DNA of 64,000 nt, taken from contig CAIVZM010000022.1 in the NCBI GenBank assembly GCA_903910385.1, forward strand, positions 1 to 64,000, in the 5' to 3' direction. Each line of letters opens with the position of its first letter. Positions within the stretch are counted from its first letter, which is position 1. This stretch comes from an uncultured Armatimonadota bacterium. Lineage in GTDB: Bacteria > Armatimonadota > Armatimonadia > Armatimonadales > Armatimonadaceae. Position numbers and translations under genes: made by a program. Shown piece by piece: positions 1 to 64,000 of the stretch. Below the pieces are notes generated by a model. It saw only the letters and a list, made by a program, of their open reading frames with translations. It ran no database searches and was not told the DNA's origin.

Positions 1-241
1 AAAGGCTGCAAGCGCCGTTCGTAAGATAGTGGAAGTAAACCCTGCCTATACCAGTCAAATTTGTTGCCGTTGTGGCAATATCGCCAAAAAACCATTGAAG
101 CAACGTTGGCATTTCTGTCCAATATGTTCGTTGTCGTTAGATAGAGACACCAACGCCGCTTTCAATATTCTTGCTCTGGGACTACAGAGCGTTGCAGATT
201 AATCTGCATAGAAGCCGCCGAATTTATTCGTGCGGAGTAGT
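1..241 (+). mobile_element. right end of an IS200/IS605-type element, with terminal hairpin
   Basis: The stop of tnpB is followed 12 bases later by an imperfect hairpin at 215-235: arms CCGC-CGAAT and ATTCG-T-GCGG around a TT loop, with one bulged T. Subterminal hairpins followed within a few bases by the cleavage site are the hallmark of IS200/IS605 right ends, and this region should also be the 3' part of the omega RNA. The likely boundary is at about 238-244 (GTAGTCAC). The exact cleavage point and left end cannot be determined because the element runs out of the window. Confidence 0.6.
2..202 (+). CDS. tnpB: TnpB/OrfB RNA-guided nuclease, C-terminal fragment (IS200/IS605 family)
   Basis: The last 66 codons of a TnpB-like protein are visible in frame 2, ending at TAA 200-202; the rest lies to the left of the window. 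Two Cys pairs (ICCRCG and FCPIC) form the zinc ribbon that interrupts the RuvC domain in this family. The DRDTNAA that follows carries the last RuvC catalytic Asp (family knowledge). TnpB proteins are guided by an omega RNA made from the 3' end of the gene and the right end of the element, and cut the target next to a short motif. The C-terminus looks intact, so nothing here suggests inactivation, but the other catalytic residues cannot be seen. Confidence 0.85.
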   Translation, partial: KAASAVRKIVEVNPAYTSQICCRCGNIAKKPLKQRWHFCPICSLSLDRDTNAAFNILALGLQSVAD

Positions 242-1224
242 CACTTGGGGAAGATTTGTTTCCAGTCACGCTTCATGCTGATAACCGTGAAGCCGTATTT
301 TGTGGCGGCGTTCAGGGAAAAATTGTCTTTTTCGGCGTAAGCGAATTCGCGTTCGGCATCGTCATGATTGACAAGAATCTGCAGGGAAGCGCTGGGACGT
401 CCCTGAGAGTAACGCATCATTGCAATATCGCCGCCCGAACGGACATTTCCTCCGACAAAGGCGGGACGAATTCCCAGATGCAATTCGATTCCGACTGGTT
501 TGCCGTCCTTATCATTGATTCGCGCGATACCGGGCTTACGATAGACATCAGTCTCTCCATTATTGTTGTAGCGGGTTTCCAGATTGATAGAACTGCCGAT
601 AATGTTCTGTCGAGGTATCCTGTAAAGCGCTGGAGCGAAGACGCGCATAAATTCCAGCGTTCCGCCGGAACAGAGGAAAATTTGGAACTTGTTTTCACGA
701 AGATACGTGAGCAGTTCCTGCATCGGTTGATAGTGCATCTCCGTAAAGGGTCGACCGGATTTTGGATGTCGCGCTGTGGAAAGCCACACACGAACCGCAT
801 CGGCGAACTCTTCTTCGGACAGTCCGGAATGAGAGGCAGCGAGAAGGCTGAGAATGTCTCTCTGCACATCCGCTGATTTGCCGTTTTTCATGGCGGCGCT
901 GACCCGGGCGATTGTTTCTCGCAGTGCGGCATCCGTCTTCGCTTTCCCCATCAGGCGAGATTTTGCAAATTCCGCTTCCACGGTTGGTTGCTCGCACCAG
1001 AGCGTCCCATCATTGTCAAACATGGCGATTCGCTCCGGTTCCTTGACATAGCCTTCGCCGGGGCTTACTGCACTGGTAACAAATCGAATGATCTTCTGTT
1101 TTACCGGCCCGTCGTTCCATGAGGGAAGAGGGTCATTCTGAGCGAATGTCCCGGAGGCGGATATAACAAGGCTTAATGTTGTGCAGATCAATCCTGCAAT
1201 GATACGGGAGGTGTAATTTATCAT
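241..1224 (-). CDS. secreted HAD-superfamily phosphatase
   Basis: A 327-residue protein with a cleavable signal peptide (hydrophobic residues 8-25, ending GTFAQ at 25-29). The HAD nucleophile motif DNDGT is at 70-74, a motif II Ser follows in CSGGT, and an acidic motif IV is seen in GGDIAMM. The family forms an aspartyl-phosphate on the first Asp of DxDGT and hydrolyses phosphomonoesters. The export signal argues for a periplasmic non-specific acid phosphatase rather than cytoplasmic SerB, although the fold is SerB-like. Its stop codon sits at the right end of the IS element, so insertion occurred exactly at the gene's 3' edge. The substrate is unknown. Confidence 0.8.
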   Translation of the reverse strand: MINYTSRIIAGLICTTLSLVISASGTFAQNDPLPSWNDGPVKQKIIRFVTSAVSPGEGYVKEPERIAMFDNDGTLWCEQPTVEAEFAKSRLMGKAKTDAALRETIARVSAAMKNGKSADVQRDILSLLAASHSGLSEEEFADAVRVWLSTARHPKSGRPFTEMHYQPMQELLTYLRENKFQIFLCSGGTLEFMRVFAPALYRIPRQNIIGSSINLETRYNNNGETDVYRKPGIARINDKDGKPVGIELHLGIRPAFVGGNVRSGGDIAMMRYSQGRPSASLQILVNHDDAEREFAYAEKDNFSLNAATKYGFTVISMKRDWKQIFPK

Positions 1225-1528
1225 CTATCGCTTTCCTGTAATTCTTGATTTCGATGCCATTGACACTTGTAAGATTATGACATTGCCCGATAACCCTGTG
1301 CATGTGAACCATAGAGTAATGGTGTGATGATTGCGACAGGCGAGCTTGTTGTAAAGTGATTATACATCCATGAAATCATAGCATGGTTGGTAATGACAAA
1401 ATGTCACAACGTCGAAGAGCGAATTGTCATATACCGGGTTGCCCGGTCGCCATTGACCGATAACCGATGGCAAGGGGGGTAGAGAGAATGAGATCAATCG
1501 CATTCCGTAGTCGATCTGTCAGACGGCT
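1225..1528. other. AT-rich intergenic stretch with a possible promoter and small palindromes
   Basis: No gene is visible. On the minus strand a TATAAT lies at 1364-1359, upstream of the HAD phosphatase, without a convincing -35. A small palindrome TGACA-AAA-TGTCA is at 1394-1406, and TGACA/TGTCA words recur around it (1260, 1278, 1427). A short GC hairpin ACCGGG-TTG-CCCGGT at 1433-1447 could end transcription from the isoaspartyl peptidase gene, but no T run follows on that strand. Confidence 0.35.
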
Positions 1529-2533
1529 CTAAAGGTCTTTTGCGTTCATCATGGTGTCAAATATTCCAATGTAGATGTCGCCGCTTTCCGTGACGACTCC
1601 GCGATACATGCCGGGCGTGTTGAAGGGCAAAGCGGCGTTTCCCTTCGAATCGAGCGCGATAAGACCGCCCTCTGCTCCCACTGCTTGCAAATCCTTCAAA
1701 ATGATATCGGAGGCGGCGCGATCCAGAGAGATTGCGCCATAGCGCATTCGTGCGGCGACATCGGAGGCGACCGCCCATCGGATAAAGAATTCGCCGTGCC
1801 CTGTGGTCGAGACGGCGCAGGTGGCGTTTTCCGCGAAGGTTCCCGCTCCGATGATGGGAGAGTCGCCGACGCGACCATATCGTTTTCCTGCCATACCACC
1901 CGTACTGGTTGCGGCTGCGAGAGACCCGGACCGATCACGGGCGACAGCGCCCACCGTTCCATGTTTTTCGACATCTTTTGTCGGATGATCGGACGGGTGG
2001 TAGGGGATAGTCGCTGTATTGATCGGACCACCGCCCAGAGCGCGTATTTGTTCCAACTGCGCGAGGCGACCGGGCGTCAGAAAGTAGGAGTTGTCAACTC
2101 TTTCCAGATTCTGGTCGATAGCGAACTCGTCGGCGCCGGGACCTGTTAGCATCACATAAGGCGACCGCTCCATAACTGACCGTGCGAGAGTGATCGGGTT
2201 TTTGACCCGGGTGACTCCGGTAACCGCCCCTGCCGTCCGTGTCGCGCCGTCCATGATGGATGCGTCGAGTTCGGCGTTACCGTTCAGGGCGAGAGATGCT
2301 CCCCGTCCTGCGTTGAATACCGGGTCATTTTCCATCTGGCGCACGGCGCTTTCGATGGCGTCCAGCGCCGAATCGCCGTTTTGTAGACGGGCATGCCCCG
2401 CACGTAAAGCGGTGACCAGTCCCTGTAGATAATCCGCTTTCCTCTGTGGAGAGAGATTTTCCGGGGTAATATCGCTCCCCGCGCCGCCGTGAATCGCAAT
2501 TACGACCTGAGTAATAAAGTCCATGTCCCGCAT
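1529..2533 (-). CDS. isoaspartyl peptidase / plant-type L-asparaginase
   Basis: A 334-residue Ntn-hydrolase of the asparaginase 2 family. These enzymes are made as one chain and cleave themselves before a Thr that becomes the nucleophile of the beta subunit. Here the cleavage site is in KHGTVGAVA, with Thr193. The N-terminal IHGGAG (14-19), the GRGAS and GAVTGV stretches and the substrate-binding GGMAGKRYGRVGDSPI segment also fit. The product hydrolyses isoaspartyl dipeptides and L-asparagine in the cytoplasm; there is no signal peptide. The start may be Met4 (2524) rather than Met1. The gene diverges from the DUF1802 gene across only 44 bp. Confidence 0.9.
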   Translation of the reverse strand: MRDMDFITQVVIAIHGGAGSDITPENLSPQRKADYLQGLVTALRAGHARLQNGDSALDAIESAVRQMENDPVFNAGRGASLALNGNAELDASIMDGATRTAGAVTGVTRVKNPITLARSVMERSPYVMLTGPGADEFAIDQNLERVDNSYFLTPGRLAQLEQIRALGGGPINTATIPYHPSDHPTKDVEKHGTVGAVARDRSGSLAAATSTGGMAGKRYGRVGDSPIIGAGTFAENATCAVSTTGHGEFFIRWAVASDVAARMRYGAISLDRAASDIILKDLQAVGAEGGLIALDSKGNAALPFNTPGMYRGVVTESGDIYIGIFDTMMNAKDL

Positions 2534-2559
2534 TTTACCCGTTTACATTGATCAAGCGA

Positions 2560-2565
2560 TATAAT
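2560..2565 (+). promoter_or_regulatory. -10 element of a near-leaderless promoter
   Basis: A perfect TATAAT lies 12 bases before ATG 2578, so transcription would begin about five bases upstream of that codon. A TTTACA 12 bases upstream is too close to be a normal -35. The position argues against the upstream TTG (2548) as the start, because the -10 falls inside that extended reading frame. Confidence 0.5.
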
Positions 2566-2577
2566 CTTGCCGTATCA

Positions 2578-3192
2578 ATGAATAATTTTGAAGGCGAAAT
2601 CTCAAACCCGGAGTTGCTGTCAGACGCCTTGAAAGAGTGGTCTGTGACGGTTCGCGCTCTCAGGGAAGGACGACAAGTTTTTCTGCTACGGAAGGGGGGG
2701 ATTCTGGATTCGGAAGGCGTATTCGATGTTCGAAACCGGAATGTCCTTCTCTTTCCGACCTATCTGCACGAAGACGAGCAACGAGAAGCCCTTCAACCCT
2801 GTTATCGGCAATGGCTGACCGAAGAATCCCGGCGTCGGCCGACCAGCGATATGGAACGCATTTCAGCATGGGGACATATTACCGGGGTATGTGAGGTGAA
2901 AAACCCGAATGCGCTCTATGCTCTTTCGAGTCAGCACATCTTTTCCGATTCTTTCCTGAAGTATCGTATTGAGAGCGCGCCGGAAAAGCCGCTCTACGCC
3001 CTTTTCATTCGCGCCTATGAACTTGCAAATCCGGTCGAAATCCCCATGGAAATGGATTATTACGGTTGCAAGTCATGGATAACGCTAATGGAACCGGTCA
3101 GGACGTGGGAAGCGAGCGCCGCCTTGTCCGTAAGGACCTATGAAGAGCGCGTTCGCGTCATTCGCGCCCGTTTGACGCAATCGAATAACTGA
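2578..3192 (+). CDS. DUF1802 family protein
   Basis: A 204-residue protein counted from ATG 2578; an upstream TTG would add ten residues but overlaps the TATAAT. The early segment ALKEWSVTVRALREGRQ, the LLRKGGI motif and the following LFPTYLHE are the signatures of DUF1802, a family of unknown function. No signal peptide or membrane span is seen. It is divergent from the isoaspartyl peptidase gene and has no obvious operon partner. The function cannot be assigned from the sequence. Confidence 0.75.
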   Translation: MNNFEGEISNPELLSDALKEWSVTVRALREGRQVFLLRKGGILDSEGVFDVRNRNVLLFPTYLHEDEQREALQPCYRQWLTEESRRRPTSDMERISAWGHITGVCEVKNPNALYALSSQHIFSDSFLKYRIESAPEKPLYALFIRAYELANPVEIPMEMDYYGCKSWITLMEPVRTWEASAALSVRTYEERVRVIRARLTQSNN

Positions 3193-3782
3193 CATAGTCG
3201 ACATAATAGTCGATGCAAAAAAAGAGAAGTTCAAAGGCGATTCGTGTTCCGGCATCGAGTCGGTGTGATGGATAATTCCGCGAATGTATAGTGATCTATT
3301 AAGGAGAAAACCGCCGATGCCGTACCTGCAATTATATTTGCCAGAAATGACAACGGAAAAAACAGGAAGTCGACCGTAGCTTGACCGACACTGTTCAGAA
3401 AGCGCTACACCTACCGCCGCAGTTGCGTTGTGAGACCGTCGTCCACTTTTTGCCCTAAAGATTTTTTGCTCTACGAACTGTACGATGTCGCTATCGGTGG
3501 GTTCAACTATCTACCGATAAGCGAGGGATTCTATCTTGCGATTGCTGGTGGTGGGGATGCTGACACCGGAACGGCGCAGGTCGCTTAACCGGGAACTCAC
3601 GTCTTTGCTGGCGTGTCAGTTCGCTATGCCGCTGCAGCGTCTGAATCGGATACATTATCCATTTTCATCGATTAGAACCTGAGGATTATTCCATAGGAGC
3701 TCGCTTTTATGATGATATCCATAAGTAGCCTGTACTCGGAAGTCGTCCAACAAGAACGATAATTTTAGAAGGAAATTCGCCT
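3193..3782. other. 590-bp gap holding a decayed gene
   Basis: The only recognisable content is the broken tautomerase-like gene at 3317-3675. Upstream is a good ribosome site (AAGGAG at 3301-3306) before its ATG. The last 100 bases probably hold the promoter of the metallo-hydrolase gene, whose ribosome site AGAAGGA begins at about 3768. Confidence 0.5.
3317..3675 (+). pseudogene. broken tautomerase-like gene (two frameshifts and one stop)
   Basis: ATG 3317 has a good ribosome site and opens MPYLQLYLPE, with Pro directly after the initiator Met, as in 4-oxalocrotonate tautomerase-type enzymes, where Pro1 is the catalytic base. The first frame stops at 3377. Removing one A from the A6 run near 3358 continues into SLTDTVQKALHL and ETVVHFLP, which resembles the helix and strand that follow in tautomerases. 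Removing one C near 3454 continues through KDFLLYELYDVAIGG. An in-frame TAA at 3588-3590 is then followed by GTHVFAGVSVRYAAA up to TAG 3675. Corrected length is 119 codons. Both shifts fall in homopolymers, so assembly error is possible. The second half does not clearly match the family. Confidence 0.45.
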
Positions 3783-4523
3783 ATGCCCGCTCACCTTCCC
3801 GCCGGAATGCAAATTACCTGGCTCGGCCACTCTACTTTTCTGGTCACCCTTCCCAATGGCAAGCGTCTGTTATTGGATCCCTGGATCATCGGAAATCCCT
3901 CCTGCCCACCGGAGAAGAAGGACGTCGGGCCAATCGATCTAATGTTGATCACCCACGGGCATAGCGACCATATCAGCGACGCCGTATCCGTCGCGATGAC
4001 GACAAACTGTCAGGTGGTCGCTATGTTTGAAATCATGGTCTACCTTACCGATCAGGGCGTTCCCGCCGCTAATGTTCAGGGTATGAATAAGGGTGGGAGT
4101 GTCTCTTTACCCGAATTTGGAATCACCGTGACCATGACCCACGCAATCCACTCCTCTGGAATCGACGCCAGTGGGGCGCGGCTCTATGGCGGAGAGGCGG
4201 CAGGAATAGTTGTCACTCTGGAAGACGGTTTCGCCTTTTATTTTGCGGGGGACACCGCCCTGTTCTCGGATATGGCGCTTATTTCGGAGCTCTACTCGCC
4301 GAAACTGGCATTTCTGCCGATTGGCGACCGCTTCACGATGGGGCCGAAGGAAGCGGCGCGAGCGGTTCGTTTTCTGTCCAGCGTCGAGATGGTGATTCCG
4401 ATGCACTACGGAACTTTCCCCATGCTGACAGGAACTCCGGCGGATTTGAAAGCGGAAATGGCGAAAATCGGAGTGCAGGCGGAAGCGCTGACGCTACAGG
4501 CAGGGGAGACCCTTATTGGTTGA
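3783..4523 (+). CDS. UPF0173 family metal-dependent hydrolase
   Basis: A 246-residue metallo-beta-lactamase-fold protein. The zinc motif HGHSDH is at 58-63, the N-terminal strand reads ITWLGHSTFL, and further metal ligands are expected at the later His and Asp of FAGDTALFSD and MHYGTFP. The length and the WLGHS opening match UPF0173 (YtkL-like) proteins, which are cytoplasmic hydrolases of unknown substrate. The start has the ribosome site AGAAGGA. The TPR gene follows after a short gap and may be cotranscribed. Confidence 0.85.
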   Translation: MPAHLPAGMQITWLGHSTFLVTLPNGKRLLLDPWIIGNPSCPPEKKDVGPIDLMLITHGHSDHISDAVSVAMTTNCQVVAMFEIMVYLTDQGVPAANVQGMNKGGSVSLPEFGITVTMTHAIHSSGIDASGARLYGGEAAGIVVTLEDGFAFYFAGDTALFSDMALISELYSPKLAFLPIGDRFTMGPKEAARAVRFLSSVEMVIPMHYGTFPMLTGTPADLKAEMAKIGVQAEALTLQAGETLIG

Positions 4524-4559
4524 CCCAGAAACGCTGACCTTTTGAGTCCGGAGCAGTCC

Positions 4560-5078
4560 ATGCAACAATCTTTGAAGGACGAAGTAAATCATCTCGCGGT
4601 AACGGCTCTGCGAAAAGAGGCGGCAGAGTTCTCTGACGTCGCCCGACAACGGCTGGAAGTCGGCGATATGCAGGATGCCGCCGCGTATTTCGCGATGTCG
4701 TTGGAACTGTACCCGACCGCAGAGGCGCATACCGGTCTGGCGGTAACGCTGGCGTCCCGTGGACAATGGGAAGATGCAATCACCGAATGCCATCGGGCGA
4801 TTGCGCTGGAACCTGATCTGGGCAACTCTTACAATGATATCGCCGTTTACACCGCAGAACTCGGAAGCATACATGAAGCTCTTGAATGGCTGGATCGTGC
4901 GCTTTTCGCTCCGCGTTATGACTGTCGTCACTACGCTCACTACCATCGGGGACGATTATTAGAACAGCTGGGGCGATTTGTGGAAGCCAAGAACGCCTAC
5001 GCTCAATCGGCGGCGCTGGAACCGAATTGGGAACCTGCCACCATCGGTCTTCGTCGGGTGCAGGGGTGGTTGAATTGA
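4560..5078 (+). CDS. TPR-repeat protein
   Basis: A 172-residue protein made mainly of tetratricopeptide-like helices. Residues 25-160 contain repeated patterns such as AAYFAMSLELYPTAEAHTGLA, AITECHRAIALEPDLGNSYNDIA and ALEWLDRALFAPRYDCRHY. TPR arrays are protein-binding scaffolds. ATG 4560 is preferred over the TTG at 4542 because GGAG lies at 4549-4552 with seven bases of spacing. There is no signal peptide or membrane span. It follows the hydrolase gene by about 36 bases and precedes the NAD(P)HX repair gene; the partner protein is unknown. Confidence 0.75.
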   Translation: MQQSLKDEVNHLAVTALRKEAAEFSDVARQRLEVGDMQDAAAYFAMSLELYPTAEAHTGLAVTLASRGQWEDAITECHRAIALEPDLGNSYNDIAVYTAELGSIHEALEWLDRALFAPRYDCRHYAHYHRGRLLEQLGRFVEAKNAYAQSAALEPNWEPATIGLRRVQGWLN

Positions 5079-5169
5079 CGCGAGTTTACTGCCCTCCGGT
5101 ACACACAGGCATTCCTGTGAAACCTGTCATGGTTCCTGACACAGCAATTCGATCTGGAGGTCTTCTGCG

Positions 5170-6762
5170 ATGAAAGTGGCGACAGCCGCTCAAATGCGAG
5201 CCATTGATCAACAATACATTGAAAACGCCGGTATTCCCGGTGTCGTCCTGATGGAGACTGCAGGTGAGGCGCTGGCGCAGGCGTGCATTGAGGAGTTAGG
5301 ATCGGATGCCATCGGGAAACGGATTGCCATCTTCTGTGGGAATGGAAACAATGGAGGGGATGGTTTCGTCGCTGCGCGACGACTCGCGAATGCAAGAGCC
5401 CGGGTGACAATCTTTCTGGCAGGAACCCCCGATAAACTGAAAGGCGATGCTCGTATTCATTTCGCGCCGCTGAAAATCAGTGATGTACGAATCATCCCGG
5501 TATCGGATAGCGCGTTCGAACGTGCGGTCATGGAACCCTTTGATCTGATCTGTGACGCTTTACTCGGCACGGGCGCTCGCAGTCCTCTTGGTGGTTCAAT
5601 TGGTCTGCTGATAACGCATCTGGTAGAAATGGCGGAAGGCGGTGTCCCGGTCATATCCGCCGATATTCCCTCGGGAGTGGACGCCGACACTGGGAAACTC
5701 GTCGATTTCGTCGCCGCTCCCGCGAAGCGAACTGTGACGTTCGCTCTCCCAAAGCCGGGGCTATTGCTTTATCCGGGCGCGTCATATGCCGGTAGAATCA
5801 CCGTGGCTGATATCGGCATTCCTCGCGCACTGCTAGCCGATAACTCGGAGTTGACTCAGGAAATTACGACGCAAGAACTTCTCCGGACGTGGCTGCCGGA
5901 GCGCAAGCAGAACCGGGATGCGAACAAAGGTTCCTTTGGAACAGTCCTGGTGATCGCCGGGTCGGCGGGCATGATGGGAGCGGCGGCGCTGACAGCGGTC
6001 GCCGCACTTCGCGCCGGAGCGGGTCTGGTCATGCTGGCGGTTCCCCACAGCCTGCTCGATACCGCCGCCGCCCTTGCCCCGGAAGTCATATTGCGAACGT
6101 TGCCGGAGACGCCGGAACGGACGCATGGCGGACCGGATGCGCTGGAAACCGCGCTTGCGTTGGCGGATAAAGCGGATGCCATCGCCATGGGGCCAGGCAT
6201 GAGCGGAAACCCTGCCGTGGCGTCTTTCGTTCAACCGTTCGTTCGTCGTGTAGTTAAACCCATCGTGGTTGACGCCGATGGGTTGAACGCTTTGACTTCC
6301 TCGCTTACTTCGGTGCGTTATCGGGGTGCGACTCCTACTGTTCTTACGCCGCACCCTGGTGAAATGTCTCGCCTGCTCGGAATCACCAATCAGGAGGTGC
6401 AGTCGGACAGAATAGGTGCGGTGACCCGATGCGCCGCGACATTCAAGGCAGTCACTTTGCTCAAAGGGGCGCGTACTCTGGTTGCAACTCCTGAGGGTAA
6501 GTTGTCCTATAACCGGACTGGCTCACCGGCTTCCGCAACCGCGGGTTCTGGCGATGTGCTGACCGGAATCATCGCCGCTTATCTCGCTCAGGAGCTTTCC
6601 GCTGATAACGCCGCTCGCGCTGGGGCTTACATTCATGCTCTGGCAGGCGAAATCGCTGCTGAGGAACTCGGTACTGCAGGAGTTATTGCATCGGATATCT
6701 GCTATAATATTCCACGCGCCAGACAACGGTTATATGAAAGGGACGACTTGGACGACCTATGA
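5170..6762 (+). CDS. nnr: bifunctional NAD(P)HX epimerase / ADP-dependent NAD(P)HX dehydratase
   Basis: A 530-residue fusion of the two NAD(P)HX repair activities. The YjeF-N epimerase half (about 1-215) has GNGNNGGDGF at 57-66, DALLGTGARS and the PSGVDADTG loop. The ribokinase-like dehydratase half (about 225-520) has KGSFGTVLVIAGS, a GPGMSG turn, VDADGLN, LTPHPGE and the ATP/ADP site GSPASATAGSGDVLTG. Together they reverse hydration damage of NADH and NADPH in the cytoplasm. The start follows the ribosome site CTGGAGG. The stop overlaps the ATG of the next FHA gene (ATGA), so the housekeeping repair gene is translationally coupled to the signalling island. Confidence 0.95.
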   Translation: MKVATAAQMRAIDQQYIENAGIPGVVLMETAGEALAQACIEELGSDAIGKRIAIFCGNGNNGGDGFVAARRLANARARVTIFLAGTPDKLKGDARIHFAPLKISDVRIIPVSDSAFERAVMEPFDLICDALLGTGARSPLGGSIGLLITHLVEMAEGGVPVISADIPSGVDADTGKLVDFVAAPAKRTVTFALPKPGLLLYPGASYAGRITVADIGIPRALLADNSELTQEITTQELLRTWLPERKQNRDANKGSFGTVLVIAGSAGMMGAAALTAVAALRAGAGLVMLAVPHSLLDTAAALAPEVILRTLPETPERTHGGPDALETALALADKADAIAMGPGMSGNPAVASFVQPFVRRVVKPIVVDADGLNALTSSLTSVRYRGATPTVLTPHPGEMSRLLGITNQEVQSDRIGAVTRCAATFKAVTLLKGARTLVATPEGKLSYNRTGSPASATAGSGDVLTGIIAAYLAQELSADNAARAGAYIHALAGEIAAEELGTAGVIASDICYNIPRARQRLYERDDLDDL

Positions 6763-7691
6763 GAATTCGCAAATGCGTTTATCTCGCCGTTTTTCTGACG
6801 CTCAGCGTACAGTTAGCGGGAGCGCAAGCGCCGAAACAGGATATTGCTACGCCAACGCCAGCGATAAAAGACCCGAAGCCGGCAGCGACCCCTGCAAAGC
6901 CCGTCGCTTCAGGGAAAGGGGAACCTTCTCCCGCTTCCGTCACGTCGCCCGGAGCTTCCGTCGCTGCAAGCGCGAGCAAAGCGGATAAAACAGTCGCTCC
7001 TTCGGTGGTGATATCGGCGGGCGCGACGCCTTCCCCCGCCGCAACAGTCACCACATCCAAAGGAGAGAACATTACCATTACAGTCAATGCCCCCCCGCCC
7101 GTGGAACCCGTGAAATCGAATAACTGGGCGGCTGGCGTCATTGGAATCGCTTTGATGGGCGGATTAGGCTACTTCGGCTGGCGATACGCTCAAAAACGCG
7201 GGATGTCGGTGCCGGACGCTCTTCAGAAAATGGGCGTCGAAATGCCGCAGGACAGTAATAGTCTTGGCGCACGCCCACTGAAGCCGATTTTCGCGCCGGA
7301 ACCGCCACTGCCTTCGCTGGCGGAACTGCCGGTGGTAGGTCCAGCGCCCCGCGCGGTCGTCGCTCCCGGCGCAAGTTCCTCTGTCGAGCAAGCCTACGCC
7401 GGTTCTCCTCGTTTGCTGGGAATGGAGGGGGCTTTTGCTGGCGAATCGCTTGAGTTGACCGAAGGTTTCACTCTGGGGCGAGAAGCGGAAAATACGCTCG
7501 CCATTACTCAGGATAATGCGGTTTCGCGTCGTCATGCGATTATAGAACAGGTCAATGGGGTATGGAATATTAAGGACGCTGGCTCCTCCAACGGCACCTA
7601 TGTCAATGGCGTTCGCATCGACGGCGTTCAAAATTTGCAAACCAGCGACGAAATACAGATCGGATCGTCCGTGTTCCGGTTCGAAAGTTAG
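6759..7691 (+). CDS. single-pass membrane protein with cytoplasmic FHA domain
   Basis: A 310-residue protein. Residues 1-23 form a signal peptide. Residues 24-120 are a low-complexity Ala/Pro/Lys/Ser stalk. A transmembrane helix at about 124-145 (WAAGVIGIALMGGLGYFGW) is followed by a linker and a C-terminal FHA domain (about 215-310) with LGRE, SRRHA and SSNGTYVNG, the residues that contact phospho-Thr in the family. The predicted topology is outside stalk, inside FHA. It shares a 4-bp ATGA overlap with the NAD(P)HX repair gene and lies 24 bp before the next FHA gene. It may anchor a kinase substrate at the membrane (inference). Confidence 0.85.
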   Translation: MRIRKCVYLAVFLTLSVQLAGAQAPKQDIATPTPAIKDPKPAATPAKPVASGKGEPSPASVTSPGASVAASASKADKTVAPSVVISAGATPSPAATVTTSKGENITITVNAPPPVEPVKSNNWAAGVIGIALMGGLGYFGWRYAQKRGMSVPDALQKMGVEMPQDSNSLGARPLKPIFAPEPPLPSLAELPVVGPAPRAVVAPGASSSVEQAYAGSPRLLGMEGAFAGESLELTEGFTLGREAENTLAITQDNAVSRRHAIIEQVNGVWNIKDAGSSNGTYVNGVRIDGVQNLQTSDEIQIGSSVFRFES

Positions 7692-7715
7692 AGAAATCAG
7701 GGATAGATCATTTAC

Positions 7716-9152
7716 ATGAGCGGATTGGTAAGTCGAGTCATTATCTTTATGGTTGCAGGTGTGCTGGCGGGCCTCGTGACCTGGGTCGTTTCTGACTTAT
7801 TGATTCTGCCTCTGAGCGCGATTTTACCGGGCGTCTTTTCTGTTATCAGTAATGATGCCGGTCATCTGTCCGCGCATGAGTACAATACGTATCTCTTGAT
7901 CTTCGCTTCGTGGGGGACATGCATCGCTCTGTTTCTGACTCTGGCGGAATCCTTGCTCACGGGAGTCCGAATTCCAGTGGGGCGTTTGCTGGGTATTTCC
8001 CTGCTTGTTGGCATCCTCGCCGGGTTCATCGGCGGTCATCTGGGTATGGCTTTCTTCGGTCCTCTTTATGTGTCGCCTACCCGGACTCCGGTCGATTTCC
8101 TGCGGAACGTGATCGCGCGCGGGCTTGGATGGGCTATTATCGGCGCTCTGGCGGGAACCGCTCCCGGTTGGGTTAAATGGAGCCCGCGAGTAGGACGTAA
8201 CGGTTTCATCGGCGGCCTGATTGGGGGAATGATTGGCGGAGCTACCTTCGAAATTTTACCTTACCTTCTGATAGGACTATCCTCTCCCGGAATCGCCTCG
8301 CGTCTATTTGGGTTCGCTATCACTGGCGCCATGATAGGTCTCTTTATCGCTCTGGTGAACGAGCTTTTGAAAGAGGCTTGGATTCGGGTTGTGATCGGAC
8401 GAAATGAAGGTAAAGAGTTCCTGATTGAAAAGCAGGAGACCCGAATTGGTCGTTTCGAACTATCCGATATTCCGCTCTTCGGAGATCCTTCGGTCGCTCG
8501 CACTCATGCCATCCTCGCCGCCGCGCCGGGGGGGCAGTTTACCGTTCGAGATACCGGGGAATCAGAATCTGGTGTTCTGGTCAATGGTCAGCGAATTTCC
8601 AGCGAGATTCCTATCAAAAATGGTGATCAGATACAACTGGGCAACAAACTGCTGGTGTTTTATGAACGACTGACTCGTGAGCCTACCGTTGCCACTCCCA
8701 AAGATGTCGCGCCGTCGCGTCCGGTTGATAGTGGGCTCCCTTCTCTCGCGGATTTACCCAAAGCGGAAACCACCTCTGGCGTCTGGAACCCGAGCGGGAG
8801 ACCACAAACGTCTCAAGCGTCTCGAACAATCATGGTCGGCAACAATCCGACATCGCCGGGAGGAACGCCGAGTCGATTGATGACTTCCTCTGGTCCTCAT
8901 GCCGGTACGACTTTCGTGTTACGTGCGGGAGCGGTCATCGGGCGGGACCCGAATGCGGATATAGCAATTCCGAATGATTCTAAAGCCTCGCGGTCGCATG
9001 CAAGAATCGTCAGTGATATTTCTGGGGGATATGCTGTGGAAGATGCCGGTTCAACCAACGGGACTTTTGTTAATGGGCAACGCATCTCTCGCCAATCGCT
9101 GAGTGTGGGCGATACAATAGTTATCGGCGGCACATCGCTTCGTTTAGAGTGA
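7716..9152 (+). CDS. polytopic membrane protein with two FHA domains
   Basis: A 478-residue protein with about six hydrophobic Gly-rich helices in residues 6-225 and a cytoplasmic tail. The tail holds two FHA domains. The first (about 235-315) has IGRFELSD, ARTHA and a VNGQRI turn, but lacks the usual SSNGT. The second (about 392-478) has IGRDPNADI, SRSHARI and STNGTFVNG. The membrane part is not a family I recognise; Gly-zipper spacing such as GGLIGGMIGGA suggests tight helix packing. It follows the single-pass FHA gene in the same direction and is probably in the same transcript. Confidence 0.85.
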   Translation: MSGLVSRVIIFMVAGVLAGLVTWVVSDLLILPLSAILPGVFSVISNDAGHLSAHEYNTYLLIFASWGTCIALFLTLAESLLTGVRIPVGRLLGISLLVGILAGFIGGHLGMAFFGPLYVSPTRTPVDFLRNVIARGLGWAIIGALAGTAPGWVKWSPRVGRNGFIGGLIGGMIGGATFEILPYLLIGLSSPGIASRLFGFAITGAMIGLFIALVNELLKEAWIRVVIGRNEGKEFLIEKQETRIGRFELSDIPLFGDPSVARTHAILAAAPGGQFTVRDTGESESGVLVNGQRISSEIPIKNGDQIQLGNKLLVFYERLTREPTVATPKDVAPSRPVDSGLPSLADLPKAETTSGVWNPSGRPQTSQASRTIMVGNNPTSPGGTPSRLMTSSGPHAGTTFVLRAGAVIGRDPNADIAIPNDSKASRSHARIVSDISGGYAVEDAGSTNGTFVNGQRISRQSLSVGDTIVIGGTSLRLE

Positions 9153-9193
9153 TTCTCAAGAGCGAAAACGTTTCTAACCTTAACTTTCTTAGG

Positions 9194-9383
9194 GTGATTC
9201 GAGCTGAATTAAAGATATTTGACGACAAAAATCAGGCTGTAACTGTTCCGGGGATTTACTCTTGCATTCAATCCGGATGTCATTGAAGTGAAAATCGAAG
9301 GGGATAGAGCGGTCCAACAGGGAAAGTCCCATCAACCGGTGATCCGTGCAATTGATGTAAAAGTCTCAAACGAGGCGAGTTAG
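9194..9383 (+). pseudogene. possible frameshifted small gene between FHA and vWA genes
   Basis: The 237-bp gap before the vWA gene holds two short coding-like frames. GTG 9194 opens RVIRAELKIFDDKNQAVTV, which soon runs to a stop. The next frame, open from 9243 to TAG 9381-9383, reads FTLAFNPDVIEVKIEGDRA and ends IDVKVSNEAS. Joined by one frameshift near 9250 they give about 60 residues with alternating hydrophobic pattern, as in a beta-sheet domain. There is no ribosome site or recognisable family. It may be a remnant, or chance. Confidence 0.25.
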
Positions 9384-9389
9384 GCGAAT

Positions 9390-10814
9390 ATGAACGATAA
9401 AACCAAGTTTGATCCGTACAGCAACGACAGAGTCCCTCCGGCGCGTCAACAGCCTGCCCGTGCAAGAATCACCATTCTGCCAGGAGGGCGTCGACCTGCT
9501 GAGGTTCCAGCGGATACAAACAAGACTCAAATGGCGCCTCCGCCGCAACCGAGACCGCAGCAGGCGCCGGGGTCTTCTGGAGTCTCTATGACGGTACGAG
9601 TCGGAAATCGGTTCGCAGCGGCGGGGGATCGCACCCGTCAGCACGTACTGACACAGATTACCGCCAATGGAACCAGCGTCGCTATCGGCGGTCGTCGTAT
9701 GCCGGTCAATGTCGCTCTGGTCATTGACCGGTCTGGCTCGATGGAAGGCGAACCTTTGGAGTATGTGAAAAGGGCGTGTTCGTATGTTGTGGATATGCTG
9801 ACGCAGGATGATGCGCTTTCCATAGTCGCCTTCGACGATGCAGTCGAGGTGATCATGCCCGCCCGGCGCGTGACGGATCCTCAGTTGATCAAGCAACACA
9901 TTGCGCGTATCACGCCCGGCAATACCACCAATCTGTTCGACGGGCTTTATGCTGGTGGCGCACAGGCTGCTTCCGTGCCTCTGGATGGGTATGTCACCCG
10001 AGTTTTGCTCCTCACCGATGGAGAACCGACCGCGGGATTGCGTGACTTCAACTCCATTGTCCAGCAGGTAGCCGACCTGAAAGCGCGGGGCGTTACGGTC
10101 ACAGCCCTGGGCTTTGGGCTGGAATACAATGAGGAATTGATGGCGGGGATCGCGCGACGCTCCGGGGGAAACTATTATTACATCGCCCGCCCGGATGAAA
10201 TTCCGGACGTTTTCCGTCGTGAGATGGAAACGGTTCTGGGAGTCACTGCCAAGAATGTCAAGCTGACATTGCAATTGCCGCGAGGAGCCACCGTCCGACA
10301 GGTTTACGGATCACAACCGAGTTTTGGCGCTCGAACGGCGGAAATCTCTCTGGGCGATCTGGAACGTGGCGCCACTATTTCCAAGTTGTGGGAGATGGAT
10401 TGGGAACCGCGCCGTCCCGCGACCTACCGTGTCGCAAAGGCGACTCTGACGTGGGAAGATCCCGCCACCGGACGTTCGGAAAAACTATCCGCTAGCGCCG
10501 TTGTTGATTTCATCGCCGACCCGACTATCACCGCAACGGGGGAAGACCCGGTTGTCGCTCAGGAACTTTCCGTTGTTCAGGCGTCCCGTGATCTGGAGCA
10601 AACGATGATGGGGATGCGGACGCAGATGCTTTCCTCAGTTGACCTGGCACAGGCTCTGGAAAGAACGCGTGTCCTGCTGACGCAACAGGGGCGCGTGGAC
10701 GAAGCTCGTGAAGTCGCTCAGGCGTCACAGGCAGCGCAACGCGGCGACGATAGCGGCGCGGAGAAGACTCTTATTGGGACGATCTATCATCTGGATCAGG
10801 GGAAGAAGCGCTGA
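9390..10814 (+). CDS. von Willebrand factor A domain protein
   Basis: A 474-residue cytoplasmic protein. Residues 1-65 are Pro/Arg/Gln-rich and probably disordered. A vWA domain follows (about 100-290) with the MIDAS metal motif DRSGS at 113-117, the TTNLFDG threonine and LLTDGEPT. After it comes a beta-rich domain (about 290-385) with LPRGATVRQVYG, and a helical C-terminus rich in Gln and Ala. vWA domains bind protein partners through Mg2+. Genes for vWA, PP2C and Ser/Thr kinase proteins often cluster in bacteria (family knowledge), and all three are present here within 6 kb. Confidence 0.9.
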   Translation: MNDKTKFDPYSNDRVPPARQQPARARITILPGGRRPAEVPADTNKTQMAPPPQPRPQQAPGSSGVSMTVRVGNRFAAAGDRTRQHVLTQITANGTSVAIGGRRMPVNVALVIDRSGSMEGEPLEYVKRACSYVVDMLTQDDALSIVAFDDAVEVIMPARRVTDPQLIKQHIARITPGNTTNLFDGLYAGGAQAASVPLDGYVTRVLLLTDGEPTAGLRDFNSIVQQVADLKARGVTVTALGFGLEYNEELMAGIARRSGGNYYYIARPDEIPDVFRREMETVLGVTAKNVKLTLQLPRGATVRQVYGSQPSFGARTAEISLGDLERGATISKLWEMDWEPRRPATYRVAKATLTWEDPATGRSEKLSASAVVDFIADPTITATGEDPVVAQELSVVQASRDLEQTMMGMRTQMLSSVDLAQALERTRVLLTQQGRVDEAREVAQASQAAQRGDDSGAEKTLIGTIYHLDQGKKR

Positions 10815-10835
10815 TCCGTTGGAGAACCGTCGCTC

Positions 10836-10863
10836 TTTGAACTTTACTTTGTTGCAGTATAAT
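10836..10863 (+). promoter_or_regulatory. candidate sigma-70 promoter for the J-FHA gene
   Basis: A perfect TATAAT at 10858-10863 is preceded after 16 bases by TTTGAA (10836-10841), or after 15 by TTGAAC. Transcription would start near 10870, giving a leader of about 35 bases before ATG 10906. It suggests that the second half of the signalling island can be transcribed separately from the first. Confidence 0.5.
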
Positions 10864-10905
10864 TTCACCCTGTCAGGATGTGGTCAGGGGAAATTAGAGG
10901 ATTGA

Positions 10906-12069
10906 ATGGCAGAAGAACTACCGTTAGCTGATTACTATACCCTGATAGGCGTCGCCAGGAACGCCACGCCGGAAGAAGTGCGCCGCGTCTATGGGGAGAG
11001 AGTCCGTGAGGTGATCGGAGATGCAGAGCGGTTTGGCGCGTTGAATGAAGCGTTCGAGACCCTGAAAGACCCTGCCCGACGCGCCGCTTATGATCGTCAA
11101 TTACGATTACAGGCGCAGGCTGTCAACAGTCCCACGATTGCGCCCGTGATGACCGGAGGAACACGCATGAACGATAACCCGACTATGGCGGGAGTGAGCG
11201 ATGCAGCGACTGCATTTATGAACGCCTCGCCGGTGCCGGAGCGAACTATTGCCGTCGGAGGCGTCAACTTACCGACTATTTGTGCGATGGATCTGTCCCC
11301 GTGTCCGTTGTTGTCCCGACAGATTTTGCCGGATGAGGGCTTTTGCCCGGAATGCGGGCTGATGATCGGCGCGAAACTGGGCGAACTGCCTCTAGGCCGC
11401 CCCCGACCCAAGTTCGTGGATGAGAATGGTCGCGATTTCCTGCTCAGCGCTGGTGAGAATATCGTAGGGCGTGAAGGAGCGGATGTCGTAATACAGGATA
11501 AGACCGTCTCCCGGCGTCATGCCCGTGTGGTAGTCGAGAAGGACGGTGCCGTCTGGCTTGAGGATACGGGAAGCACCAACGGGACACGGCGCGGTGGGGA
11601 ATCCCTTGCGATGGGGCAAAAGTCGTCCCTGGCGGATGGAATGACAGTTCAATTTGGAGCTATCAAATTGACAGTTGTTATTCCTGCCGAGGTTGAGACC
11701 GTCGCTCTGCCTGCGCCGGAAGCGGGTACCGAAGAGGACGCACCGATGCCCGCCCTGCCAGCGCCGGGCGGCTCCGTTGCGCGATTGGTCGCCGCCGATG
11801 GAAAGGCGACCGTTCTTGCTGGAACGGAAACGACTTTTGGTCGCAGAGTCGGGAATCATGTCGTCCTGACAGGCGATCCAACCATCTCGGGAAAGCATGC
11901 TGTCATCGTCTATGAAGGTGGTACATTCATTTTGACCGATGTGGGAAGCACGAATGGCACCACGGTCAATGGAAAACGAATCGCTGAAAATACTCCTGTT
12001 CCCCTTTCTGATGGCGATAGCGTTATAATGGGGAAGACAGCATTTACATTCCGCGCGCCGACTTCTTGA
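10906..12069 (+). CDS. degenerate J-domain protein with zinc-knuckle-like Cys cluster and two FHA domains
   Basis: A 387-residue fusion. Residues 8-66 match a J domain at both ends (ADYYTLIGVARNATPEEVRR; LNEAFETLKDPARRAAYDR), but the HPD tripeptide needed to stimulate DnaK is absent and the loop is shortened. A Cys cluster at about 124-151 (CAMDLSPC, FCPECG) looks like a metal knuckle. FHA 1 (about 165-250) has VGREG, SRRHARV and STNGTR. FHA 2 (about 295-385) has FGRRVGN, ISGKHAVI and STNGTTVNGKRI. It is probably an adaptor binding two phospho-Thr sites, with the J-like part used for docking (inference). No membrane span is seen. Confidence 0.85.
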   Translation: MAEELPLADYYTLIGVARNATPEEVRRVYGERVREVIGDAERFGALNEAFETLKDPARRAAYDRQLRLQAQAVNSPTIAPVMTGGTRMNDNPTMAGVSDAATAFMNASPVPERTIAVGGVNLPTICAMDLSPCPLLSRQILPDEGFCPECGLMIGAKLGELPLGRPRPKFVDENGRDFLLSAGENIVGREGADVVIQDKTVSRRHARVVVEKDGAVWLEDTGSTNGTRRGGESLAMGQKSSLADGMTVQFGAIKLTVVIPAEVETVALPAPEAGTEEDAPMPALPAPGGSVARLVAADGKATVLAGTETTFGRRVGNHVVLTGDPTISGKHAVIVYEGGTFILTDVGSTNGTTVNGKRIAENTPVPLSDGDSVIMGKTAFTFRAPTS

Positions 12070-12117
12070 TCATTGTCACATTTTTAAACGGTAAGGCGGA
12101 AAGAAAGAGGTGGCAAC

Positions 12118-12834
12118 GTGGTCTGCACTAAATGTGGGACACGGAACGAGAACCGGGCAGAGGTTTGTCGCAGGTGTGCGACCGGTCTCCATCCCGCTTC
12201 GATGAAAGGTAAGCTTGCCTGTTATACGCATGCGAACCGGGAAGCGATCAATTCCTGTGGGGTATGTGGTAACGCTCTTTGCTCCGCCTGCACAATTGAA
12301 TATAACAGTCTCATTTACTGCGATTCCTGTGCGCCTCCGCAAGCCACCCGCCAGGCTTTCGATGCCGATTATGAGCGGATTCCTGTTATTGATCCCGCCC
12401 GCTCTCAACCGGCGACCTTTGGACAACGGTTGATGGCATTTCTGATCGACGCTATGATTTTCATTATCGTCGGCGGAATGATCGGGTTGATCGGATTCTG
12501 GTTTACGGGACGCTTTTTGATAACATCTCCCAATGCAGGAAGATGGTTCTGGATCATCTGGGGAGCGCTTGCGGTGAGCATGACCGTGTACACTGCGGTG
12601 ATGACATCGATGAGCGGACAGACATTCGGCAAGCAAATTACGCAGATTATCGTCCTGAAACCCGATGGTCATATTCTCGACTGGCAAACTTCGTCTTTGA
12701 GAACGTTTATGGCAATTTTTTCCGCTTTGCCTCTCGGGTTAGGTTTCCTCTGGATGCTCTGGGATCCTAAAGGTCGCACCTGGCATGACAATATCGCGGA
12801 TACGATGGCATTTCAGTACGAGGAAGTAATTTAG
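12118..12834 (+). CDS. zinc-ribbon / B-box-like RDD membrane protein
   Basis: A 238-residue protein starting at GTG 12118 with AGAGGTGG just upstream. The N-terminus has a CTKC/CRRC zinc ribbon. A second Cys/His cluster follows (CYTHANREAINSC, CGNALCSAC, CDSC), spaced like a B-box zinc finger. From about residue 95 an RDD domain begins with QRLMAFLIDAMIF, with further hydrophobic helices to about 220. RDD proteins are small membrane proteins, some linked to ion transport; the zinc part probably sits in the cytoplasm. Its position between the J-FHA gene and the phosphatase gene suggests it belongs to the signalling island. Confidence 0.8.
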   Translation: MVCTKCGTRNENRAEVCRRCATGLHPASMKGKLACYTHANREAINSCGVCGNALCSACTIEYNSLIYCDSCAPPQATRQAFDADYERIPVIDPARSQPATFGQRLMAFLIDAMIFIIVGGMIGLIGFWFTGRFLITSPNAGRWFWIIWGALAVSMTVYTAVMTSMSGQTFGKQITQIIVLKPDGHILDWQTSSLRTFMAIFSALPLGLGFLWMLWDPKGRTWHDNIADTMAFQYEEVI

Positions 12835-12866
12835 AGGCGTATTGCCGCCCTCTTTTCAAGATAAAT

Positions 12867-13730
12867 ATGCAGGAAACAACAGAAGAATTGAATGCTGCCG
12901 AGGTTGCGATACCCTGGGAAAGCCGAACGGATCGTCCGGAAAGACATGTGCGGATCGCCTGGTCAGCGCGTACCGATATTGGACGCTCCAGGGAGCATAA
13001 CGAGGACAAATATGATTTTTTTGTCCCGGAGGATCCGGCGCGTCTGGCGTTGCGGGGCAGACTATTTTCCGTTGCGGATGGCATGGGGGGGCATCAGGCA
13101 GGGCAGGTCGCCTCTGAAACGGCGTTAAAGACCGTGATTCGCTCGTACTTCGATCCGGATACATCGTACGAGACAGAAGCCATTCTGAGAACTGCGCTAA
13201 ACCGGGCGAATGCCCTGATTTATCGTGCTGCCAGAGAATTTGACAGTAAGGTCGCTGGAATGGGAACCACTACTGTTGTTGCAATCGTCAAAGAGGACGT
13301 AATAACTATTGCTCATGTGGGGGATTCACGGGCGTATCTATTACGGCGCGGCGAACCGTTGAAGCGCCTGACGACAGATCATTCGTGGGTCGAAGAGCAA
13401 GTCCGCCGTGGAAATTTATCACGCGAGGAAGCGGAAAAATCACCATATCGCAATTATATTCTCCGATCTGTGGGAGTGGATCCGATTCTCGAACCGGATT
13501 TCGAGAGCGTCATCGTACAAAAGGATGACACGATCCTTCTGTGTTCGGATGGTCTGACGGGAATGGTGGATGATAACCAGATAGCGGACATTCTTGGTAA
13601 GGAAAGTCCGTCTGATGCCGTAATATCGCTCGTAGACGCTGCAAATGATGCAGGAGGCAAGGATAATATTACTGCTCTGGTTCTAAAAGTGGTAGATGTT
13701 GGGCTGTATAACGAGAAAATTCATAATTAA
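12867..13730 (+). CDS. PP2C-family Ser/Thr protein phosphatase
   Basis: A 287-residue PPM phosphatase. The metal and phosphate residues are in order: SREHNEDKY, VADGMGGHQAG, AHVGDSRAYL, LTTDHSWV, LCSDGLTGM and GGKDNITAL. It removes phosphate from Ser/Thr using two or more Mn2+/Mg2+ ions in the cytoplasm. The length is normal for the stand-alone bacterial type (Stp/PstP). It lies between the zinc-RDD gene and the kinase gene, so it is the probable counter-enzyme of that kinase. Unlike many partners of PASTA kinases, it has no membrane helix. Confidence 0.95.
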   Translation: MQETTEELNAAEVAIPWESRTDRPERHVRIAWSARTDIGRSREHNEDKYDFFVPEDPARLALRGRLFSVADGMGGHQAGQVASETALKTVIRSYFDPDTSYETEAILRTALNRANALIYRAAREFDSKVAGMGTTTVVAIVKEDVITIAHVGDSRAYLLRRGEPLKRLTTDHSWVEEQVRRGNLSREEAEKSPYRNYILRSVGVDPILEPDFESVIVQKDDTILLCSDGLTGMVDDNQIADILGKESPSDAVISLVDAANDAGGKDNITALVLKVVDVGLYNEKIHN

Positions 13731-13770
13731 TTAAACTTATGATGGCGTAAATTCGTAATAGATGAGAAAA

Positions 13771-13776
13771 TATAAT
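13771..13776 (+). promoter_or_regulatory. -10 element upstream of the kinase gene
   Basis: A perfect TATAAT sits in a notably AT-rich 137-bp gap between the phosphatase and kinase genes. No good -35 is found at 16-18 bases. If used, transcription starts about 85 bases before ATG 13868. Confidence 0.35.
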
Positions 13777-13867
13777 CAGAAAGTACTAAATCTCTGATGA
13801 TCGCCCGATTTTAATAGCCGAATTCGGAATCCATTATCTAATCGCCCGTAGAGGATACCTGTTCCCG

Positions 13868-15814
13868 ATGACGCCGACTCCTGAAAAACCGCAATCGGCT
13901 CTGCCGACACTGGGACGATATCAACTGACGCGCAAAATCGCGCAGTCGAATGATATCGTGTGGGAAGGGCGTGACCCGCAGGTCAACCGGCGCGTTGCGG
14001 TCAAGGAACTTGCGCTGGCGGCGGATGTCCAGGGGCAACCTCGGCGGGATCGGATCGAACGCTTTTTCCGTGAGGCGCGTGCAGCAGGCGCGATGAATCA
14101 TCCGAATGTCGTCACCATTCACGAGGTCGGCGAAGATCGAGGGCGCTATTTTATCGCCATGGAGTTTCTGGAAGGGCAGACGCTCCGTGATAGAATCGGC
14201 GCCGTTGGCCCGCTTCCGATGAACGATGCCGTGCATATCGCCGTTTCCATGGCGGACGCTCTCGATTATGCGCATCATCTGGGCATCGTCCACCGCGATA
14301 TCAAGCCGGAGAATATCTATCTTCTCAATGATGGTCGCGTCAAATTAACGGATTTCGGGATTGCCCGGATCACCGGAGAGTCCCAGTTGACAATCGCCGG
14401 TCAGGTCTTTGGAACCCCATCGTATATGTCGCCCGAGCAGATCATGGGGCGAGAGACGGATTATCGCTCCGATATTTTCTCCCTTGGCATCCTCCTGTTC
14501 GAAATGTTGACCGGGCGTAAACCGTTCACCACTCAGGGGGACACTGTGGTGACAATCACCTATCGCATTATGAACGAACCGACCCCAATTGCTGTGGGAA
14601 TCGGTCCTGCGATGGATGCGGTCATTCAACGAGCGACGGCGAAGGATCCCGCGCAACGGTTTCAGTCGGCTATAGATTTTCGAAATGCCGTGGTCGCGGC
14701 GGCAAGTTCGCGTCCCTACTCCGTTTTACAGGGACAGCCGGGCTATGAATCCTCTCAACGCTTTTATACGCCGTCGCTTCCGCAAAGCCCTACTATAGTC
14801 GGAAACCCGACGATTTTTGGTAGCGGAAAATCCGGGATGGGAACCAGTAATACCGGGAAAAGCGGGGCTTATGGCGCCTATCCCTCGCAGTACCCCAGTC
14901 CGTCTCAGTATCCTAACCCGTCACAGTATCCGAATCCCTCGCAATATCCGAACTCGAGCGCGATGCCGTTGGAAAATGCGCCCGTACAGGCGTCCGCCAA
15001 TCGATGGGGACCGATCATCATTTTGCTGGTTGTGCTGTCTCTGGCGGCTTTAGGCGGAGGGTGGGCGATTGTCAAAGCCTTTCAGAATCAGGCTGCGATA
15101 AACCGCCAGGCAGTTACCGCAGGTCTTTACAACAAGGCAGCTGCCCTTTACGAGCAAAAACAGTATCCGGAAGCGGCGGAAATCTTCCGCGCTGTTCGCA
15201 CCGATCTCAACTCAGATGTGACGACCAAAACGGATGCAACAAAAGGGGAGACATATAGCTATATTGCGTTGGCGGAGCAATCGAAAACCATTTCTGACTA
15301 TCCGGGGGCTATCCGCTGGTATCAGGAAGCCCTCAAAGTGACTCCGACCGATTTTAAAACGCAGGATGCAATGGCGGAGGTGCAAAGGTACCTGAACAAC
15401 GGGATGACAGCTCCGACAAATTCATCAATCAATCCCACCGCTCCCGCAACGCTTCCCAATCCGACGGGCGCAATACGTCCCGGCTCGCAACGTCAAAATC
15501 AAAGCGATTTTTTGAATGCGAACCAGCAGGCGGCGACTACCGCAGCGTCCCTGCTGCAAAAGGGCAATGATTCCTACACGGCGGGCGACAAGAAAAGCGC
15601 GCTCGAATACTGGTCGCAGGCAAAGATGGCAGGTCCCGGAACGCCTGCCTTCACTGAGGCGGAGCGATATTATACCAATGTCAATGCGGGGCGTGCGCCC
15701 ACCGAAGATGGCGGCGAAAATAACGTCTCTGGAACGAACGAAGCGAACGGCGCAGGCGGCGGCAACAGCGGAACTGGTGGTAGCGGCGGCGGTAACAGCG
15801 GCGTCATACCTTAA
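13868..15814 (+). CDS. membrane Ser/Thr protein kinase with TPR-like outer domain
   Basis: A 648-residue Hanks-type kinase. The kinase domain (about 14-270) has AVKEL with Lys46, HRDIKPENI with catalytic Asp144, DFGIAR at 162-167 and the GTPSYMSPEQ activation segment. The Gly-rich loop is degenerate: the expected GxGxxG region reads KIAQSNDIVWEG. A linker of SQYPNP-type repeats (about 335-365) leads to one transmembrane helix (about 380-400). The outer part has TPR-like helices (about 410-515 and 555-605) and ends in a Gly/Ser/Asn-rich tail. There are no PASTA repeats. The FHA genes nearby are probable readers of its products. The lipid kinase gene follows by 21 bp. Confidence 0.9.
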   Translation: MTPTPEKPQSALPTLGRYQLTRKIAQSNDIVWEGRDPQVNRRVAVKELALAADVQGQPRRDRIERFFREARAAGAMNHPNVVTIHEVGEDRGRYFIAMEFLEGQTLRDRIGAVGPLPMNDAVHIAVSMADALDYAHHLGIVHRDIKPENIYLLNDGRVKLTDFGIARITGESQLTIAGQVFGTPSYMSPEQIMGRETDYRSDIFSLGILLFEMLTGRKPFTTQGDTVVTITYRIMNEPTPIAVGIGPAMDAVIQRATAKDPAQRFQSAIDFRNAVVAAASSRPYSVLQGQPGYESSQRFYTPSLPQSPTIVGNPTIFGSGKSGMGTSNTGKSGAYGAYPSQYPSPSQYPNPSQYPNPSQYPNSSAMPLENAPVQASANRWGPIIILLVVLSLAALGGGWAIVKAFQNQAAINRQAVTAGLYNKAAALYEQKQYPEAAEIFRAVRTDLNSDVTTKTDATKGETYSYIALAEQSKTISDYPGAIRWYQEALKVTPTDFKTQDAMAEVQRYLNNGMTAPTNSSINPTAPATLPNPTGAIRPGSQRQNQSDFLNANQQAATTAASLLQKGNDSYTAGDKKSALEYWSQAKMAGPGTPAFTEAERYYTNVNAGRAPTEDGGENNVSGTNEANGAGGGNSGTGGSGGGNSGVIP

Positions 15815-15835
15815 ATTATACCGGGAGCGGCGTGC

Positions 15836-16780
15836 ATGGCTGAAATAGCGCTGATTTATAACCCGAATGCCGGAAGACCCGCAAACGGTTTGATTCCTTA
15901 CGCAACCAGCAATACGCTGGATGCAGTCCGTCGTTATCTGAAATCTTCCCGGCGACTGATTGTCCCCGAGTATCTGGTAGAGACACCGGACGAAACGCAG
16001 ATGGCGGCGCGGCATGCGCTGGAATCTGGCGCTCGTCTTGTGCTTGTCTCCGGCGGGGACGGGACGCTTCGCGCCGCCGGAGAAGCGATGCTCGGCAGCG
16101 GTGCGACTATGGGCATTCTGCCCTCAGGAACGGTGAATGTTCTGGCGCGTGAACTCGGCATTCCTGTCGATAATCTGGAACGCGCCGCGCAAATCGCATT
16201 GACCGGACGAACGGTCAGCATAGATATCGGGCAAATCTCGACCCCGAACAAAAAAAGCGGATTCCTGCTGATGTGCAGCGTCGGCTTCGATGCCGCCGCT
16301 ATCGCGAGCGTCGACCCGAATGTCAAAAACGTCCTCGGTTCCGGAGCGTATGTTTTAGCAGGTCTGGTGAATGTCGCTTCGTATGCCCCGTCTCGTTATG
16401 TGATTCAGATCGACGATGCCGATCCGATGGATATTGAGGCGTTCACCATTGTCATCGCAAACGCAGGGTTATATGGCGGCGATTACCGGATTGTTCCGGA
16501 TGCCAGCTTGTCGGACGGTCTGCTGGATATCCTCATCTTTACTGCACCGCCCAATCAGAATACCGCTTCACAGAAAGCCTCGTTCTTCCGTCAGGTGACC
16601 AACGCGATGCGAGGGAAGATCGCGGAGGAACCGGACACGCTGTACCGTCGCGCCCGCCGAATCTCCCTGTCGGCGGCAGACCCGGCGGATGTTCAAATCG
16701 ATGGCGACCATGCCGGTCTTGCCCCGATCACCTGCGAACTGCTTCCGCGTGCTCTCTCCGTAAAAATCCCGAATCCGTAA
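15836..16780 (+). CDS. diacylglycerol-kinase-family lipid kinase (YegS/DagK-like)
   Basis: A 314-residue soluble kinase. The N-terminal NPNAG, the nucleotide-binding SGGDGTLRAAGEA (GGDGT at 73-77) and LPSGTVNVLARELGIP are family signatures. The C-terminal half is the beta-sandwich with VQIDGDHAG. Members phosphorylate diacylglycerol, sphingoid or other lipids at the membrane face using ATP; the exact lipid cannot be read from sequence. It starts 21 bases after the kinase gene in the same direction and probably shares its transcript, ending the co-directional run. The next gene is on the opposite strand. Confidence 0.9.
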   Translation: MAEIALIYNPNAGRPANGLIPYATSNTLDAVRRYLKSSRRLIVPEYLVETPDETQMAARHALESGARLVLVSGGDGTLRAAGEAMLGSGATMGILPSGTVNVLARELGIPVDNLERAAQIALTGRTVSIDIGQISTPNKKSGFLLMCSVGFDAAAIASVDPNVKNVLGSGAYVLAGLVNVASYAPSRYVIQIDDADPMDIEAFTIVIANAGLYGGDYRIVPDASLSDGLLDILIFTAPPNQNTASQKASFFRQVTNAMRGKIAEEPDTLYRRARRISLSAADPADVQIDGDHAGLAPITCELLPRALSVKIPNP

Positions 16781-16870
16781 GGTCTGGCGTCTACCGCTTA
16801 ATGAAATAGGGAATCTCCGAGTATCTCCGAGTATCTCCTGTGTAATCGCCGATTCAGTGTTCAACGATGC

Positions 16871-18019
16871 TCATCTTATGCTCGCCCATCCCGCTTGCTG
16901 TGCGGAGCGCTGGCAGGCGTCGACAAAACGGTTCGCCGCCAACCCATCGTCGAAGTTTGGGCCATTGTCCTCTCCGCCGCCGATAGCGGAAAGGAAATCA
17001 AACAGGCTATGGATGTGCATTTGCGGCCAACCCAGCGTGTTCTTTGTGACATTGAATGCATAAGGCTTCGGGAAGCGGGCGACGGATTCAATCCGTTGCG
17101 GGCCGCGATTGCCTCCCAGAGCGGCTTCCGGAATAGAGGCATCGTAGATCGTCAGGAAGTTCGGTTCCATCAAGTTGAAGGAGATTGCGCCTTTGCTTCC
17201 ATGAATCTCGAAGCGGAGTTCGTCCTGCACTCCGGTCGCCAGACGGGAAGCCTCAAGAACGCCTATCGCCCCGGAAGCGGTCTTCACCTGAGCGACAGCG
17301 ATATCGTCCACGTCGACCGGTTTCAGTTCTCCGGTTTTGGGGTCGGGTCGCTGGGGAATGCGCGTTTGCAGTTGCGCGTTCACTTCTGTCATCTTTCCGG
17401 TCACCGGCGTTAGCAGACAGCGCATGAGGTCGTACAGGTGCGCCCCCAGATCCATAATTGCGCCGCCGCCGCTTTTGTCCATTTCCAGTCGCCAGGTGCG
17501 CGGGCGTTTGGGGTCAAGATATCCGGCGTGAAGGTACGCGCCCCGGAAATGGTAGACTTCGCCCAGAAAATCCTCCGCGATCAGTTGTTGCGCCCGGAGA
17601 ATAGCGGGAATGAAGCGGTAATGAAACGTCATGCGCCGGATTGCGCCGGGATTCAGTCGCGCCGCCGTTGCAATTTCGTCCGCTTCCGTTACCGTTCGAG
17701 TGAGTGGCTTATCACAGTATATGTGCTTCCCGGAAGCGATAGCGTCCCGAAGAAACGAATAATGGGCGTCATTAGGCGTACAACAATGAATGATCTGGAT
17801 ATCGTCCCGCGCCAGTAATTCGGCGGCGTCGGTGGTGGCGAATTCGAAACCGGCGGATTCCTGCGCCTTTCGCCCCGATGCTTCCGTCGCTGTGCAGACG
17901 CCGATCAATCGCGCCCTGACCGGCAGAGGGTCATACATAAAGGGAATCGCCTGATGTGCGAATGCATGAACCTTGCCGATAAATCCGTACCCTACAATCC
18001 CGACGCCCATTTCCTGCAT
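16871..18019 (-). CDS. Gfo/Idh/MocA family oxidoreductase
   Basis: A 382-residue NAD(P)-dependent sugar-type dehydrogenase. The Rossmann motif is GIVGYGFIGKVHA near the N-terminus, and the family EKPL-like loop appears as CDKPLTRTVTEADE, whose Lys is part of the active site. A catalytic His is expected in the GGAIMDLGAHLYDLMR segment. There is no Tat or Sec signal, unlike many planctomycete-type relatives, so it should be cytoplasmic. The substrate is unknown. Met4 is an alternative start. It is transcribed alone, convergent with the lipid kinase gene. Confidence 0.9.
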   Translation of the reverse strand: MQEMGVGIVGYGFIGKVHAFAHQAIPFMYDPLPVRARLIGVCTATEASGRKAQESAGFEFATTDAAELLARDDIQIIHCCTPNDAHYSFLRDAIASGKHIYCDKPLTRTVTEADEIATAARLNPGAIRRMTFHYRFIPAILRAQQLIAEDFLGEVYHFRGAYLHAGYLDPKRPRTWRLEMDKSGGGAIMDLGAHLYDLMRCLLTPVTGKMTEVNAQLQTRIPQRPDPKTGELKPVDVDDIAVAQVKTASGAIGVLEASRLATGVQDELRFEIHGSKGAISFNLMEPNFLTIYDASIPEAALGGNRGPQRIESVARFPKPYAFNVTKNTLGWPQMHIHSLFDFLSAIGGGEDNGPNFDDGLAANRFVDACQRSAQQAGWASIR

Positions 18020-18429
18020 GAGTCACCGCTTTCCCGAATTCGAAGATGGCAATACCTTGAAATTCTCGATGTTCGCTTCCTCGCCGATTATAGCCTGAAT
18101 TCGATACATGTTCTTCATACCTCGGATTGACAGTGGTCAGAGGAGAGGACAAATCTGATAAATAACTGTACTGAGGAACCCGACTTTCGAGTATAAGGGC
18201 GGTTGTGGAGATAGGTTCCCGACAGTCTCCCTGCTCTTTCCGACAGGTTCCTGCCTCTGATCATGGGAACCTCGTCGCTTGAATCGGTGGTACAATTGAA
18301 GTACCCGATAGAGCGTAAGGCGCAGGGTGCAGAGCGTAGGAAAATGCGAAATGGTTTTCTTCTACATTTTCCTACGCTCTGCACTTTTCACTTTGCGCTC
18401 TCAGGGTTTAGAGGAGGTACGGGAACGCC
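18020..18429. promoter_or_regulatory. divergent regulatory region with structured clpC leader
   Basis: This 410-bp gap separates two divergent genes. A TTGACA is at 18126-18131 on the plus strand, without a clear -10. Four GGTTCC/GGAACC words form alternating inverted repeats at 18173-18181, 18213-18220, 18245-18251 and 18265-18272, able to pair in more than one way. A long perfect hairpin follows at 18327-18384. No CIRCE element is present. Confidence 0.4.
18327..18384 (+). repeat. 20-bp perfect inverted repeat in the clpC leader
   Basis: The arms at 18327-18346 and 18365-18384 are perfect complements (left arm begins GTGCAGAGCGTAGG), separated by an 18-base loop. There is no T run after the right arm, so it is not a simple terminator. 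The word AGAGCGTA occurs again at 18310-18317 just outside the left arm. The right arm ends 45 bases before the clpC start codon. It could be an RNA stability or control element, an operator, or a small palindromic repeat unit. Confidence 0.75.
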
Positions 18430-20961
18430 GTGTGGCAACGATTTACCGAACGCGCCCGACGGGTGGTCTTCTTCGCACAGGAAGAAGCTGGTCGATTGGG
18501 CGAAAACTATGTTTCCACCGAGCACCTGTTGCTGGGTCTGGTGCGCGAAAATGATAGCGTCGCCGCCCGGATTTTAGATCGGATGAGCGTCTCTCTGGGA
18601 CGTGTCCGAAGCGAAATCGAGCGACAGGTTGCACGGGGCGACGGACGTCTCGGGCAGGATATGCAACTCACTCCGCGTGCGAAGCGGGTCATCGACCTCG
18701 CTTACGACGAAGCGCGGCAGTTAAATAATAACTATATCGGGACGGAGCACCTGCTTCTGGGCCTCATCCGTGAGGGCGAGGGTCTTGCGGGTCGCGTCCT
18801 GTCAAAACTGGGCGTTGACCTTGAGAGGACGCGTCGCGTCGTTCTGGAAATTCAGGATGCCGAACCGCAACCGGGTCAGCAGGGAGGACGCCCGCAGCGC
18901 TCCCGCACGCCAACCCTCGATGAATTCGGTCGCGACCTTACCGAGAACGCTCGAAATGACAAGGTCGATCCTGTTGTCGGACGAGCCTCGGAAATCGAGC
19001 GCGTCATTCAAATTCTCTCGCGACGTACCAAGAATAACCCCGTACTGGTCGGCGAACCCGGCGTCGGTAAGACGGCAATCGCGGAAGGCCTTGCGTTGCG
19101 CATTGCACAGCAGGATGTCCCTGAAATGCTCAAGGACAAGCGTATTGTTTCGCTTGACCTTGCTTCCCTCGTTGCCGGTACGAAGTATCGCGGCGAGTTC
19201 GAAGAGCGCATGAAGCGCGTCATGGATGAAGTCCGAAAAGCCGCCGGAGAAGTGATCCTGTTCATGGACGAACTTCATACGGTGGTCGGAGCGGGGGCGG
19301 CGGAAGGGGCTATCGACGCTTCCAACATCATGAAGCCTGCGCTGGCGCGAGGCGAACTGCAGTGCGTCGGCGCTACCACGTTGGACGAGTTCCGCAAGTA
19401 TATCGAGCGGGATGCCGCGCTTGCGCGTCGCTTCCAGATGGTAAAGGTTGCTGAACCGTCGATTGATGAAGCGGTTGAAATCCTGCGCGGTCTGCGCCAT
19501 CGCTACGAGGAGCATCACAAGGTGAAAATCACCGATGCTGCCCTCGAAGCGGCGGCTCGTCTGGGGGATCGCTATATTTCCGACCGATTCCTGCCGGACA
19601 AGGCAATTGACCTGATGGACGAAGCGGCATCGAAAGTGCGATTGCGCCATGCGATGGCGCCGACTCCTCTTCGTACCGCCAAACAGGAATTGATGCAGGT
19701 TGAGAAGGAAATCAACGCTCTGCCGCAACGGGGCGAGTATGACCGTGCGCGATTTCTGGACGAGCAAAAGGCATACCTTCGGGAGCGTATCCGGGAGATG
19801 CAGGCCAAGTGGGACGAGGAGCGAAACGCCGCGCCGATGGAAGTCGGTGAGGATGAAATCGCGCAGATCGTTTACTCGTGGACGGGTATTCCGGTGAACC
19901 GGTTAGTAGAGACGGAAACGCAGAAGCTTCTCAAAATGGAGGAGGAACTGCACAAACGGATTGTTTCGCAACACGAGGCTATTGTCGCTGTTTCCAAAGC
20001 GGTGCGTCGTGCGCGCTCCGGTCTGAAAGACCCGAAACGCCCGATGGGAACGTTCCTGTTCCTGGGGCCGACCGGTGTCGGTAAGACCGAACTGGCGCGG
20101 GCGTTGTCCCAGTTCCTGTTCGAGAAGGAAGATTCGCTCATCCGTATCGACATGAGCGAATACATGGAGCGGTTCGCCGTTTCCCGCCTCGTGGGGGCGC
20201 CTCCCGGTTACGTCGGTTACGACGAAGGCGGGCAGCTCACCGAAGCGGTACGACGTCAACCGTATTCCGTCATCCTGCTCGATGAGATTGAAAAAGCGCA
20301 CCCGGAAGTCTTCAATATCCTGTTGCAGGTGATGGAAGACGGACGCTTGACCGATTCACAGGGGCGAGTGATTGACTTCAAGAACACGGTCATTATCATG
20401 ACCAGTAATGTCGGGTCGCAGTTGATCAACCGCGAACAGACGATTGGTCTGCGGAAAGACCCGCCCAAAGATGAGACGGAAAAAGATTACGAAGCGATGA
20501 AGAAGCGCATCAACGAAGAGTTGAAGCGAGTCTTCCGCCCGGAATTTATCAACCGTCTGGACGAAGTCATCGTGTTCCACTCGTTGACTGCCGCCAATAT
20601 TCGCAATATTGTCAGCATCATTCTGGGCGGAATCAAGAAGCAGGTCGTTCAGCAGGGAATGGAACTGGAAATCTCTGACAGCGTTCTGGAGCGATTGGCG
20701 ACAGAAGGCTTCGATCCGCAGTTCGGGGCGCGTCCATTACGTCGCGCCGTACAACGACTGATCGAAGACCCGTTGTCGGAAGAAGTTTTGCTGGGTCGCT
20801 TCAGTTCCGGAGATATCATCCGCGCTGATGTTGACGGTGCTGATGAAAAGTCGTCGATTATCTTCCGCAAAGTCGAATCCGGTGGGGATTTCGACGACTC
20901 TGAAGCGGCTTTATCGGCTCCCTTCTCGTTGCCGGAACTGCCGCCACCGGGCGAGGGTTAA
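18430..20961 (+). CDS. clpC: ClpC-type AAA+ unfoldase, copy 1
   Basis: An 843-residue Clp/Hsp100 ATPase. Two N-terminal Clp-N repeats (about 1-150) contain STEHLLLGL and [13 protein letters not shown]1 has GEPGVGKTA and [15 protein letters not shown] short UVR-like middle segment (about 410-455) follows. NBD2 has [13 protein letters not shown] and the Walker [12 protein letters not shown]. It unfolds proteins for ClpP; the length and middle region fit ClpC rather than ClpB. The start is GTG 18430, with GAGGAGG at 18412-18418. It is followed by a strong terminator, so it is transcribed alone. A second copy lies at 56705. Confidence 0.93.
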
Positions 20962-20971
20962 CTGGAAACAG

Positions 20972-21004
20972 GCCCCCGGCGCATTGCGCCGGGGGCTTTT
21001 TTTT
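20972..21004 (+). terminator. intrinsic terminator of clpC copy 1
   Basis: An 11-bp GC stem (20972-20982 with 20986-20996, arm GCCCCCGGCGC) with a three-base loop is followed by eight T's. It begins ten bases after the clpC stop codon. This is the clearest intrinsic terminator in the window. Confidence 0.95.
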
Positions 21005-21062
21005 ATTTTCAGTTTCTTGTTGAATACGAATTGAATAGTTCGTCAAATCAAGAGAAATCGAT

Positions 21063-21161
21063 TATAATCGGATTCATGCGATTGTGAATGAGTCAGAATT
21101 TCGCTTTCCGCATTCTTTGCCTCGTTCCTGCCGAATCGCCGGTGCAAATCGGCGCGGAACG
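21063..21161 (+). promoter_or_regulatory. promoter -10 and leader hairpin of the esterase operon
   Basis: A TATAAT lies at 21063-21068, with only a weak -35 (TTCGTC, 18 bases upstream). Transcription near 21075 would give a leader of about 108 bases. That leader can fold: CGTTCC (21123-21128) pairs with GGAACG (21156-21161), and GCCGA (21130-21134) with TCGGC (21149-21153). No T run follows, so its role is unclear. Confidence 0.4.
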
Positions 21162-21182
21162 CAATCGTTTCACCGGTATTCA

Positions 21183-22097
21183 ATGATGAAAATTTTTAGT
21201 TGTTCCCCCCTGTCCTTCCTGTCTCTGGCGTATATTTTGCTGGCTTTCTCTGCTATCGCTTTGATGCCGTTGAAAGTCACGGCGCAGGCGCCGCTTGTGT
21301 TGCCGCTGTATCCGCCCGGTTCCCCAACCTTGCAGGGAACGAACGAAAAAGAGATTCTGACTCCTCCGAATCCGAAACCGGGACAGTACTACAACATCAA
21401 GAATGTCCATAATCCCACTATCACTGTGTATTTGCCTGCGAAAGACAAAGCGACCGGCACGATGATCATTGTCGCTCCCGGTGGAGGTCATCGGGAGTTG
21501 GGATGGCCGAACGAAGGCACTCAGATCGCGGAATGGCTGAATAAAATGGGAGTCGCCGCCGCAGTTCTCAAGTACCGTTTGGCTTTTACGCCGGGCTACA
21601 AATATACAGTCGAAGGGGAAGCATTGCAGGACACGCAACGTGCGTTCCGTCTGGTCCGAAGTCATGCACCCGAGTGGGGCGTCAATCCAAAACGGGTGGG
21701 CATTCTGGGATTTTCCGCCGGAGGCGCTCTCGCCGCATTGGTCCAGATGCGTAATGACGCTGGAAAGCCTGGCACCGCTGACCCGGTAGAGCGGGAAGGA
21801 TGCCGCCCGGACTTCGTCGGTTTAGTTTATGCCGGCTGGGCTCCGATGAACTTTGCGATTCCGCCGGATGCAGGGCCAGCGTTCCTGACCAGCGCCGGTC
21901 TGGATGACGCATTCCATGCGAAGCAAACTGTAGAGTATTACAATCTTCTCTTCACCGCCGGGATTCCTGCCGAGTTACATATCTACGGTCATGGCGGTCA
22001 TGGGGGAGCTATTGGAGAACGGGGCGGCATTCCCTTCGGAACCTGGCATGTTCGTTTTCAGGAATGGCTTGCCGATCTGGGGTACCTCAAGAAATGA
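21183..22097 (+). CDS. secreted alpha/beta hydrolase (acetyl-xylan-esterase-like)
   Basis: A 304-residue protein counted from ATG 21183, where a signal peptide begins (MMKIFSCSPLSFLSL, ending at about KVTAQA). Longer readings from 21084 add a non-hydrophobic stretch in front and are unlikely. The hydrolase core has the oxyanion stretch IVAPGGGHRELGWPNEG, the nucleophile elbow LGFSAGGA and a late catalytic His in YGHGGHG. Relatives deacetylate plant polysaccharides; the substrate here is inferred only from family. Its stop overlaps the ATG of the DUF1592 gene, so the two are translationally coupled. Confidence 0.85.
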   Translation: MMKIFSCSPLSFLSLAYILLAFSAIALMPLKVTAQAPLVLPLYPPGSPTLQGTNEKEILTPPNPKPGQYYNIKNVHNPTITVYLPAKDKATGTMIIVAPGGGHRELGWPNEGTQIAEWLNKMGVAAAVLKYRLAFTPGYKYTVEGEALQDTQRAFRLVRSHAPEWGVNPKRVGILGFSAGGALAALVQMRNDAGKPGTADPVEREGCRPDFVGLVYAGWAPMNFAIPPDAGPAFLTSAGLDDAFHAKQTVEYYNLLFTAGIPAELHIYGHGGHGGAIGERGGIPFGTWHVRFQEWLADLGYLKK

Positions 22098-24592
22098 TCA
22101 AGTACGCACTGCCGCTCCTTCCGCTTGTCGCTCTGCTACTTATCGCACCGCCTATCGTTCCCGGAAAATCGACCGAATTCGATGTCAAAGTAGCGCCGTT
22201 TCTTCGCAAGAACTGTCTTGGTTGCCACACGAAGGGGGCAGCGAGCGCCGGTCTGGAACTCGATAATTTTTTGACTTCCGCATCTTTGGCGAAAGACCCC
22301 GATAGCTGGAAACATTTCGTCTCCCGTATTCGCACCGGGCAGATGCCGCCACCGGGTTCTCCGAAACCAGACCCTGCCGAGTCAAAAGCGATGACGACAT
22401 GGACACTGGAAGAACTCACCCGATTAGAAAAGGCAATTCGTCCACAAGCGGGAAAAGTGACGGCGCGTCGCCTCAACCGGGTGGAATACAATAACACGGT
22501 GCGCGACCTACTCGGCGTCAAACTCCGCCCCGCCGATGATTTCCCTCAGGATGATTCCGGGTACGGTTTCGACAATATCGGCGACGTTCTCTCGCTTTCG
22601 CCGCCTCTGCTGGAGAAATACCTGACGGCGGCGGAGCAGGTTTCGCGTGAAGCGATTTTCGGTCTGGAAAATATCCCCGTCCGACTGATTGAATTGCGCT
22701 CGCCCCGTAAAGATGCGGTTGCTCTGGAAAAGATTCCTGTCGTTTACGATGAGGAAGGATTGACGCTTCCACAATCGTTCCATACAAACTTCCGATTTCC
22801 GGCGGACGGGAACTATGTCATCAACGCCGTGCTAAGTGGTCTGCGCCCGGAGGGTTGCGAACCGATGCAACTGGCTCTCTGGATCGATGGCAAGAAGGTG
22901 CAACGTCGGAGTTATCTCCCGGAAGGGGTAACGTCCTTTCCCGGCGGTCCTTTCGAGGTATATGGTCAGAAGGTGTCTTTTGACCGAATGGCGATTCCTG
23001 CCGGTGAGCGATGGATCGCGGTCACCATAGAGCGCATCTACGAAGGGATGCCCCCGAAGTTCGGCGGGCCGAATGCCTCTAAAAAAGTGGTTCCGCCTGC
23101 GCCACCTTTTGTGTTGCCGCCGCTTCCCGCCAACGCAACGCCCGAAGAAATCGAAAAACGCAAAGAAGGGGAAAAGAAGTTCAAGGAATTCCGGGAGCGT
23201 CAGTTAAAGAGTTTGATGGGGGGAGTAAAAATCGGTAACGTCGAGATCGGCGGCCCGTACAATGTTCCAAAGGGGCCTTCTCTCGCTACTCGCAGTAAGC
23301 TTTTTACCTGTGGGCATCAAAATGGCAAGCACACCAATGCCTGTCCCGAAAAGATTCTGACCGATTTCACGCGCCTTGCTTTCCGCAGACCGGTCGCCGC
23401 CATCGAAGTCGCGCCATACCTGACCCTGTTTCGGGAATCGCGTAAGGTGGGAGATAGCTTTGAAGAATCTCTCTGTAGCGCGGTGCAGGCAATTCTGGTC
23501 TCGCCCCGTTTCCTGTTCCGAATCGAGCAAAAGCGGGATGATTTTGAGTTGGCATCCCGCCTGTCCTACTTTTTGTGGAGCAGTATGCCTGATGAGACGC
23601 TCCTGAATCTGGCGCAAAACGGCGCTCTGCGCCGCCGGGAAGTCCTGAAAGCGCAACTGGAGCGAATGCGCCGAGATCCTCGCGCTGGTTCGCTGGCATC
23701 CAACTTCGCGGGGCAGTGGCTCGAATTACGAAAACTGGAATCTCTTCAGCGTGATCTGGAGAAATTTCCCTCTTTCGATGAATATCTGCGGTTTTCGATG
23801 CGTCGGGAGACCGAGATGTTCTTCAATGAAATCGTTCAGAATGACCGTTCCATTTTGGACTTCATCGATGGAGATTATACGTTTGTCAATGAAAAGCTGG
23901 CAAAACATTATGGTATCCCCAATATTCAAGGGCCACAATTTCGCAAAGTCAGCCTTGCTGGAACGAACCGTTGCGGCGTCCTGACACAGGGAAGCGTCCT
24001 CACCCTTACGTCATACTCGACACGTACCAGTCCAGTTTTGCGCGGCAAGTGGATTCTCGACAATCTTCTCAATACACCGCCACCGCCGCCGCCGCCAGGT
24101 GTGCCATCGTTGGAGGACACGAAGGTCTCTGCGGGCGCGTCTTTGCGACAGCAGTTGGAAGCGCATCGGGCGAAACCGCTCTGCGCTTCCTGCCATGCCC
24201 GTCTTGACCCCCTGGGATTCGGTCTGGAAAACTTCGATGCTCTGGGGCGTTGGCGGGTCGTAGACGGAGCGACTCCGGTGGAAGCGTCCGGTACATTACC
24301 AGGGGGCAAGTCGTTTGTCGGACCCCAACAACTTGCCAGTGTCCTGAAGCAGGACAGGGGAACCTTTACCCGCGCACTGACTGCAAAACTTATGACCTAC
24401 GCTCTGGGGCGAGGTCTGGAAAAATACGACCGTCCAACCATTGAGAAAATTGCGGTCGCCGTCGAAAAAGATAACTATCGCTTCTCTACCTTAGTACGGG
24501 AAATCGCACTGAGTCTTCCATTTCAGCAAACCCGGGGTATCGCTCCCGCTGTACCAAGCGCCCCGGTCAGGAAAGTCGTTGCAAGCAAATGA
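22094..24592 (+). CDS. exported DUF1592/DUF1588-type protein with CxxCH motifs
   Basis: An 832-residue protein beginning at ATG 22094, which overlaps the previous stop by four bases; a hydrophobic signal (4-20) follows directly. A planctomycete-type cytochrome-like motif CLGCH is at 41-45 and a second, CASCH, lies near residue 700 in a DPLGFGLENFDALGRWR context. Between them come the DUF1587/DUF1592/DUF1588 segments, with LNRVEYNNTVRDLLG and FAGQWLELRKLE. Such proteins are abundant in Planctomycetes and are thought to act in periplasmic redox or polymer breakdown, but the function is not established. The DUF1552 gene follows with another 4-bp overlap. Confidence 0.85.
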   Translation: MIKYALPLLPLVALLLIAPPIVPGKSTEFDVKVAPFLRKNCLGCHTKGAASAGLELDNFLTSASLAKDPDSWKHFVSRIRTGQMPPPGSPKPDPAESKAMTTWTLEELTRLEKAIRPQAGKVTARRLNRVEYNNTVRDLLGVKLRPADDFPQDDSGYGFDNIGDVLSLSPPLLEKYLTAAEQVSREAIFGLENIPVRLIELRSPRKDAVALEKIPVVYDEEGLTLPQSFHTNFRFPADGNYVINAVLSGLRPEGCEPMQLALWIDGKKVQRRSYLPEGVTSFPGGPFEVYGQKVSFDRMAIPAGERWIAVTIERIYEGMPPKFGGPNASKKVVPPAPPFVLPPLPANATPEEIEKRKEGEKKFKEFRERQLKSLMGGVKIGNVEIGGPYNVPKGPSLATRSKLFTCGHQNGKHTNACPEKILTDFTRLAFRRPVAAIEVAPYLTLFRESRKVGDSFEESLCSAVQAILVSPRFLFRIEQKRDDFELASRLSYFLWSSMPDETLLNLAQNGALRRREVLKAQLERMRRDPRAGSLASNFAGQWLELRKLESLQRDLEKFPSFDEYLRFSMRRETEMFFNEIVQNDRSILDFIDGDYTFVNEKLAKHYGIPNIQGPQFRKVSLAGTNRCGVLTQGSVLTLTSYSTRTSPVLRGKWILDNLLNTPPPPPPPGVPSLEDTKVSAGASLRQQLEAHRAKPLCASCHARLDPLGFGLENFDALGRWRVVDGATPVEASGTLPGGKSFVGPQQLASVLKQDRGTFTRALTAKLMTYALGRGLEKYDRPTIEKIAVAVEKDNYRFSTLVREIALSLPFQQTRGIAPAVPSAPVRKVVASK

Positions 24593-25944
24593 ACCACATC
24601 ACTCGTAAAAGCGTCAGTCGTCGCACTGTTCTTCAGGGAATGGGCGTCGCTCTTGGTTTACCCTTTCTGGATGCTATGACGCCTGCTTTCGCTGAACTCA
24701 GTCCGGTGAAGGCGTCCCCGGTGCGTCTGGCATTCGTCTATGTCCCTAACGGGATTATTATGGACTCGTTCACACCGAAAACCGAAGGGGCGGATTTCGC
24801 TCTGACAAGGACTCTCAAGCCGCTGGAAGCGGTACGGAACGATATCTTTGTCCTTTCTGGACTTCGCGATCAGAACGGCGAGGCTGGGCCGGACGGAGCC
24901 GGAGACCATGCTCGCGCCGGAGCGTCGTATCTCACCGGGGTGCGTCCCAAAAAGACGGCTGGAGCGGATATCCATGGCGGAACCTCTGCGGATCAGGTCG
25001 CGGCGCAGTTTCTGGGACAGCGAACAAGGTTAGCGTCTCTTGAACTGGGTTGTGACGACTCCCGTGTGGTCGGCAACTGCGATTCCGGGTATTCGTGTGC
25101 GTACTCGAACTCGATTTCCTGGCGCACTCCGTCAACCCCGATGGCTCCCGAAGTGAATCCACGACTCGTTTTTGAACGACTCTTCGGAGCCGCTGATCCG
25201 AGCGTTACTCCGGAAGAACGTCAGCGGCGTCTTTTGCGCCGTCGCAGTATCCTTGACCTTGTCCATGCCGATACGAAGAAACTGATCGGGACGCTTGGCG
25301 CGGCGGATCGGCGTAAAGTGGATGAGTACCTGACTGCAGTGCGCGAACTGGAAAGGCGTATTGCGCTTGCGGAAAAAGAAGAAGCGCCGACGCTTCCGGA
25401 ATTTGAAAAGCCGGCGGGAGTCCCGGTTGCGTTCAGCGATTATGTCAAACTGATGTATGACCTGCAAGCGCTGGCGTTTCAGACCGATTCTACACGCATC
25501 TCTACCCTGATGATCGGTCGCGAAGGCAGTAACCGGGTATATCCGGAGATCGGCGTCCCGGAGTCGCATCACCCGATCACCCACCACCGGAATCAGCCGG
25601 AATGGATCGAGAAAGTGACCAAAATCAATGTCTATCACATGGAATTGTTTGGTTACTTCCTGAATAAGCTCAAGAACACGCCGGACGGCGCCGGTTCTTT
25701 GCTGGATAATTCCATGATTGTGTATGGAAGCGGATTGAGCGATGGCAACCAGCACGCCCATTCGGACCTGCCGGTAGTAGTGGCGGGACGGGGTGCAGGA
25801 GCGCTCAAGCCGGGGCGACATATTCGTTACACGTCCGGAACGCCGATGACGAACCTATACCTGACCTTACTGGATCGCGCCGGAGTCCGACCGGAGTCCA
25901 TTGGAGATAGCACCGGAAAAGTCGAACATCTCAGTGGGATATGA
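24589..25944 (+). CDS. exported DUF1552 family protein
   Basis: A 451-residue protein with a twin-arginine-like signal: SRRTVLQGMGVALGLPFL in residues 9-27, ending AFA. DUF1552 proteins nearly always stand next to DUF1592-type proteins, as here. The core contains YVPNGIIMDSF, GAGDHARAGASYLTG-type and SYLTGVRP segments, GRGAGALKPGRH and LYLTLLDRAGV, which give it a sulfatase/DUF1501-like look. Its start overlaps the stop of the DUF1592 gene (ATGA). The function is unknown; Tat export suggests folding with a cofactor in the cytoplasm. Confidence 0.85.
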   Translation: MNHITRKSVSRRTVLQGMGVALGLPFLDAMTPAFAELSPVKASPVRLAFVYVPNGIIMDSFTPKTEGADFALTRTLKPLEAVRNDIFVLSGLRDQNGEAGPDGAGDHARAGASYLTGVRPKKTAGADIHGGTSADQVAAQFLGQRTRLASLELGCDDSRVVGNCDSGYSCAYSNSISWRTPSTPMAPEVNPRLVFERLFGAADPSVTPEERQRRLLRRRSILDLVHADTKKLIGTLGAADRRKVDEYLTAVRELERRIALAEKEEAPTLPEFEKPAGVPVAFSDYVKLMYDLQALAFQTDSTRISTLMIGREGSNRVYPEIGVPESHHPITHHRNQPEWIEKVTKINVYHMELFGYFLNKLKNTPDGAGSLLDNSMIVYGSGLSDGNQHAHSDLPVVVAGRGAGALKPGRHIRYTSGTPMTNLYLTLLDRAGVRPESIGDSTGKVEHLSGI

Positions 25945-26004
25945 GAAGGTTTTTGCGAAAATCCGGCGGGTACTTATGTTGGTGAGAGTTCGCCCGGGCC
26001 TTGA

Positions 26005-26445
26005 TCAGGTTCGGGCGGATTCCCGCTCTCTGACAAGAACCGGAGTAGCGGAATTATCGTTGATGCCTTCCAACTCCTGTAAGGACAACTTCTCTTCGAG
26101 TTTGAGGGACCATAATTCGAAAGGCCCGCAGTTTTCGTGTTCCGGGTCATTGTCGTCCCGCCATTCACCACCGATGAATTCACCGTTCCAGATTCCCTGA
26201 TACGTCAGGCTCTCCGCAACATCCCATCTGGCAGCGATGTAGAGTTTCTGAAATTCTACGCGCGTCCCGTCATGGACACCGCGAAAGAGGAAGGCGCCAT
26301 CGCAATCCTCGCCGACGCCTTCGAGAGAACTTGCTCCAAACTCGATATTGACTTTTTCGATGCCGGTCGTCGCTCCGACGAAAGGAGATGCCGATTGTGT
26401 CCAGCGTCCGCGCCATGGGCCGCTCAATTCCTGCAATTGCCGCAT
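26005..26445 (-). CDS. small hypothetical protein, beta-rich
   Basis: A 146-residue protein that I do not recognise. It starts ELSGPWRGRWTQ and has repeated G-W patterns (LTYQGIWNGEFIGGEW), as in lipocalin-like barrels. It is acidic, with no signal peptide. It lies 28 bp downstream of the hydrolase gene on the same strand, so it is probably its operon partner. The ELTGIWQG opening of that hydrolase is reminiscent of the start here, so the two may share an accessory barrel fold. A GC inverted repeat (25992-26016) at its 3' end may help to end transcription. Confidence 0.6.
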   Translation of the reverse strand: MRQLQELSGPWRGRWTQSASPFVGATTGIEKVNIEFGASSLEGVGEDCDGAFLFRGVHDGTRVEFQKLYIAARWDVAESLTYQGIWNGEFIGGEWRDDNDPEHENCGPFELWSLKLEEKLSLQELEGINDNSATPVLVRERESART

Positions 26446-26473
26446 CGAACTCGAGTCTTTCTTTACAAAAATG

Positions 26474-27901
26474 TTATTTGACGACCGTAAGAATCCAGTC
26501 TCCCATGGTTTTTAGCGCGAGGGGAGAAAACGTTTCCTCTATTGTATTGTACTCCGAAGGAGACCCTGTTTTGGTTGTCTGAAAGAGATGGTTCAGATCA
26601 GGCAGTTCCTTGATCGTCACACGGGTATTCCTACCCTCCTTCAACGCCTTTTCGATCTCTGGCAGATTCTGACGAGGAGGAACCTGTAAATCCTTCGCTC
26701 CGTTCATGGCTAAAATGGGGCAGGAGACTTTCTTCAGAGTAGGACGTGGGTCATAGGTCAGGAAGTAGCGCATCCAGGGTGAGGTCATTGTGGTCAACTC
26801 CGCTTGAATCGAGTCCCTTTGCTTCTCAGCCTGAGTGCGTTCCGCTTCCGGCAATGAAGCTATTTTCTCCTGAATCAATGTGTTGAGGAGAGCTTTCGCC
26901 TTTGCATTGTCCGACTCAGATTTAATAATGGTGAACGCGGATGTCATGAAGTCCCGGTTCGCGGCGATTGCCTGATCTGGTATGCCTGACGCCTTGCTGA
27001 TAAGGGCGCTCTGTTCCGGCAAGATTTCGCTGCCGGGGACGCCGGGACCTGCCAGCAAAACCAGAAAAGCGATATCGTTAGAATCAGCAGCGACCATCGG
27101 GGCGATCAACCCACCTTCACTGTGACCGGCAAGCCCAATTTTAGAAGAATTGATCTCTTTGCGGGTCTTGAGGTAAGTAATTCCGCCCCGGACATCCTGA
27201 GCAAAGTCAGCGGAGGTTGCGGATGCAATCTCTCCAGTAGATTTTCCGACTCCACGGTCATCGACACGCAAGACGGCGACTCCGCGCCGCGTCAGGTAAT
27301 CCGCGATCACCAGAAAAGGTCGGTGACCCAAAATTTCCTCGTCACGATTCTGCTGACCGGACCCGGTGATTAGCAGGACTGCCGGAAAAGGCCCATTTCC
27401 TTCGGGAATAGTCAGTGTTCCGGCAAGGTGGACGCCTGCCTCTACGCTGGGATAATTTACTTCCTCCGCCCGGTAAGGATAGGGCGGTTTCGGTTCCTGG
27501 GGACGGCGGATTACTGGCGCTCTGTCAACACGGGTAAGGACAAGAGGCAGGGTTCCTGGCCCCTGTTTCCACGTGCCTGTGATAGTCATCCCATCCGCGC
27601 TTACTTTTCCGTCGAAACCTCCCTGAATGATCTCAACGCCAAAATACGCCTGACTATCTTTCAGGGTCACTTCACTACAAGGAATCGATTGTCCGCCCTG
27701 ATCCAAACTTTTCATAGTCGCAGAATAGCCGGTTCCGTTACGCTTCACTTCGAAGACTAGGCGAAGTTTTATCGTATTGACATCCAGTGCGCCTTGCCAG
27801 ATGCCCGTCAATTCCTGATTTGATTTTTGTGCCATAGCCATCATGGGCGATAGTCCCATTGCGGCGATCAATGTCGCCATTAAAACGAAAAATTTATTCA
27901 C
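26474..27901 (-). CDS. secreted alpha/beta hydrolase with N-terminal beta domain
   Basis: A 475-residue protein with a signal peptide (1-24, MMAMAQ at its end). A beta domain (about 28-125) starts ELTGIWQGALD. The hydrolase core (about 150-470) has LLITGSGQQNRDEE, VLRVDDRGVGKSTG, the nucleophile elbow GLAGHSEGG and a late LPDLNHLF with the catalytic His. The layout matches the YqiA/S9-like esterase group often called alpha/beta fold hydrolase or X-Pro dipeptidyl-peptidase-like. The substrate is unknown. A small hypothetical gene follows 28 bp downstream. Confidence 0.85.
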   Translation of the reverse strand: MNKFFVLMATLIAAMGLSPMMAMAQKSNQELTGIWQGALDVNTIKLRLVFEVKRNGTGYSATMKSLDQGGQSIPCSEVTLKDSQAYFGVEIIQGGFDGKVSADGMTITGTWKQGPGTLPLVLTRVDRAPVIRRPQEPKPPYPYRAEEVNYPSVEAGVHLAGTLTIPEGNGPFPAVLLITGSGQQNRDEEILGHRPFLVIADYLTRRGVAVLRVDDRGVGKSTGEIASATSADFAQDVRGGITYLKTRKEINSSKIGLAGHSEGGLIAPMVAADSNDIAFLVLLAGPGVPGSEILPEQSALISKASGIPDQAIAANRDFMTSAFTIIKSESDNAKAKALLNTLIQEKIASLPEAERTQAEKQRDSIQAELTTMTSPWMRYFLTYDPRPTLKKVSCPILAMNGAKDLQVPPRQNLPEIEKALKEGRNTRVTIKELPDLNHLFQTTKTGSPSEYNTIEETFSPLALKTMGDWILTVVK

Positions 27902-28086
27902 ACATCTACTCCTATTCGTTCATTTGTTATTGTAACGGACTCAGAAGATGAAAGGATGTTGCAAGGCTGGGCGATAGATCGTTTTCCTCAGAGACTCCAT
28001 TTCCCGCACTCTTCCGAATTTCCCGCGCCTTTGCGCTCCCACATGGTACAATGAACGCCGGAAAGACGCCTTTTTTGGCTCAAACG

Positions 28087-29898
28087 ATGCCCGTACCCCA
28101 GAATAGAATTCGAAATTTCTGTATTATCGCCCATGTTGATCATGGGAAGTCCACTCTTGCTGACCGATTGCTGGAGACGACCAAAACCGTCGAGCAACGC
28201 GATATGCAGGAGCAGTTGCTGGATAGCAATCCCATTGAGCGTGAACGCGGCATTACTATCAAAATGGCGGCGGTACGAATGCCGTATTTCGCGGCGGATG
28301 GGACAGAGTACGAACTCAACCTGATCGATACGCCCGGTCATGTTGATTTTACCTATGAAGTCTCCCGGTCGCTGAACGCCTGCGAAGGGGCGCTGCTGGT
28401 TGTGGATGCCGCGCAGGGAGTGGAAGCGCAGACGCTCGCCAATGCGAATCTGGCGATGAACCATAATCTGGAGATCATCCCCGTTATCAACAAGATCGAT
28501 CTTCCTGCCGCCGACCCGGATCGTGTCGCAGAGGAGATCGAAAATCTTCTCGCGATTGACGCCACTGATGCTATCCGCGCTTCCGCCAAAGAAGGTATCG
28601 GCGTTCAGGAAATCCTGGAAGCCGTCGTCCGTCGTGTCCCGCCGCCAACAGGCGATCCAGACAAGCCGCTTCGCGCTCTGGTCTTCGATTCCCATTACGA
28701 CGGGTATCTTGGCGTCGTCGCTTATATCCGTGTGGTGGATGGCAATATCAAAGCGGGCGACAAAGTGCGCTTTATCGCCACCGGGGCCGAGTTTGTTGTG
28801 GACGAAGTCGGGGTCTTTACGCCACGCATGAAGCCGGTCGATATGATCCGCACGGGCGCAACCGGTTATCTTCATGCTGCAATCAAGAGCGTCACCGATG
28901 CACGGGTCGGGGATACGATTACGCTTGCTGGCAAAGCCGGAGCCAGTATCGAACCGTTGCCGGGGTATAAGCCCGCCAAGCCCATGGTCTTCTGCGGCTT
29001 GTATCCGATCGATTCCGGCGAGTTTCCCGAATTGCGTGAAGCGCTGGGCAAAATGCAATTGAATGACGCGGCATTATCCTTTGAAGCGGAATCTTCTGCA
29101 GCATTAGGGTTTGGCTTCCGATGCGGGTTTCTGGGCCTCCTGCACATGGAAATCGTTCAGGAGCGTCTGGAACGCGAATTCAATCTTTCGCTTCTGGCGA
29201 CAGCGCCATCGGTTGTTTATAAAGTCTACCGGGTGGATGGAACTGTCGATACTATCGATAATCCTGCCAACTGGCCTGCCACCACGTTAATTGAACATAT
29301 CGAAGAGCCTTACGTGGATGCCATGATCATTGTGCCGACGGATTATGTTGGGACTGTCATGGAAATGGGGCGCGAACGTCGGGGAATCTATGGCAAAATG
29401 GAGTATCCTGCGCCGGGGCGTGTCATGTTGCACTATCAACTGCCTCTGGCGGAGATTGTCATGGACTTCTTCGATCAGTTGAAATCTCGCACCAAGGGCT
29501 ATGCCTCTTTTGATTATGAACTGGCGGGTTATAAACCGTCCGAACTGGTAAAACTGGACATTCAGATTAACAGCGAGCCGGTGGATTCTCTATCGTTTAT
29601 CACGCACCGTGATAAAGCGTTTGGGCGCGGCAAACAACTGGTTGAAAAGCTGAAAGAGCTTCTCCCACGTCAGATGTTCGAAATCCGCTTACAGGCGGCG
29701 ATTGGGGCGAAGGTAATCGCTTCCGAACGTGTTTCCGCAATGCGAAAGAACGTTATCGCCAAATGCTACGGCGGGGATATCTCCCGAAAACGGAAACTGC
29801 TGGAGAAGCAAAAAGAGGGTAAAAAGCGGATGAAATCCGTAGGTTCTGTGGAAATCCCCCAGGAAGCCTTTATGTCAGTCCTCAAACTAAGCGATTAA
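28087..29898 (+). CDS. lepA: elongation factor 4 (LepA)
   Basis: A 603-residue translational GTPase counted from ATG 28087. The family opening [16 protein letters not shown] comes soon after it; the ATG at 28051 is less likely because it overlaps a TACAAT -10-like word. G1 is AHVDHGKS, G2 ERGITI, G3 DTPGH, G4 NKID and G5 SAK. The LepA-specific C-terminal domain ends near [18 protein letters not shown]. LepA promotes back-translocation or ribosome biogenesis under stress. It meets deoB tail to tail at a shared terminator. Confidence 0.96.
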
Positions 29899-29924
29899 AG
29901 ACATCTATTTAAGAGGCATCAACG

Positions 29925-29960
29925 AAAAGACCCGGATCGTCCACATGATCCGGGTCTTTT
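29925..29960. terminator. bidirectional terminator between lepA and deoB
   Basis: Perfect 14-bp arms AAAAGACCCGGATC (29925-29938) and its complement (29947-29960) enclose an eight-base loop. The A and T ends give a T run on both strands, fitting termination of both convergent genes. Confidence 0.93.
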
Positions 29961-29970
29961 CGTATTCATA

Positions 29971-31131
29971 TCAATTCTTGGTTAGCCAATGCCGCACTTT
30001 TTCACCCCACCAAGCAAAGGAGACACGGTCTCCCATAGGTTGAGGAACGGTAATCGAAGGTCCGAATAGAAGAAGTGGCGCGTATTCGCGGGAATGATCG
30101 GTGGAAGGCGTGGTGGGGTCATTGCCATGATCCGCTGTAATGCCTACAAGATCGCCGGGGCGCAGGTAGGGCAGAAATTGCGTTCCCAGAAAATCATCGA
30201 ATTCTTCCAGCAATCGCGCAAAATTCACCGGGTCATTACGGTGACCGTACAGCATATCGAAGTCTTCCAGATTCGCAAAGATAAAATCCGCATCACCGCC
30301 GATCCCTTCTCCTCGCAACGCACGAGCAAGCGAAGCGCAATGATCCGGGTTGTTCGTTGTGGGGTCTGATGCGTCGATGTTGCGACCGGAGAAGATTTCC
30401 GAAATTTTGCCAATCGCCAGAGTGCGTTTCCCCTGATTATGGAGAAGATCGATCGTTGTCGCCATCGCAGGGACAAGAGGATAATCGCGACGGTTCTCCG
30501 TGCGCTTAAAGTTCTCGGGAGCGTTGCCCACGAAAGGGCGTGCGATTACTCTACCGATATGGTTTGGCGGCATCAATTTATCTCGCATCGCTGCGCAGGC
30601 GTCCCACAAACGTTGCCGCCCGAACAGGGCGTTATCCTCATGCGCCGCTACCTGAAAAACTGAATCCGCCGAGGTGTAGATTATCGGGAAACCGGTCCTG
30701 ATATGTTCCTCGCCTAGGGTGGCGATAATTTCCGTGCCGGAAGCGGCGTAATTACCCAGCGTTTTTGTCCCAATGATCGCCTCAAACTCCGCGACAATAT
30801 CTGGGGGGAATCCGTGGGGATAAGTAGGAAAGGGTATCTCTGTGACGACCTCCATCATTTCCCAGTGCCCGGTGATCGTATCCTTACCCTTACTGACTTC
30901 CTGAAGCCGACCCCATATTGAGGGCGCCTCCGGTGACGGTGGAACGCCCTGAAGCTCGGTGATATTGCCCAGGCCGAGTCGTTGCAGGCAGGGCATCTTC
31001 AGACCACCCACAACCCTGGCAGTATTACCCAACGTATTCGAACCAACATCGCTGATGCTATATTCCGATGCATCCGGCGCCTCGCCAACGCCACAGCCAT
31101 CGAGGACTATCAGGAAAAACCGTCTTTTCAT
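29971..31131 (-). CDS. deoB: phosphopentomutase
   Basis: A 386-residue alkaline-phosphatase-superfamily enzyme that interconverts ribose (or deoxyribose) 1- and 5-phosphate in nucleoside salvage. The N-terminal metal site LDGCGVGEAPD, the nucleophile-Thr region KGKDTITGHWEM, and the C-terminal metal ligands ITADHGNDPTTPSTDHSRE are all intact. The length is normal. There are no other deo genes nearby. Its start is followed upstream by a pair of 18-bp direct repeats (31133-31173) that may be operator sites. Confidence 0.95.
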   Translation of the reverse strand: MKRRFFLIVLDGCGVGEAPDASEYSISDVGSNTLGNTARVVGGLKMPCLQRLGLGNITELQGVPPSPEAPSIWGRLQEVSKGKDTITGHWEMMEVVTEIPFPTYPHGFPPDIVAEFEAIIGTKTLGNYAASGTEIIATLGEEHIRTGFPIIYTSADSVFQVAAHEDNALFGRQRLWDACAAMRDKLMPPNHIGRVIARPFVGNAPENFKRTENRRDYPLVPAMATTIDLLHNQGKRTLAIGKISEIFSGRNIDASDPTTNNPDHCASLARALRGEGIGGDADFIFANLEDFDMLYGHRNDPVNFARLLEEFDDFLGTQFLPYLRPGDLVGITADHGNDPTTPSTDHSREYAPLLLFGPSITVPQPMGDRVSFAWWGEKVRHWLTKN

Positions 31132-31132
31132 T

Positions 31133-31173
31133 TGTCATGCCTTCTGTAAGTCATATGTCATGTTTTCTATAAG
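31133..31173. repeat. pair of 18-bp direct repeats before deoB
   Basis: Copies at 31133-31150 and 31156-31173 share 15 of 18 bases (TGTCATG..TTCT.TAAG) with a 23-bp period, close to two helical turns. They begin just upstream of the deoB start codon, where a regulator could block or activate transcription of deoB. Confidence 0.6.
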
Positions 31174-31212
31174 CGCACTTGCAGTGAGTCATTCGTGGTA
31201 TCCGTGCAGAGC

Positions 31213-31277
31213 CTCTGGCAACTCCGGGAACATCGCCACTTGCCAGAGATTATATATCTTGCCAGAGATTATATATC
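31213..31277. repeat. 19-bp tandem repeat and inverted half upstream of dps
   Basis: TTGCCAGAGATTATATATC occurs twice without a gap (31240-31258 and 31259-31277). The reverse complement of its first nine bases, CTCTGGCAA, lies at 31213-31221, so an RNA or DNA hairpin could form with either copy. It ends 40 bases before the dps start codon and probably belongs to its control region. Confidence 0.7.
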
Positions 31278-31317
31278 TGGAGAGAACTCCCTTACAGGGA
31301 GGCATTAGGAGTAATAA

Positions 31318-31839
31318 ATGGCTGTCGCTGATATGAAGAACATCAAGCCCATGACCGTACTGGATGCGGAAATCGGTGTTGGAAAAAAAGACCGTAGCGC
31401 TGAGGTGGCTTTACTGAACAAAGACCTCGCCGACCTGCATGTCCTGTATACCAAGACGCATAACTACCACTGGAATGTCACCGGGCCGCAGTTCTATTCC
31501 TTGCATAAATTGCTGGAAGAACAGTATGAAGCTCTGGCGGAATCCATTGACGCCGTTGCCGAGCGAGTACGTCAACTGGACGGATTTGCTGTCGGGACCA
31601 TGGCGGAGTACCTCGAATTAGCCCGACTAAAAGAAGAAGCTCCGGGAAATTTTCCTTCCGCCAGTGATATGGTGGCAAACCTGGTGAATGATCATGAAGC
31701 CGTCATTCGTCAGCTTCGGAAGGACATTGATGAAACGGCGAATCAGCACGACGATGCGACTACTTCGGATTTCCTGACAGGACTTGCGGAAGCGCACGAA
31801 AAAATGGCATGGATGCTTCGCGCCTTTCTGGAAAGTTAG
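31318..31839 (+). CDS. dps: Dps-family DNA-protecting ferritin-like protein
   Basis: A 173-residue ferritin-like protein with the Dps ferroxidase segments: THNYHWNVTGPQF, then a helix with LEEQYEALAESIDAVAERV, matching the intersubunit H-x-D/E sites. The long acidic helices to residue 173 complete a four-helix bundle. Dps dodecamers oxidise Fe2+ with peroxide and shield DNA. The N-terminal extension (about 35 residues, Lys-containing) could contact DNA. The ribosome site TTAGGAG precedes the ATG by 6 bases. Unusual direct repeats lie in its leader region. It is transcribed alone. Confidence 0.93.
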   Translation: MAVADMKNIKPMTVLDAEIGVGKKDRSAEVALLNKDLADLHVLYTKTHNYHWNVTGPQFYSLHKLLEEQYEALAESIDAVAERVRQLDGFAVGTMAEYLELARLKEEAPGNFPSASDMVANLVNDHEAVIRQLRKDIDETANQHDDATTSDFLTGLAEAHEKMAWMLRAFLES

Positions 31840-31888
31840 TCAGATGCCGAAAATTGTGTCATGGTGAAAGAGGCCGCTAACCGGAATT

Positions 31889-32701
31889 TTATCTTCGCAG
31901 AGATCGTCGGTCTCTTCGGTCTTCACGACTCTGTATACGCCACCAGAAATTCAGCGGGGCTATACCGTAGGTAAAGGAAAGATAGGGGACATGATACATA
32001 CTGATCCGTGGGAGTCGTAACGGATCATCCGTCGGACGGACGCGCCCAAATTCTGTCGTTACGGCGGAGACAAAGCCAAGTTCCGCCGCTATATCTCTTG
32101 TCACATCGCTATAACTCCCGAAGGGATAGCAAAAGTGGTTGGGCGCGACGCCGAACTCCTGCGCGAGAACATCACGGCTTTCCGACATCTCACGATACGC
32201 TTCTTGGGGAGACAATTGCGCCATTCGGGGATGAGTTATCGAATGAGGATGGAAATGTGCATGACCGTCCCGATGCATTCGATGAATCTCTCGCCATTTC
32301 AGCAGGGGACGAGCGACATAGCCTTCCGCTAGATCCCAATCGCTCGTCTGCCCGATTTTGCCGGAAACCAGATAAACCGTATAAGGATATCCCAGTTCAC
32401 CCAGAATAGGGTGGACATTACGGTAAAGATTTGCGTAACCATCATCGAAGGTCAGAACGATGGGTTTTTCAGGAAGAATCGAGGCATCCTTTTGCGATGC
32501 GACAACATCATCCAGAGTGATCGCCTGATAACCGGCGCGTTTCAGGCTGTTCATGTGACGAGCGAACTCCGACGCCATCACATAAAGATGCTTGTGATTC
32601 GCGGGCAACGGAGTGTCTTCGACGCCATGATACATCAAGATCGGTATGGGGTTGGCGCAACGCGGAGCGACTGACGCTACAGGGGAGTCTTGCCGAAACA
32701 T
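31889..32701 (-). CDS. polysaccharide deacetylase (NodB-type)
   Basis: A 270-residue CE4-family hydrolase. The opening ILMYHGVED, the metal and base motif LTFDDGY (Asp-Asp) and the second metal motif HFHPHSITHPRM are visible; a later HFCYPFGSY matches motif 3. It removes N-acetyl groups from a cell-wall or surface sugar polymer. No clear signal peptide is seen at the given start, so it may be cytoplasmic or its true start may lie elsewhere. It is followed upstream, in the same direction, by the aldehyde dehydrogenase gene 48 bp away; they may be cotranscribed. Confidence 0.88.
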   Translation of the reverse strand: MFRQDSPVASVAPRCANPIPILMYHGVEDTPLPANHKHLYVMASEFARHMNSLKRAGYQAITLDDVVASQKDASILPEKPIVLTFDDGYANLYRNVHPILGELGYPYTVYLVSGKIGQTSDWDLAEGYVARPLLKWREIHRMHRDGHAHFHPHSITHPRMAQLSPQEAYREMSESRDVLAQEFGVAPNHFCYPFGSYSDVTRDIAAELGFVSAVTTEFGRVRPTDDPLRLPRISMYHVPYLSFTYGIAPLNFWWRIQSREDRRDRRSLRR

Positions 32702-32749
32702 TGGTAGATTCTACCGTATTTCCCGGAAAACAAGAATGCGTAATGTATT

Positions 32750-34150
32750 TTAACTGCCTTCCGGCGCCGTCAGGTTTAACGCCAATAGACGCAATTCTGT
32801 CATCTCTTCAATGGCATAGCGAACGCCTTCCCGACCGAATCCTGAATCTTTCACCCCGCCATACGGCATATTATCAACACGATACTGCGGAATGTCATTG
32901 CCAATGATACCTCCCGCTTCAATGACGTCAAACGCCTGGAAAATCTTCCCAATGCTCTTGGTGAAAATCCCTGCCTGAAGTCCAAATCGGCTTTCATTGA
33001 CCCGCCGGAGCGCCTCCTCAAAATTGTGATAACGCTCTATGACGACAATGGGAGCGAACGCTTCGTCCGCGCAAACGCTCATTGACGGTTGCGTATCGGT
33101 GAGGATCGTCGGGGTGAGCAGGGTAGGACTCAACCGTTCCCCCGCAAGTAACGCTTTCGCACCGCCTTGCAGGGCAATCTGAATATTCTCCAGCGCCTTC
33201 TGGCACGCGGATTCCGTAATCATAGGCCCGACATCGGTCGTTTCCTCATGAGGGTCGCCGGTTTTGAGTTTGCTGACCGCTGTGACAAAGGCGTCCGCCC
33301 ATTCCTGAAAGAAGGTGTCATGAATGAAAATGCGCTGAATGGATATACAGACCTGCCCAGCATTGGCGAATGACCCGACCGCGCAACGGGCGACAGAAAA
33401 GGCTAAATCGGCATCCGGCTCGATGATGACCGCTGCGTTTCCTCCCAGTTCCAGAATTACCTTTTTGTGGTTCGCTTTCGCTTTGAGTTCCCATCCGATT
33501 TTGTCGGCTCCCGTAAAAGAAAGCGCGGCAAAACGGTGGTCAGTCGCCATGATTTCGCCTGTTTCCGCCGGAGACTCCGGGGTAAGGACGGAAAACGCAC
33601 CTTTCGGCAATCCGGATTCCGCGACGACATCGGAGAGACGAAGCGCCGTGAGCGGTGTCTTTTCGGCTGGCTTGAGAATCAAGGGACAGCCTGCCGCAAT
33701 TGCGGGAGCGAGCTTATGCGCTACCAGATTCAAAGGGAAATTGGTTGGCGTAATCCCCGCAATCAAACCGATGGGAAAGCGTTTTGTCAGCCCGATTCGT
33801 CCATTGGAAGCGGGATTCATATCTAATGGTAGCAAATCGCCGCCCTGTCGGCGCGCTTCATCCGCCGCAAGCGAAAAAACCAGCATAGCGCGATCTACCT
33901 CGGCGCGGGCGTCACGAATGGGTTTACCGCTTTCGTCGGTGATGCCTCTGGCGAATTCTTCGCGGCGTTCCGCGATACCACTTTCGATAGCGCGTAAGAT
34001 GCGATGCTTTTCATGAGAGGGCAGTCGTCGGGTCTTCTCAAAGGCGAGTTGCGCCCGAATGATCGCCTTTTCGGCGTCTTCCCTGACGCTGATAGGGACG
34101 CTGCCGACGATGTGTTGGTCATAGGGACTGAATATTGCGCGTTCCGCCAT
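32750..34150 (-). CDS. NAD(P)-dependent aldehyde dehydrogenase
   Basis: A 466-residue ALDH-superfamily enzyme. The cofactor-binding stretch LILKPAEKTPLTAL, the general base in LELGGNAAV and the catalytic Cys in FANAGQVCISIQRI are all present. The sequence style is that of lactaldehyde/succinate-semialdehyde/glyceraldehyde-3-phosphate (non-phosphorylating) dehydrogenases, and the specific aldehyde cannot be told. It is cytoplasmic. The next gene downstream is the polysaccharide deacetylase. Upstream is a 205-bp gap shared with the divergent DUF4261 gene. Confidence 0.92.
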   Translation of the reverse strand: MAERAIFSPYDQHIVGSVPISVREDAEKAIIRAQLAFEKTRRLPSHEKHRILRAIESGIAERREEFARGITDESGKPIRDARAEVDRAMLVFSLAADEARRQGGDLLPLDMNPASNGRIGLTKRFPIGLIAGITPTNFPLNLVAHKLAPAIAAGCPLILKPAEKTPLTALRLSDVVAESGLPKGAFSVLTPESPAETGEIMATDHRFAALSFTGADKIGWELKAKANHKKVILELGGNAAVIIEPDADLAFSVARCAVGSFANAGQVCISIQRIFIHDTFFQEWADAFVTAVSKLKTGDPHEETTDVGPMITESACQKALENIQIALQGGAKALLAGERLSPTLLTPTILTDTQPSMSVCADEAFAPIVVIERYHNFEEALRRVNESRFGLQAGIFTKSIGKIFQAFDVIEAGGIIGNDIPQYRVDNMPYGGVKDSGFGREGVRYAIEEMTELRLLALNLTAPEGS

Positions 34151-34355
34151 AATGTCACTCCTGCCGAATCGGTGTCAGCGATCGGTACAGATTCGATAGT
34201 CGGATTTTACCACCGACCTCTCAAGGCGCATTCTCCTGACTATTCTACTGTCGGCATGTTGGTTATTGTTTTGTCATTCTGGCGCCGTCGCGGAAAAGGG
34301 AAATTCATGCCGTTGTCGAATGGTATTTTAGTAACATTTGGAGAGGCGAGAAATA

Positions 34356-35264
34356 ATGAGGACTGAGGGGCAAGTAATTCCGAACTCGGAGACGATGGTT
34401 GAAGATGGTGAGGTTATCGATCCGCTAGTTCATCCGCTGGGACTGCATATGGCGCAGATTTTTCTATTGAATCATGTATCAGTAAACCCTGCCCATTTGC
34501 TCGCATCTCTGCAACGAAGGTGCGGAAATTCCGTTGAGCTTGTGGGCGATGGAACTTCACGAGAATTGATCTTTGCGCACACTGATCATATAACGGAGTA
34601 CGCCGAAGGTTCGATCCCGGCGCAAACCGTAGTCTGGCAGTCGGAGAACCCACAATCCTTGCCAATGACCCAGTGGGAAGAAGACCTGATGCAAACTTAT
34701 GACTGGGATCGCAAAGTCGCCCAGCGAGAAGCGGAACGTCACACCGATATTTTGCTGGTCACAGATTTGATGGCGTCCGGACTTCCGCCGTTGGAGCGGA
34801 TTCGCCTGTTTCACAGCGCTTTACTGGCGGTTCTGGATGTTGTCGGCGAGAACGTTCTGGTGATCCGCTGGTTACGAGCGCAACGATTGATCAATCCTGC
34901 CGCATACCAGAGCATGAATCTTGATCAACCGACCGACTTGATGGGGTTCGCTACCAATATCCGGATGTTTCGCGTGGAAGGTCGTGCGCCCGGTGAGACG
35001 GTCATGGATACTATGGGAATGTCTGCATTCGGTCTCCCTGACCTTCAGTGTCACTTTACCGGTCTCCATCCGGCCGATGTCGCGCCGCTCCTCTACAATA
35101 TCGCTTTTTATCTTTTTGAAAACGGCGACATCATTGAGGATGGCAATACGATTCCCGGCATCGGCGATCCCAACGCGCAGTGGGTATGCCAGCACGAAAT
35201 GGCGCTGATCGGTCCAAAGCGACCGGTTCTCGATATCTATCCTTCCGTTCCCTATGCGGCATGA
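34356..35264 (+). CDS. DUF4261-containing protein
   Basis: A 302-residue soluble protein counted from ATG 34356, preceded by GGAGAGGCGAG. The C-terminal 100 residues have the DUF4261 pattern: NIRMFRVEG, DTMGMSAFGLPDLQCHF and NIAFYLFENGDII. The first 200 residues include HTDHITEYAEGSIPAQTV and a helical ALLAVLDVVGENVLVIRWL. The function of DUF4261 is unknown; related proteins occur as stand-alone immunity-like or housekeeping proteins. It is divergent from the aldehyde dehydrogenase gene. Confidence 0.7.
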   Translation: MRTEGQVIPNSETMVEDGEVIDPLVHPLGLHMAQIFLLNHVSVNPAHLLASLQRRCGNSVELVGDGTSRELIFAHTDHITEYAEGSIPAQTVVWQSENPQSLPMTQWEEDLMQTYDWDRKVAQREAERHTDILLVTDLMASGLPPLERIRLFHSALLAVLDVVGENVLVIRWLRAQRLINPAAYQSMNLDQPTDLMGFATNIRMFRVEGRAPGETVMDTMGMSAFGLPDLQCHFTGLHPADVAPLLYNIAFYLFENGDIIEDGNTIPGIGDPNAQWVCQHEMALIGPKRPVLDIYPSVPYAA

Positions 35265-35347
35265 GAAAGAAGTATTGCTTAATGATTAAATGTTATACTA
35301 TAAGAGCAAGTTATCTCTTGTAGTTTGTTGGAAGTTTTCGTTGATAA

Positions 35348-35427
35348 TTGCCAAAAAAAACGCAGTTTATGGTATAGTAATATCGTTGTTTGCGCATGGG
35401 CGTTGAGCCCATGCGCTTTTTGTTTTT
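35348..35427 (+). terminator. promoter-proximal hairpin terminator (possible attenuator)
   Basis: A perfect 10-bp stem GCGCATGGGC (35392-35401) pairs with 35407-35416 around a five-base loop and is followed by TTTTTGTTTTT. Just upstream is a possible promoter, TTGCCA (35348-35353) with TATAGT (35373-35378) at 19 bases, which would start transcription at about 35385. The hairpin could end the DUF4261 transcript, or act as an attenuator or short RNA in front of the 82-residue gene. Confidence 0.65.
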
Positions 35428-35465
35428 CCGGTTTAGTCTCACGGGAAAGCGGAAAGGTTTTTCCC

Positions 35466-35714
35466 ATGAACAAGGCTAAAGAAGAACAGATGATGGAAAA
35501 TCGCGCCGTCCGTAAAGAAATGACTCGGTGCGCCATCGATTGCGGTGAAGTTATCATTGATGTGACTCACGGGCAGGTACATCTTTTCGGCAAAGTGCGA
35601 GCCATGCGTGGTCGTGAAGGAACCTTCGAAGCAGACCTCGCGATGATGCTGAAAAACCTTCGGAAGCGTCCCGGTATCCGTGATGTCATTACCGAATGGA
35701 CCGTGGTTGGGTAG
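35466..35714 (+). CDS. small hypothetical protein, BON-like
   Basis: An 82-residue protein counted from ATG 35466; the longer reading from 35325 covers a terminator hairpin and is not credible. After a charged helical start comes CAIDCGEVIIDVTHGQVHLFGKV, then a helix LAMMLKNLRKRPGIRDVI and EWTVVG. The strand-strand-helix-strand order and the RPGIRDVI wording resemble BON domains, which bind hydrophobic ligands or membranes, but it has no signal peptide. The assignment is tentative. It lies between a hairpin terminator and the tRNA-Leu gene. Confidence 0.6.
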   Translation: MNKAKEEQMMENRAVRKEMTRCAIDCGEVIIDVTHGQVHLFGKVRAMRGREGTFEADLAMMLKNLRKRPGIRDVITEWTVVG

Positions 35715-35741
35715 ATTTATCAGCGATTCCTTTCGGGCATT

Positions 35742-35769
35742 TTGCCATTCGGGATTCTTGCGATATAAT
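35742..35769 (+). promoter_or_regulatory. promoter of tRNA-Leu(CAA)
   Basis: TTGCCA (35742-35747) and TATAAT (35764-35769) are 16 bases apart, 29 bases before the first base of the tRNA. This is a near-consensus sigma-70 promoter. Confidence 0.75.
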
Positions 35770-35797
35770 TCCTGAGTTCCTTTACGGAATAAATAGC

Positions 35798-35878
35798 GCC
35801 GAAGTGGTGGAACGGTAGACACGCGCGCCTCAAAAGCGTGTGAGGAAACTCGTGCGGGTTCGAGTCCCGCCTTCGGCA
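35798..35878 (+). tRNA. tRNA-Leu (anticodon CAA)
   Basis: The acceptor stem GCCGAAG (35798-35804) pairs with CTTCGGC (35871-35877), with discriminator A. The D arm, an anticodon stem CGCGC/GCGTG around loop CTCAAAA, a long variable arm and the T arm with GGTTCGAGTCC are all present. The anticodon CAA reads UUG. The CCA end is not encoded. It is followed 25 bases later by the thioredoxin-like gene, possibly on the same transcript. Confidence 0.95.
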
Positions 35879-35903
35879 TTCAGGAAAGCGATAGGAATAA
35901 CTT

Positions 35904-36467
35904 ATGGCGGAACAAGATCAGGCGTCCCCGCCCTTGCGGCGGCAACTTCCTCCCGGCGTTTCTTTTGCCGCTGTAACTATTGCTATCCTGGCATTGTTTT
36001 ACATTGTGGGGCGATCCACTCCTACCGCCCCACAATCGCCCTACTCCGGGCGTTCCGCAGAAGATTTCACTGCTACGACTACAGATGGCGGAACCCTTCG
36101 ACTCTCCGATTATAAAGGCAAAGTCGTATTACTGAATTTCTGGGCGACTTGGTGCGGCCCGTGCAAAATGGAGATACCTGACCTTATCGCTCTGCAAAAC
36201 AAATACGGGCAAAAAGGTTTCGCTGTGATCGGGATTTCCGATGATGATGAGGCGAAAAAAGTTCAGGACTTTATGAAGAGTAATGGAATAAACTATCCGG
36301 TCGCCATGGCGACACAAGATATCAAAAACCAGTTTGGTGGCATTCCCGCTCTTCCTGTCTCCATCCTCATTGATAAAGATGGTAAAATCGTGACCTCTAT
36401 GGAAGGTATCGATCCTTCAAAATCTGTTGAGGTGATGTGGGCGGCGGAGATCGAAAAAATCCTGTAG
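35904..36467 (+). CDS. membrane-anchored TlpA/ResA-type thiol-disulfide oxidoreductase
   Basis: A 187-residue protein. An N-terminal uncleaved signal anchor (about 22-40, [16 protein letters not shown]) is followed by a thioredoxin fold with the active site [15 protein letters not shown] and a cis-Pro loop in [11 protein letters not shown]. It acts outside the membrane, reducing disulfides, for example in cytochrome c maturation or stress response. No cytochrome genes are nearby. It precedes galU by 15 bp and is probably cotranscribed with it. Confidence 0.9.
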
Positions 36468-36482
36468 GCGCGTTATTTCTTC

Positions 36483-37460
36483 ATGCCCCTTTCTCACAAT
36501 CAAAGAACTCGAAAAGCGGTCATTACAGCGGCGGGACGCGGAACGAGACAGTTTCCGGCGACCCGTGCGATACAAAAAGAACTGCTTCCTCTGGTCGGCA
36601 TGGATGGCCTGACAAAACCAACGATCCAGATCATCATCGAAGAGTGTCTGGCATCCGGCATCGAAGAAATCGGAATCGTGGTTGAAAAAGGGGGACAGGA
36701 ACCATTCCTGAACCATTTCCGCGACTTCTCTTCCGAAGAGCGGCGAACATTCGCTTCCAAAGAATGGATGCTCACCGAAGGCGACCGAATAACGGATATG
36801 GCTCAACGGATTACCTTTATCGAGCAACCTGCGCCTGAGGGATTCGGTCATGCCGTCTATCAGGCGAAGGATTTTGTCGGAGAGGAACCCTTTTTACTCC
36901 TTCTGGGCGATCACGTCTATACAACCCCGGAGGGAGTCGCTCCCTGCGTTCAACAAATCCTCGATTTGGGAGAGCGATCTGGAGGTTCGATTACCAGTGT
37001 CCGGTTTGAAAAGGAAGCCGATATCAGTATCACGGGTATTGTTAAAGGCAAGCTAATGAGCGATAACGAAATCGCTCCCGGTTCCGTAGTCGATATCGAG
37101 ACGCTACAGGAAAAGCCGACAATTGAGCAGGCACGTGTGTCGCTGGTTACGCCTGGTCTGCCGGAAGGCATTTACCTCGGACATTTCGGTCTGCACTTGT
37201 TCCAATCGGCGATTTTTGATTGTCTGGGACATTTGATCAAGAACAATATTCGGGTTAAGAATGAATTTCAATTGACATCCGGTCAGGAACTACTCCTTCA
37301 AAAATCCCTCGCCGGAGACGACCCGCCTTATCGTGCCGCTATTCTGAACGGGACGCGCTGGGATACGGGAATGCCAGATGTTTATCTGGAAACGCTCCTT
37401 GCCTATGGCTTGCGGGGACCATACAGCGCCCTTCTGCGCCGTCTTGCTGGCGAAAGTTAG
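36483..37460 (+). CDS. galU: UTP-glucose-1-phosphate uridylyltransferase
   Basis: A 325-residue nucleotidyltransferase. The N-terminal KAVITAAGRGTRQFPATRAIQKELLPLVG matches the GalU/GlmU type, with AAGRGTR the UTP-binding loop and KELLP the metal/phosphate region. It makes UDP-glucose for surface glycans. The length is slightly above the usual 290-300. It stands 15 bp after the thioredoxin-like gene and five bp before the MurG-like gene, so all three probably share one transcript. The next gene is also a nucleotide-sugar enzyme. The exact sugar is inferred from family. Confidence 0.85.
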   Translation: MPLSHNQRTRKAVITAAGRGTRQFPATRAIQKELLPLVGMDGLTKPTIQIIIEECLASGIEEIGIVVEKGGQEPFLNHFRDFSSEERRTFASKEWMLTEGDRITDMAQRITFIEQPAPEGFGHAVYQAKDFVGEEPFLLLLGDHVYTTPEGVAPCVQQILDLGERSGGSITSVRFEKEADISITGIVKGKLMSDNEIAPGSVVDIETLQEKPTIEQARVSLVTPGLPEGIYLGHFGLHLFQSAIFDCLGHLIKNNIRVKNEFQLTSGQELLLQKSLAGDDPPYRAAILNGTRWDTGMPDVYLETLLAYGLRGPYSALLRRLAGES

Positions 37461-37465
37461 CGCGG

Positions 37466-38671
37466 ATGGCAAAACCGATTCGTATTCTGGTAACTGGCGG
37501 CGGCACCGGAGGGCATGTCGGTCCTGCGCTGGCTGTCCTTCAAACCTTGAAGGAACGTGCGTCGGCGCCAGGAGCTGACTTCACTCCTGTTTTTCGATAC
37601 ATCGGAAGCGAGAACGGAGTCGAAGCGAAAATGGCGCGTGACGCCGGAATCGAATTTGTCGGGGTTGCGACCGGCAAATATCGCCGTAGCGCCCGGGGCT
37701 GGCGCAGGTTCTGGAAAGCGAACCTTGCCGACATGTTCAAGTTGCCCCTCGGCGTCGTGGAATCCCTGCGAGAAGTGCGCCGTTTTCGACCGGATGTGAT
37801 GCTGGCGACCGGGGGGTATGTCTCCGTTCCGCCAGTTATCGCAGCGGGAATACTGGGTATCCCGATTCTCACCCACGAACAGACCGTGACTGTAGGACTG
37901 GCGAACCGGATCGCCGGGCGGTTTGCGACACGGATCGCGCTTGCCTTCGATACCGCTCTGGATGCTTTACCGCCCAATCTTCGCCCCAAAGGTTTCATAA
38001 CCGGGAACCCGATACGGGCTGAAGTTTTTAATGGCGACCGGGCGCGGGCGGCGAGACGATTCGGATTCGCTCCCGAAGATGATGGCAAGATTTCCTGTCT
38101 GTATGTGACCGGGGGGGCGCAGGGAGCGAGAATCATCAATCGGGCAGTCGAAGAAGCGTTGCCAGAGTTAACGACGTTTTCACGTATTATCGCGCAGTGC
38201 GGTCAGCAGAAAACGCCCGACGGACTCGCCATGGCGGACGAACAGGATTTTGACCGATTGACCGCTGTCGCGAAGACATTGCCGGAAGCGCAACAGCGCC
38301 GCATTTATATCACCCGATTTGTGGAAAGTGACGCTATCGGGGACGCCTATGCGTTGGCGGATCTGATCGCGGCGCGAAGCGGCGCAGGGACGGTGACGGA
38401 GATATGCGCTCTGGGAAAAGCGGCTCTGTTTATTCCGCTGTATCCGACCAGCGGAGATGAACAGACCAAAAACGCGCGACGATTGACGGATATAAACGCT
38501 GCGGCGTTCCTTAAGGAATCGGAGTGTGATGGGAAGCGTCTTCTCGCTGAGGTAAAGCCCCTCCTGACCGACCCCGCCCGACTGGAAAAGATGGGAATCG
38601 CCGCACGAACTCTCGCCAAACCTCGCGCTGCAGAGGATTTAGCGGATGCTTTATTACAGCTTGTCAAATAG
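37466..38671 (+). CDS. murG: MurG-like UDP-N-acetylglucosamine transferase
   Basis: A 401-residue GT28-family glycosyltransferase. The donor/acceptor loops are TGGGTGGHVGPA near the start, LATGGYVSVPPVIAA and the second half with GGAQGARIINRAVEE and the UDP-binding ARSGAGTVTEICALG. MurG adds GlcNAc to lipid I in peptidoglycan synthesis at the inner membrane face. It is longer than usual (about 360), with extra residues around 25-55. No other mur genes are near. A MurG paralogue in glycan synthesis is an alternative. Confidence 0.78.
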   Translation: MAKPIRILVTGGGTGGHVGPALAVLQTLKERASAPGADFTPVFRYIGSENGVEAKMARDAGIEFVGVATGKYRRSARGWRRFWKANLADMFKLPLGVVESLREVRRFRPDVMLATGGYVSVPPVIAAGILGIPILTHEQTVTVGLANRIAGRFATRIALAFDTALDALPPNLRPKGFITGNPIRAEVFNGDRARAARRFGFAPEDDGKISCLYVTGGAQGARIINRAVEEALPELTTFSRIIAQCGQQKTPDGLAMADEQDFDRLTAVAKTLPEAQQRRIYITRFVESDAIGDAYALADLIAARSGAGTVTEICALGKAALFIPLYPTSGDEQTKNARRLTDINAAAFLKESECDGKRLLAEVKPLLTDPARLEKMGIAARTLAKPRAAEDLADALLQLVK

Positions 38672-38842
38672 CCGCTCAGAAGACGCTGACGATGGAAATC
38701 GCCGTGTCTCTTAAGGATCACCCTGAAATTTTTTGTCCATAACGCTCGAACAAAGCGTGATCAGGGCGATCTTGCCTCTTCCGAATTTACAATGTTTGTG
38801 TTATACTGCCGTAATTCTATCCGGAAGAGGAGTAAAAATTTC

Positions 38843-39637
38843 GTGCTCAAACCTCAGCGATGTTCCCGCATAGCGACTTCACATCTTCTACCTGCATTTA
38901 CGCTCATTGAGTTGCTCGTTGTCATTGCCATAATCGCTATACTTGCGGCGATCCTGTTCCCCGTCTTTGCGCAGGCGCGGGAGAAAGCGCGGCAGACTTC
39001 GTGCCTTTCCAATGAAAAGCAAATCGGTCTGGCATTGCTGATGTATCTTCAGGATTACGACGAGGCGTTGCCAGCGCCCGACTGGGGGGCGGTCCCGGCA
39101 GGATATACTGGACCCTTCACCGCCTTCGCATGGAAATCCAAGGAAACCAAAGCGATCGGCCCGAACATGCCCTGCTGGTTGGATGTTTTTCAGCCTTATG
39201 TCAAAAACCTTGATATCGCCCATTGCCCCAGCGATCCGTCGGGAACCCCCAAAGACGCAACCGGCGCGGCTTACGTCGGCAAGCCATTGTCCTATGCTCT
39301 GAATACGTTCTTTTACAACACTCCGGAAGGCAAGTTCTTCGGAACGAATTACAAAGGCGGCGCGATCTATGCACGGATGCCCAATCCGGCAAGCAAAATT
39401 TATGTTGCTGAAGTGCAGTCCGATCAGGGAACCGAACTGGTCAACCCATCGCGCCCGCTGGGACTGAAACGTCATAGCCTGGGAGGTAACTACCTGTACG
39501 CCGACGGACACGCGAAATACCATCGGATGCCGAACTGGTCCACCGCTTCCGCCGACTGGAGCGATCCTGTCGTCGCCGCCACTAAACAACCTTACCCTCA
39601 GTGGTTCCCCTGGCTGGAAGCGGAAGAGAAATGGTAA
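38843..39637 (+). CDS. prepilin-like protein with N-terminal methylation helix (DUF1559-type)
   Basis: A 264-residue protein. The start is GTG 38843, chosen because GAGGAG at 38826-38831 precedes it; the longer reading from 38792 covers a TATACT. The type IV prepilin cleavage site and helix read [19 protein letters not shown] segment [14 protein letters not shown] follows. The C-terminal part has [16 protein letters not shown], matching the H-x9-DG motif seen in DUF1559-like proteins. Such proteins are very numerous in Armatimonadota and Planctomycetes and are pseudopilin-like surface or secretion components. Confidence 0.88.
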
Positions 39638-39665
39638 ATCTGATCTGGTGAAATATCCGGGGTAA

Positions 39666-40199
39666 ATGATGTTACGCTCTTCCTTCCTTCGGTTCCTGCC
39701 ACTGCTTCTGCCATTAGCGCCATTACTGTTCTTTGGCGCTGCGCGATTTACCGGGTGGCAGGAAACCGGGTCCAAACACGATGCAAATAGTAATTCGAAT
39801 GGATTCCCTGCTTGGAGTTTGGTCGAATTCAACCGTGAGCGAAGCGTGGTGGATCGCGCAAATGAAACGGAAGCCTGTCTAACCGCCCGAAAAGTGGTTG
39901 AGGAACGCCTCATTCCTCCTCATGCTCGCCCGCTGTTAGACAATAGCGATTTGGATACCACCCCGGAGACAGTCATCAGACCGGTTTCCGTCATACATCC
40001 GAAACCACATCTTTATCGCGTCCGAGGGACGGTTATCTGGCGCGAAGCAAGCGGAATGGTGCGACGCCGGTTTGAAGCGGATGTGCGTCATGGACCAGTT
40101 GGCGACCAGTGGACTCTGGTCGATACCGAGTTTCTGGCGGAGGGAACTCGGTCTTCTACCCACAGAGCCGATGAAAACGCGGGCGAAGCGCAAAAATAG
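39666..40199 (+). CDS. small secreted hypothetical protein
   Basis: A 177-residue protein with an N-terminal hydrophobic signal (about 8-26, leucine-rich) and no recognised domain. The mature part has ACLTARKVVEERL and a C-terminal beta-like stretch HLYRVRGTVIWREASG with RRRFEADV. It stands 28 bases after the prepilin-like gene in the same direction. A decayed paralogue lies at 45892-46279, where the same RGTVLWR and RRFEADV strings appear. The function is unknown. Confidence 0.65.
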   Translation: MMLRSSFLRFLPLLLPLAPLLFFGAARFTGWQETGSKHDANSNSNGFPAWSLVEFNRERSVVDRANETEACLTARKVVEERLIPPHARPLLDNSDLDTTPETVIRPVSVIHPKPHLYRVRGTVIWREASGMVRRRFEADVRHGPVGDQWTLVDTEFLAEGTRSSTHRADENAGEAQK

Positions 40200-40215
40200 C
40201 GAAAGGATATTGGCA

Positions 40216-40284
40216 ATGCCTGCAGGAATGCAGGGACACGGACTATCCAGGAAACGCTCCGTAGACAAGAAACACGACAAATGA
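40216..40284 (+). CDS. 22-residue leader ORF coupled to the DUF1579 gene
   Basis: ATG 40216 has the ribosome site AAAGGA at 40202-40207 with eight bases of spacing, better than that of the DUF1579 gene itself. The frame ends at TGA 40282-40284, whose bases overlap the ATG of the next gene (ATGA). The product begins MPAGMQGHG and is Lys/Arg/His-rich at the end. It may serve only to deliver ribosomes. No homology is claimed. Confidence 0.4.
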   Translation: MPAGMQGHGLSRKRSVDKKHDK

Positions 40285-40919
40285 CGAAAACGCAGAGCAA
40301 AACTCATTTTTGCGCCACGATCATCGGCTTATGCGCGATTTGTATCTGTGGCGTCGCGAACGATGCGAGGGCGCAGGCGCCAGCGACGAACCCACACGCA
40401 ACCGCAAAAGACCCGCAAAATTCCTTCGAACCGCGTACGGGTCCCGGCGAGGGGCAAAAACTTATGGAAAAAATGGTAGGCGAATGGGATGTCGTCAAAT
40501 CCATTTTCCCTGTGGGAAAGGAACCGCGCCGTACTAAGGGCGTCTGCCACCAGACAATGATGCACGATGGTCGATTTCTCCGATCAGAGTTTATCTTTGA
40601 GGAACCGGATGGGAAGAAAACGGATGGTGTCGGCATCCTTGGCTTTGACCCGACAATCGGTCTCTTTACCAGTGTCTGGACAGACTCACGTTCCACCCGG
40701 TTTTCTCTGCGGCAGAGTGAGGGGAAGTTTGACGGCGAACAGATAATCCTGCTTGCTCGCTCTCTGGAAGGCGCGCCGGATGGACGCCATTCGCGCACCG
40801 TCGCGAAACTGGAAGAAAACGGTAAGAAACTCTTTCACCGACAGTATGTGGTCGGAGCGGACGGCAAAGAGTTTGTCATCATGGAACTCGCAATGACCCG
40901 TCGAGCGACGGGCAAATAG
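40281..40919 (+). CDS. secreted DUF1579 family protein
   Basis: A 212-residue protein with a signal peptide (about 1-32, ending NDARAQA). The mature part has the DUF1579 wording MEKMVGEWDVV, LGFDPTIGLFTSVWTDSRST and beta strands to the end. DUF1579 is a lipocalin-like barrel family of unknown function. It has no ribosome site of its own, but the 22-codon ORF just upstream overlaps its start. A convergent terminator follows. Confidence 0.8.
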   Translation: MTKTQSKTHFCATIIGLCAICICGVANDARAQAPATNPHATAKDPQNSFEPRTGPGEGQKLMEKMVGEWDVVKSIFPVGKEPRRTKGVCHQTMMHDGRFLRSEFIFEEPDGKKTDGVGILGFDPTIGLFTSVWTDSRSTRFSLRQSEGKFDGEQIILLARSLEGAPDGRHSRTVAKLEENGKKLFHRQYVVGADGKEFVIMELAMTRRATGK

Positions 40920-40931
40920 CAGCCAGAAGTG

Positions 40932-40980
40932 TTTCAGGGAAGATCAATTATATCCCGATGTTGAGAGACCTTCCCTGAAA
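40932..40980. terminator. inverted repeat between DUF1579 and PIG-L genes
   Basis: Perfect 11-bp arms TTTCAGGGAAG (40932-40942) and its complement (40970-40980) enclose a 27-base loop between two convergent genes. A short A/T tract follows on each side. The long loop makes it a weak terminator. Confidence 0.5.
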
Positions 40981-41028
40981 ACTCTTTAAGGTCTGGCTAT
41001 TCCGCCACGGAACTTCTTTGAGGAGAGG

Positions 41029-41811
41029 CTATTCGCCTTTAGAGGACGCCTTTCCCCTCACAAAATAGAATTCCTCATTCGTTATCAGGCGTTCGGTAAA
41101 TCCTTGCGGCAGATTCTCTAGCTGCGATTTGTACTCCGACATAGCTTGCTTCTTCGCTTCTCGCGCTTCCGCACGCAATGCCAACCGTCGGCAACCGCGT
41201 AAATCCGAGCAGTGAAGCGTCTGGAAAAGGCGATTTCTGCTCCACAGAAGCCAGACGGGATACTCATACAAAATTACCTCCGTTAAACCGGCGATACTCC
41301 GTCGCGTCAATCGATAAGCGGCTTCATGATCCATATGACTATCACGTCGATGGGGAACGAAAACCTCGGTATAAAACGATTTGTTCTTGGTGAGTAAATC
41401 TTGTAGCGCTACTACTACCGCTTCCTGTTTCCGAGGAGTTAGGTCGGAGAGACCACCATCCGCTAAATTCCAGAATTGAATACTATCTTGGGTCACTCCG
41501 AGACAGGATAACGCAGCTCGCGCCTCCGATTCACGACGCGCCACGTGCGCAATTAGAGAAAGTCCCGACAAATTTCCATGACTGGCTGCGCCATCCGTTA
41601 GAAATACGACTGTGACCGGAATGCCACGAGATCGCTTTTCTGCGACGAGGCCGCCGCAACCCAGTGTCTCATCATCCTGATGTGGGGACAAAATTAGCGC
41701 AGGAGCGTCTGTCATATCGAACGGGCGAGCAAGCTGGGGCAAAAGGAAACGGCGAAGAAAATCGCGGCGACGCATTTTTCGCCGCTCTTTACCGGAAAGT
41801 AAATCAACCAT
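41029..41811 (-). CDS. PIG-L family deacetylase
   Basis: A 260-residue zinc hydrolase counted from ATG 41811, which has AGGA ten bases upstream; the reading from 41844 begins at TTG and is less likely. The zinc motif is in LSPHQDDE (H-x-D-D) and a later His in HRRDSHMDHEAAYRL completes it. Family members remove N-acetyl groups from GlcNAc-linked substrates. It is divergent from the GT4 glycosyltransferase gene (98 bp), a pairing also seen in low-molecular-weight thiol and glycan pathways; here it is more likely part of surface-sugar synthesis. Confidence 0.88.
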   Translation of the reverse strand: MVDLLSGKERRKMRRRDFLRRFLLPQLARPFDMTDAPALILSPHQDDETLGCGGLVAEKRSRGIPVTVVFLTDGAASHGNLSGLSLIAHVARRESEARAALSCLGVTQDSIQFWNLADGGLSDLTPRKQEAVVVALQDLLTKNKSFYTEVFVPHRRDSHMDHEAAYRLTRRSIAGLTEVILYEYPVWLLWSRNRLFQTLHCSDLRGCRRLALRAEAREAKKQAMSEYKSQLENLPQGFTERLITNEEFYFVRGKASSKGE

Positions 41812-41909
41812 GCCGTAAATTCCTGTGATCGAGCAGGTAATCAAGAGAAAACGTCTTGAGCATTGTGAACGAAAAACGCAATGGGAACTGAGCGTACAGA
41901 GGTGAAATC

Positions 41910-43109
41910 ATGCAGTACAATCAAACGTCGCCGGTATCGGCGGAAACTCTCAACCTGCTCCTGCTTTGTGCAGGATCGGGCGTTGGTGGCATGGAACAGA
42001 CAGTTCGGAGACTAGCGTCAGAATTAATCCAACAGCGGGCGTCCGTTCAGGTTATCTTACCGGAATGTGAAGATGCACGCCAGACTGCTACTCTGTTTCA
42101 GGGCGATGGTATCCCGACGGAATGCCATTCTTCCCTGACACATGCGTTTGGCAAGCGTCGCCTCAAGGGAGTCCTGCCCCTGGCGCGAAAACTTTGCGCG
42201 TCCTCCGCATCGGTTGTGAACTTTCATTACGGAATGAACTTTCCGCCACTCAATGATATTCTCGCTTCCCGTTCCGCCGGGAAACAATGTGTCGTGAGTC
42301 TGCATTCCGGTGGAGGTGCAGATCCGTTACCGCCTTGGGAACGTCGCTTAAAAAATCGTATTGCAGCGACTTTTTGTACCGCTATAATCGCTGTTTCAGA
42401 ATATCAAGCCGGGGAAATGGTTCAACATGGAATTCCACCCCAAAAAATCAAGGTTATTCCGAATGGCGTAACGCCAGTTTTGGAAACTCCTGATCCTCGC
42501 AAGAACGCTCGTGAGAGGTTGGGGTTGCCGATCGACGCTTTCATTGTTTGCGTTGTAGCGCGATTGACCGTTCCTAAGAATGTCTCCGCCCTGATATCTG
42601 TCCTTGCGGAGCAATCGGAGATACCATTCTATCTCGCCATTGCCGGAGATGGACCGGAACGTGCGATTCTGGAGGCAGAGGCGAACATTCGATTGCCCGG
42701 TCGACATCGCTTCTTTGGGAATCTTCAGGATATCACGGCCTTGTATGAAGCAAGTGATATCTTCGCCTTACCATCACGTGAGGAAAGCTTTGGACTGGTC
42801 TTTGCCGAAGCGGCGCATTTCGGTCTGCCATGTGTCGCGTTTAGCGTTGGCGGGGTGCCTGAAACCATCCACCATGGACTCACTGGGTTGTTGACGCCGC
42901 TGGACGACCTCCGTAGTTTTGGCATCGCGTTACGATGTTTGTACTTTGACGATTCACTTCGTAAGCGGTATGGAACGGAAGCCAGACTTCGGGCGCAATC
43001 CATATTTACTACCCAACTGATGACTGAAAGGTATTTACGCGTCTACCGAGGTGCGAAACCCGGATACCATGGGATACATCGACGGAACGCGACGCCAAAG
43101 AACGCCTGA
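41910..43109 (+). CDS. GT4-family glycosyltransferase
   Basis: A 399-residue retaining glycosyltransferase. The N-terminal half begins LLLLCAGSGVGGMEQTV and contains SLHSGGG. The donor half has IPNGVTPV, ARLTVPKNVSALI, GDGPERAILE and the E-x7-E motif ALPSREESFGLVFAEAAHFG. It transfers a nucleotide-linked sugar, probably to a lipid or polysaccharide acceptor, at the cytoplasmic membrane face. AGAGGTGA precedes the ATG. It is divergent from the PIG-L deacetylase gene. Confidence 0.9.
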   Translation: MQYNQTSPVSAETLNLLLLCAGSGVGGMEQTVRRLASELIQQRASVQVILPECEDARQTATLFQGDGIPTECHSSLTHAFGKRRLKGVLPLARKLCASSASVVNFHYGMNFPPLNDILASRSAGKQCVVSLHSGGGADPLPPWERRLKNRIAATFCTAIIAVSEYQAGEMVQHGIPPQKIKVIPNGVTPVLETPDPRKNARERLGLPIDAFIVCVVARLTVPKNVSALISVLAEQSEIPFYLAIAGDGPERAILEAEANIRLPGRHRFFGNLQDITALYEASDIFALPSREESFGLVFAEAAHFGLPCVAFSVGGVPETIHHGLTGLLTPLDDLRSFGIALRCLYFDDSLRKRYGTEARLRAQSIFTTQLMTERYLRVYRGAKPGYHGIHRRNATPKNA

Positions 43110-43261
43110 TCAGAGCATATTGGTATACACAGAGGGATGTCGTTTTCCATCAAGCGGCGTCGCTTTCCACTGTAAAGTGGAATGAAGTGATCAGTACAGT
43201 CAGGAAAGGTTCGATGAAACGAGTGTTCGCCCGAACTGAGTGGGCATCCGAACGTTATCCG

Positions 43262-43798
43262 TTAATCGCGCAACTGTGTATCGAGATGACAGAGTAGCTC
43301 GTTGAAGCGTCCTCGGCCTTGTCGCGGAGGTGGGTAGCGTCGCAGAACATTTTGAACGGTCGAATTTGCCCTGCTTGCGGCCCATTGGATTCTCTCGAAA
43401 CTGACACCGGGGTTATTTGGTGCATTGAGTTCAGAGGCGATTATCATATGAATCGCCGCACCGAGAATATGCTTGACCTGATGCGGGGAGGAGATGGGAT
43501 GTAGAAAAGCGGATGCCGCCGCGTGACTGGCGGCATATGCGGCATGAGCGGCTGGAGTATCCTCCAGTTCACGCGCCGCTGCAAGCGCAGACCATGCGGT
43601 AGTGCGCAATGATGCCGTGCGTCGCTTGCCTGCGGTGAACGCTTCCGCTTCGATAATGGCTTCCCGTGGGCGACTATCAAGCGGGTAACTCGCCTCAAAG
43701 ATCGTCAGGGATAACCGAGCGCAACTGACGGCATAGGCTGTGACCTGTCGAAGTTCCGCTTCCGTGAGAGACAGCTCGGCTTTGTCATTGTTGTACAC
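43262..43798 (-). CDS. Imm-5-like putative immunity protein
   Basis: A 178-residue, almost fully helical protein. Its pattern SLTEAELRQVTAYAVSCA, SRPREAIIEAEAF, AAYAASHAAASAFLHP and HILGAAIHM matches the imm-5-like family of putative immunity proteins found in toxin loci. No toxin gene is adjacent: neighbours are a glycosyltransferase and, upstream, a 297-bp gap and a beta-helix gene. The protein may protect against a foreign toxin, or have another role. There is no signal peptide, so it acts in the cytoplasm. Confidence 0.7.
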   Translation of the reverse strand: MYNNDKAELSLTEAELRQVTAYAVSCARLSLTIFEASYPLDSRPREAIIEAEAFTAGKRRTASLRTTAWSALAAARELEDTPAAHAAYAASHAAASAFLHPISSPHQVKHILGAAIHMIIASELNAPNNPGVSFERIQWAASRANSTVQNVLRRYPPPRQGRGRFNELLCHLDTQLRD

Positions 43799-44095
43799 CG
43801 AAATTCTCCTGCGCTATCAAAAGCGCAACGATACCAGAGTGAAAAGACGGTTTGTCCAGACAGAGTGGCTCACCCTGTTGTGAAAGCTTCCGCCATAAAG
43901 CGCCGCCGAAGCGTTCGGCGAACGCTTCGGTACAGCTGGCCGTATAGTTGATTGGTCGAATGTCGACCTGGAAAATCGTTGCGCTAACTTCCTTATTAGT
44001 CGAGTGTTAGACTCTCGCTAGGGTAATGATGGATGTGGCGTTTGTAGCGACAAGTGCAGTCGTCACTCAGATGAAACTAGACCCGGTCTCCTGCT
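43799..44095. other. intergenic stretch with one strong hairpin
   Basis: No gene or clear promoter is seen in these 297 bases. An 11-bp perfect stem CCGAAGCGTTC (43906-43916) pairs with 43920-43930 around a GGC loop, without a T run on either strand. Confidence 0.4.
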
Positions 44096-45580
44096 TCATT
44101 GTCTTGAGATTTGATGCGCTCCGATATCGGTGGAAGAGGACAACAGAGGGTTTCCGAAAAAATCTTTCACGCCGTGGGAAATTACAGCAATCCCTTTGCC
44201 ACGACAGGGGGAAGCCTTTCCTATCTGGTAACCCTCACAGGTTGCAAAGCCTTCCGTATCGTTTCCGGGATGAACGAAACCTGGGTCGTCAAGGATTTTA
44301 CCCGAATCGGTGACCACAGGGACATGCCCGGAAAAGCAATTATTTCGGTATTGCGGTTTGGAACCATACTGGCAGACGCCAGTCGAGCGGAAAATGTTAT
44401 TCTGATAGTAGGTATCTTCTCTATCATAAATGACGATTCCCTTCCCTTTTCCATCATAAAAGACGTTGTTATAGAGGTAGATCTTGCCGCGCAACAGATG
44501 CAAGGTGGTATTGTTACCACAGTTGATGTGATCGTCATTTACACTGATGTTGTAGCGAACTAAAATCGCCTCTACCGGACTGTTAGGCATGACTTCTAAA
44601 AATCCGCCTGCATTGTTGTGGCTATAGTTGTATTGAATACATGGCGTTCCTGTACAACCGTTATCAATATCGAACGCCTGTGAATCTCCGTAGAAAATCT
44701 TCCCGTCCGTGACCTGTAGGGCAGTGTAAGCGACCTCGTTCCTTTCGATAAGGGGACTCTCGCACTGCATTGCCCAGATTCCAGCGATGTATTGAAAATC
44801 GTTTGCTATTTTACCGATACGAAAACAACGGTTTCCCGTAATATGAGGGGCATTGGCTCCCTGAACGACAATACCATCAGCGCCGGTGCGGTCGATTCGA
44901 TTATTACTCACAAGAACGCCGGAATTCTTCATCGAAGAGTTGGAAAGCATAAGAATTGCGATAGCGTGGATCTCCTGAATTGTACAGGAATCCACCTGCG
45001 TTCCGACAAAGGCCGCTGCCGGACGCTTTGCCGGATCTTGCCAGACATTGAACCGAATTCCTGCATTTGCCCATTTATCATTTCCCCAGGCGGAAATTCC
45101 GTTGACATGATGGACAAATAGCCCCTTGAGGATAATGTCGTTCGATACCTCATTAATTGCCTGAATCAGGACGCCACTCCGAACCGAAGGCGAGGTTGCA
45201 TCGTTGGTAATTTCCAGATTTCGAATGATCCAGTAACTTTGATTGTAGAGCGTTAAAACGCTGTCTGAAGCCTCGCCTCCTTTCAAGATGGGTAGATTGC
45301 CTTTCCCATAGGCATCGATAGTAATCGGCTTACCTTTGAGACCAGAGCCATGCGGCGTTAGCGAACCGCTCCACTGACCCCCACGTTTGAACAGGAGGGA
45401 GTCTCCGGGGGCAAAGGTAATGGAATCGACCTTTTTTAATGTCGCCCACGCCATCGCCGGGGAAACGCCGGAATGGGTATCATCACCTGAGGCAGAGTCC
45501 ACATAATATGTGGCGGCCTGTGCGAAAGGCAGGAACAGACAGAAAGTAGCCAGAACAAAAAACCATCTCATAACTTTCAC
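44096..45580 (-). CDS. secreted right-handed parallel beta-helix protein
   Basis: A 494-residue protein with a signal peptide (1-22, ending PFAQA). The mature start ATYYVDSASGDDTHSG is typical of secreted beta-helix proteins, and short beta-strand repeats with NN and NSY turns run through residues 80-450 (for example VLVSNNRIDRTGADGIVVQGA). Such proteins bind or cleave polysaccharides outside the cell. No catalytic triad could be assigned, so lyase, hydrolase or adhesin roles remain open. It is transcribed alone, upstream of a region with a decayed gene. Confidence 0.85.
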   Translation of the reverse strand: MKVMRWFFVLATFCLFLPFAQAATYYVDSASGDDTHSGVSPAMAWATLKKVDSITFAPGDSLLFKRGGQWSGSLTPHGSGLKGKPITIDAYGKGNLPILKGGEASDSVLTLYNQSYWIIRNLEITNDATSPSVRSGVLIQAINEVSNDIILKGLFVHHVNGISAWGNDKWANAGIRFNVWQDPAKRPAAAFVGTQVDSCTIQEIHAIAILMLSNSSMKNSGVLVSNNRIDRTGADGIVVQGANAPHITGNRCFRIGKIANDFQYIAGIWAMQCESPLIERNEVAYTALQVTDGKIFYGDSQAFDIDNGCTGTPCIQYNYSHNNAGGFLEVMPNSPVEAILVRYNISVNDDHINCGNNTTLHLLRGKIYLYNNVFYDGKGKGIVIYDREDTYYQNNIFRSTGVCQYGSKPQYRNNCFSGHVPVVTDSGKILDDPGFVHPGNDTEGFATCEGYQIGKASPCRGKGIAVISHGVKDFFGNPLLSSSTDIGAHQISRQ

Positions 45581-46449
45581 CTTAGCGACCTCTCAGTGAA
45601 GAGAGCGTGTACGAATGATGCGCCATTGCCGATGCGCTGAAAATTCTTCAAATTCCAGACAGAGAAGCGTATCTGAATTCTGGTTGATAATCCTTTGCAG
45701 ATTATGGATCGATGCATGTTCAGCCCGTCACGCAAGACTTGTCTATCACTGCCATGACTTTTGTTGTCGCCATCTTTACGGTCCGATGTCGGGCGGATTG
45801 TCGACAGAAATGAGGCGAAACATTTCTCGCCAGAAGAGAACGCGACTGCGGATTCTAACCGCGAAAGGCTTTACAGACGGTTAGCGCCCAAATGCCACCA
45901 ACTATTTCCGAGAGCGAGACGATATCTTACCTTCTGAAAGAGAGCGAAGTGACTATGAAAGCGAAACAGGTCGTTCGCAATCAGCTTCTTCTACTGGACT
46001 CGGTAGCGCGTTTGACTCAGTGCAAACGACTCCAACAGCGCTGAGAGTGACGTTCTCGGTACAGCGGTTTCGCCAATATCGATGAGAAGTCGTAAGCCTT
46101 ATCTTTTTTGTGTTAGAGGAACCGTTTTATGGCGAACAGCGGACGGTTCAGTTCGCAAGCGCAGATTTGAAGCGGATGTACATAAAGGGAAAAAAGCTCA
46201 TGTACGTTCTGTATCTCAAAGGGTTGAAGACTTCCACCAATCATTGTGGAGTTTCGGAGTGAACTATTCAATCATCTAAGAAGCAGCGAAATCCTACTCA
46301 GCAAATTCCTGACCAGGAGAGAACGCTTCCCTGATATCAGATTGAGGCGGTATGTTCCGCCCCAACCGTATCAATCCTGTAACGCTAACGCTTATGTGTA
46401 GCTTGTGAGCTATCAAGAGACACTGTCTGCGTAGCCTTGTTTCAAGCGA
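45581..46449. other. 869-bp gap with a decayed paralogue and no intact gene
   Basis: The only structure seen is the pseudogene at 45892-46279. From about 45800 a further coding-like frame, PEENATADSNRERLYRRLAP, may belong to the same decayed gene. The last 170 bases before the tRNA hold no feature I can support. Confidence 0.4.
45892..46279 (+). pseudogene. decayed paralogue of the secreted protein at 39666
   Basis: A first frame from ATG 45892 reads ISYLLKESEVTMKAKQVVRN and ends at TGA 46042-46044. It aligns with ACLTARKVVEERL of the intact gene. After stops and a frameshift, a second frame from 46082 reads KPYLFCVRGTVLWR and KRRFEADVHKG, matching HLYRVRGTVIWR and RRFEADVRHG. The two pieces are in the right order. 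The signal peptide is not recognised, so the front is lost or diverged. Confidence 0.6.
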
Positions 46450-46531
46450 TGCTCAGGAGGGGACTTGAACCCCTATGGATTTCTCCACACGCCCCTCAAA
46501 CGTGCGCGTCTGCCAATTTCGCCACCTGAGC
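46450..46531 (-). tRNA. tRNA-Leu (anticodon GAG)
   Basis: On the minus strand the acceptor stem GCTCAGG pairs with CCTGAGC, with discriminator A. The anticodon stem is CACGT/GCGTG (with one T-G pair) around the loop TTGAGGG, so the anticodon is GAG, which reads CUC and CUU. A long variable arm and a T arm with GGTTCAAGTCC are present. CCA is not encoded. Confidence 0.93.
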
Positions 46532-46555
46532 GCATTGCGGAAAACCGCGAACGTC

Positions 46556-46583
46556 AGTATATCACGATCAAAGGGTGTGTCAA
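46556..46583 (-). promoter_or_regulatory. consensus promoter of tRNA-Leu(GAG)
   Basis: On the minus strand TTGACA (46583-46578) is followed after 16 bases by TATACT (46561-46556), 24 bases before the first tRNA base. It is the closest match to a sigma-70 consensus in the window. Confidence 0.85.
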
Positions 46584-46756
46584 GGCGCAATGTGACCGTA
46601 ACGGCATTTCACCGATAAGAGAGACCTGCTTTTTGGCAGGAAGAGCGGAATTTAAGACAAATTCAGGATCGGGGGAAGCGAATACCGTATCACAAAGGGG
46701 TGAAATCGGTTCTTCGCCTCATCTTTTCGCTTCTCTGCTATGCTTGCAAATGGTTG

Positions 46757-46762
46757 TACAAT
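46757..46762 (+). promoter_or_regulatory. -10 element implying a leaderless eutB mRNA
   Basis: TACAAT lies only five bases before the eutB ATG (46768), so the transcript should begin at or next to the start codon. No -35 match stands 17 bases upstream. There is no ribosome site. The start codon itself is supported by alignment to known EutB N-termini. Confidence 0.55.
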
Positions 46763-46767
46763 GAGCT

Positions 46768-48165
46768 ATGGAATACCGATGCTCCCTCGGTTCAATAACC
46801 TACAACTTCCCTGATTTGAAGACATTGATGGCGAAAGCGACGCCATTTCGGTCAGGTGATGCGCTGGCGGAACTGGCGGCGCAAAGCGCAGAGGAGAGAG
46901 TCGCCGCGCAGATGACCCTGGCGGACTTACCGCTGACCGCCTTTCTTTCAGAATCGGTGATTCCCTACGAAGACGATGAGGTGACGCGTCTTATTGTCGA
47001 TACGCACGACGCAATCGCCTTCGCGCCGGTGAAATCGATGACGGTTGGCGGATTCCGGGAATGGCTTCTTTCCGATTACGCCACATCGGAACGACTGACC
47101 GCTCTTGCTCCGGGACTGACACCAGAAATGGTCGCCGCCGTTTCCAAAATCATGCGATTGCAAGATTTGATCGTTGTGGCGGCGAAGTGTTCGGTCATCA
47201 CGAAATTTCGAGACACCATCGGTCTGAAAGGAACGCTGTCCACCCGGATTCAACCCAACCATCCAGTGGATGACCCACGAGGGATCGCCGCAAGTCTGCT
47301 AGACGGGTTGTTGATGGGTGGCGGTGATGCCGTGCTGGGAATAAACCCGGCGACCGATAGCCCTGAGTCGTGTATCACGCTTCTGAAAATGCTGGATGAA
47401 CTACGCGAACGATTGGCGATCCCCACTCAGATCTGTATCCTCGCGCATGTGACTACGACAATCCAGGCGATCGATCGCGGCGCTCCGGTGGATCTGGTCT
47501 TTCAGTCCGTCGGCGGCACGGAAGCGGTGAACCGTAGTTTCGGCGTTTCGCTTTCTCTGTTGGAAGAGGCGCACTCGGCGGGGTTATCGCTGAATCGTGG
47601 GACAATGGGAAACAATGTGATGTACTTTGAGACAGGGCAGGGTAGCGCCCTTTCCGCGAACGCCCATCATGGCGTCGATCAGCAGACAATCGAAGCCCGC
47701 GCCTATGCCGTCGCGCGTCGCTTTTCGCCACTTCTGGTTAACACGGTGGTAGGGTTTATCGGGCCGGAGTATCTGTTCGACGGCAAGCAAATCACTCGCG
47801 CCGGGTTGGAAGATCATTTCTGCGGCAAGTTGCTGGGTCTGCCGATGGGCTGCGACGTTTGCTATACGAATCATGCCGAAGCGGATCAGGACGATATGGA
47901 TGCTTTACTGACGCTTCTGGGCGTCGCGGGGTGTTCGTTCATTATGGGAGTTCCCGGCGCGGACGATATTATGCTCAACTATCAGAGCACCTCTTTCCAT
48001 GATGCCCTCTATGTTCGGCAGGCGCTGGGCAAGCGCCCCGCTCCGGAATTCGAGGCATGGTTGCAAAATGCGGGCGTAATGGACGAGCAGGGACGAATCG
48101 TTTCCGACACGCAGGAACTGAAGGGACTTTCGGAACCCTTCCGTCGGGCGTTGACCGCAATTTGA
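46768..48165 (+). CDS. eutB: ethanolamine ammonia-lyase large subunit
   Basis: A 465-residue TIM-barrel protein that aligns along its length with EutB: RSGDALAEL near the start, HVTTTIQAIDRGAP, FETGQGSALSA and ARRFSPLLVNTVVGFIGPEYL. EutB with EutC uses adenosylcobalamin to split ethanolamine into acetaldehyde and ammonia. It is slightly longer than the typical 453. The start fits known N-termini and lies right behind a TACAAT, suggesting a leaderless message. EutC follows 10 bp downstream. No microcompartment, reactivase (EutA) or permease genes are near. Confidence 0.95.
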   Translation: MEYRCSLGSITYNFPDLKTLMAKATPFRSGDALAELAAQSAEERVAAQMTLADLPLTAFLSESVIPYEDDEVTRLIVDTHDAIAFAPVKSMTVGGFREWLLSDYATSERLTALAPGLTPEMVAAVSKIMRLQDLIVVAAKCSVITKFRDTIGLKGTLSTRIQPNHPVDDPRGIAASLLDGLLMGGGDAVLGINPATDSPESCITLLKMLDELRERLAIPTQICILAHVTTTIQAIDRGAPVDLVFQSVGGTEAVNRSFGVSLSLLEEAHSAGLSLNRGTMGNNVMYFETGQGSALSANAHHGVDQQTIEARAYAVARRFSPLLVNTVVGFIGPEYLFDGKQITRAGLEDHFCGKLLGLPMGCDVCYTNHAEADQDDMDALLTLLGVAGCSFIMGVPGADDIMLNYQSTSFHDALYVRQALGKRPAPEFEAWLQNAGVMDEQGRIVSDTQELKGLSEPFRRALTAI

Positions 48166-48175
48166 AAGGAAAATC

Positions 48176-49009
48176 ATGGCGGAACAACTGGAGCCAGAAA
48201 TCGTGAATCAGATGCCGGTGACGCTTCCGCCGTGGAGCGGTTTGCGTCGATTTACCGATGCCCGAATCGCTCTGGGTCGGGCGGGTATCGGACTGCCCAC
48301 CGACGCCCATCTGGAATTCCAACTGGCGCATGCGCGCGCCCGGGACGCCGTCTATTCCAATATGGACGTTGCGGCATTGACGGAAAGCATGATTGCGCTC
48401 GACCTGACGGTTCTGAGGGCGCAAAGCGCGGCGATGAATCGACGGGAGTATCTGATGCGACCAGATAAGGGACGGCGCCTGAACGACGAATCCCGCCTGA
48501 CTATGGATCGCCAACCAGGTACAGGATATGACCTCGTCTTCGTTGTCGCCGATGGATTGTCCGCAACCGCTATCAATCAGAATATTGCGCCGTTCCTGAC
48601 CGTGTTGTTACCTGATCTGAATTCTGCGGGCTGGCGTATTGGTCCCACAGTCATGGTGGAACAGGGTCGGGTCGCTATCGGTGACGAAATAGCGCATCTT
48701 CTGAATGCGGAAATCGTCGTGGTGATGATTGGAGAACGTCCGGGTCTGTCGTCGCCCGATTCGCTGGGCTGCTACCTGACCTATTGTCCCAATCCGGGCA
48801 TCACCACCGATGCAGACCGGAATTGTCTCTCGAATATCCGACCGAGAGGTATGTCCTATACGGATGCGGCGGCGCGACTCTTATATCTCCTGACAGAGTC
48901 ACGCCGTCGTTCCCTGTCGGGCGTTTCGCTCAAGGATGAAACAGGACTGTTACCGGATCGCACGAGCCAAGCTCTTGAATGCGCGGATAATCGTAATCGG
49001 CGAGACTAA
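48176..49009 (+). CDS. eutC: ethanolamine ammonia-lyase small subunit
   Basis: A 277-residue protein matching EutC, the subunit that completes the adenosylcobalamin site of the lyase. The pattern FTDARIALGRAGIGLPTDAHLEFQ opens it, followed by VADGLSATAINQ, GEIAHLL-type GDEIAHLL and LIGERPGLSSPDSLG-like wording. It lies 10 bp after eutB with AAAGGA before the ATG. Its end overlaps the convergent corA gene by four bases, so there is no room for a terminator between them. Confidence 0.95.
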   Translation: MAEQLEPEIVNQMPVTLPPWSGLRRFTDARIALGRAGIGLPTDAHLEFQLAHARARDAVYSNMDVAALTESMIALDLTVLRAQSAAMNRREYLMRPDKGRRLNDESRLTMDRQPGTGYDLVFVVADGLSATAINQNIAPFLTVLLPDLNSAGWRIGPTVMVEQGRVAIGDEIAHLLNAEIVVVMIGERPGLSSPDSLGCYLTYCPNPGITTDADRNCLSNIRPRGMSYTDAAARLLYLLTESRRRSLSGVSLKDETGLLPDRTSQALECADNRNRRD

Positions 49010-49995
49010 AACCAGCCAATCTTGCGGAAATAGGTCGCCAGACTCACCCCAAGAGTCGTCATGACGCCCAGACAGATGAAGTAACCGTTGTGAGTCTTCA
49101 ATTCCGGCATATTCTCGAAGTTCATCCCATAGATGCCGGGAATGATGGCGATGCTCATGAGAATGGTCGCGATTGCGGTCATCGTCTTCATGACTTTGTT
49201 CAATCGGTTACTGGTCTGAGCAACCATAGCATCCATCGCTCCGCTGAGCAAATCTCGGTGCAAGTCTACCTGTTCCACCAGACGAATCACATGGTCATAT
49301 ACATCCTGATAAAAGATGTATAATTCCGGAGGAACGAGCATCGCATTGTTGCTTCGCATGATTGAGGTCATCACATCACGCATTCCAGCAATGGTTTGAC
49401 GGGTCAACAGCAGATTTTTTTTGAGTTTCAGGGCGGGCTTGATATCCGAAGAGAACTCGTTATCGCTATAGATTTTCGTTTCCATATCGTCAATCATTTC
49501 ATCGAGTCGATCAACGAGAGGAAAAGCGTCATCGACAATGGAGTCGATCAACAGGTAGAGAAGGTAAGCGGGAGTGTCTCTGCCTTCGGGTTGCGGGTCT
49601 GGTCGTTTTTGCCATCGTCGTCTCGCCTCCGCAATCGAAGGGCAACGTCCGTCATGAATCGTGACCAGATAATCCGGTCCGATAAAAACGTCGATTTCGC
49701 AGATCGGCGCTTGCTGATGTCTGCCGGGCGTTTCACCGGACCAGGCGTGCAGACAGAGATAGTAGTACCCTTCGTACCCGTCTACTTTGGCGCGTTGAGA
49801 CTCTGTCCGGGCGTCTTCCAACGCTAAGGGATGGAACTGAAAATGCTGCGCCAGACGCTCCCAGTCGGAGTCGGTGGGTTTCGGGATATCGATCCAGAGG
49901 CACTTGCCCAGTGAACCGTTCAATTGCGCCGGGTCGGCGAATAGATGATCATCGTTGAATTCTTTGAACGCTTCTTCCCTTTGCGTCTGTGTCAT
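49006..49995 (-). CDS. corA: CorA-type magnesium/cobalt transporter
   Basis: A 329-residue protein. A long helical cytoplasmic domain is followed by two C-terminal transmembrane helices (about 268-290 and 303-323). The pore signature is in IYGMNFENMPEL (GMN). It lets Mg2+ or Co2+ in, gated by bound Mg2+. It is last in a five-gene minus-strand run, nine bp after dgcA. Cobalt supply could matter to the B12-dependent EutBC next door (speculation). The stop overlaps eutC by four bases. Confidence 0.93.
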   Translation of the reverse strand: MTQTQREEAFKEFNDDHLFADPAQLNGSLGKCLWIDIPKPTDSDWERLAQHFQFHPLALEDARTESQRAKVDGYEGYYYLCLHAWSGETPGRHQQAPICEIDVFIGPDYLVTIHDGRCPSIAEARRRWQKRPDPQPEGRDTPAYLLYLLIDSIVDDAFPLVDRLDEMIDDMETKIYSDNEFSSDIKPALKLKKNLLLTRQTIAGMRDVMTSIMRSNNAMLVPPELYIFYQDVYDHVIRLVEQVDLHRDLLSGAMDAMVAQTSNRLNKVMKTMTAIATILMSIAIIPGIYGMNFENMPELKTHNGYFICLGVMTTLGVSLATYFRKIGWF

Positions 49996-50004
49996 AAAAC
50001 GATT

Positions 50005-51045
50005 TTACCTTATTGAGATGCCTAATCCCGGCAAATCGGAGAGTGGTACGCGGCCTTCTACCAGTGAGCAGCCAGTAAAAGGATCGTCACGCAGGTTCAG
50101 ATGGCTATCCAAATCAACATAATCCAGCAGAGGAGTGATTTGCGCCCCGGCGGAAATGGCAAGGGAGGACTCACCCATACAACCGATCATGATTTTGAGA
50201 CGGTGCACACGGGCGACGGCGATTAATCGCAACGCTTCCCTGAGGCCACCCGTCTTCATCAGTTTCAGATTGACTCCATCCACACAGGATGCCAGCCGGG
50301 GAACATCTGCGGCGACATGGACGCTCTCATCGGCGAAAATCGGCAGGGGACGATGGCGGTACAGGTCAGTCAAATCCTCTTCCTGACCGACTGCCAGAGG
50401 TTGCTCGACCATTTCGACGCCACGATCCGCAAGCCAGGGCAACATCATTCGCGCCTCAGCAAGATTCCATCCTCCGTTGGCATCCACACGCCATTGCGGG
50501 GCGTACCCGGCATCTGCGGCGGATTTCTGCACAGCAGCGAACATTTCCCGGTCCACGTCCACCCCGATTCCCAATTTGACCTTCAGAATATGCGCTCCCG
50601 TGCGCCTCAGAATATCCCCGGTGACGCTTCCGATTTCGTCAACCGGGAAGATGCCGACTGTGACCGACGTGGGAGGCGTGAGTTGACGATCCAGTCCAAG
50701 CAGTCGCCAGATCGGAAGTTGCGCTTTCTTCCCCAGCCAGTCGTACAGCGCCATATCCAGCGCCGCACGTGCGCCGTTTTCTCCACCTGCGCCGGTGACG
50801 ATGTTTTCGATCCGTTGCATCTCATAGGGGACGGTATCCTGTAACGCCTCCGACCAGCGACCGAAATCCTCTTCGGCGGATTTCGTCGTATCCCCGGTGA
50901 CGCTGTTAGGAGCCACTTCACCCATTCCTGTGACGCCATCCTCTTCAACCGTGACCAGCAGGTTGACCGAACCGGTGATCACTTCCCGACTGATACGCAG
51001 TGGAATAATTTTCGTCAGGGGCAGGCGAGACAGGGTGATTTTCAT
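50005..51045 (-). CDS. dgcA: enolase-superfamily epimerase (DgcA-like N-acyl-D-glutamate racemase or dipeptide epimerase)
   Basis: A 346-residue mandelate-racemase/muconate-lactonizing-type enzyme. Catalytic Lys lies in LKVKLGIG, metal ligands in VDANGGWN, VEQPL and FADESV, and a second Lys in VNLKLMKTGG. L-Ala-D/L-Glu epimerase is the older name for this group. Here it follows a DUF1611 gene by nine bp; that pair is known as DgcN-DgcA, in which D-glutamate is N-acylated and then racemised (established for a marine bacterium). That makes D-glutamate use the better reading. A cell-wall dipeptide role remains possible. Confidence 0.8.
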   Translation of the reverse strand: MKITLSRLPLTKIIPLRISREVITGSVNLLVTVEEDGVTGMGEVAPNSVTGDTTKSAEEDFGRWSEALQDTVPYEMQRIENIVTGAGGENGARAALDMALYDWLGKKAQLPIWRLLGLDRQLTPPTSVTVGIFPVDEIGSVTGDILRRTGAHILKVKLGIGVDVDREMFAAVQKSAADAGYAPQWRVDANGGWNLAEARMMLPWLADRGVEMVEQPLAVGQEEDLTDLYRHRPLPIFADESVHVAADVPRLASCVDGVNLKLMKTGGLREALRLIAVARVHRLKIMIGCMGESSLAISAGAQITPLLDYVDLDSHLNLRDDPFTGCSLVEGRVPLSDLPGLGISIR

Positions 51046-51054
51046 CGGGTTTTG

Positions 51055-52116
51055 TTAAAATCGTCCGGGTAAGATGGCTCCCAAAAGGATTTCAGCGCCG
51101 AAGCGTATCGGGTCAGTGGTGGGAAGATTCGTCTCGGAAGCGACCTCATCTACCGCACGACGGGCTTCATCCTCGTTGAGGTGAGCGCAATTGAGAGAAA
51201 TCCCTACAACTCTGGCCCCGGAAAAAACGCCGGCGGCGCGGGAAACGGACTCATAAAGCGCTATGACATCCTTCAGGGGTGGAATCGGAAACTCGGTCAG
51301 GCGAGACAGGACTTTCTGCCCTGCGCGATGACAAAGAATCAAGTGAGTCGGTTGGGAACCGCGCATCAAAGGAAGCCATGCCGTGGAACCCGGATGCAGG
51401 AGCGAACCCTGTCCTTCTATGAGCAGTAGAGCAGTATCGGCGTGACGCAAAACAAGCTGTTCGATAGAGCCGGACGCGAAGTCGACACGGACGCCGTCGA
51501 GAGGGACGCCCTCACCGGAAATACAAATGCCGATTTGACCGGAAGCAAGAAACTTCGCCCTGATGCCCCGCGCTAGCGCCGCTTTTTCCATCTCCAGCGA
51601 AGCGGTCATTTTCCCGATAGCCATATCGGTTCCAACAGTCAAAACGCGGCGGTTGGTCAACTTCGCCGCCGCACCCGTCCCGCTGATCAAATTCGGGGGT
51701 TCACGGCGGACATCCCATATAAAGCGACCGGTTCGTAATCGTGGCGCCATATCCGGAGCTTCCGCCATAACTTCATGCAAACCGTTCACCAGCGACATTC
51801 CAGCATCAAGAGCGGCAATGACTTCAATGCGGTAATCGTCGGGCAGGATTCCGCCGGAAGGGGCGATAGCGATTACCAGTGTATCGGCGCCGAGCGCTTT
51901 CGCTTCCTCCAGAGAAGACACAATGGGAACCAGGCGCGGAATGCCGGTCAACTGTCGCACATCCTCTCCCGGATGCATCCGGTCAATGATCGCCACGATA
52001 TCCTGCTGGCTGTAGCGCAACAGACCCAGACCCATTTTGCCGAACATGCCGGTCAATTCTCCATGCATGAGCAGGGCGAGTTTGCTATCGGCGGGCAATG
52101 AAGTGACTGTTGACAT
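51055..52116 (-). CDS. dgcN: DUF1611 protein (DgcN-like D-glutamate N-acyltransferase)
   Basis: A 353-residue protein of the DUF1611 family. The C-terminal P-loop reads TVGTDMAIGKMTASLEMEKA and is followed by FLASGQIG and LLIEGQGSLLHPGS. Family members next to an enolase-superfamily epimerase act as D-glutamate N-acyltransferases (DgcN). Its ATG follows directly on the stop of the SufS-like gene (TAG-ATG) and it precedes dgcA by nine bp. There is no signal peptide. Function by context is good, but not proven for this member. Confidence 0.8.
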   Translation of the reverse strand: MSTVTSLPADSKLALLMHGELTGMFGKMGLGLLRYSQQDIVAIIDRMHPGEDVRQLTGIPRLVPIVSSLEEAKALGADTLVIAIAPSGGILPDDYRIEVIAALDAGMSLVNGLHEVMAEAPDMAPRLRTGRFIWDVRREPPNLISGTGAAAKLTNRRVLTVGTDMAIGKMTASLEMEKAALARGIRAKFLASGQIGICISGEGVPLDGVRVDFASGSIEQLVLRHADTALLLIEGQGSLLHPGSTAWLPLMRGSQPTHLILCHRAGQKVLSRLTEFPIPPLKDVIALYESVSRAAGVFSGARVVGISLNCAHLNEDEARRAVDEVASETNLPTTDPIRFGAEILLGAILPGRF

Positions 52117-53346
52117 CTACTGGTTCGTTTCTCCGGCAAGCGCAACAAGGAATCTGTCAATCTCCTCCGAAGTGTTATAGTGAGCAAGCCCGACCCGCAC
52201 GGCGCCATTTTCCAATAAACCGAGTGATTCCATGACCTGAACGGCGTAGTAATTACCGTTGTACGAATTCACGTTCCCTCTGGCAAGGCGCTCACAGGTC
52301 ATCCGGGGCGTTTCACCCTCAACAATGAAGGAGAAGGTCGGTATGCGCTCCTGAAGGCGTTCCGGGTCGGTAATACCAAACACGGTAACGCCGGCAACTC
52401 TTTGCAAACCCTGGAGCAATCGGGCGGAGAGGTCCTGTTCGTACGCTTGCACATCGGACATAGCGGATAATAGACGTTCCCTGCGAGACGCGCCTACTCC
52501 GAGCGAAGCGATGTAGTCGACTGCGGCGGTGATAGCGGACAAACACTCGAAATTCGGCGTTCCCTGTTCCCAGCGCCAGGGAATGTAGTTTTTGGCGGGT
52601 TGGACTTTATGTGGCGTCAGACTTTCCAGATGCGAACGCTTACCGTACAGCACGCCCATGTGAGGACCAAAAAACTTGTATGCGGAACAGGCGAGGAAGT
52701 CGCAGTCCAACGCTGTCACATCGGTGGGAATGTGGGGGACGGACTGCACCGCATCGATATAGACCATAGCCCCCGCTTCATGTGCGGCGGCGACCAGAGG
52801 GGCAAGGTCAGTTACCGTCCCGAGCGCATTGGAGGCATAGCCCAGAGCGGCGAGACGTGTCTTGCCCGGACGTAACGCCGCACGAAAAGCGTCGATATCC
52901 AGAGTTCCGTCTGTAACCCGGAAGGGAATACGGCGAATCACCGCGCCACAGGTTTCCAACTCCGCCCACGGAGTCACATTGGCGTCATGATCCAGATCGG
53001 TGACGATGATTTCATCCCCGGGACGAAGCGTTTCGCCAAAACTTCGGGCGATGTGAAAGGTGAGGGCCGTCATACTCGGCCCGAAGACAATAGTCGCCGG
53101 GTCAGGAGCGCCAAGGAAATCCGCCATCGCCGAACGCGCTTCCGTGACCGTCTGGTCCGTCTTCTGACTGCGAGCGAACGCAGCGCCGACATTGGCATTT
53201 CGGTGCAGGTAGTACTGCGTGATAGCGTCGATGACTGACTGCGTCACCTGAGTTCCGCCGGGGTTGTCGAAATAAATCGTATCCGTTGATGAAACGGACG
53301 GGAAAGCGGCGCGAATCTTCAATAGAGAGTCGGAAGTCAGAGGCAT
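52117..53346 (-). CDS. SufS-like PLP-dependent cysteine desulfurase-type enzyme
   Basis: A 409-residue fold-type I PLP enzyme counted from ATG 53346; a longer reading adds 44 residues inside the GNAT gene's end. Motifs are IYFDNPGGTQ, TDLDHDANVTPW, YIDAVQSVPH and the PLP-Lys in CSAYKFFGPHMGVLYG. The subfamily (cysteine desulfurase-like, SufS-related) often lacks known sulfur partners and may act on other amino acids. No suf or isc genes are near. It lies in the D-glutamate run, directly before dgcN, so it may be a lyase or aminotransferase of that pathway (inference). Confidence 0.8.
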   Translation of the reverse strand: MPLTSDSLLKIRAAFPSVSSTDTIYFDNPGGTQVTQSVIDAITQYYLHRNANVGAAFARSQKTDQTVTEARSAMADFLGAPDPATIVFGPSMTALTFHIARSFGETLRPGDEIIVTDLDHDANVTPWAELETCGAVIRRIPFRVTDGTLDIDAFRAALRPGKTRLAALGYASNALGTVTDLAPLVAAAHEAGAMVYIDAVQSVPHIPTDVTALDCDFLACSAYKFFGPHMGVLYGKRSHLESLTPHKVQPAKNYIPWRWEQGTPNFECLSAITAAVDYIASLGVGASRRERLLSAMSDVQAYEQDLSARLLQGLQRVAGVTVFGITDPERLQERIPTFSFIVEGETPRMTCERLARGNVNSYNGNYYAVQVMESLGLLENGAVRVGLAHYNTSEEIDRFLVALAGETNQ

Positions 53347-53354
53347 TTTTCGAA

Positions 53355-53825
53355 TCAATCTTTCAGGAAGTCGGAAGTGGAGGTTTCGTAGACCAGGTAA
53401 TGCGATATCATTCCCATACCTTCGTAGGTTGCTTGGGCGACCGGGTTTTCCTTTTCGACATAGAGTCGACACCCGCAAACATCGGCATCGCTCCGCGCTT
53501 CTTCGAGAACCGCGCTATAAAGGGTTCGGAAAACGCCGCGCCGACGATACTCCGGAAGCACGTAGACGCTCTGTATCCACCAGAAAACCCCATTACGCCA
53601 GTCGCTCCACTCGAAAGTGATTCCGAGACATGCGACCACTTCGCCGTCACAAACCGCGACCCGGTAAAACCCCCGCGCGGGGACTTCCAGCATGCGCCTG
53701 ACACCGGCGGAAACCGTCTCCGGGTTCAGAATAAGGTCTTCCGTTTCCGCTGCCAACCTCTGGTTAAACTCAGTCAATAGGGCGGCGTCGGAAACGGTTG
53801 CCGCTCTCACGATAATGTCCGTCAT
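53355..53825 (-). CDS. GNAT-family N-acetyltransferase
   Basis: A 156-residue acetyltransferase counted from ATG 53825, where the family opening IIVRAATVSDAALLTEF begins; ATG 53834 would add three residues. The CoA-binding motif A is VLPEYRRRGVFRTLY (the R-x-x-G-x-G/A region), followed by LYVEKENPVAQATYEGMGM. It precedes the SufS-like gene by eight bp. Upstream a TACAAT on the minus strand lies close to the start, so the message may have little or no leader. The substrate is unknown. Confidence 0.85.
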   Translation of the reverse strand: MTDIIVRAATVSDAALLTEFNQRLAAETEDLILNPETVSAGVRRMLEVPARGFYRVAVCDGEVVACLGITFEWSDWRNGVFWWIQSVYVLPEYRRRGVFRTLYSAVLEEARSDADVCGCRLYVEKENPVAQATYEGMGMISHYLVYETSTSDFLKD

Positions 53826-54002
53826 TTTATTCATCAGGTATGTGAATTGTACGTTATTTTGCGCGATTTGAGCGGTGCGGATTCGAGAAAAATGATACGA
53901 GGCGCCGAGACCGGGAAGGATAACGCCAAACTCCGAACCGTAACGCTGAGACAGCAGTTCCACGTACTGAAATAAACGTTGTTGTCGAGAAGGTAAAAAC
54001 GG

Positions 54003-54725
54003 ATGAAGAACGATAGCGGCGCGTCGCCGTTCGGGGTATTCGGGGGCGTTCGCGCTTTAGTCATTCTGCTCGCTTCTGCTGCGCTTTTGGTATGCGCGTT
54101 GTTGCAATGGCGAAGCGGCGCCCACTCACCTGAAAGCCCGTCCGCGTCGGGCGCTACACCGAACGCATCGGTTCCGATGACCTTCGGTGAGTTCCAACCG
54201 ATAACCGGGACTTCCTACCTTATCGCCGGACTGTCGCTCCGTGACGAGTCACGTGGTTCCTACTATGGCAAAGGCGAGGGAGGGCTGGCGCGCAACTACC
54301 TACTGCTGCGTGGCGACACGCAGGAAAGCCATTTCCTGTTGCCGGACAACGCCCGCGTCTTCCGTTCGCTGGATCAGATGCACGCTGGGAAGGGGACAAA
54401 CGCCGATCTGCCCACACAATGGCTGTACGCCGAAATCATTGAGGCGGACACGAATCAGAATAAGACGCTGGACGGCGACGACCGCTTCTCTATCGCTATC
54501 GCCGACCCCGACGGCGCGAATCTCAGAGTTGTCCTGTCTGATGTCTCCTCCGTCCTCGGTAAGTCGCGCCTCCGCAACGATACCCTGCTTCTGCTCTACG
54601 GGAAAGACGGCAAATCCTGGGCAAGCGAAATAGACCTACCCCATCGCCGCATCGTCAGGACGACCGAACTCCCCACGCACCCCCTGCCAATCGCCCCCCG
54701 AACTGCGTCCGCCGTCGCGCTCTAA
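54003..54725 (+). CDS. membrane-anchored hypothetical protein
   Basis: A 240-residue protein with an N-terminal hydrophobic helix (about 13-35, ALVILLASAALLVCALLQW) and a mature part of beta-like character. A possible Ca2+-type loop is DTNQNKTLDGDDRF, similar to an EF-hand or dockerin loop. No family is recognised. The start has GAGAAGGT nine bases upstream. It is divergent from the D-glutamate run and lies 78 bp before another hypothetical gene. Confidence 0.65.
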   Translation: MKNDSGASPFGVFGGVRALVILLASAALLVCALLQWRSGAHSPESPSASGATPNASVPMTFGEFQPITGTSYLIAGLSLRDESRGSYYGKGEGGLARNYLLLRGDTQESHFLLPDNARVFRSLDQMHAGKGTNADLPTQWLYAEIIEADTNQNKTLDGDDRFSIAIADPDGANLRVVLSDVSSVLGKSRLRNDTLLLLYGKDGKSWASEIDLPHRRIVRTTELPTHPLPIAPRTASAVAL

Positions 54726-54803
54726 TCGCTCACTCGGCAGCGACGCCAAAAGGCGCATTCGGACTTTCCGCATGACAAAAGGGGGATGTGGAGAGGAAAA
54801 CGG

Positions 54804-55466
54804 ATGGATACCGAGGAAGGTGAAACCATGAAAACGCTTCCGGAGCCACGGGATATTGGGCAATGGCATTTTGAGGCGCTGCCAGACCGTCTGGTTATGT
54901 CGTCGCCTCCTAAAAACGTCGCCTGGACGACGATTCTCACGGGGGCATTGTATATTCTGCTGATTGGTTTCGGGCTGTTCCTGCTCTGTCTGGCAGGGCT
55001 CGCATTTTTGGGGCCGGAACAAGCGCGTATCGTCTATTTTTCTCCCGACCGTGTTCTACAGATTGGCGCCGGCATTGCTCTGACGTGGTGCGGCCTGATG
55101 ATAACGGGGTTCGCATACACGGCGTGCAATGCCTGGTTGTACTGGGTATTGGACGCGTATAAGCCGACCGTCTTCGACTGGGAGGGGCGTCGCCTCATTC
55201 ATTCTCCGGGTCACTCGGAAGAATTCGATTCTTTCAATACTCTGACGGTGACGCGGGTCTATCAGCACAATCCGGACGAGGAAATCGCCGCCTATGTTGT
55301 CACGCTGGGCCGCCATCAGCGTACCCATATCGGTCTTGGCATTCAGTTTACTCTGCATGCTGACCGTTCGGTAGAGCCGTTTCTGTGCGAGATTGCCGAA
55401 CGTGTCGGCGTCCCCTATGAAGCGAAAGAGGAAAAGCAACTCTCATCTGACCCTACCGAAGTTTAA
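54804..55466 (+). CDS. hypothetical membrane protein
   Basis: A 220-residue protein counted from ATG 54804, with GGAGAGGA eight bases upstream. Two transmembrane helices (about 40-66 and 85-105) are followed by a soluble domain with FDWEGRRLIHSPG and TVTRVYQHNPDEEIAAYVV. No family is recognised. Starts at 54786 and 54828 are alternatives. It is the last intact gene before a stretch with defence-gene remnants. Confidence 0.6.
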   Translation: MDTEEGETMKTLPEPRDIGQWHFEALPDRLVMSSPPKNVAWTTILTGALYILLIGFGLFLLCLAGLAFLGPEQARIVYFSPDRVLQIGAGIALTWCGLMITGFAYTACNAWLYWVLDAYKPTVFDWEGRRLIHSPGHSEEFDSFNTLTVTRVYQHNPDEEIAAYVVTLGRHQRTHIGLGIQFTLHADRSVEPFLCEIAERVGVPYEAKEEKQLSSDPTEV

Positions 55467-55477
55467 GGAGTCCAATT

Positions 55478-55797
55478 AACTTTGCTGTATCCAATCCGTC
55501 TTTTGAGGTGTGGCTTATCGCGCAATTTGCTCAAAATGCGCGACATTTCCACGATGGCGGCGCAGTGACAGCCTACTTGAACAATCCACTGGCAACGGCA
55601 TTTCAGTCAAGAGTACGATAAAGCGAACCTACAACTGTACGCTCGACTTGCAGACCGGGTGAATACTGCGGTAACAAACGCCCGGCGGACGCTGGAAACA
55701 GACCACGAGAACAAATCGTGCTCGGATCTGCAATTCGTCTACGGACGTATTTCGCTTCGTGGAATATCTGCGCCCGGTTAAGGAAGAAGCCAGGTAG
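55478..55797 (+). pseudogene. RloB-like gene remnant (C-terminal half, two frameshifts)
   Basis: A frame from 55478 reads FAVSNPSFEVWLIAQFAQN, the hallmark SNPxFExWL segment of RloB proteins, up to TAA 55619-55621. A +1 frame from 55614 continues YDKANLQLYARLADR and VTNARRTLETDHEN, like the helical part that follows. A second +1 shift near 55715 gives NSSTDVFRFVEYLRP, matching the NPSTxVxxLVxxL end of the family, and ends at TAG 55795-55797. RloB genes are tied to restriction-modification and other anti-phage loci. The N-terminal half is missing, so it is dead. Confidence 0.65.
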
Positions 55798-55821
55798 GGA
55801 CGTATTGTCATGCGCCCATAC

Positions 55822-55905
55822 CCACCGTTTTATCGTTATGCCCTCGTTACGTAGTCAGGGGGTCATTGAGGGGCGCTTCGCGGGGGACGCCGGGGATGCG
55901 TGGGG
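55822..55905 (-). repeat. duplicated clpC 3' tail, left copy
   Basis: Read on the minus strand it encodes PRIPGVPREAPLNDPLTT followed by a stop, in the same frame as the LRIPGVPRAATIEEPLSA end of clpC copy 2. About 80 percent of the bases match. With the right copy it forms a direct repeat around the toxin-antitoxin pair. Confidence 0.75.
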
Positions 55906-55915
55906 AAGTTGCGGG

Positions 55916-56353
55916 CTATACGGTGGCGGGGTGGACGGTGAGGACGCCGTAGCGCGTGAAATCGGCGGCATTGAAAGTGAGCAGGGATGGGATGCGGTAG
56001 ACGAGCATAAAGGCGGCAAGGCGGGTGTCATAGACCTGAACGCCGGAGACGCCGTGCGCGACAACAAGGCGTCGCCACTCCTGATGTACGGCAGGAACGT
56101 CGTCGAGTAGGCTGTAATAGCGTTCGATGAGCCGCGTTCGTCGGTCGGTCTCGGTGAGAGAAAGCCCCATTCCGCCCCGCGCCGTTGTGGGACGAGTAGA
56201 GACGTTCCATACCTCCATCAGGTTTTGAGAGGTAAATGACAATCGTTCCCCTCGGTTTAGAAGGGTGCGTACTGCGTTTCGTACCAAGAGGTTGTCTGGG
56301 TCAGGACGGTGGGCAAGACGAACAAGGATATTACTGTCGAGTAGATAGGGCAT
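55916..56353 (-). CDS. VapC-type PIN-domain toxin
   Basis: A 145-residue PIN-domain ribonuclease. The acidic residues that hold Mg2+ are in place: Asp6 in LLDSNIL, Glu47 in NLMEVWN, Asp109 in VQVYDTRLAA and Asp131 in TFNAADFTRY. VapC toxins cut tRNA or rRNA and are held inactive by the antitoxin. It follows the antitoxin gene by eight bp. The pair sits between two copies of the clpC 3' tail, suggesting arrival as a cassette. Confidence 0.88.
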   Translation of the reverse strand: MPYLLDSNILVRLAHRPDPDNLLVRNAVRTLLNRGERLSFTSQNLMEVWNVSTRPTTARGGMGLSLTETDRRTRLIERYYSLLDDVPAVHQEWRRLVVAHGVSGVQVYDTRLAAFMLVYRIPSLLTFNAADFTRYGVLTVHPATV

Positions 56354-56361
56354 AGCGACTC

Positions 56362-56592
56362 TTAATCGTGATCCACATAGAAATCAGCCCTATCGTATTT
56401 TACGGTCGGGTCATAGGGGATGTGGTCTGCACCGTCGGCAAGGGAATCCATAGCGGTCTCCCATTCTTCCATTGTGAATGGCATAGGGGCGAGCGGTTCC
56501 GGTAGAAGGGTGACGCGGACTCGCCGCGTTCCCAACTGGTGTAGAAGCGGAATGACTTCGGTCGCTTCCCCTTCGAGGACAAGAGTTTCCAT
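56362..56592 (-). CDS. antitoxin of the PIN-domain toxin
   Basis: A 76-residue acidic protein counted from ATG 56592, with AAAGGA nine bases upstream; the longer reading from 56712 runs through the terminator and is rejected. The N-terminal part, TLVLEGEATEVIPLLHQL, is a beta-helix pattern, and the C-terminus is very acidic with aromatic residues (DRADFYVDHD), as in tails that wrap toxins. It precedes the toxin by eight bp. No known antitoxin DNA-binding fold is certain. Confidence 0.7.
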   Translation of the reverse strand: METLVLEGEATEVIPLLHQLGTRRVRVTLLPEPLAPMPFTMEEWETAMDSLADGADHIPYDPTVKYDRADFYVDHD

Positions 56593-56659
56593 CACGTTTT
56601 CCTTTGCGTTCCGGCGGATTGTGTACCGCTGTTGTACCATGCGAAGCGCGAGAAAAGCG

Positions 56660-56687
56660 AACGGCGGGGACCATCGTCCCCGCCGTT
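56660..56687 (-). terminator. intrinsic terminator of clpC copy 2
   Basis: A 12-bp stem, AACGGCGGGGAC (56660-56671) with 56676-56687 and a CATC loop, lies 17 bases beyond the clpC stop on the minus strand. A TTTT stretch follows. It would end the heat-shock transcript. Confidence 0.8.
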
Positions 56688-56704
56688 TCGTCCTTACGCC
56701 CTCG

Positions 56705-59179
<2,475 letters not shown>

Positions 59180-59259
59180 CGGTGAATCCTCTTGAAATAG
59201 GCGAGATGACAATAATTTCCCCACCTATTTGTTTGTATATTTGGTGCATCAGGCGGCGC

Positions 59260-59619
59260 TCAACGCCCATTATTTTCGTTTAAACTGCGACGAAGGGCGT
59301 CTATCTGCACTTGCATCTCTTCCATTCGTTCGAGCAGATTCAGGATGATTTCCACGCCTGCCAGATTGACGCCCATGACCTGAGTGTATTCCTGAATGCG
59401 CCGGACTCGCTCAATATCGCGGTCGCTGTACAGACGGTTCTTACCGATTCGCCGGGGCGTCACCAGACCCAGCCGTTCATACATCCGTAAGGTCTGCGGA
59501 TGAATCGCCGGTTCCTCTTCCGCCCGATGGCGCCGCACTAACCGCGCTGCGATGGATATGGTATAGAGTGGCTCGCTTTCGCGCCCGCCATACTCGTTTT
59601 CTTCATTGCCTCGGTTCAT
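59260..59619 (-). CDS. hspR: HspR-like MerR-family heat-shock repressor
   Basis: A 119-residue MerR-type regulator. The winged-helix part has PLYTISIAARLV, IHPQTLRMYERLGLVTP and RLYSDRDIERVRRI, followed by a coiled-coil helix with LNLLERMEEMQVQIDALRRSL. HspR in other bacteria represses dnaK operons and uses DnaK as co-repressor. It lies 24 bp after dnaJ, so it controls its own locus. A shared motif before dnaK and dnaJ may be its operator. CIRCE, the HrcA site, is not seen. Confidence 0.9.
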   Translation of the reverse strand: MNRGNEENEYGGRESEPLYTISIAARLVRRHRAEEEPAIHPQTLRMYERLGLVTPRRIGKNRLYSDRDIERVRRIQEYTQVMGVNLAGVEIILNLLERMEEMQVQIDALRRSLNENNGR

Positions 59620-59643
59620 TATGCGTAATTCTCCTTATGATTT

Positions 59644-60687
59644 TCACGCCCCGATCCTCTGCAATTCGCTCAGTAACTCGCGTTCTCGTTCGGACAGAAC
59701 CGTCGGGACAGTAATTTTGATTCGTGCATACAGATCGCCGTTACCGCCGCCTTTCAACTTTGGCATTCCCTGCCCGCCCAGACGGAAGGAACGTCCGGAC
59801 TGGGTTCCCGCTGGAAGCGTCATCGTGAGCCGCGTTCCTTTCAGGGTTGGCACTTTCGCCTCGCCTCCGAGGGCGGCGTCCGTGTAAGGAACAGGGACAT
59901 CCACATACAGATCGTCGCCTTTTCGTTCAAACTGCGTATGCGGAGTGACGCTGACGATCAGATAGAGGTCGCCATTTCCGGCGGGGCCGGGGTTACCTTG
60001 TCCAGCGAGACGGATTTTCTGCCCATCGGAAACGCCTGTCGGGATTTTCACCTCTACACGTCGCACATTGCCTCCGGCATTCGGAGAACCGGTATCGTAG
60101 CGCTCCGGCTGGGAAGTCAGGGTAAGATTGCGGGAACCACCGTTGAAGGCTTCTTCCAGAGTGACCGTCAGGTGCGCTTCGACATCGGAACCCCGTTGCG
60201 GCGCGGATTCCCGCGTTCGAAACTGCGCGAAGGGATCGCCTGCCGCGCTCCCACGATTACGGAAACCGCCGGTCTGCGCTCCGGAACGACCGTTGTTGAA
60301 GGCTTCGGGGCCGAACAGGGTAGCGAACAGATCGTTCAGATCTGGCATGCCCTCCGCGCCGCCATAGTCCACACGAACCTTGGGGCCATTGGAGCCGAAT
60401 CCGCCGAAGCCTCCTTGACCACCTGCCTGACCGCCGGGAAATCCGCCCTGAGAGTACGCTTTCCACTGATCGCCGTACTGGTCGTACTTTTTACGCTTTT
60501 CGACATCGGAGAGAACATCGTTCGCTTCCGTGATCTGCTTGAATTTTTCTTCCGCCGTCTTGTCGCCAGGGTTAACATCGGGGTGAAACTTCCGCGCCAG
60601 TTTGCGGTAAGCGGCCTTGATTTCTTTCTCGGTCGCATTTTTGTTTACGCCCAGAACGGCATAATAATCTTTATATTCCGGCCCCAT
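59644..60687 (-). CDS. dnaJ: DnaJ-type co-chaperone without zinc fingers (CbpA-like)
   Basis: A 347-residue Hsp40. The J domain has the HPD motif in [11 protein letters not shown], followed by a Gly/Phe-rich segment (about 80-130) and the C-terminal substrate domains with [16 protein letters not shown]. There are no CxxCxGxG zinc repeats, so it is the class II or CbpA type. It passes clients to DnaK and stimulates its ATPase. It is separated from hsp20 by a terminator, has its own motif-bearing promoter, and is followed by hspR. Confidence 0.93.
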
Positions 60688-60762
60688 GTTGGTCGTCTCC
60701 CTGATTTAGAAATATCAACTCCAGATCGAGCGGATGTCATCCGATATCTATATCAATAAATA

Positions 60763-60781
60763 TTAGCGTAATAGTATCAAG
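60763..60781 (-). promoter_or_regulatory. shared motif before dnaJ (candidate HspR operator)
   Basis: Read on the minus strand the sequence is CTTGATACTATTACGCTAA. It matches the motif before dnaK at 16 of 19 positions, and includes a -35-like TTGATA. It lies 76 bases before the dnaJ start codon. Confidence 0.6.
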
Positions 60782-60797
60782 TCCCGAATGGTAAAAA

Positions 60798-60821
60798 GGG
60801 GAGCCTCCCGCGAGGCTCCCC
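60798..60821 (-). terminator. terminator of the hsp20 transcript
   Basis: A perfect 10-bp GC stem (60798-60807 with 60812-60821, arm GGGGAGCCTC) has a four-base loop and on the minus strand is followed by TTTTT (60797-60793). It lies 35 bases beyond the hsp20 stop. Confidence 0.9.
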
Positions 60822-60856
60822 TCGATGGAGCGCAGAATTCGCGCTATGGATTCGCC

Positions 60857-61408
60857 TTATTTGCTTTGTGCGCTTTCACCACTGTCGCTCCGCTGAGCGG
60901 CACTGGCGGAGCCATTGGCGGCGATAGCGCTACTGCTGGATTCGCCCGTCGTTACCTGAATTTTGCGGGGCTTGACGGCTTCCGATTTAGGCAGGCGCAC
61001 TTCCAAAACGCCATCCCGGTAAGAAGCGGTCACCCGGTCATTGTCTACCGGGACTCCGATAGTGAAAGAACGCTGGAAGCGTCCATAGGAGCTCTCCACA
61101 CAGACGAACTGATCTTTCCGTTCCTCGTTCTCGCGCTTGCGCTCGCCGCGAAGGGTCAGGGTATCGCCCGTCAGTTCGATATCAATATCGCTCTGCGGGA
61201 TACCGGGAATCTCCGCTCGTAAAACGATCTCATTTTGCGTCTCGGCGATGTCCACAGAGGGCGACCACTTACGCCCGCTGTACTGCGACAACGCGGCGCC
61301 GCCGCTGGTCGTCCGATCCGGCAGTTCCTGAAACCCTTCGAACAGTCGATTCATTTCGCTTTGCAAACGATCCATTTCCCGAAACGGGTCAAAACATCCC
61401 AATCCCAT
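60857..61408 (-). CDS. Hsp20 / alpha-crystallin small heat-shock protein
   Basis: A 183-residue small chaperone. The alpha-crystallin domain (about 45-145) runs from WSPSVDIAETQNEIVLRAEIPG to DGVLEVRLPK, and ESSYGRFQRSFTI is the family core. The C-terminal extension is Ser/Ala-rich and carries no clear IxI motif. It holds unfolded proteins for DnaK. It lies between dnaK and dnaJ, ends at its own terminator, and has GGAAAGGATG before the ATG. Three short 13-bp-spaced repeats lie just upstream. Confidence 0.95.
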   Translation of the reverse strand: MGLGCFDPFREMDRLQSEMNRLFEGFQELPDRTTSGGAALSQYSGRKWSPSVDIAETQNEIVLRAEIPGIPQSDIDIELTGDTLTLRGERKRENEERKDQFVCVESSYGRFQRSFTIGVPVDNDRVTASYRDGVLEVRLPKSEAVKPRKIQVTTGESSSSAIAANGSASAAQRSDSGESAQSK

Positions 61409-61438
61409 GTGTTTTCATCCTTTCCCTATGATTTGTCA

Positions 61439-61473
61439 CCGATAGTCAATCCCGATAGTCTATTCTGATGGTC
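61439..61473. repeat. three 9-bp direct repeats at 13-bp period before hsp20
   Basis: CCGATAGTC occurs at 61439-61447 and 61452-61460, and the variant CTGATGGTC at 61465-61473, each 13 bases apart. They lie 31-65 bases upstream of the hsp20 start, between it and dnaK. Confidence 0.6.
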
Positions 61474-61518
61474 GCTCCGGCATCTTTTTCTCTGAACGGA
61501 GCGACCACAGCGTCTCTA

Positions 61519-63687
<2,169 letters not shown>

Positions 63688-64000
63688 TGATGCCTATTGA
63701 TAACTCCGCCGCTCGCGCCCGACGTGGTCGCTTGCTGGTTTCCTGTCCTGACCAACCGGGAATTGTCGCCGCCGTCTCACGCTTTCTATTCGAGCGAGGA
63801 GCCAATATAGTCCAGTCGCAACAACACACGACAGACCCGTCGGGTGGGCGTTTCTTCCTTCGGGTGGAGTTTGATCTGGAAGGACTGTCGGATAACATCG
63901 CGCCGCTGGGCTCCGAGTTTGTCCGGGAGGTCGCCGGGAGGTATGGAATCGTTTTCCGGTTCGCCTCTGCGGCGTATCGGCAACGTCTGGGCGTTTTCGT
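63688..64000 (+). CDS. purU: formyltetrahydrofolate deformylase, N-terminal part
   Basis: The frame from ATG 63688 runs open to the window end (104 codons). The ACT-like domain reads GRLLVSCPDQPGIVAAVSRF, then FERGANIVQSQQHT and RFFLRVEFDLEG, as in PurU. PurU hydrolyses 10-formyl-THF to formate and THF, feeding purine synthesis and balancing one-carbon units. A second ATG follows directly at 63691. AAAGG lies upstream. The catalytic formyltransferase-like domain lies beyond the window. Confidence 0.9.

Follow-up and report, generated by a model that had tools for sequence, protein, structure and literature searches.

The genes directly downstream of nnr in the window, by which we mean the whole 64,000-nucleotide stretch of DNA analyzed here, apparently belong to a phylum-wide ancestral operon of Armatimonadota and not to a local combination, and we consider it moderately likely that the operon encodes a phosphorylation-controlled assembly switch, consisting of a dedicated kinase and PP2C phosphatase, a protein pair resembling archaeal ArnA and ArnB (ArnAB), and membrane-bound FHA proteins that would act as tethers. 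If this is true, a phospho-switch of the ArnA–ArnB type, known from archaea, extends to a bacterial phylum, with the kinase, the phosphatase, and the readers encoded in one operon. Every component is of a known kind. In the literature searched, we found no account of the combination, of an ArnAB-like pair with its kinase and phosphatase in bacteria, of the motif arrays, or of the P-loop described below, and no paper on FHA proteins in Armatimonadetes. The module is known here from a survey of Armatimonadota, and its restriction to this phylum is not claimed.

Layout and domain content of the locus

Eight open reading frames, all on the + strand, were called directly downstream of nnr (Table 1), with intergenic gaps from nnr onward of −4, 24, 237, 91, 48, 32, 137, and 21 bases; a promoter scan gave no more matches than chance. 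A preliminary description of this DNA had listed eight co-directional genes after nnr, and these were recovered at the same positions and on the same strand. Pfam and NCBIfam likewise bore out its five FHA domains in three proteins, its vWA protein, its PP2C, which is of the Stp1 type, and its membrane kinase, in which the kinase domain is accompanied by a transmembrane (TM) segment. Of its zinc-ribbon/B-box-like RDD protein, the RDD domain was clear and the Cys pairs were visible, while the zinc-ribbon and B-box matches fell below cut-off. Seven FHA domains are encoded in the whole genome, and the two that lie outside the locus belong to a single protein on a different contig; kinase domains above cut-off number five. 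The product of the fourth gene after nnr combines a J region devoid of the HPD motif, a linker with a Thr motif, a four-Cys ribbon, and two intact FHA domains. As the usual upstream neighbor, present before the module in 57 of the 81 loci with room on the contig, nnr is a housekeeping gene and probably not a working part of the module.

Table 1. Features of the locus, with positions in the window
Feature	Position	Strand	Evidence
nnr, bifunctional NAD(P)H-hydrate epimerase/dehydratase	5170..6762	+	Pfam Carb_kinase 5e-54, YjeF_N 3e-39
FHA1: signal-peptide-like N-terminus, TM segment, one cytoplasmic FHA	6759..7691	+	FHA 8.5e-17
FHA2: multi-TM N-terminus, two FHA (first degenerate, second intact)	7716..9152	+	Pfam FHA x2
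vWA protein, ArnB-like	9390..10814	+	vWA 6e-21; ArnB profile, model, and Foldseek matches
Strongest Thr site in window, DTNKTQM (T46), vWA leader (copy NKTQMAP)	9516..9536	+	Matrix score 8.3 against a threshold of 3.1
(J)-Zn-ribbon–FHA–FHA protein, ArnA-like	10906..12069	+	FHA x2, DnaJ E 8e-8; ArnA profile match
Linker Thr motif VPERTIAVG (T114), FHA-FHA protein	11233..11259	+	Matrix score 6.6
Zn-ribbon RDD membrane protein	12118..12834	+	RDD 1e-24
PP2C phosphatase, Stp1 type	12867..13730	+	NF033484 (Stp1 equivalog) 253 bits, cut-off 230
Membrane Ser/Thr kinase, P-loop without glycine (RKIAQSNDIVWEG), TM, then TPR region	13868..15814	+	Pkinase 1e-46
YegS-type lipid kinase	15836..16780	+	DAGK_cat/YegS_C

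Conservation across Armatimonadota

To find relatives of the J-FHA protein, we searched 121 genomes of the phylum and fetched 60 stretches; further named loci were the best 80 from a scan of genome contigs, nearly all of them titled as Armatimonadota (Chthonomonadales, Fimbriimonadales, and others) or as unnamed bacteria. Gene order was read from gene calls and phmmer searches with the window domains. The order NNR–FHA1–FHA2–vWA–ZnR/FHA/FHA–PP2C–kinase is not a product of chance, since it recurs across the phylum and not one reversed module gene was found among 105 distinct vWA loci. On contigs long enough to show the neighbor, FHA2 lies upstream of vWA in 58 of 92 loci, and PP2C and the kinase lie downstream in 59 of 93 and 42 of 79, respectively; the FHA-FHA gene is downstream in 63 of 99, a count that missed locus L098, where this gene was seen separately. 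Two lineages split the module, each at a different point. In Fimbriimonadia, which account for many of the order exceptions, FHA-FHA–PP2C is located elsewhere in the genome, and in family f5 the cluster is broken between FHA2 and vWA. Orthologues of vWA and FHA-FHA were both present in 37 genomes, both absent from 16, and discordant in 3 (one at a contig end); relatedness among the genomes means that the Fisher value for this association is no true probability. The co-occurrence holds in Fimbriimonadia despite the genes being unlinked there.

The preliminary description had considered that homologues might lie scattered and unlinked in relatives, which is not the pattern that the neighborhood survey of the phylum returned. 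It had also treated the genes as one unfamiliar unit, and this view stands for the gene set, with the corrections that the set is phylum-wide instead of local and that two members fall outside its core. The lipid kinase gene adjoins the module only in the window and in the near relative L098, and was rejected as a core part in favor of a local neighbor. The Zn-RDD gene, present only in family f1, one genus of f2, and L106, was rejected as well, being a lineage-specific add-on. Relatives of the vWA protein on cyanobacterial, Deinococcus, and Meiothermus plasmids had no FHA, PP2C, or kinase neighbors.

Protein architecture, shared Thr motif, and kinase signature

A profile of 23 vWA orthologues found its best PDB match in ArnB (8s05_A, E 5e-20), extending across the vWA domain, the beta-sandwich, and the helical bundle. 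The AlphaFold model (pLDDT 85) comprises a disordered leader (residues 1–61), a vWA domain with MIDAS, a beta-sandwich, and a C-terminal helical bundle, and Foldseek ranked ArnB at the top (TM 0.78), followed by a Catenulispora vWA protein and the ArnB paralogue vWA2. Judged from profile and model, the vWA protein is built from the same three domains as archaeal ArnB, a fold that is widespread among vWA proteins; ArnB is also matched (E 2e-8) by a vWA paralogue encoded in this genome.

The residues of the phosphothreonine (pThr) pocket show it to be intact in four of the five FHA domains. Arg, Ser, His, and Asn are retained in all 61 FHA1 sequences, the pocket residues of the second FHA domain of FHA2 in all 62, and both pockets of the FHA-FHA protein in 78 or more of 83, whereas in the first FHA domain of FHA2, which is degenerate phylum-wide, the Ser is gone from 57 of 62. 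Most FHA1 relatives carry a beta-rich ectodomain, in place of which the window FHA1 has a Pro/Ala-rich stretch; the ectodomain of one relative was beta-rich in its model and carboxypeptidase-regulatory-like by Pfam, and a fold search with it gave no informative match. Among FHA-FHA orthologues, 74 of 84 have a Zn ribbon with the C-x2-C-x10-C-x2-C spacing of ArnA followed by an FHA domain. Many zinc ribbons have this spacing, and in the window the four Cys of the ribbon are spaced differently. The FHA-FHA profile matches ArnA (5a8i, E 2.5e-18). The protein had been introduced in the preliminary description as a degenerate J-FHA adaptor, of which the degenerate J region stood; by our reading, its core is the Zn-ribbon–FHA–FHA part, and only some lineages have added a J region. 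HPD is missing from every J-bearing orthologue, ruling out an active DnaK co-chaperone of the standard type, and its loss in every J-bearing lineage suggests that the J region has changed its use more than that it has recently decayed.

The vWA protein and the FHA-FHA protein are unrelated to each other, yet their disordered leaders both carry repeats of one Thr motif, …[RK]T[QM][MI][GA]…, such as DRTQMGG, EKTMIA, and PTMIGG. The motif was first spotted by eye, and most weight therefore falls on a reciprocal test in which a matrix trained on one set of leaders was used to score the other after similar sequences had been thinned. The vWA-trained matrix found 99 sites in FHA-FHA leaders versus 4.1 in shuffled sequences, and the FHA-FHA-trained matrix 207 sites in vWA leaders versus 6.3; 1084 other ORFs of the same loci, taken as a control, gave 331 matches versus 330 shuffled. 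The motif is hardly enriched in STPK linkers and in the linkers of FHA1 and FHA2, and a scan of 1257 ORFs in 1.56 Mb of a closed genome found no further leader array, by which we ruled out a proteome-wide substrate mark as far as this single genome extends. Strong copies are few in the window's own leaders, and the best copies in its vWA helical bundle are GMRTQ and AEKTLIGT. Similar Thr motifs are fixed in the bundle across orthologues, and the counts for them, drawn from homologous sequences, are not independent. None of the ArnB phosphosites scored above threshold with the leader-derived matrix, so equating the motif with these sites is not supported.

Module kinases retain the Lys, HRD, and DFG elements and have ARSND in place of the glycine loop, the whole glycine-free nucleotide loop reading RE[IL][AG]RSND[IV]VYEA (invariant signature REIARSNDIVYEA; RKIAQSNDIVWEG in the window). 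The kinase survey, for which the first 61 residues served as query, found at most one ARSND copy per genome. The ARSND kinase and vWA were both present in 29 genomes, both absent from 17, and discordant in 1 (+−). ARSND was present in all 13 unlinked kinase copies, and a weak match in G045, a genome devoid of the module, has an ordinary GRGAMGAVY loop. The kinase, whose activity is predicted, thus appears to be dedicated to the module, being found only with it even where unlinked. Its glycine-free P-loop could mean that kinase activity is weak or absent. Its closest solved counterparts are PknA and PknB; it has no PASTA domains, a TPR region follows the TM segment, and NF033483 was below cut-off. 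A second kinase cluster of the genome, on contig C5, has a kinase with a normal loop, an FhaA_N–FHA–FHA partner, and its own PP2C. The preliminary description had noted neither the ArnB-like vWA build, nor the Thr motif shared by the leaders, nor the P-loop without glycine.

A proposed assembly switch and its alternatives

In Sulfolobus, the ArnA zinc finger binds the beta-sandwich and bundle of ArnB, the kinase ArnC phosphorylates the bundle, and the ArnA FHA domain then binds it (PMC12852372, PMC6509490). In the switch that we propose for Armatimonadota, the membrane kinase would phosphorylate the Thr motifs in the leaders of the vWA and Zn-ribbon–FHA–FHA proteins, and probably also the vWA helical bundle, and PP2C would take the phosphates off. 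The Zn ribbon would keep the pair loosely together, as in archaeal ArnAB, until FHA domains reading the phosphorylated motifs lock it through FHA–pThr contacts, and the soluble pair would then be brought to the membrane by FHA1 and FHA2, both membrane proteins, through their intact FHA domains. These steps, and any output of the assembly, are predictions from gene content and domain build. The membrane-centered complex for pThr reading suggested earlier thus remains the best reading of the module, with the lipid kinase and the RDD protein removed from it. We put forward more tentatively the fuller proposition that this is an undescribed, phylum-wide bacterial counterpart of ArnAB, with a kinase subfamily of its own, marked by the glycine-free P-loop, a repeated docking motif of its own on two unrelated proteins, and a kinase that mainly builds one membrane-tethered FHA–vWA complex. 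The prediction is that the operon's FHA domains read one repeated Thr motif written by its dedicated kinase, whose nucleotide loop is unusual, and the switch can be tested in cultured relatives (Chthonomonas, Fimbriimonas).

It is unlikely, in our estimate, that the module instead acts through an intramolecular switch of the GarA/OdhI/DgcB type, in which the phosphorylated FHA-FHA leader would fold onto its own FHA domain and free or block partners such as metabolic enzymes, with the vWA protein as a parallel substrate. The FHA domains do match GarA, OdhI, and DgcB, some of them solved with phosphorylated N-terminal peptides, and the motif is present in the FHA-FHA leader, but the same array occurs on the non-homologous vWA protein, whose gene is linked and co-occurring, and both the paired FHA domains and the presence of two further FHA proteins in the membrane speak against it. 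A variant of the Actinobacteria-type FhaA/FhaB–PstP–PknA/B growth locus, controlling envelope synthesis, is distinctly improbable, despite the kinship of the kinase with PknA/PknB and the similar adjacency of FHA proteins, PP2C, and membrane kinase. The window locus has no PASTA, RodA, or PBP gene, the vWA protein and the P-loop signature are foreign to FhaA/FhaB loci, and the genome keeps its FhaA_N–FHA–FHA protein apart on C5 with a PP2C and kinase; an FhaA-type growth locus as such was ruled out, with FhaA_N found in that C5 protein and in none of the three FHA proteins here. Very improbable, and to our minds the weakest of the alternatives, is an island of the TerY-P or MoxR–vWA type that serves defense or stress responses, or a set of neighbors lacking functional unity. 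Kinase–PP2C–vWA groups are known in such systems (PMC7159879) and PADLOC kinase models match the locus, but these are general kinase models, and the defense candidate was rejected with its matches being generic; moreover, no MoxR, Ter, or effector gene was found at the locus, and the module is kept in many families of the phylum. Against a lack of unity, the motif and the kinase signature tie the parts together beyond proximity.

Compared with known systems, the proposed phosphorylation-controlled assembly switch shares with kinase–PP2C–vWA groups (TerY-P triads and actinobacterial GAP1-N2 neighborhoods, PMC7159879) the joint encoding of these three proteins, and differs in having no Ter, MoxR, or GAP1-N2, in its four intact FHA domains, and in its phylum-wide occurrence. 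With FhaA/FhaB–PstP–PknA/B loci, it has in common the grouping of FHA proteins, PP2C, and a membrane Hanks kinase, here without FhaA_N, RodA, PBP, or PASTA. GarA/OdhI and DgcB also place a Thr-bearing N-terminal leader before an FHA domain, whereas the motif here is a different one, arranged in arrays, and its protein also has a Zn ribbon, two FHA domains, and a partner that bears the motif too. The ArnA–ArnB archaellum switch of Sulfolobus (PDB 8s05, 5a8i, 5a8j; PMC12852372) likewise has a vWA/beta-sandwich/bundle protein adjoining a Zn-ribbon–FHA protein, and a kinase and a phosphatase act on it, their counterparts here being a PknA/B-like kinase and a PP2C encoded in the same operon. In contrast to that switch, the Armatimonadota locus is bacterial and has two FHA domains in its ArnA-like protein, Thr-motif leaders on both members of the pair, and two membrane FHA proteins.

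Zinc ribbons and ectodomains of the FHA proteins

The zinc ribbon of the window's zinc-ribbon–FHA–FHA protein (residues about 126-150) lacks the usual second cysteine and has one upstream cysteine instead; four cysteines are still present, with changed spacing, and the same alteration was found at L046, L047, and L049. In FHA2, the multi-transmembrane protein with two FHA domains, the inter-FHA linker of most relatives (L055, L061, L062, L068, L078, L087, L091, and L094) holds a zinc ribbon of the form CPYCGxxKDAxGxCxC, which is absent from this linker in the window. The single-FHA transmembrane protein, FHA1, bears a beta-rich ectodomain in most lineages (L109, L106, and others), identified by Pfam as carboxypeptidase-regulatory-like in L109; FHA1 of the window's family is without it and has a Pro/Ala-rich stretch there.

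Flanking genes and record titles

The ClpC-type ATPase lies a short distance downstream of the module and showed no sign of belonging to it. In the closed genome of a relative, nnr is seemingly split into two overlapping ORFs, by either a frameshift or a real split. Loci with vWA genes of Armatimonadota type also occur under the titles Actinomycetota bacterium and Methanoregulaceae archaeon (L133, L174); these records are likely mislabelled or contaminated genome bins.

Coordinates of the features discussed
Feature	Sequence	Position
Zinc-ribbon–FHA–FHA protein	Window	10906-12069
ClpC-type AAA+ protease ATPase	Window	18430-20961
nnr, two ORFs	L062 (G022)	3693-5344
Second FHA cluster	L178 (own genome, contig C5)	9645-14452
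Further ArnB-like vWA protein	L262 (own genome, contig C55)	501-1829

Further FHA and vWA genes in the window's genome

The second FHA cluster comprises an FhaA_N–FHA–FHA protein, a PP2C, and a kinase. The P-loop of this kinase is normal, and its activation loop is without the usual Thr-rich segment. Clusters related to this one were found at L041, L095, and L096. The gene adjoining the further ArnB-like vWA protein appears, as judged by reading, to be MerR-like, and MerR–vWA pairs were found too on plasmids of cyanobacteria, Deinococcus, and Meiothermus.
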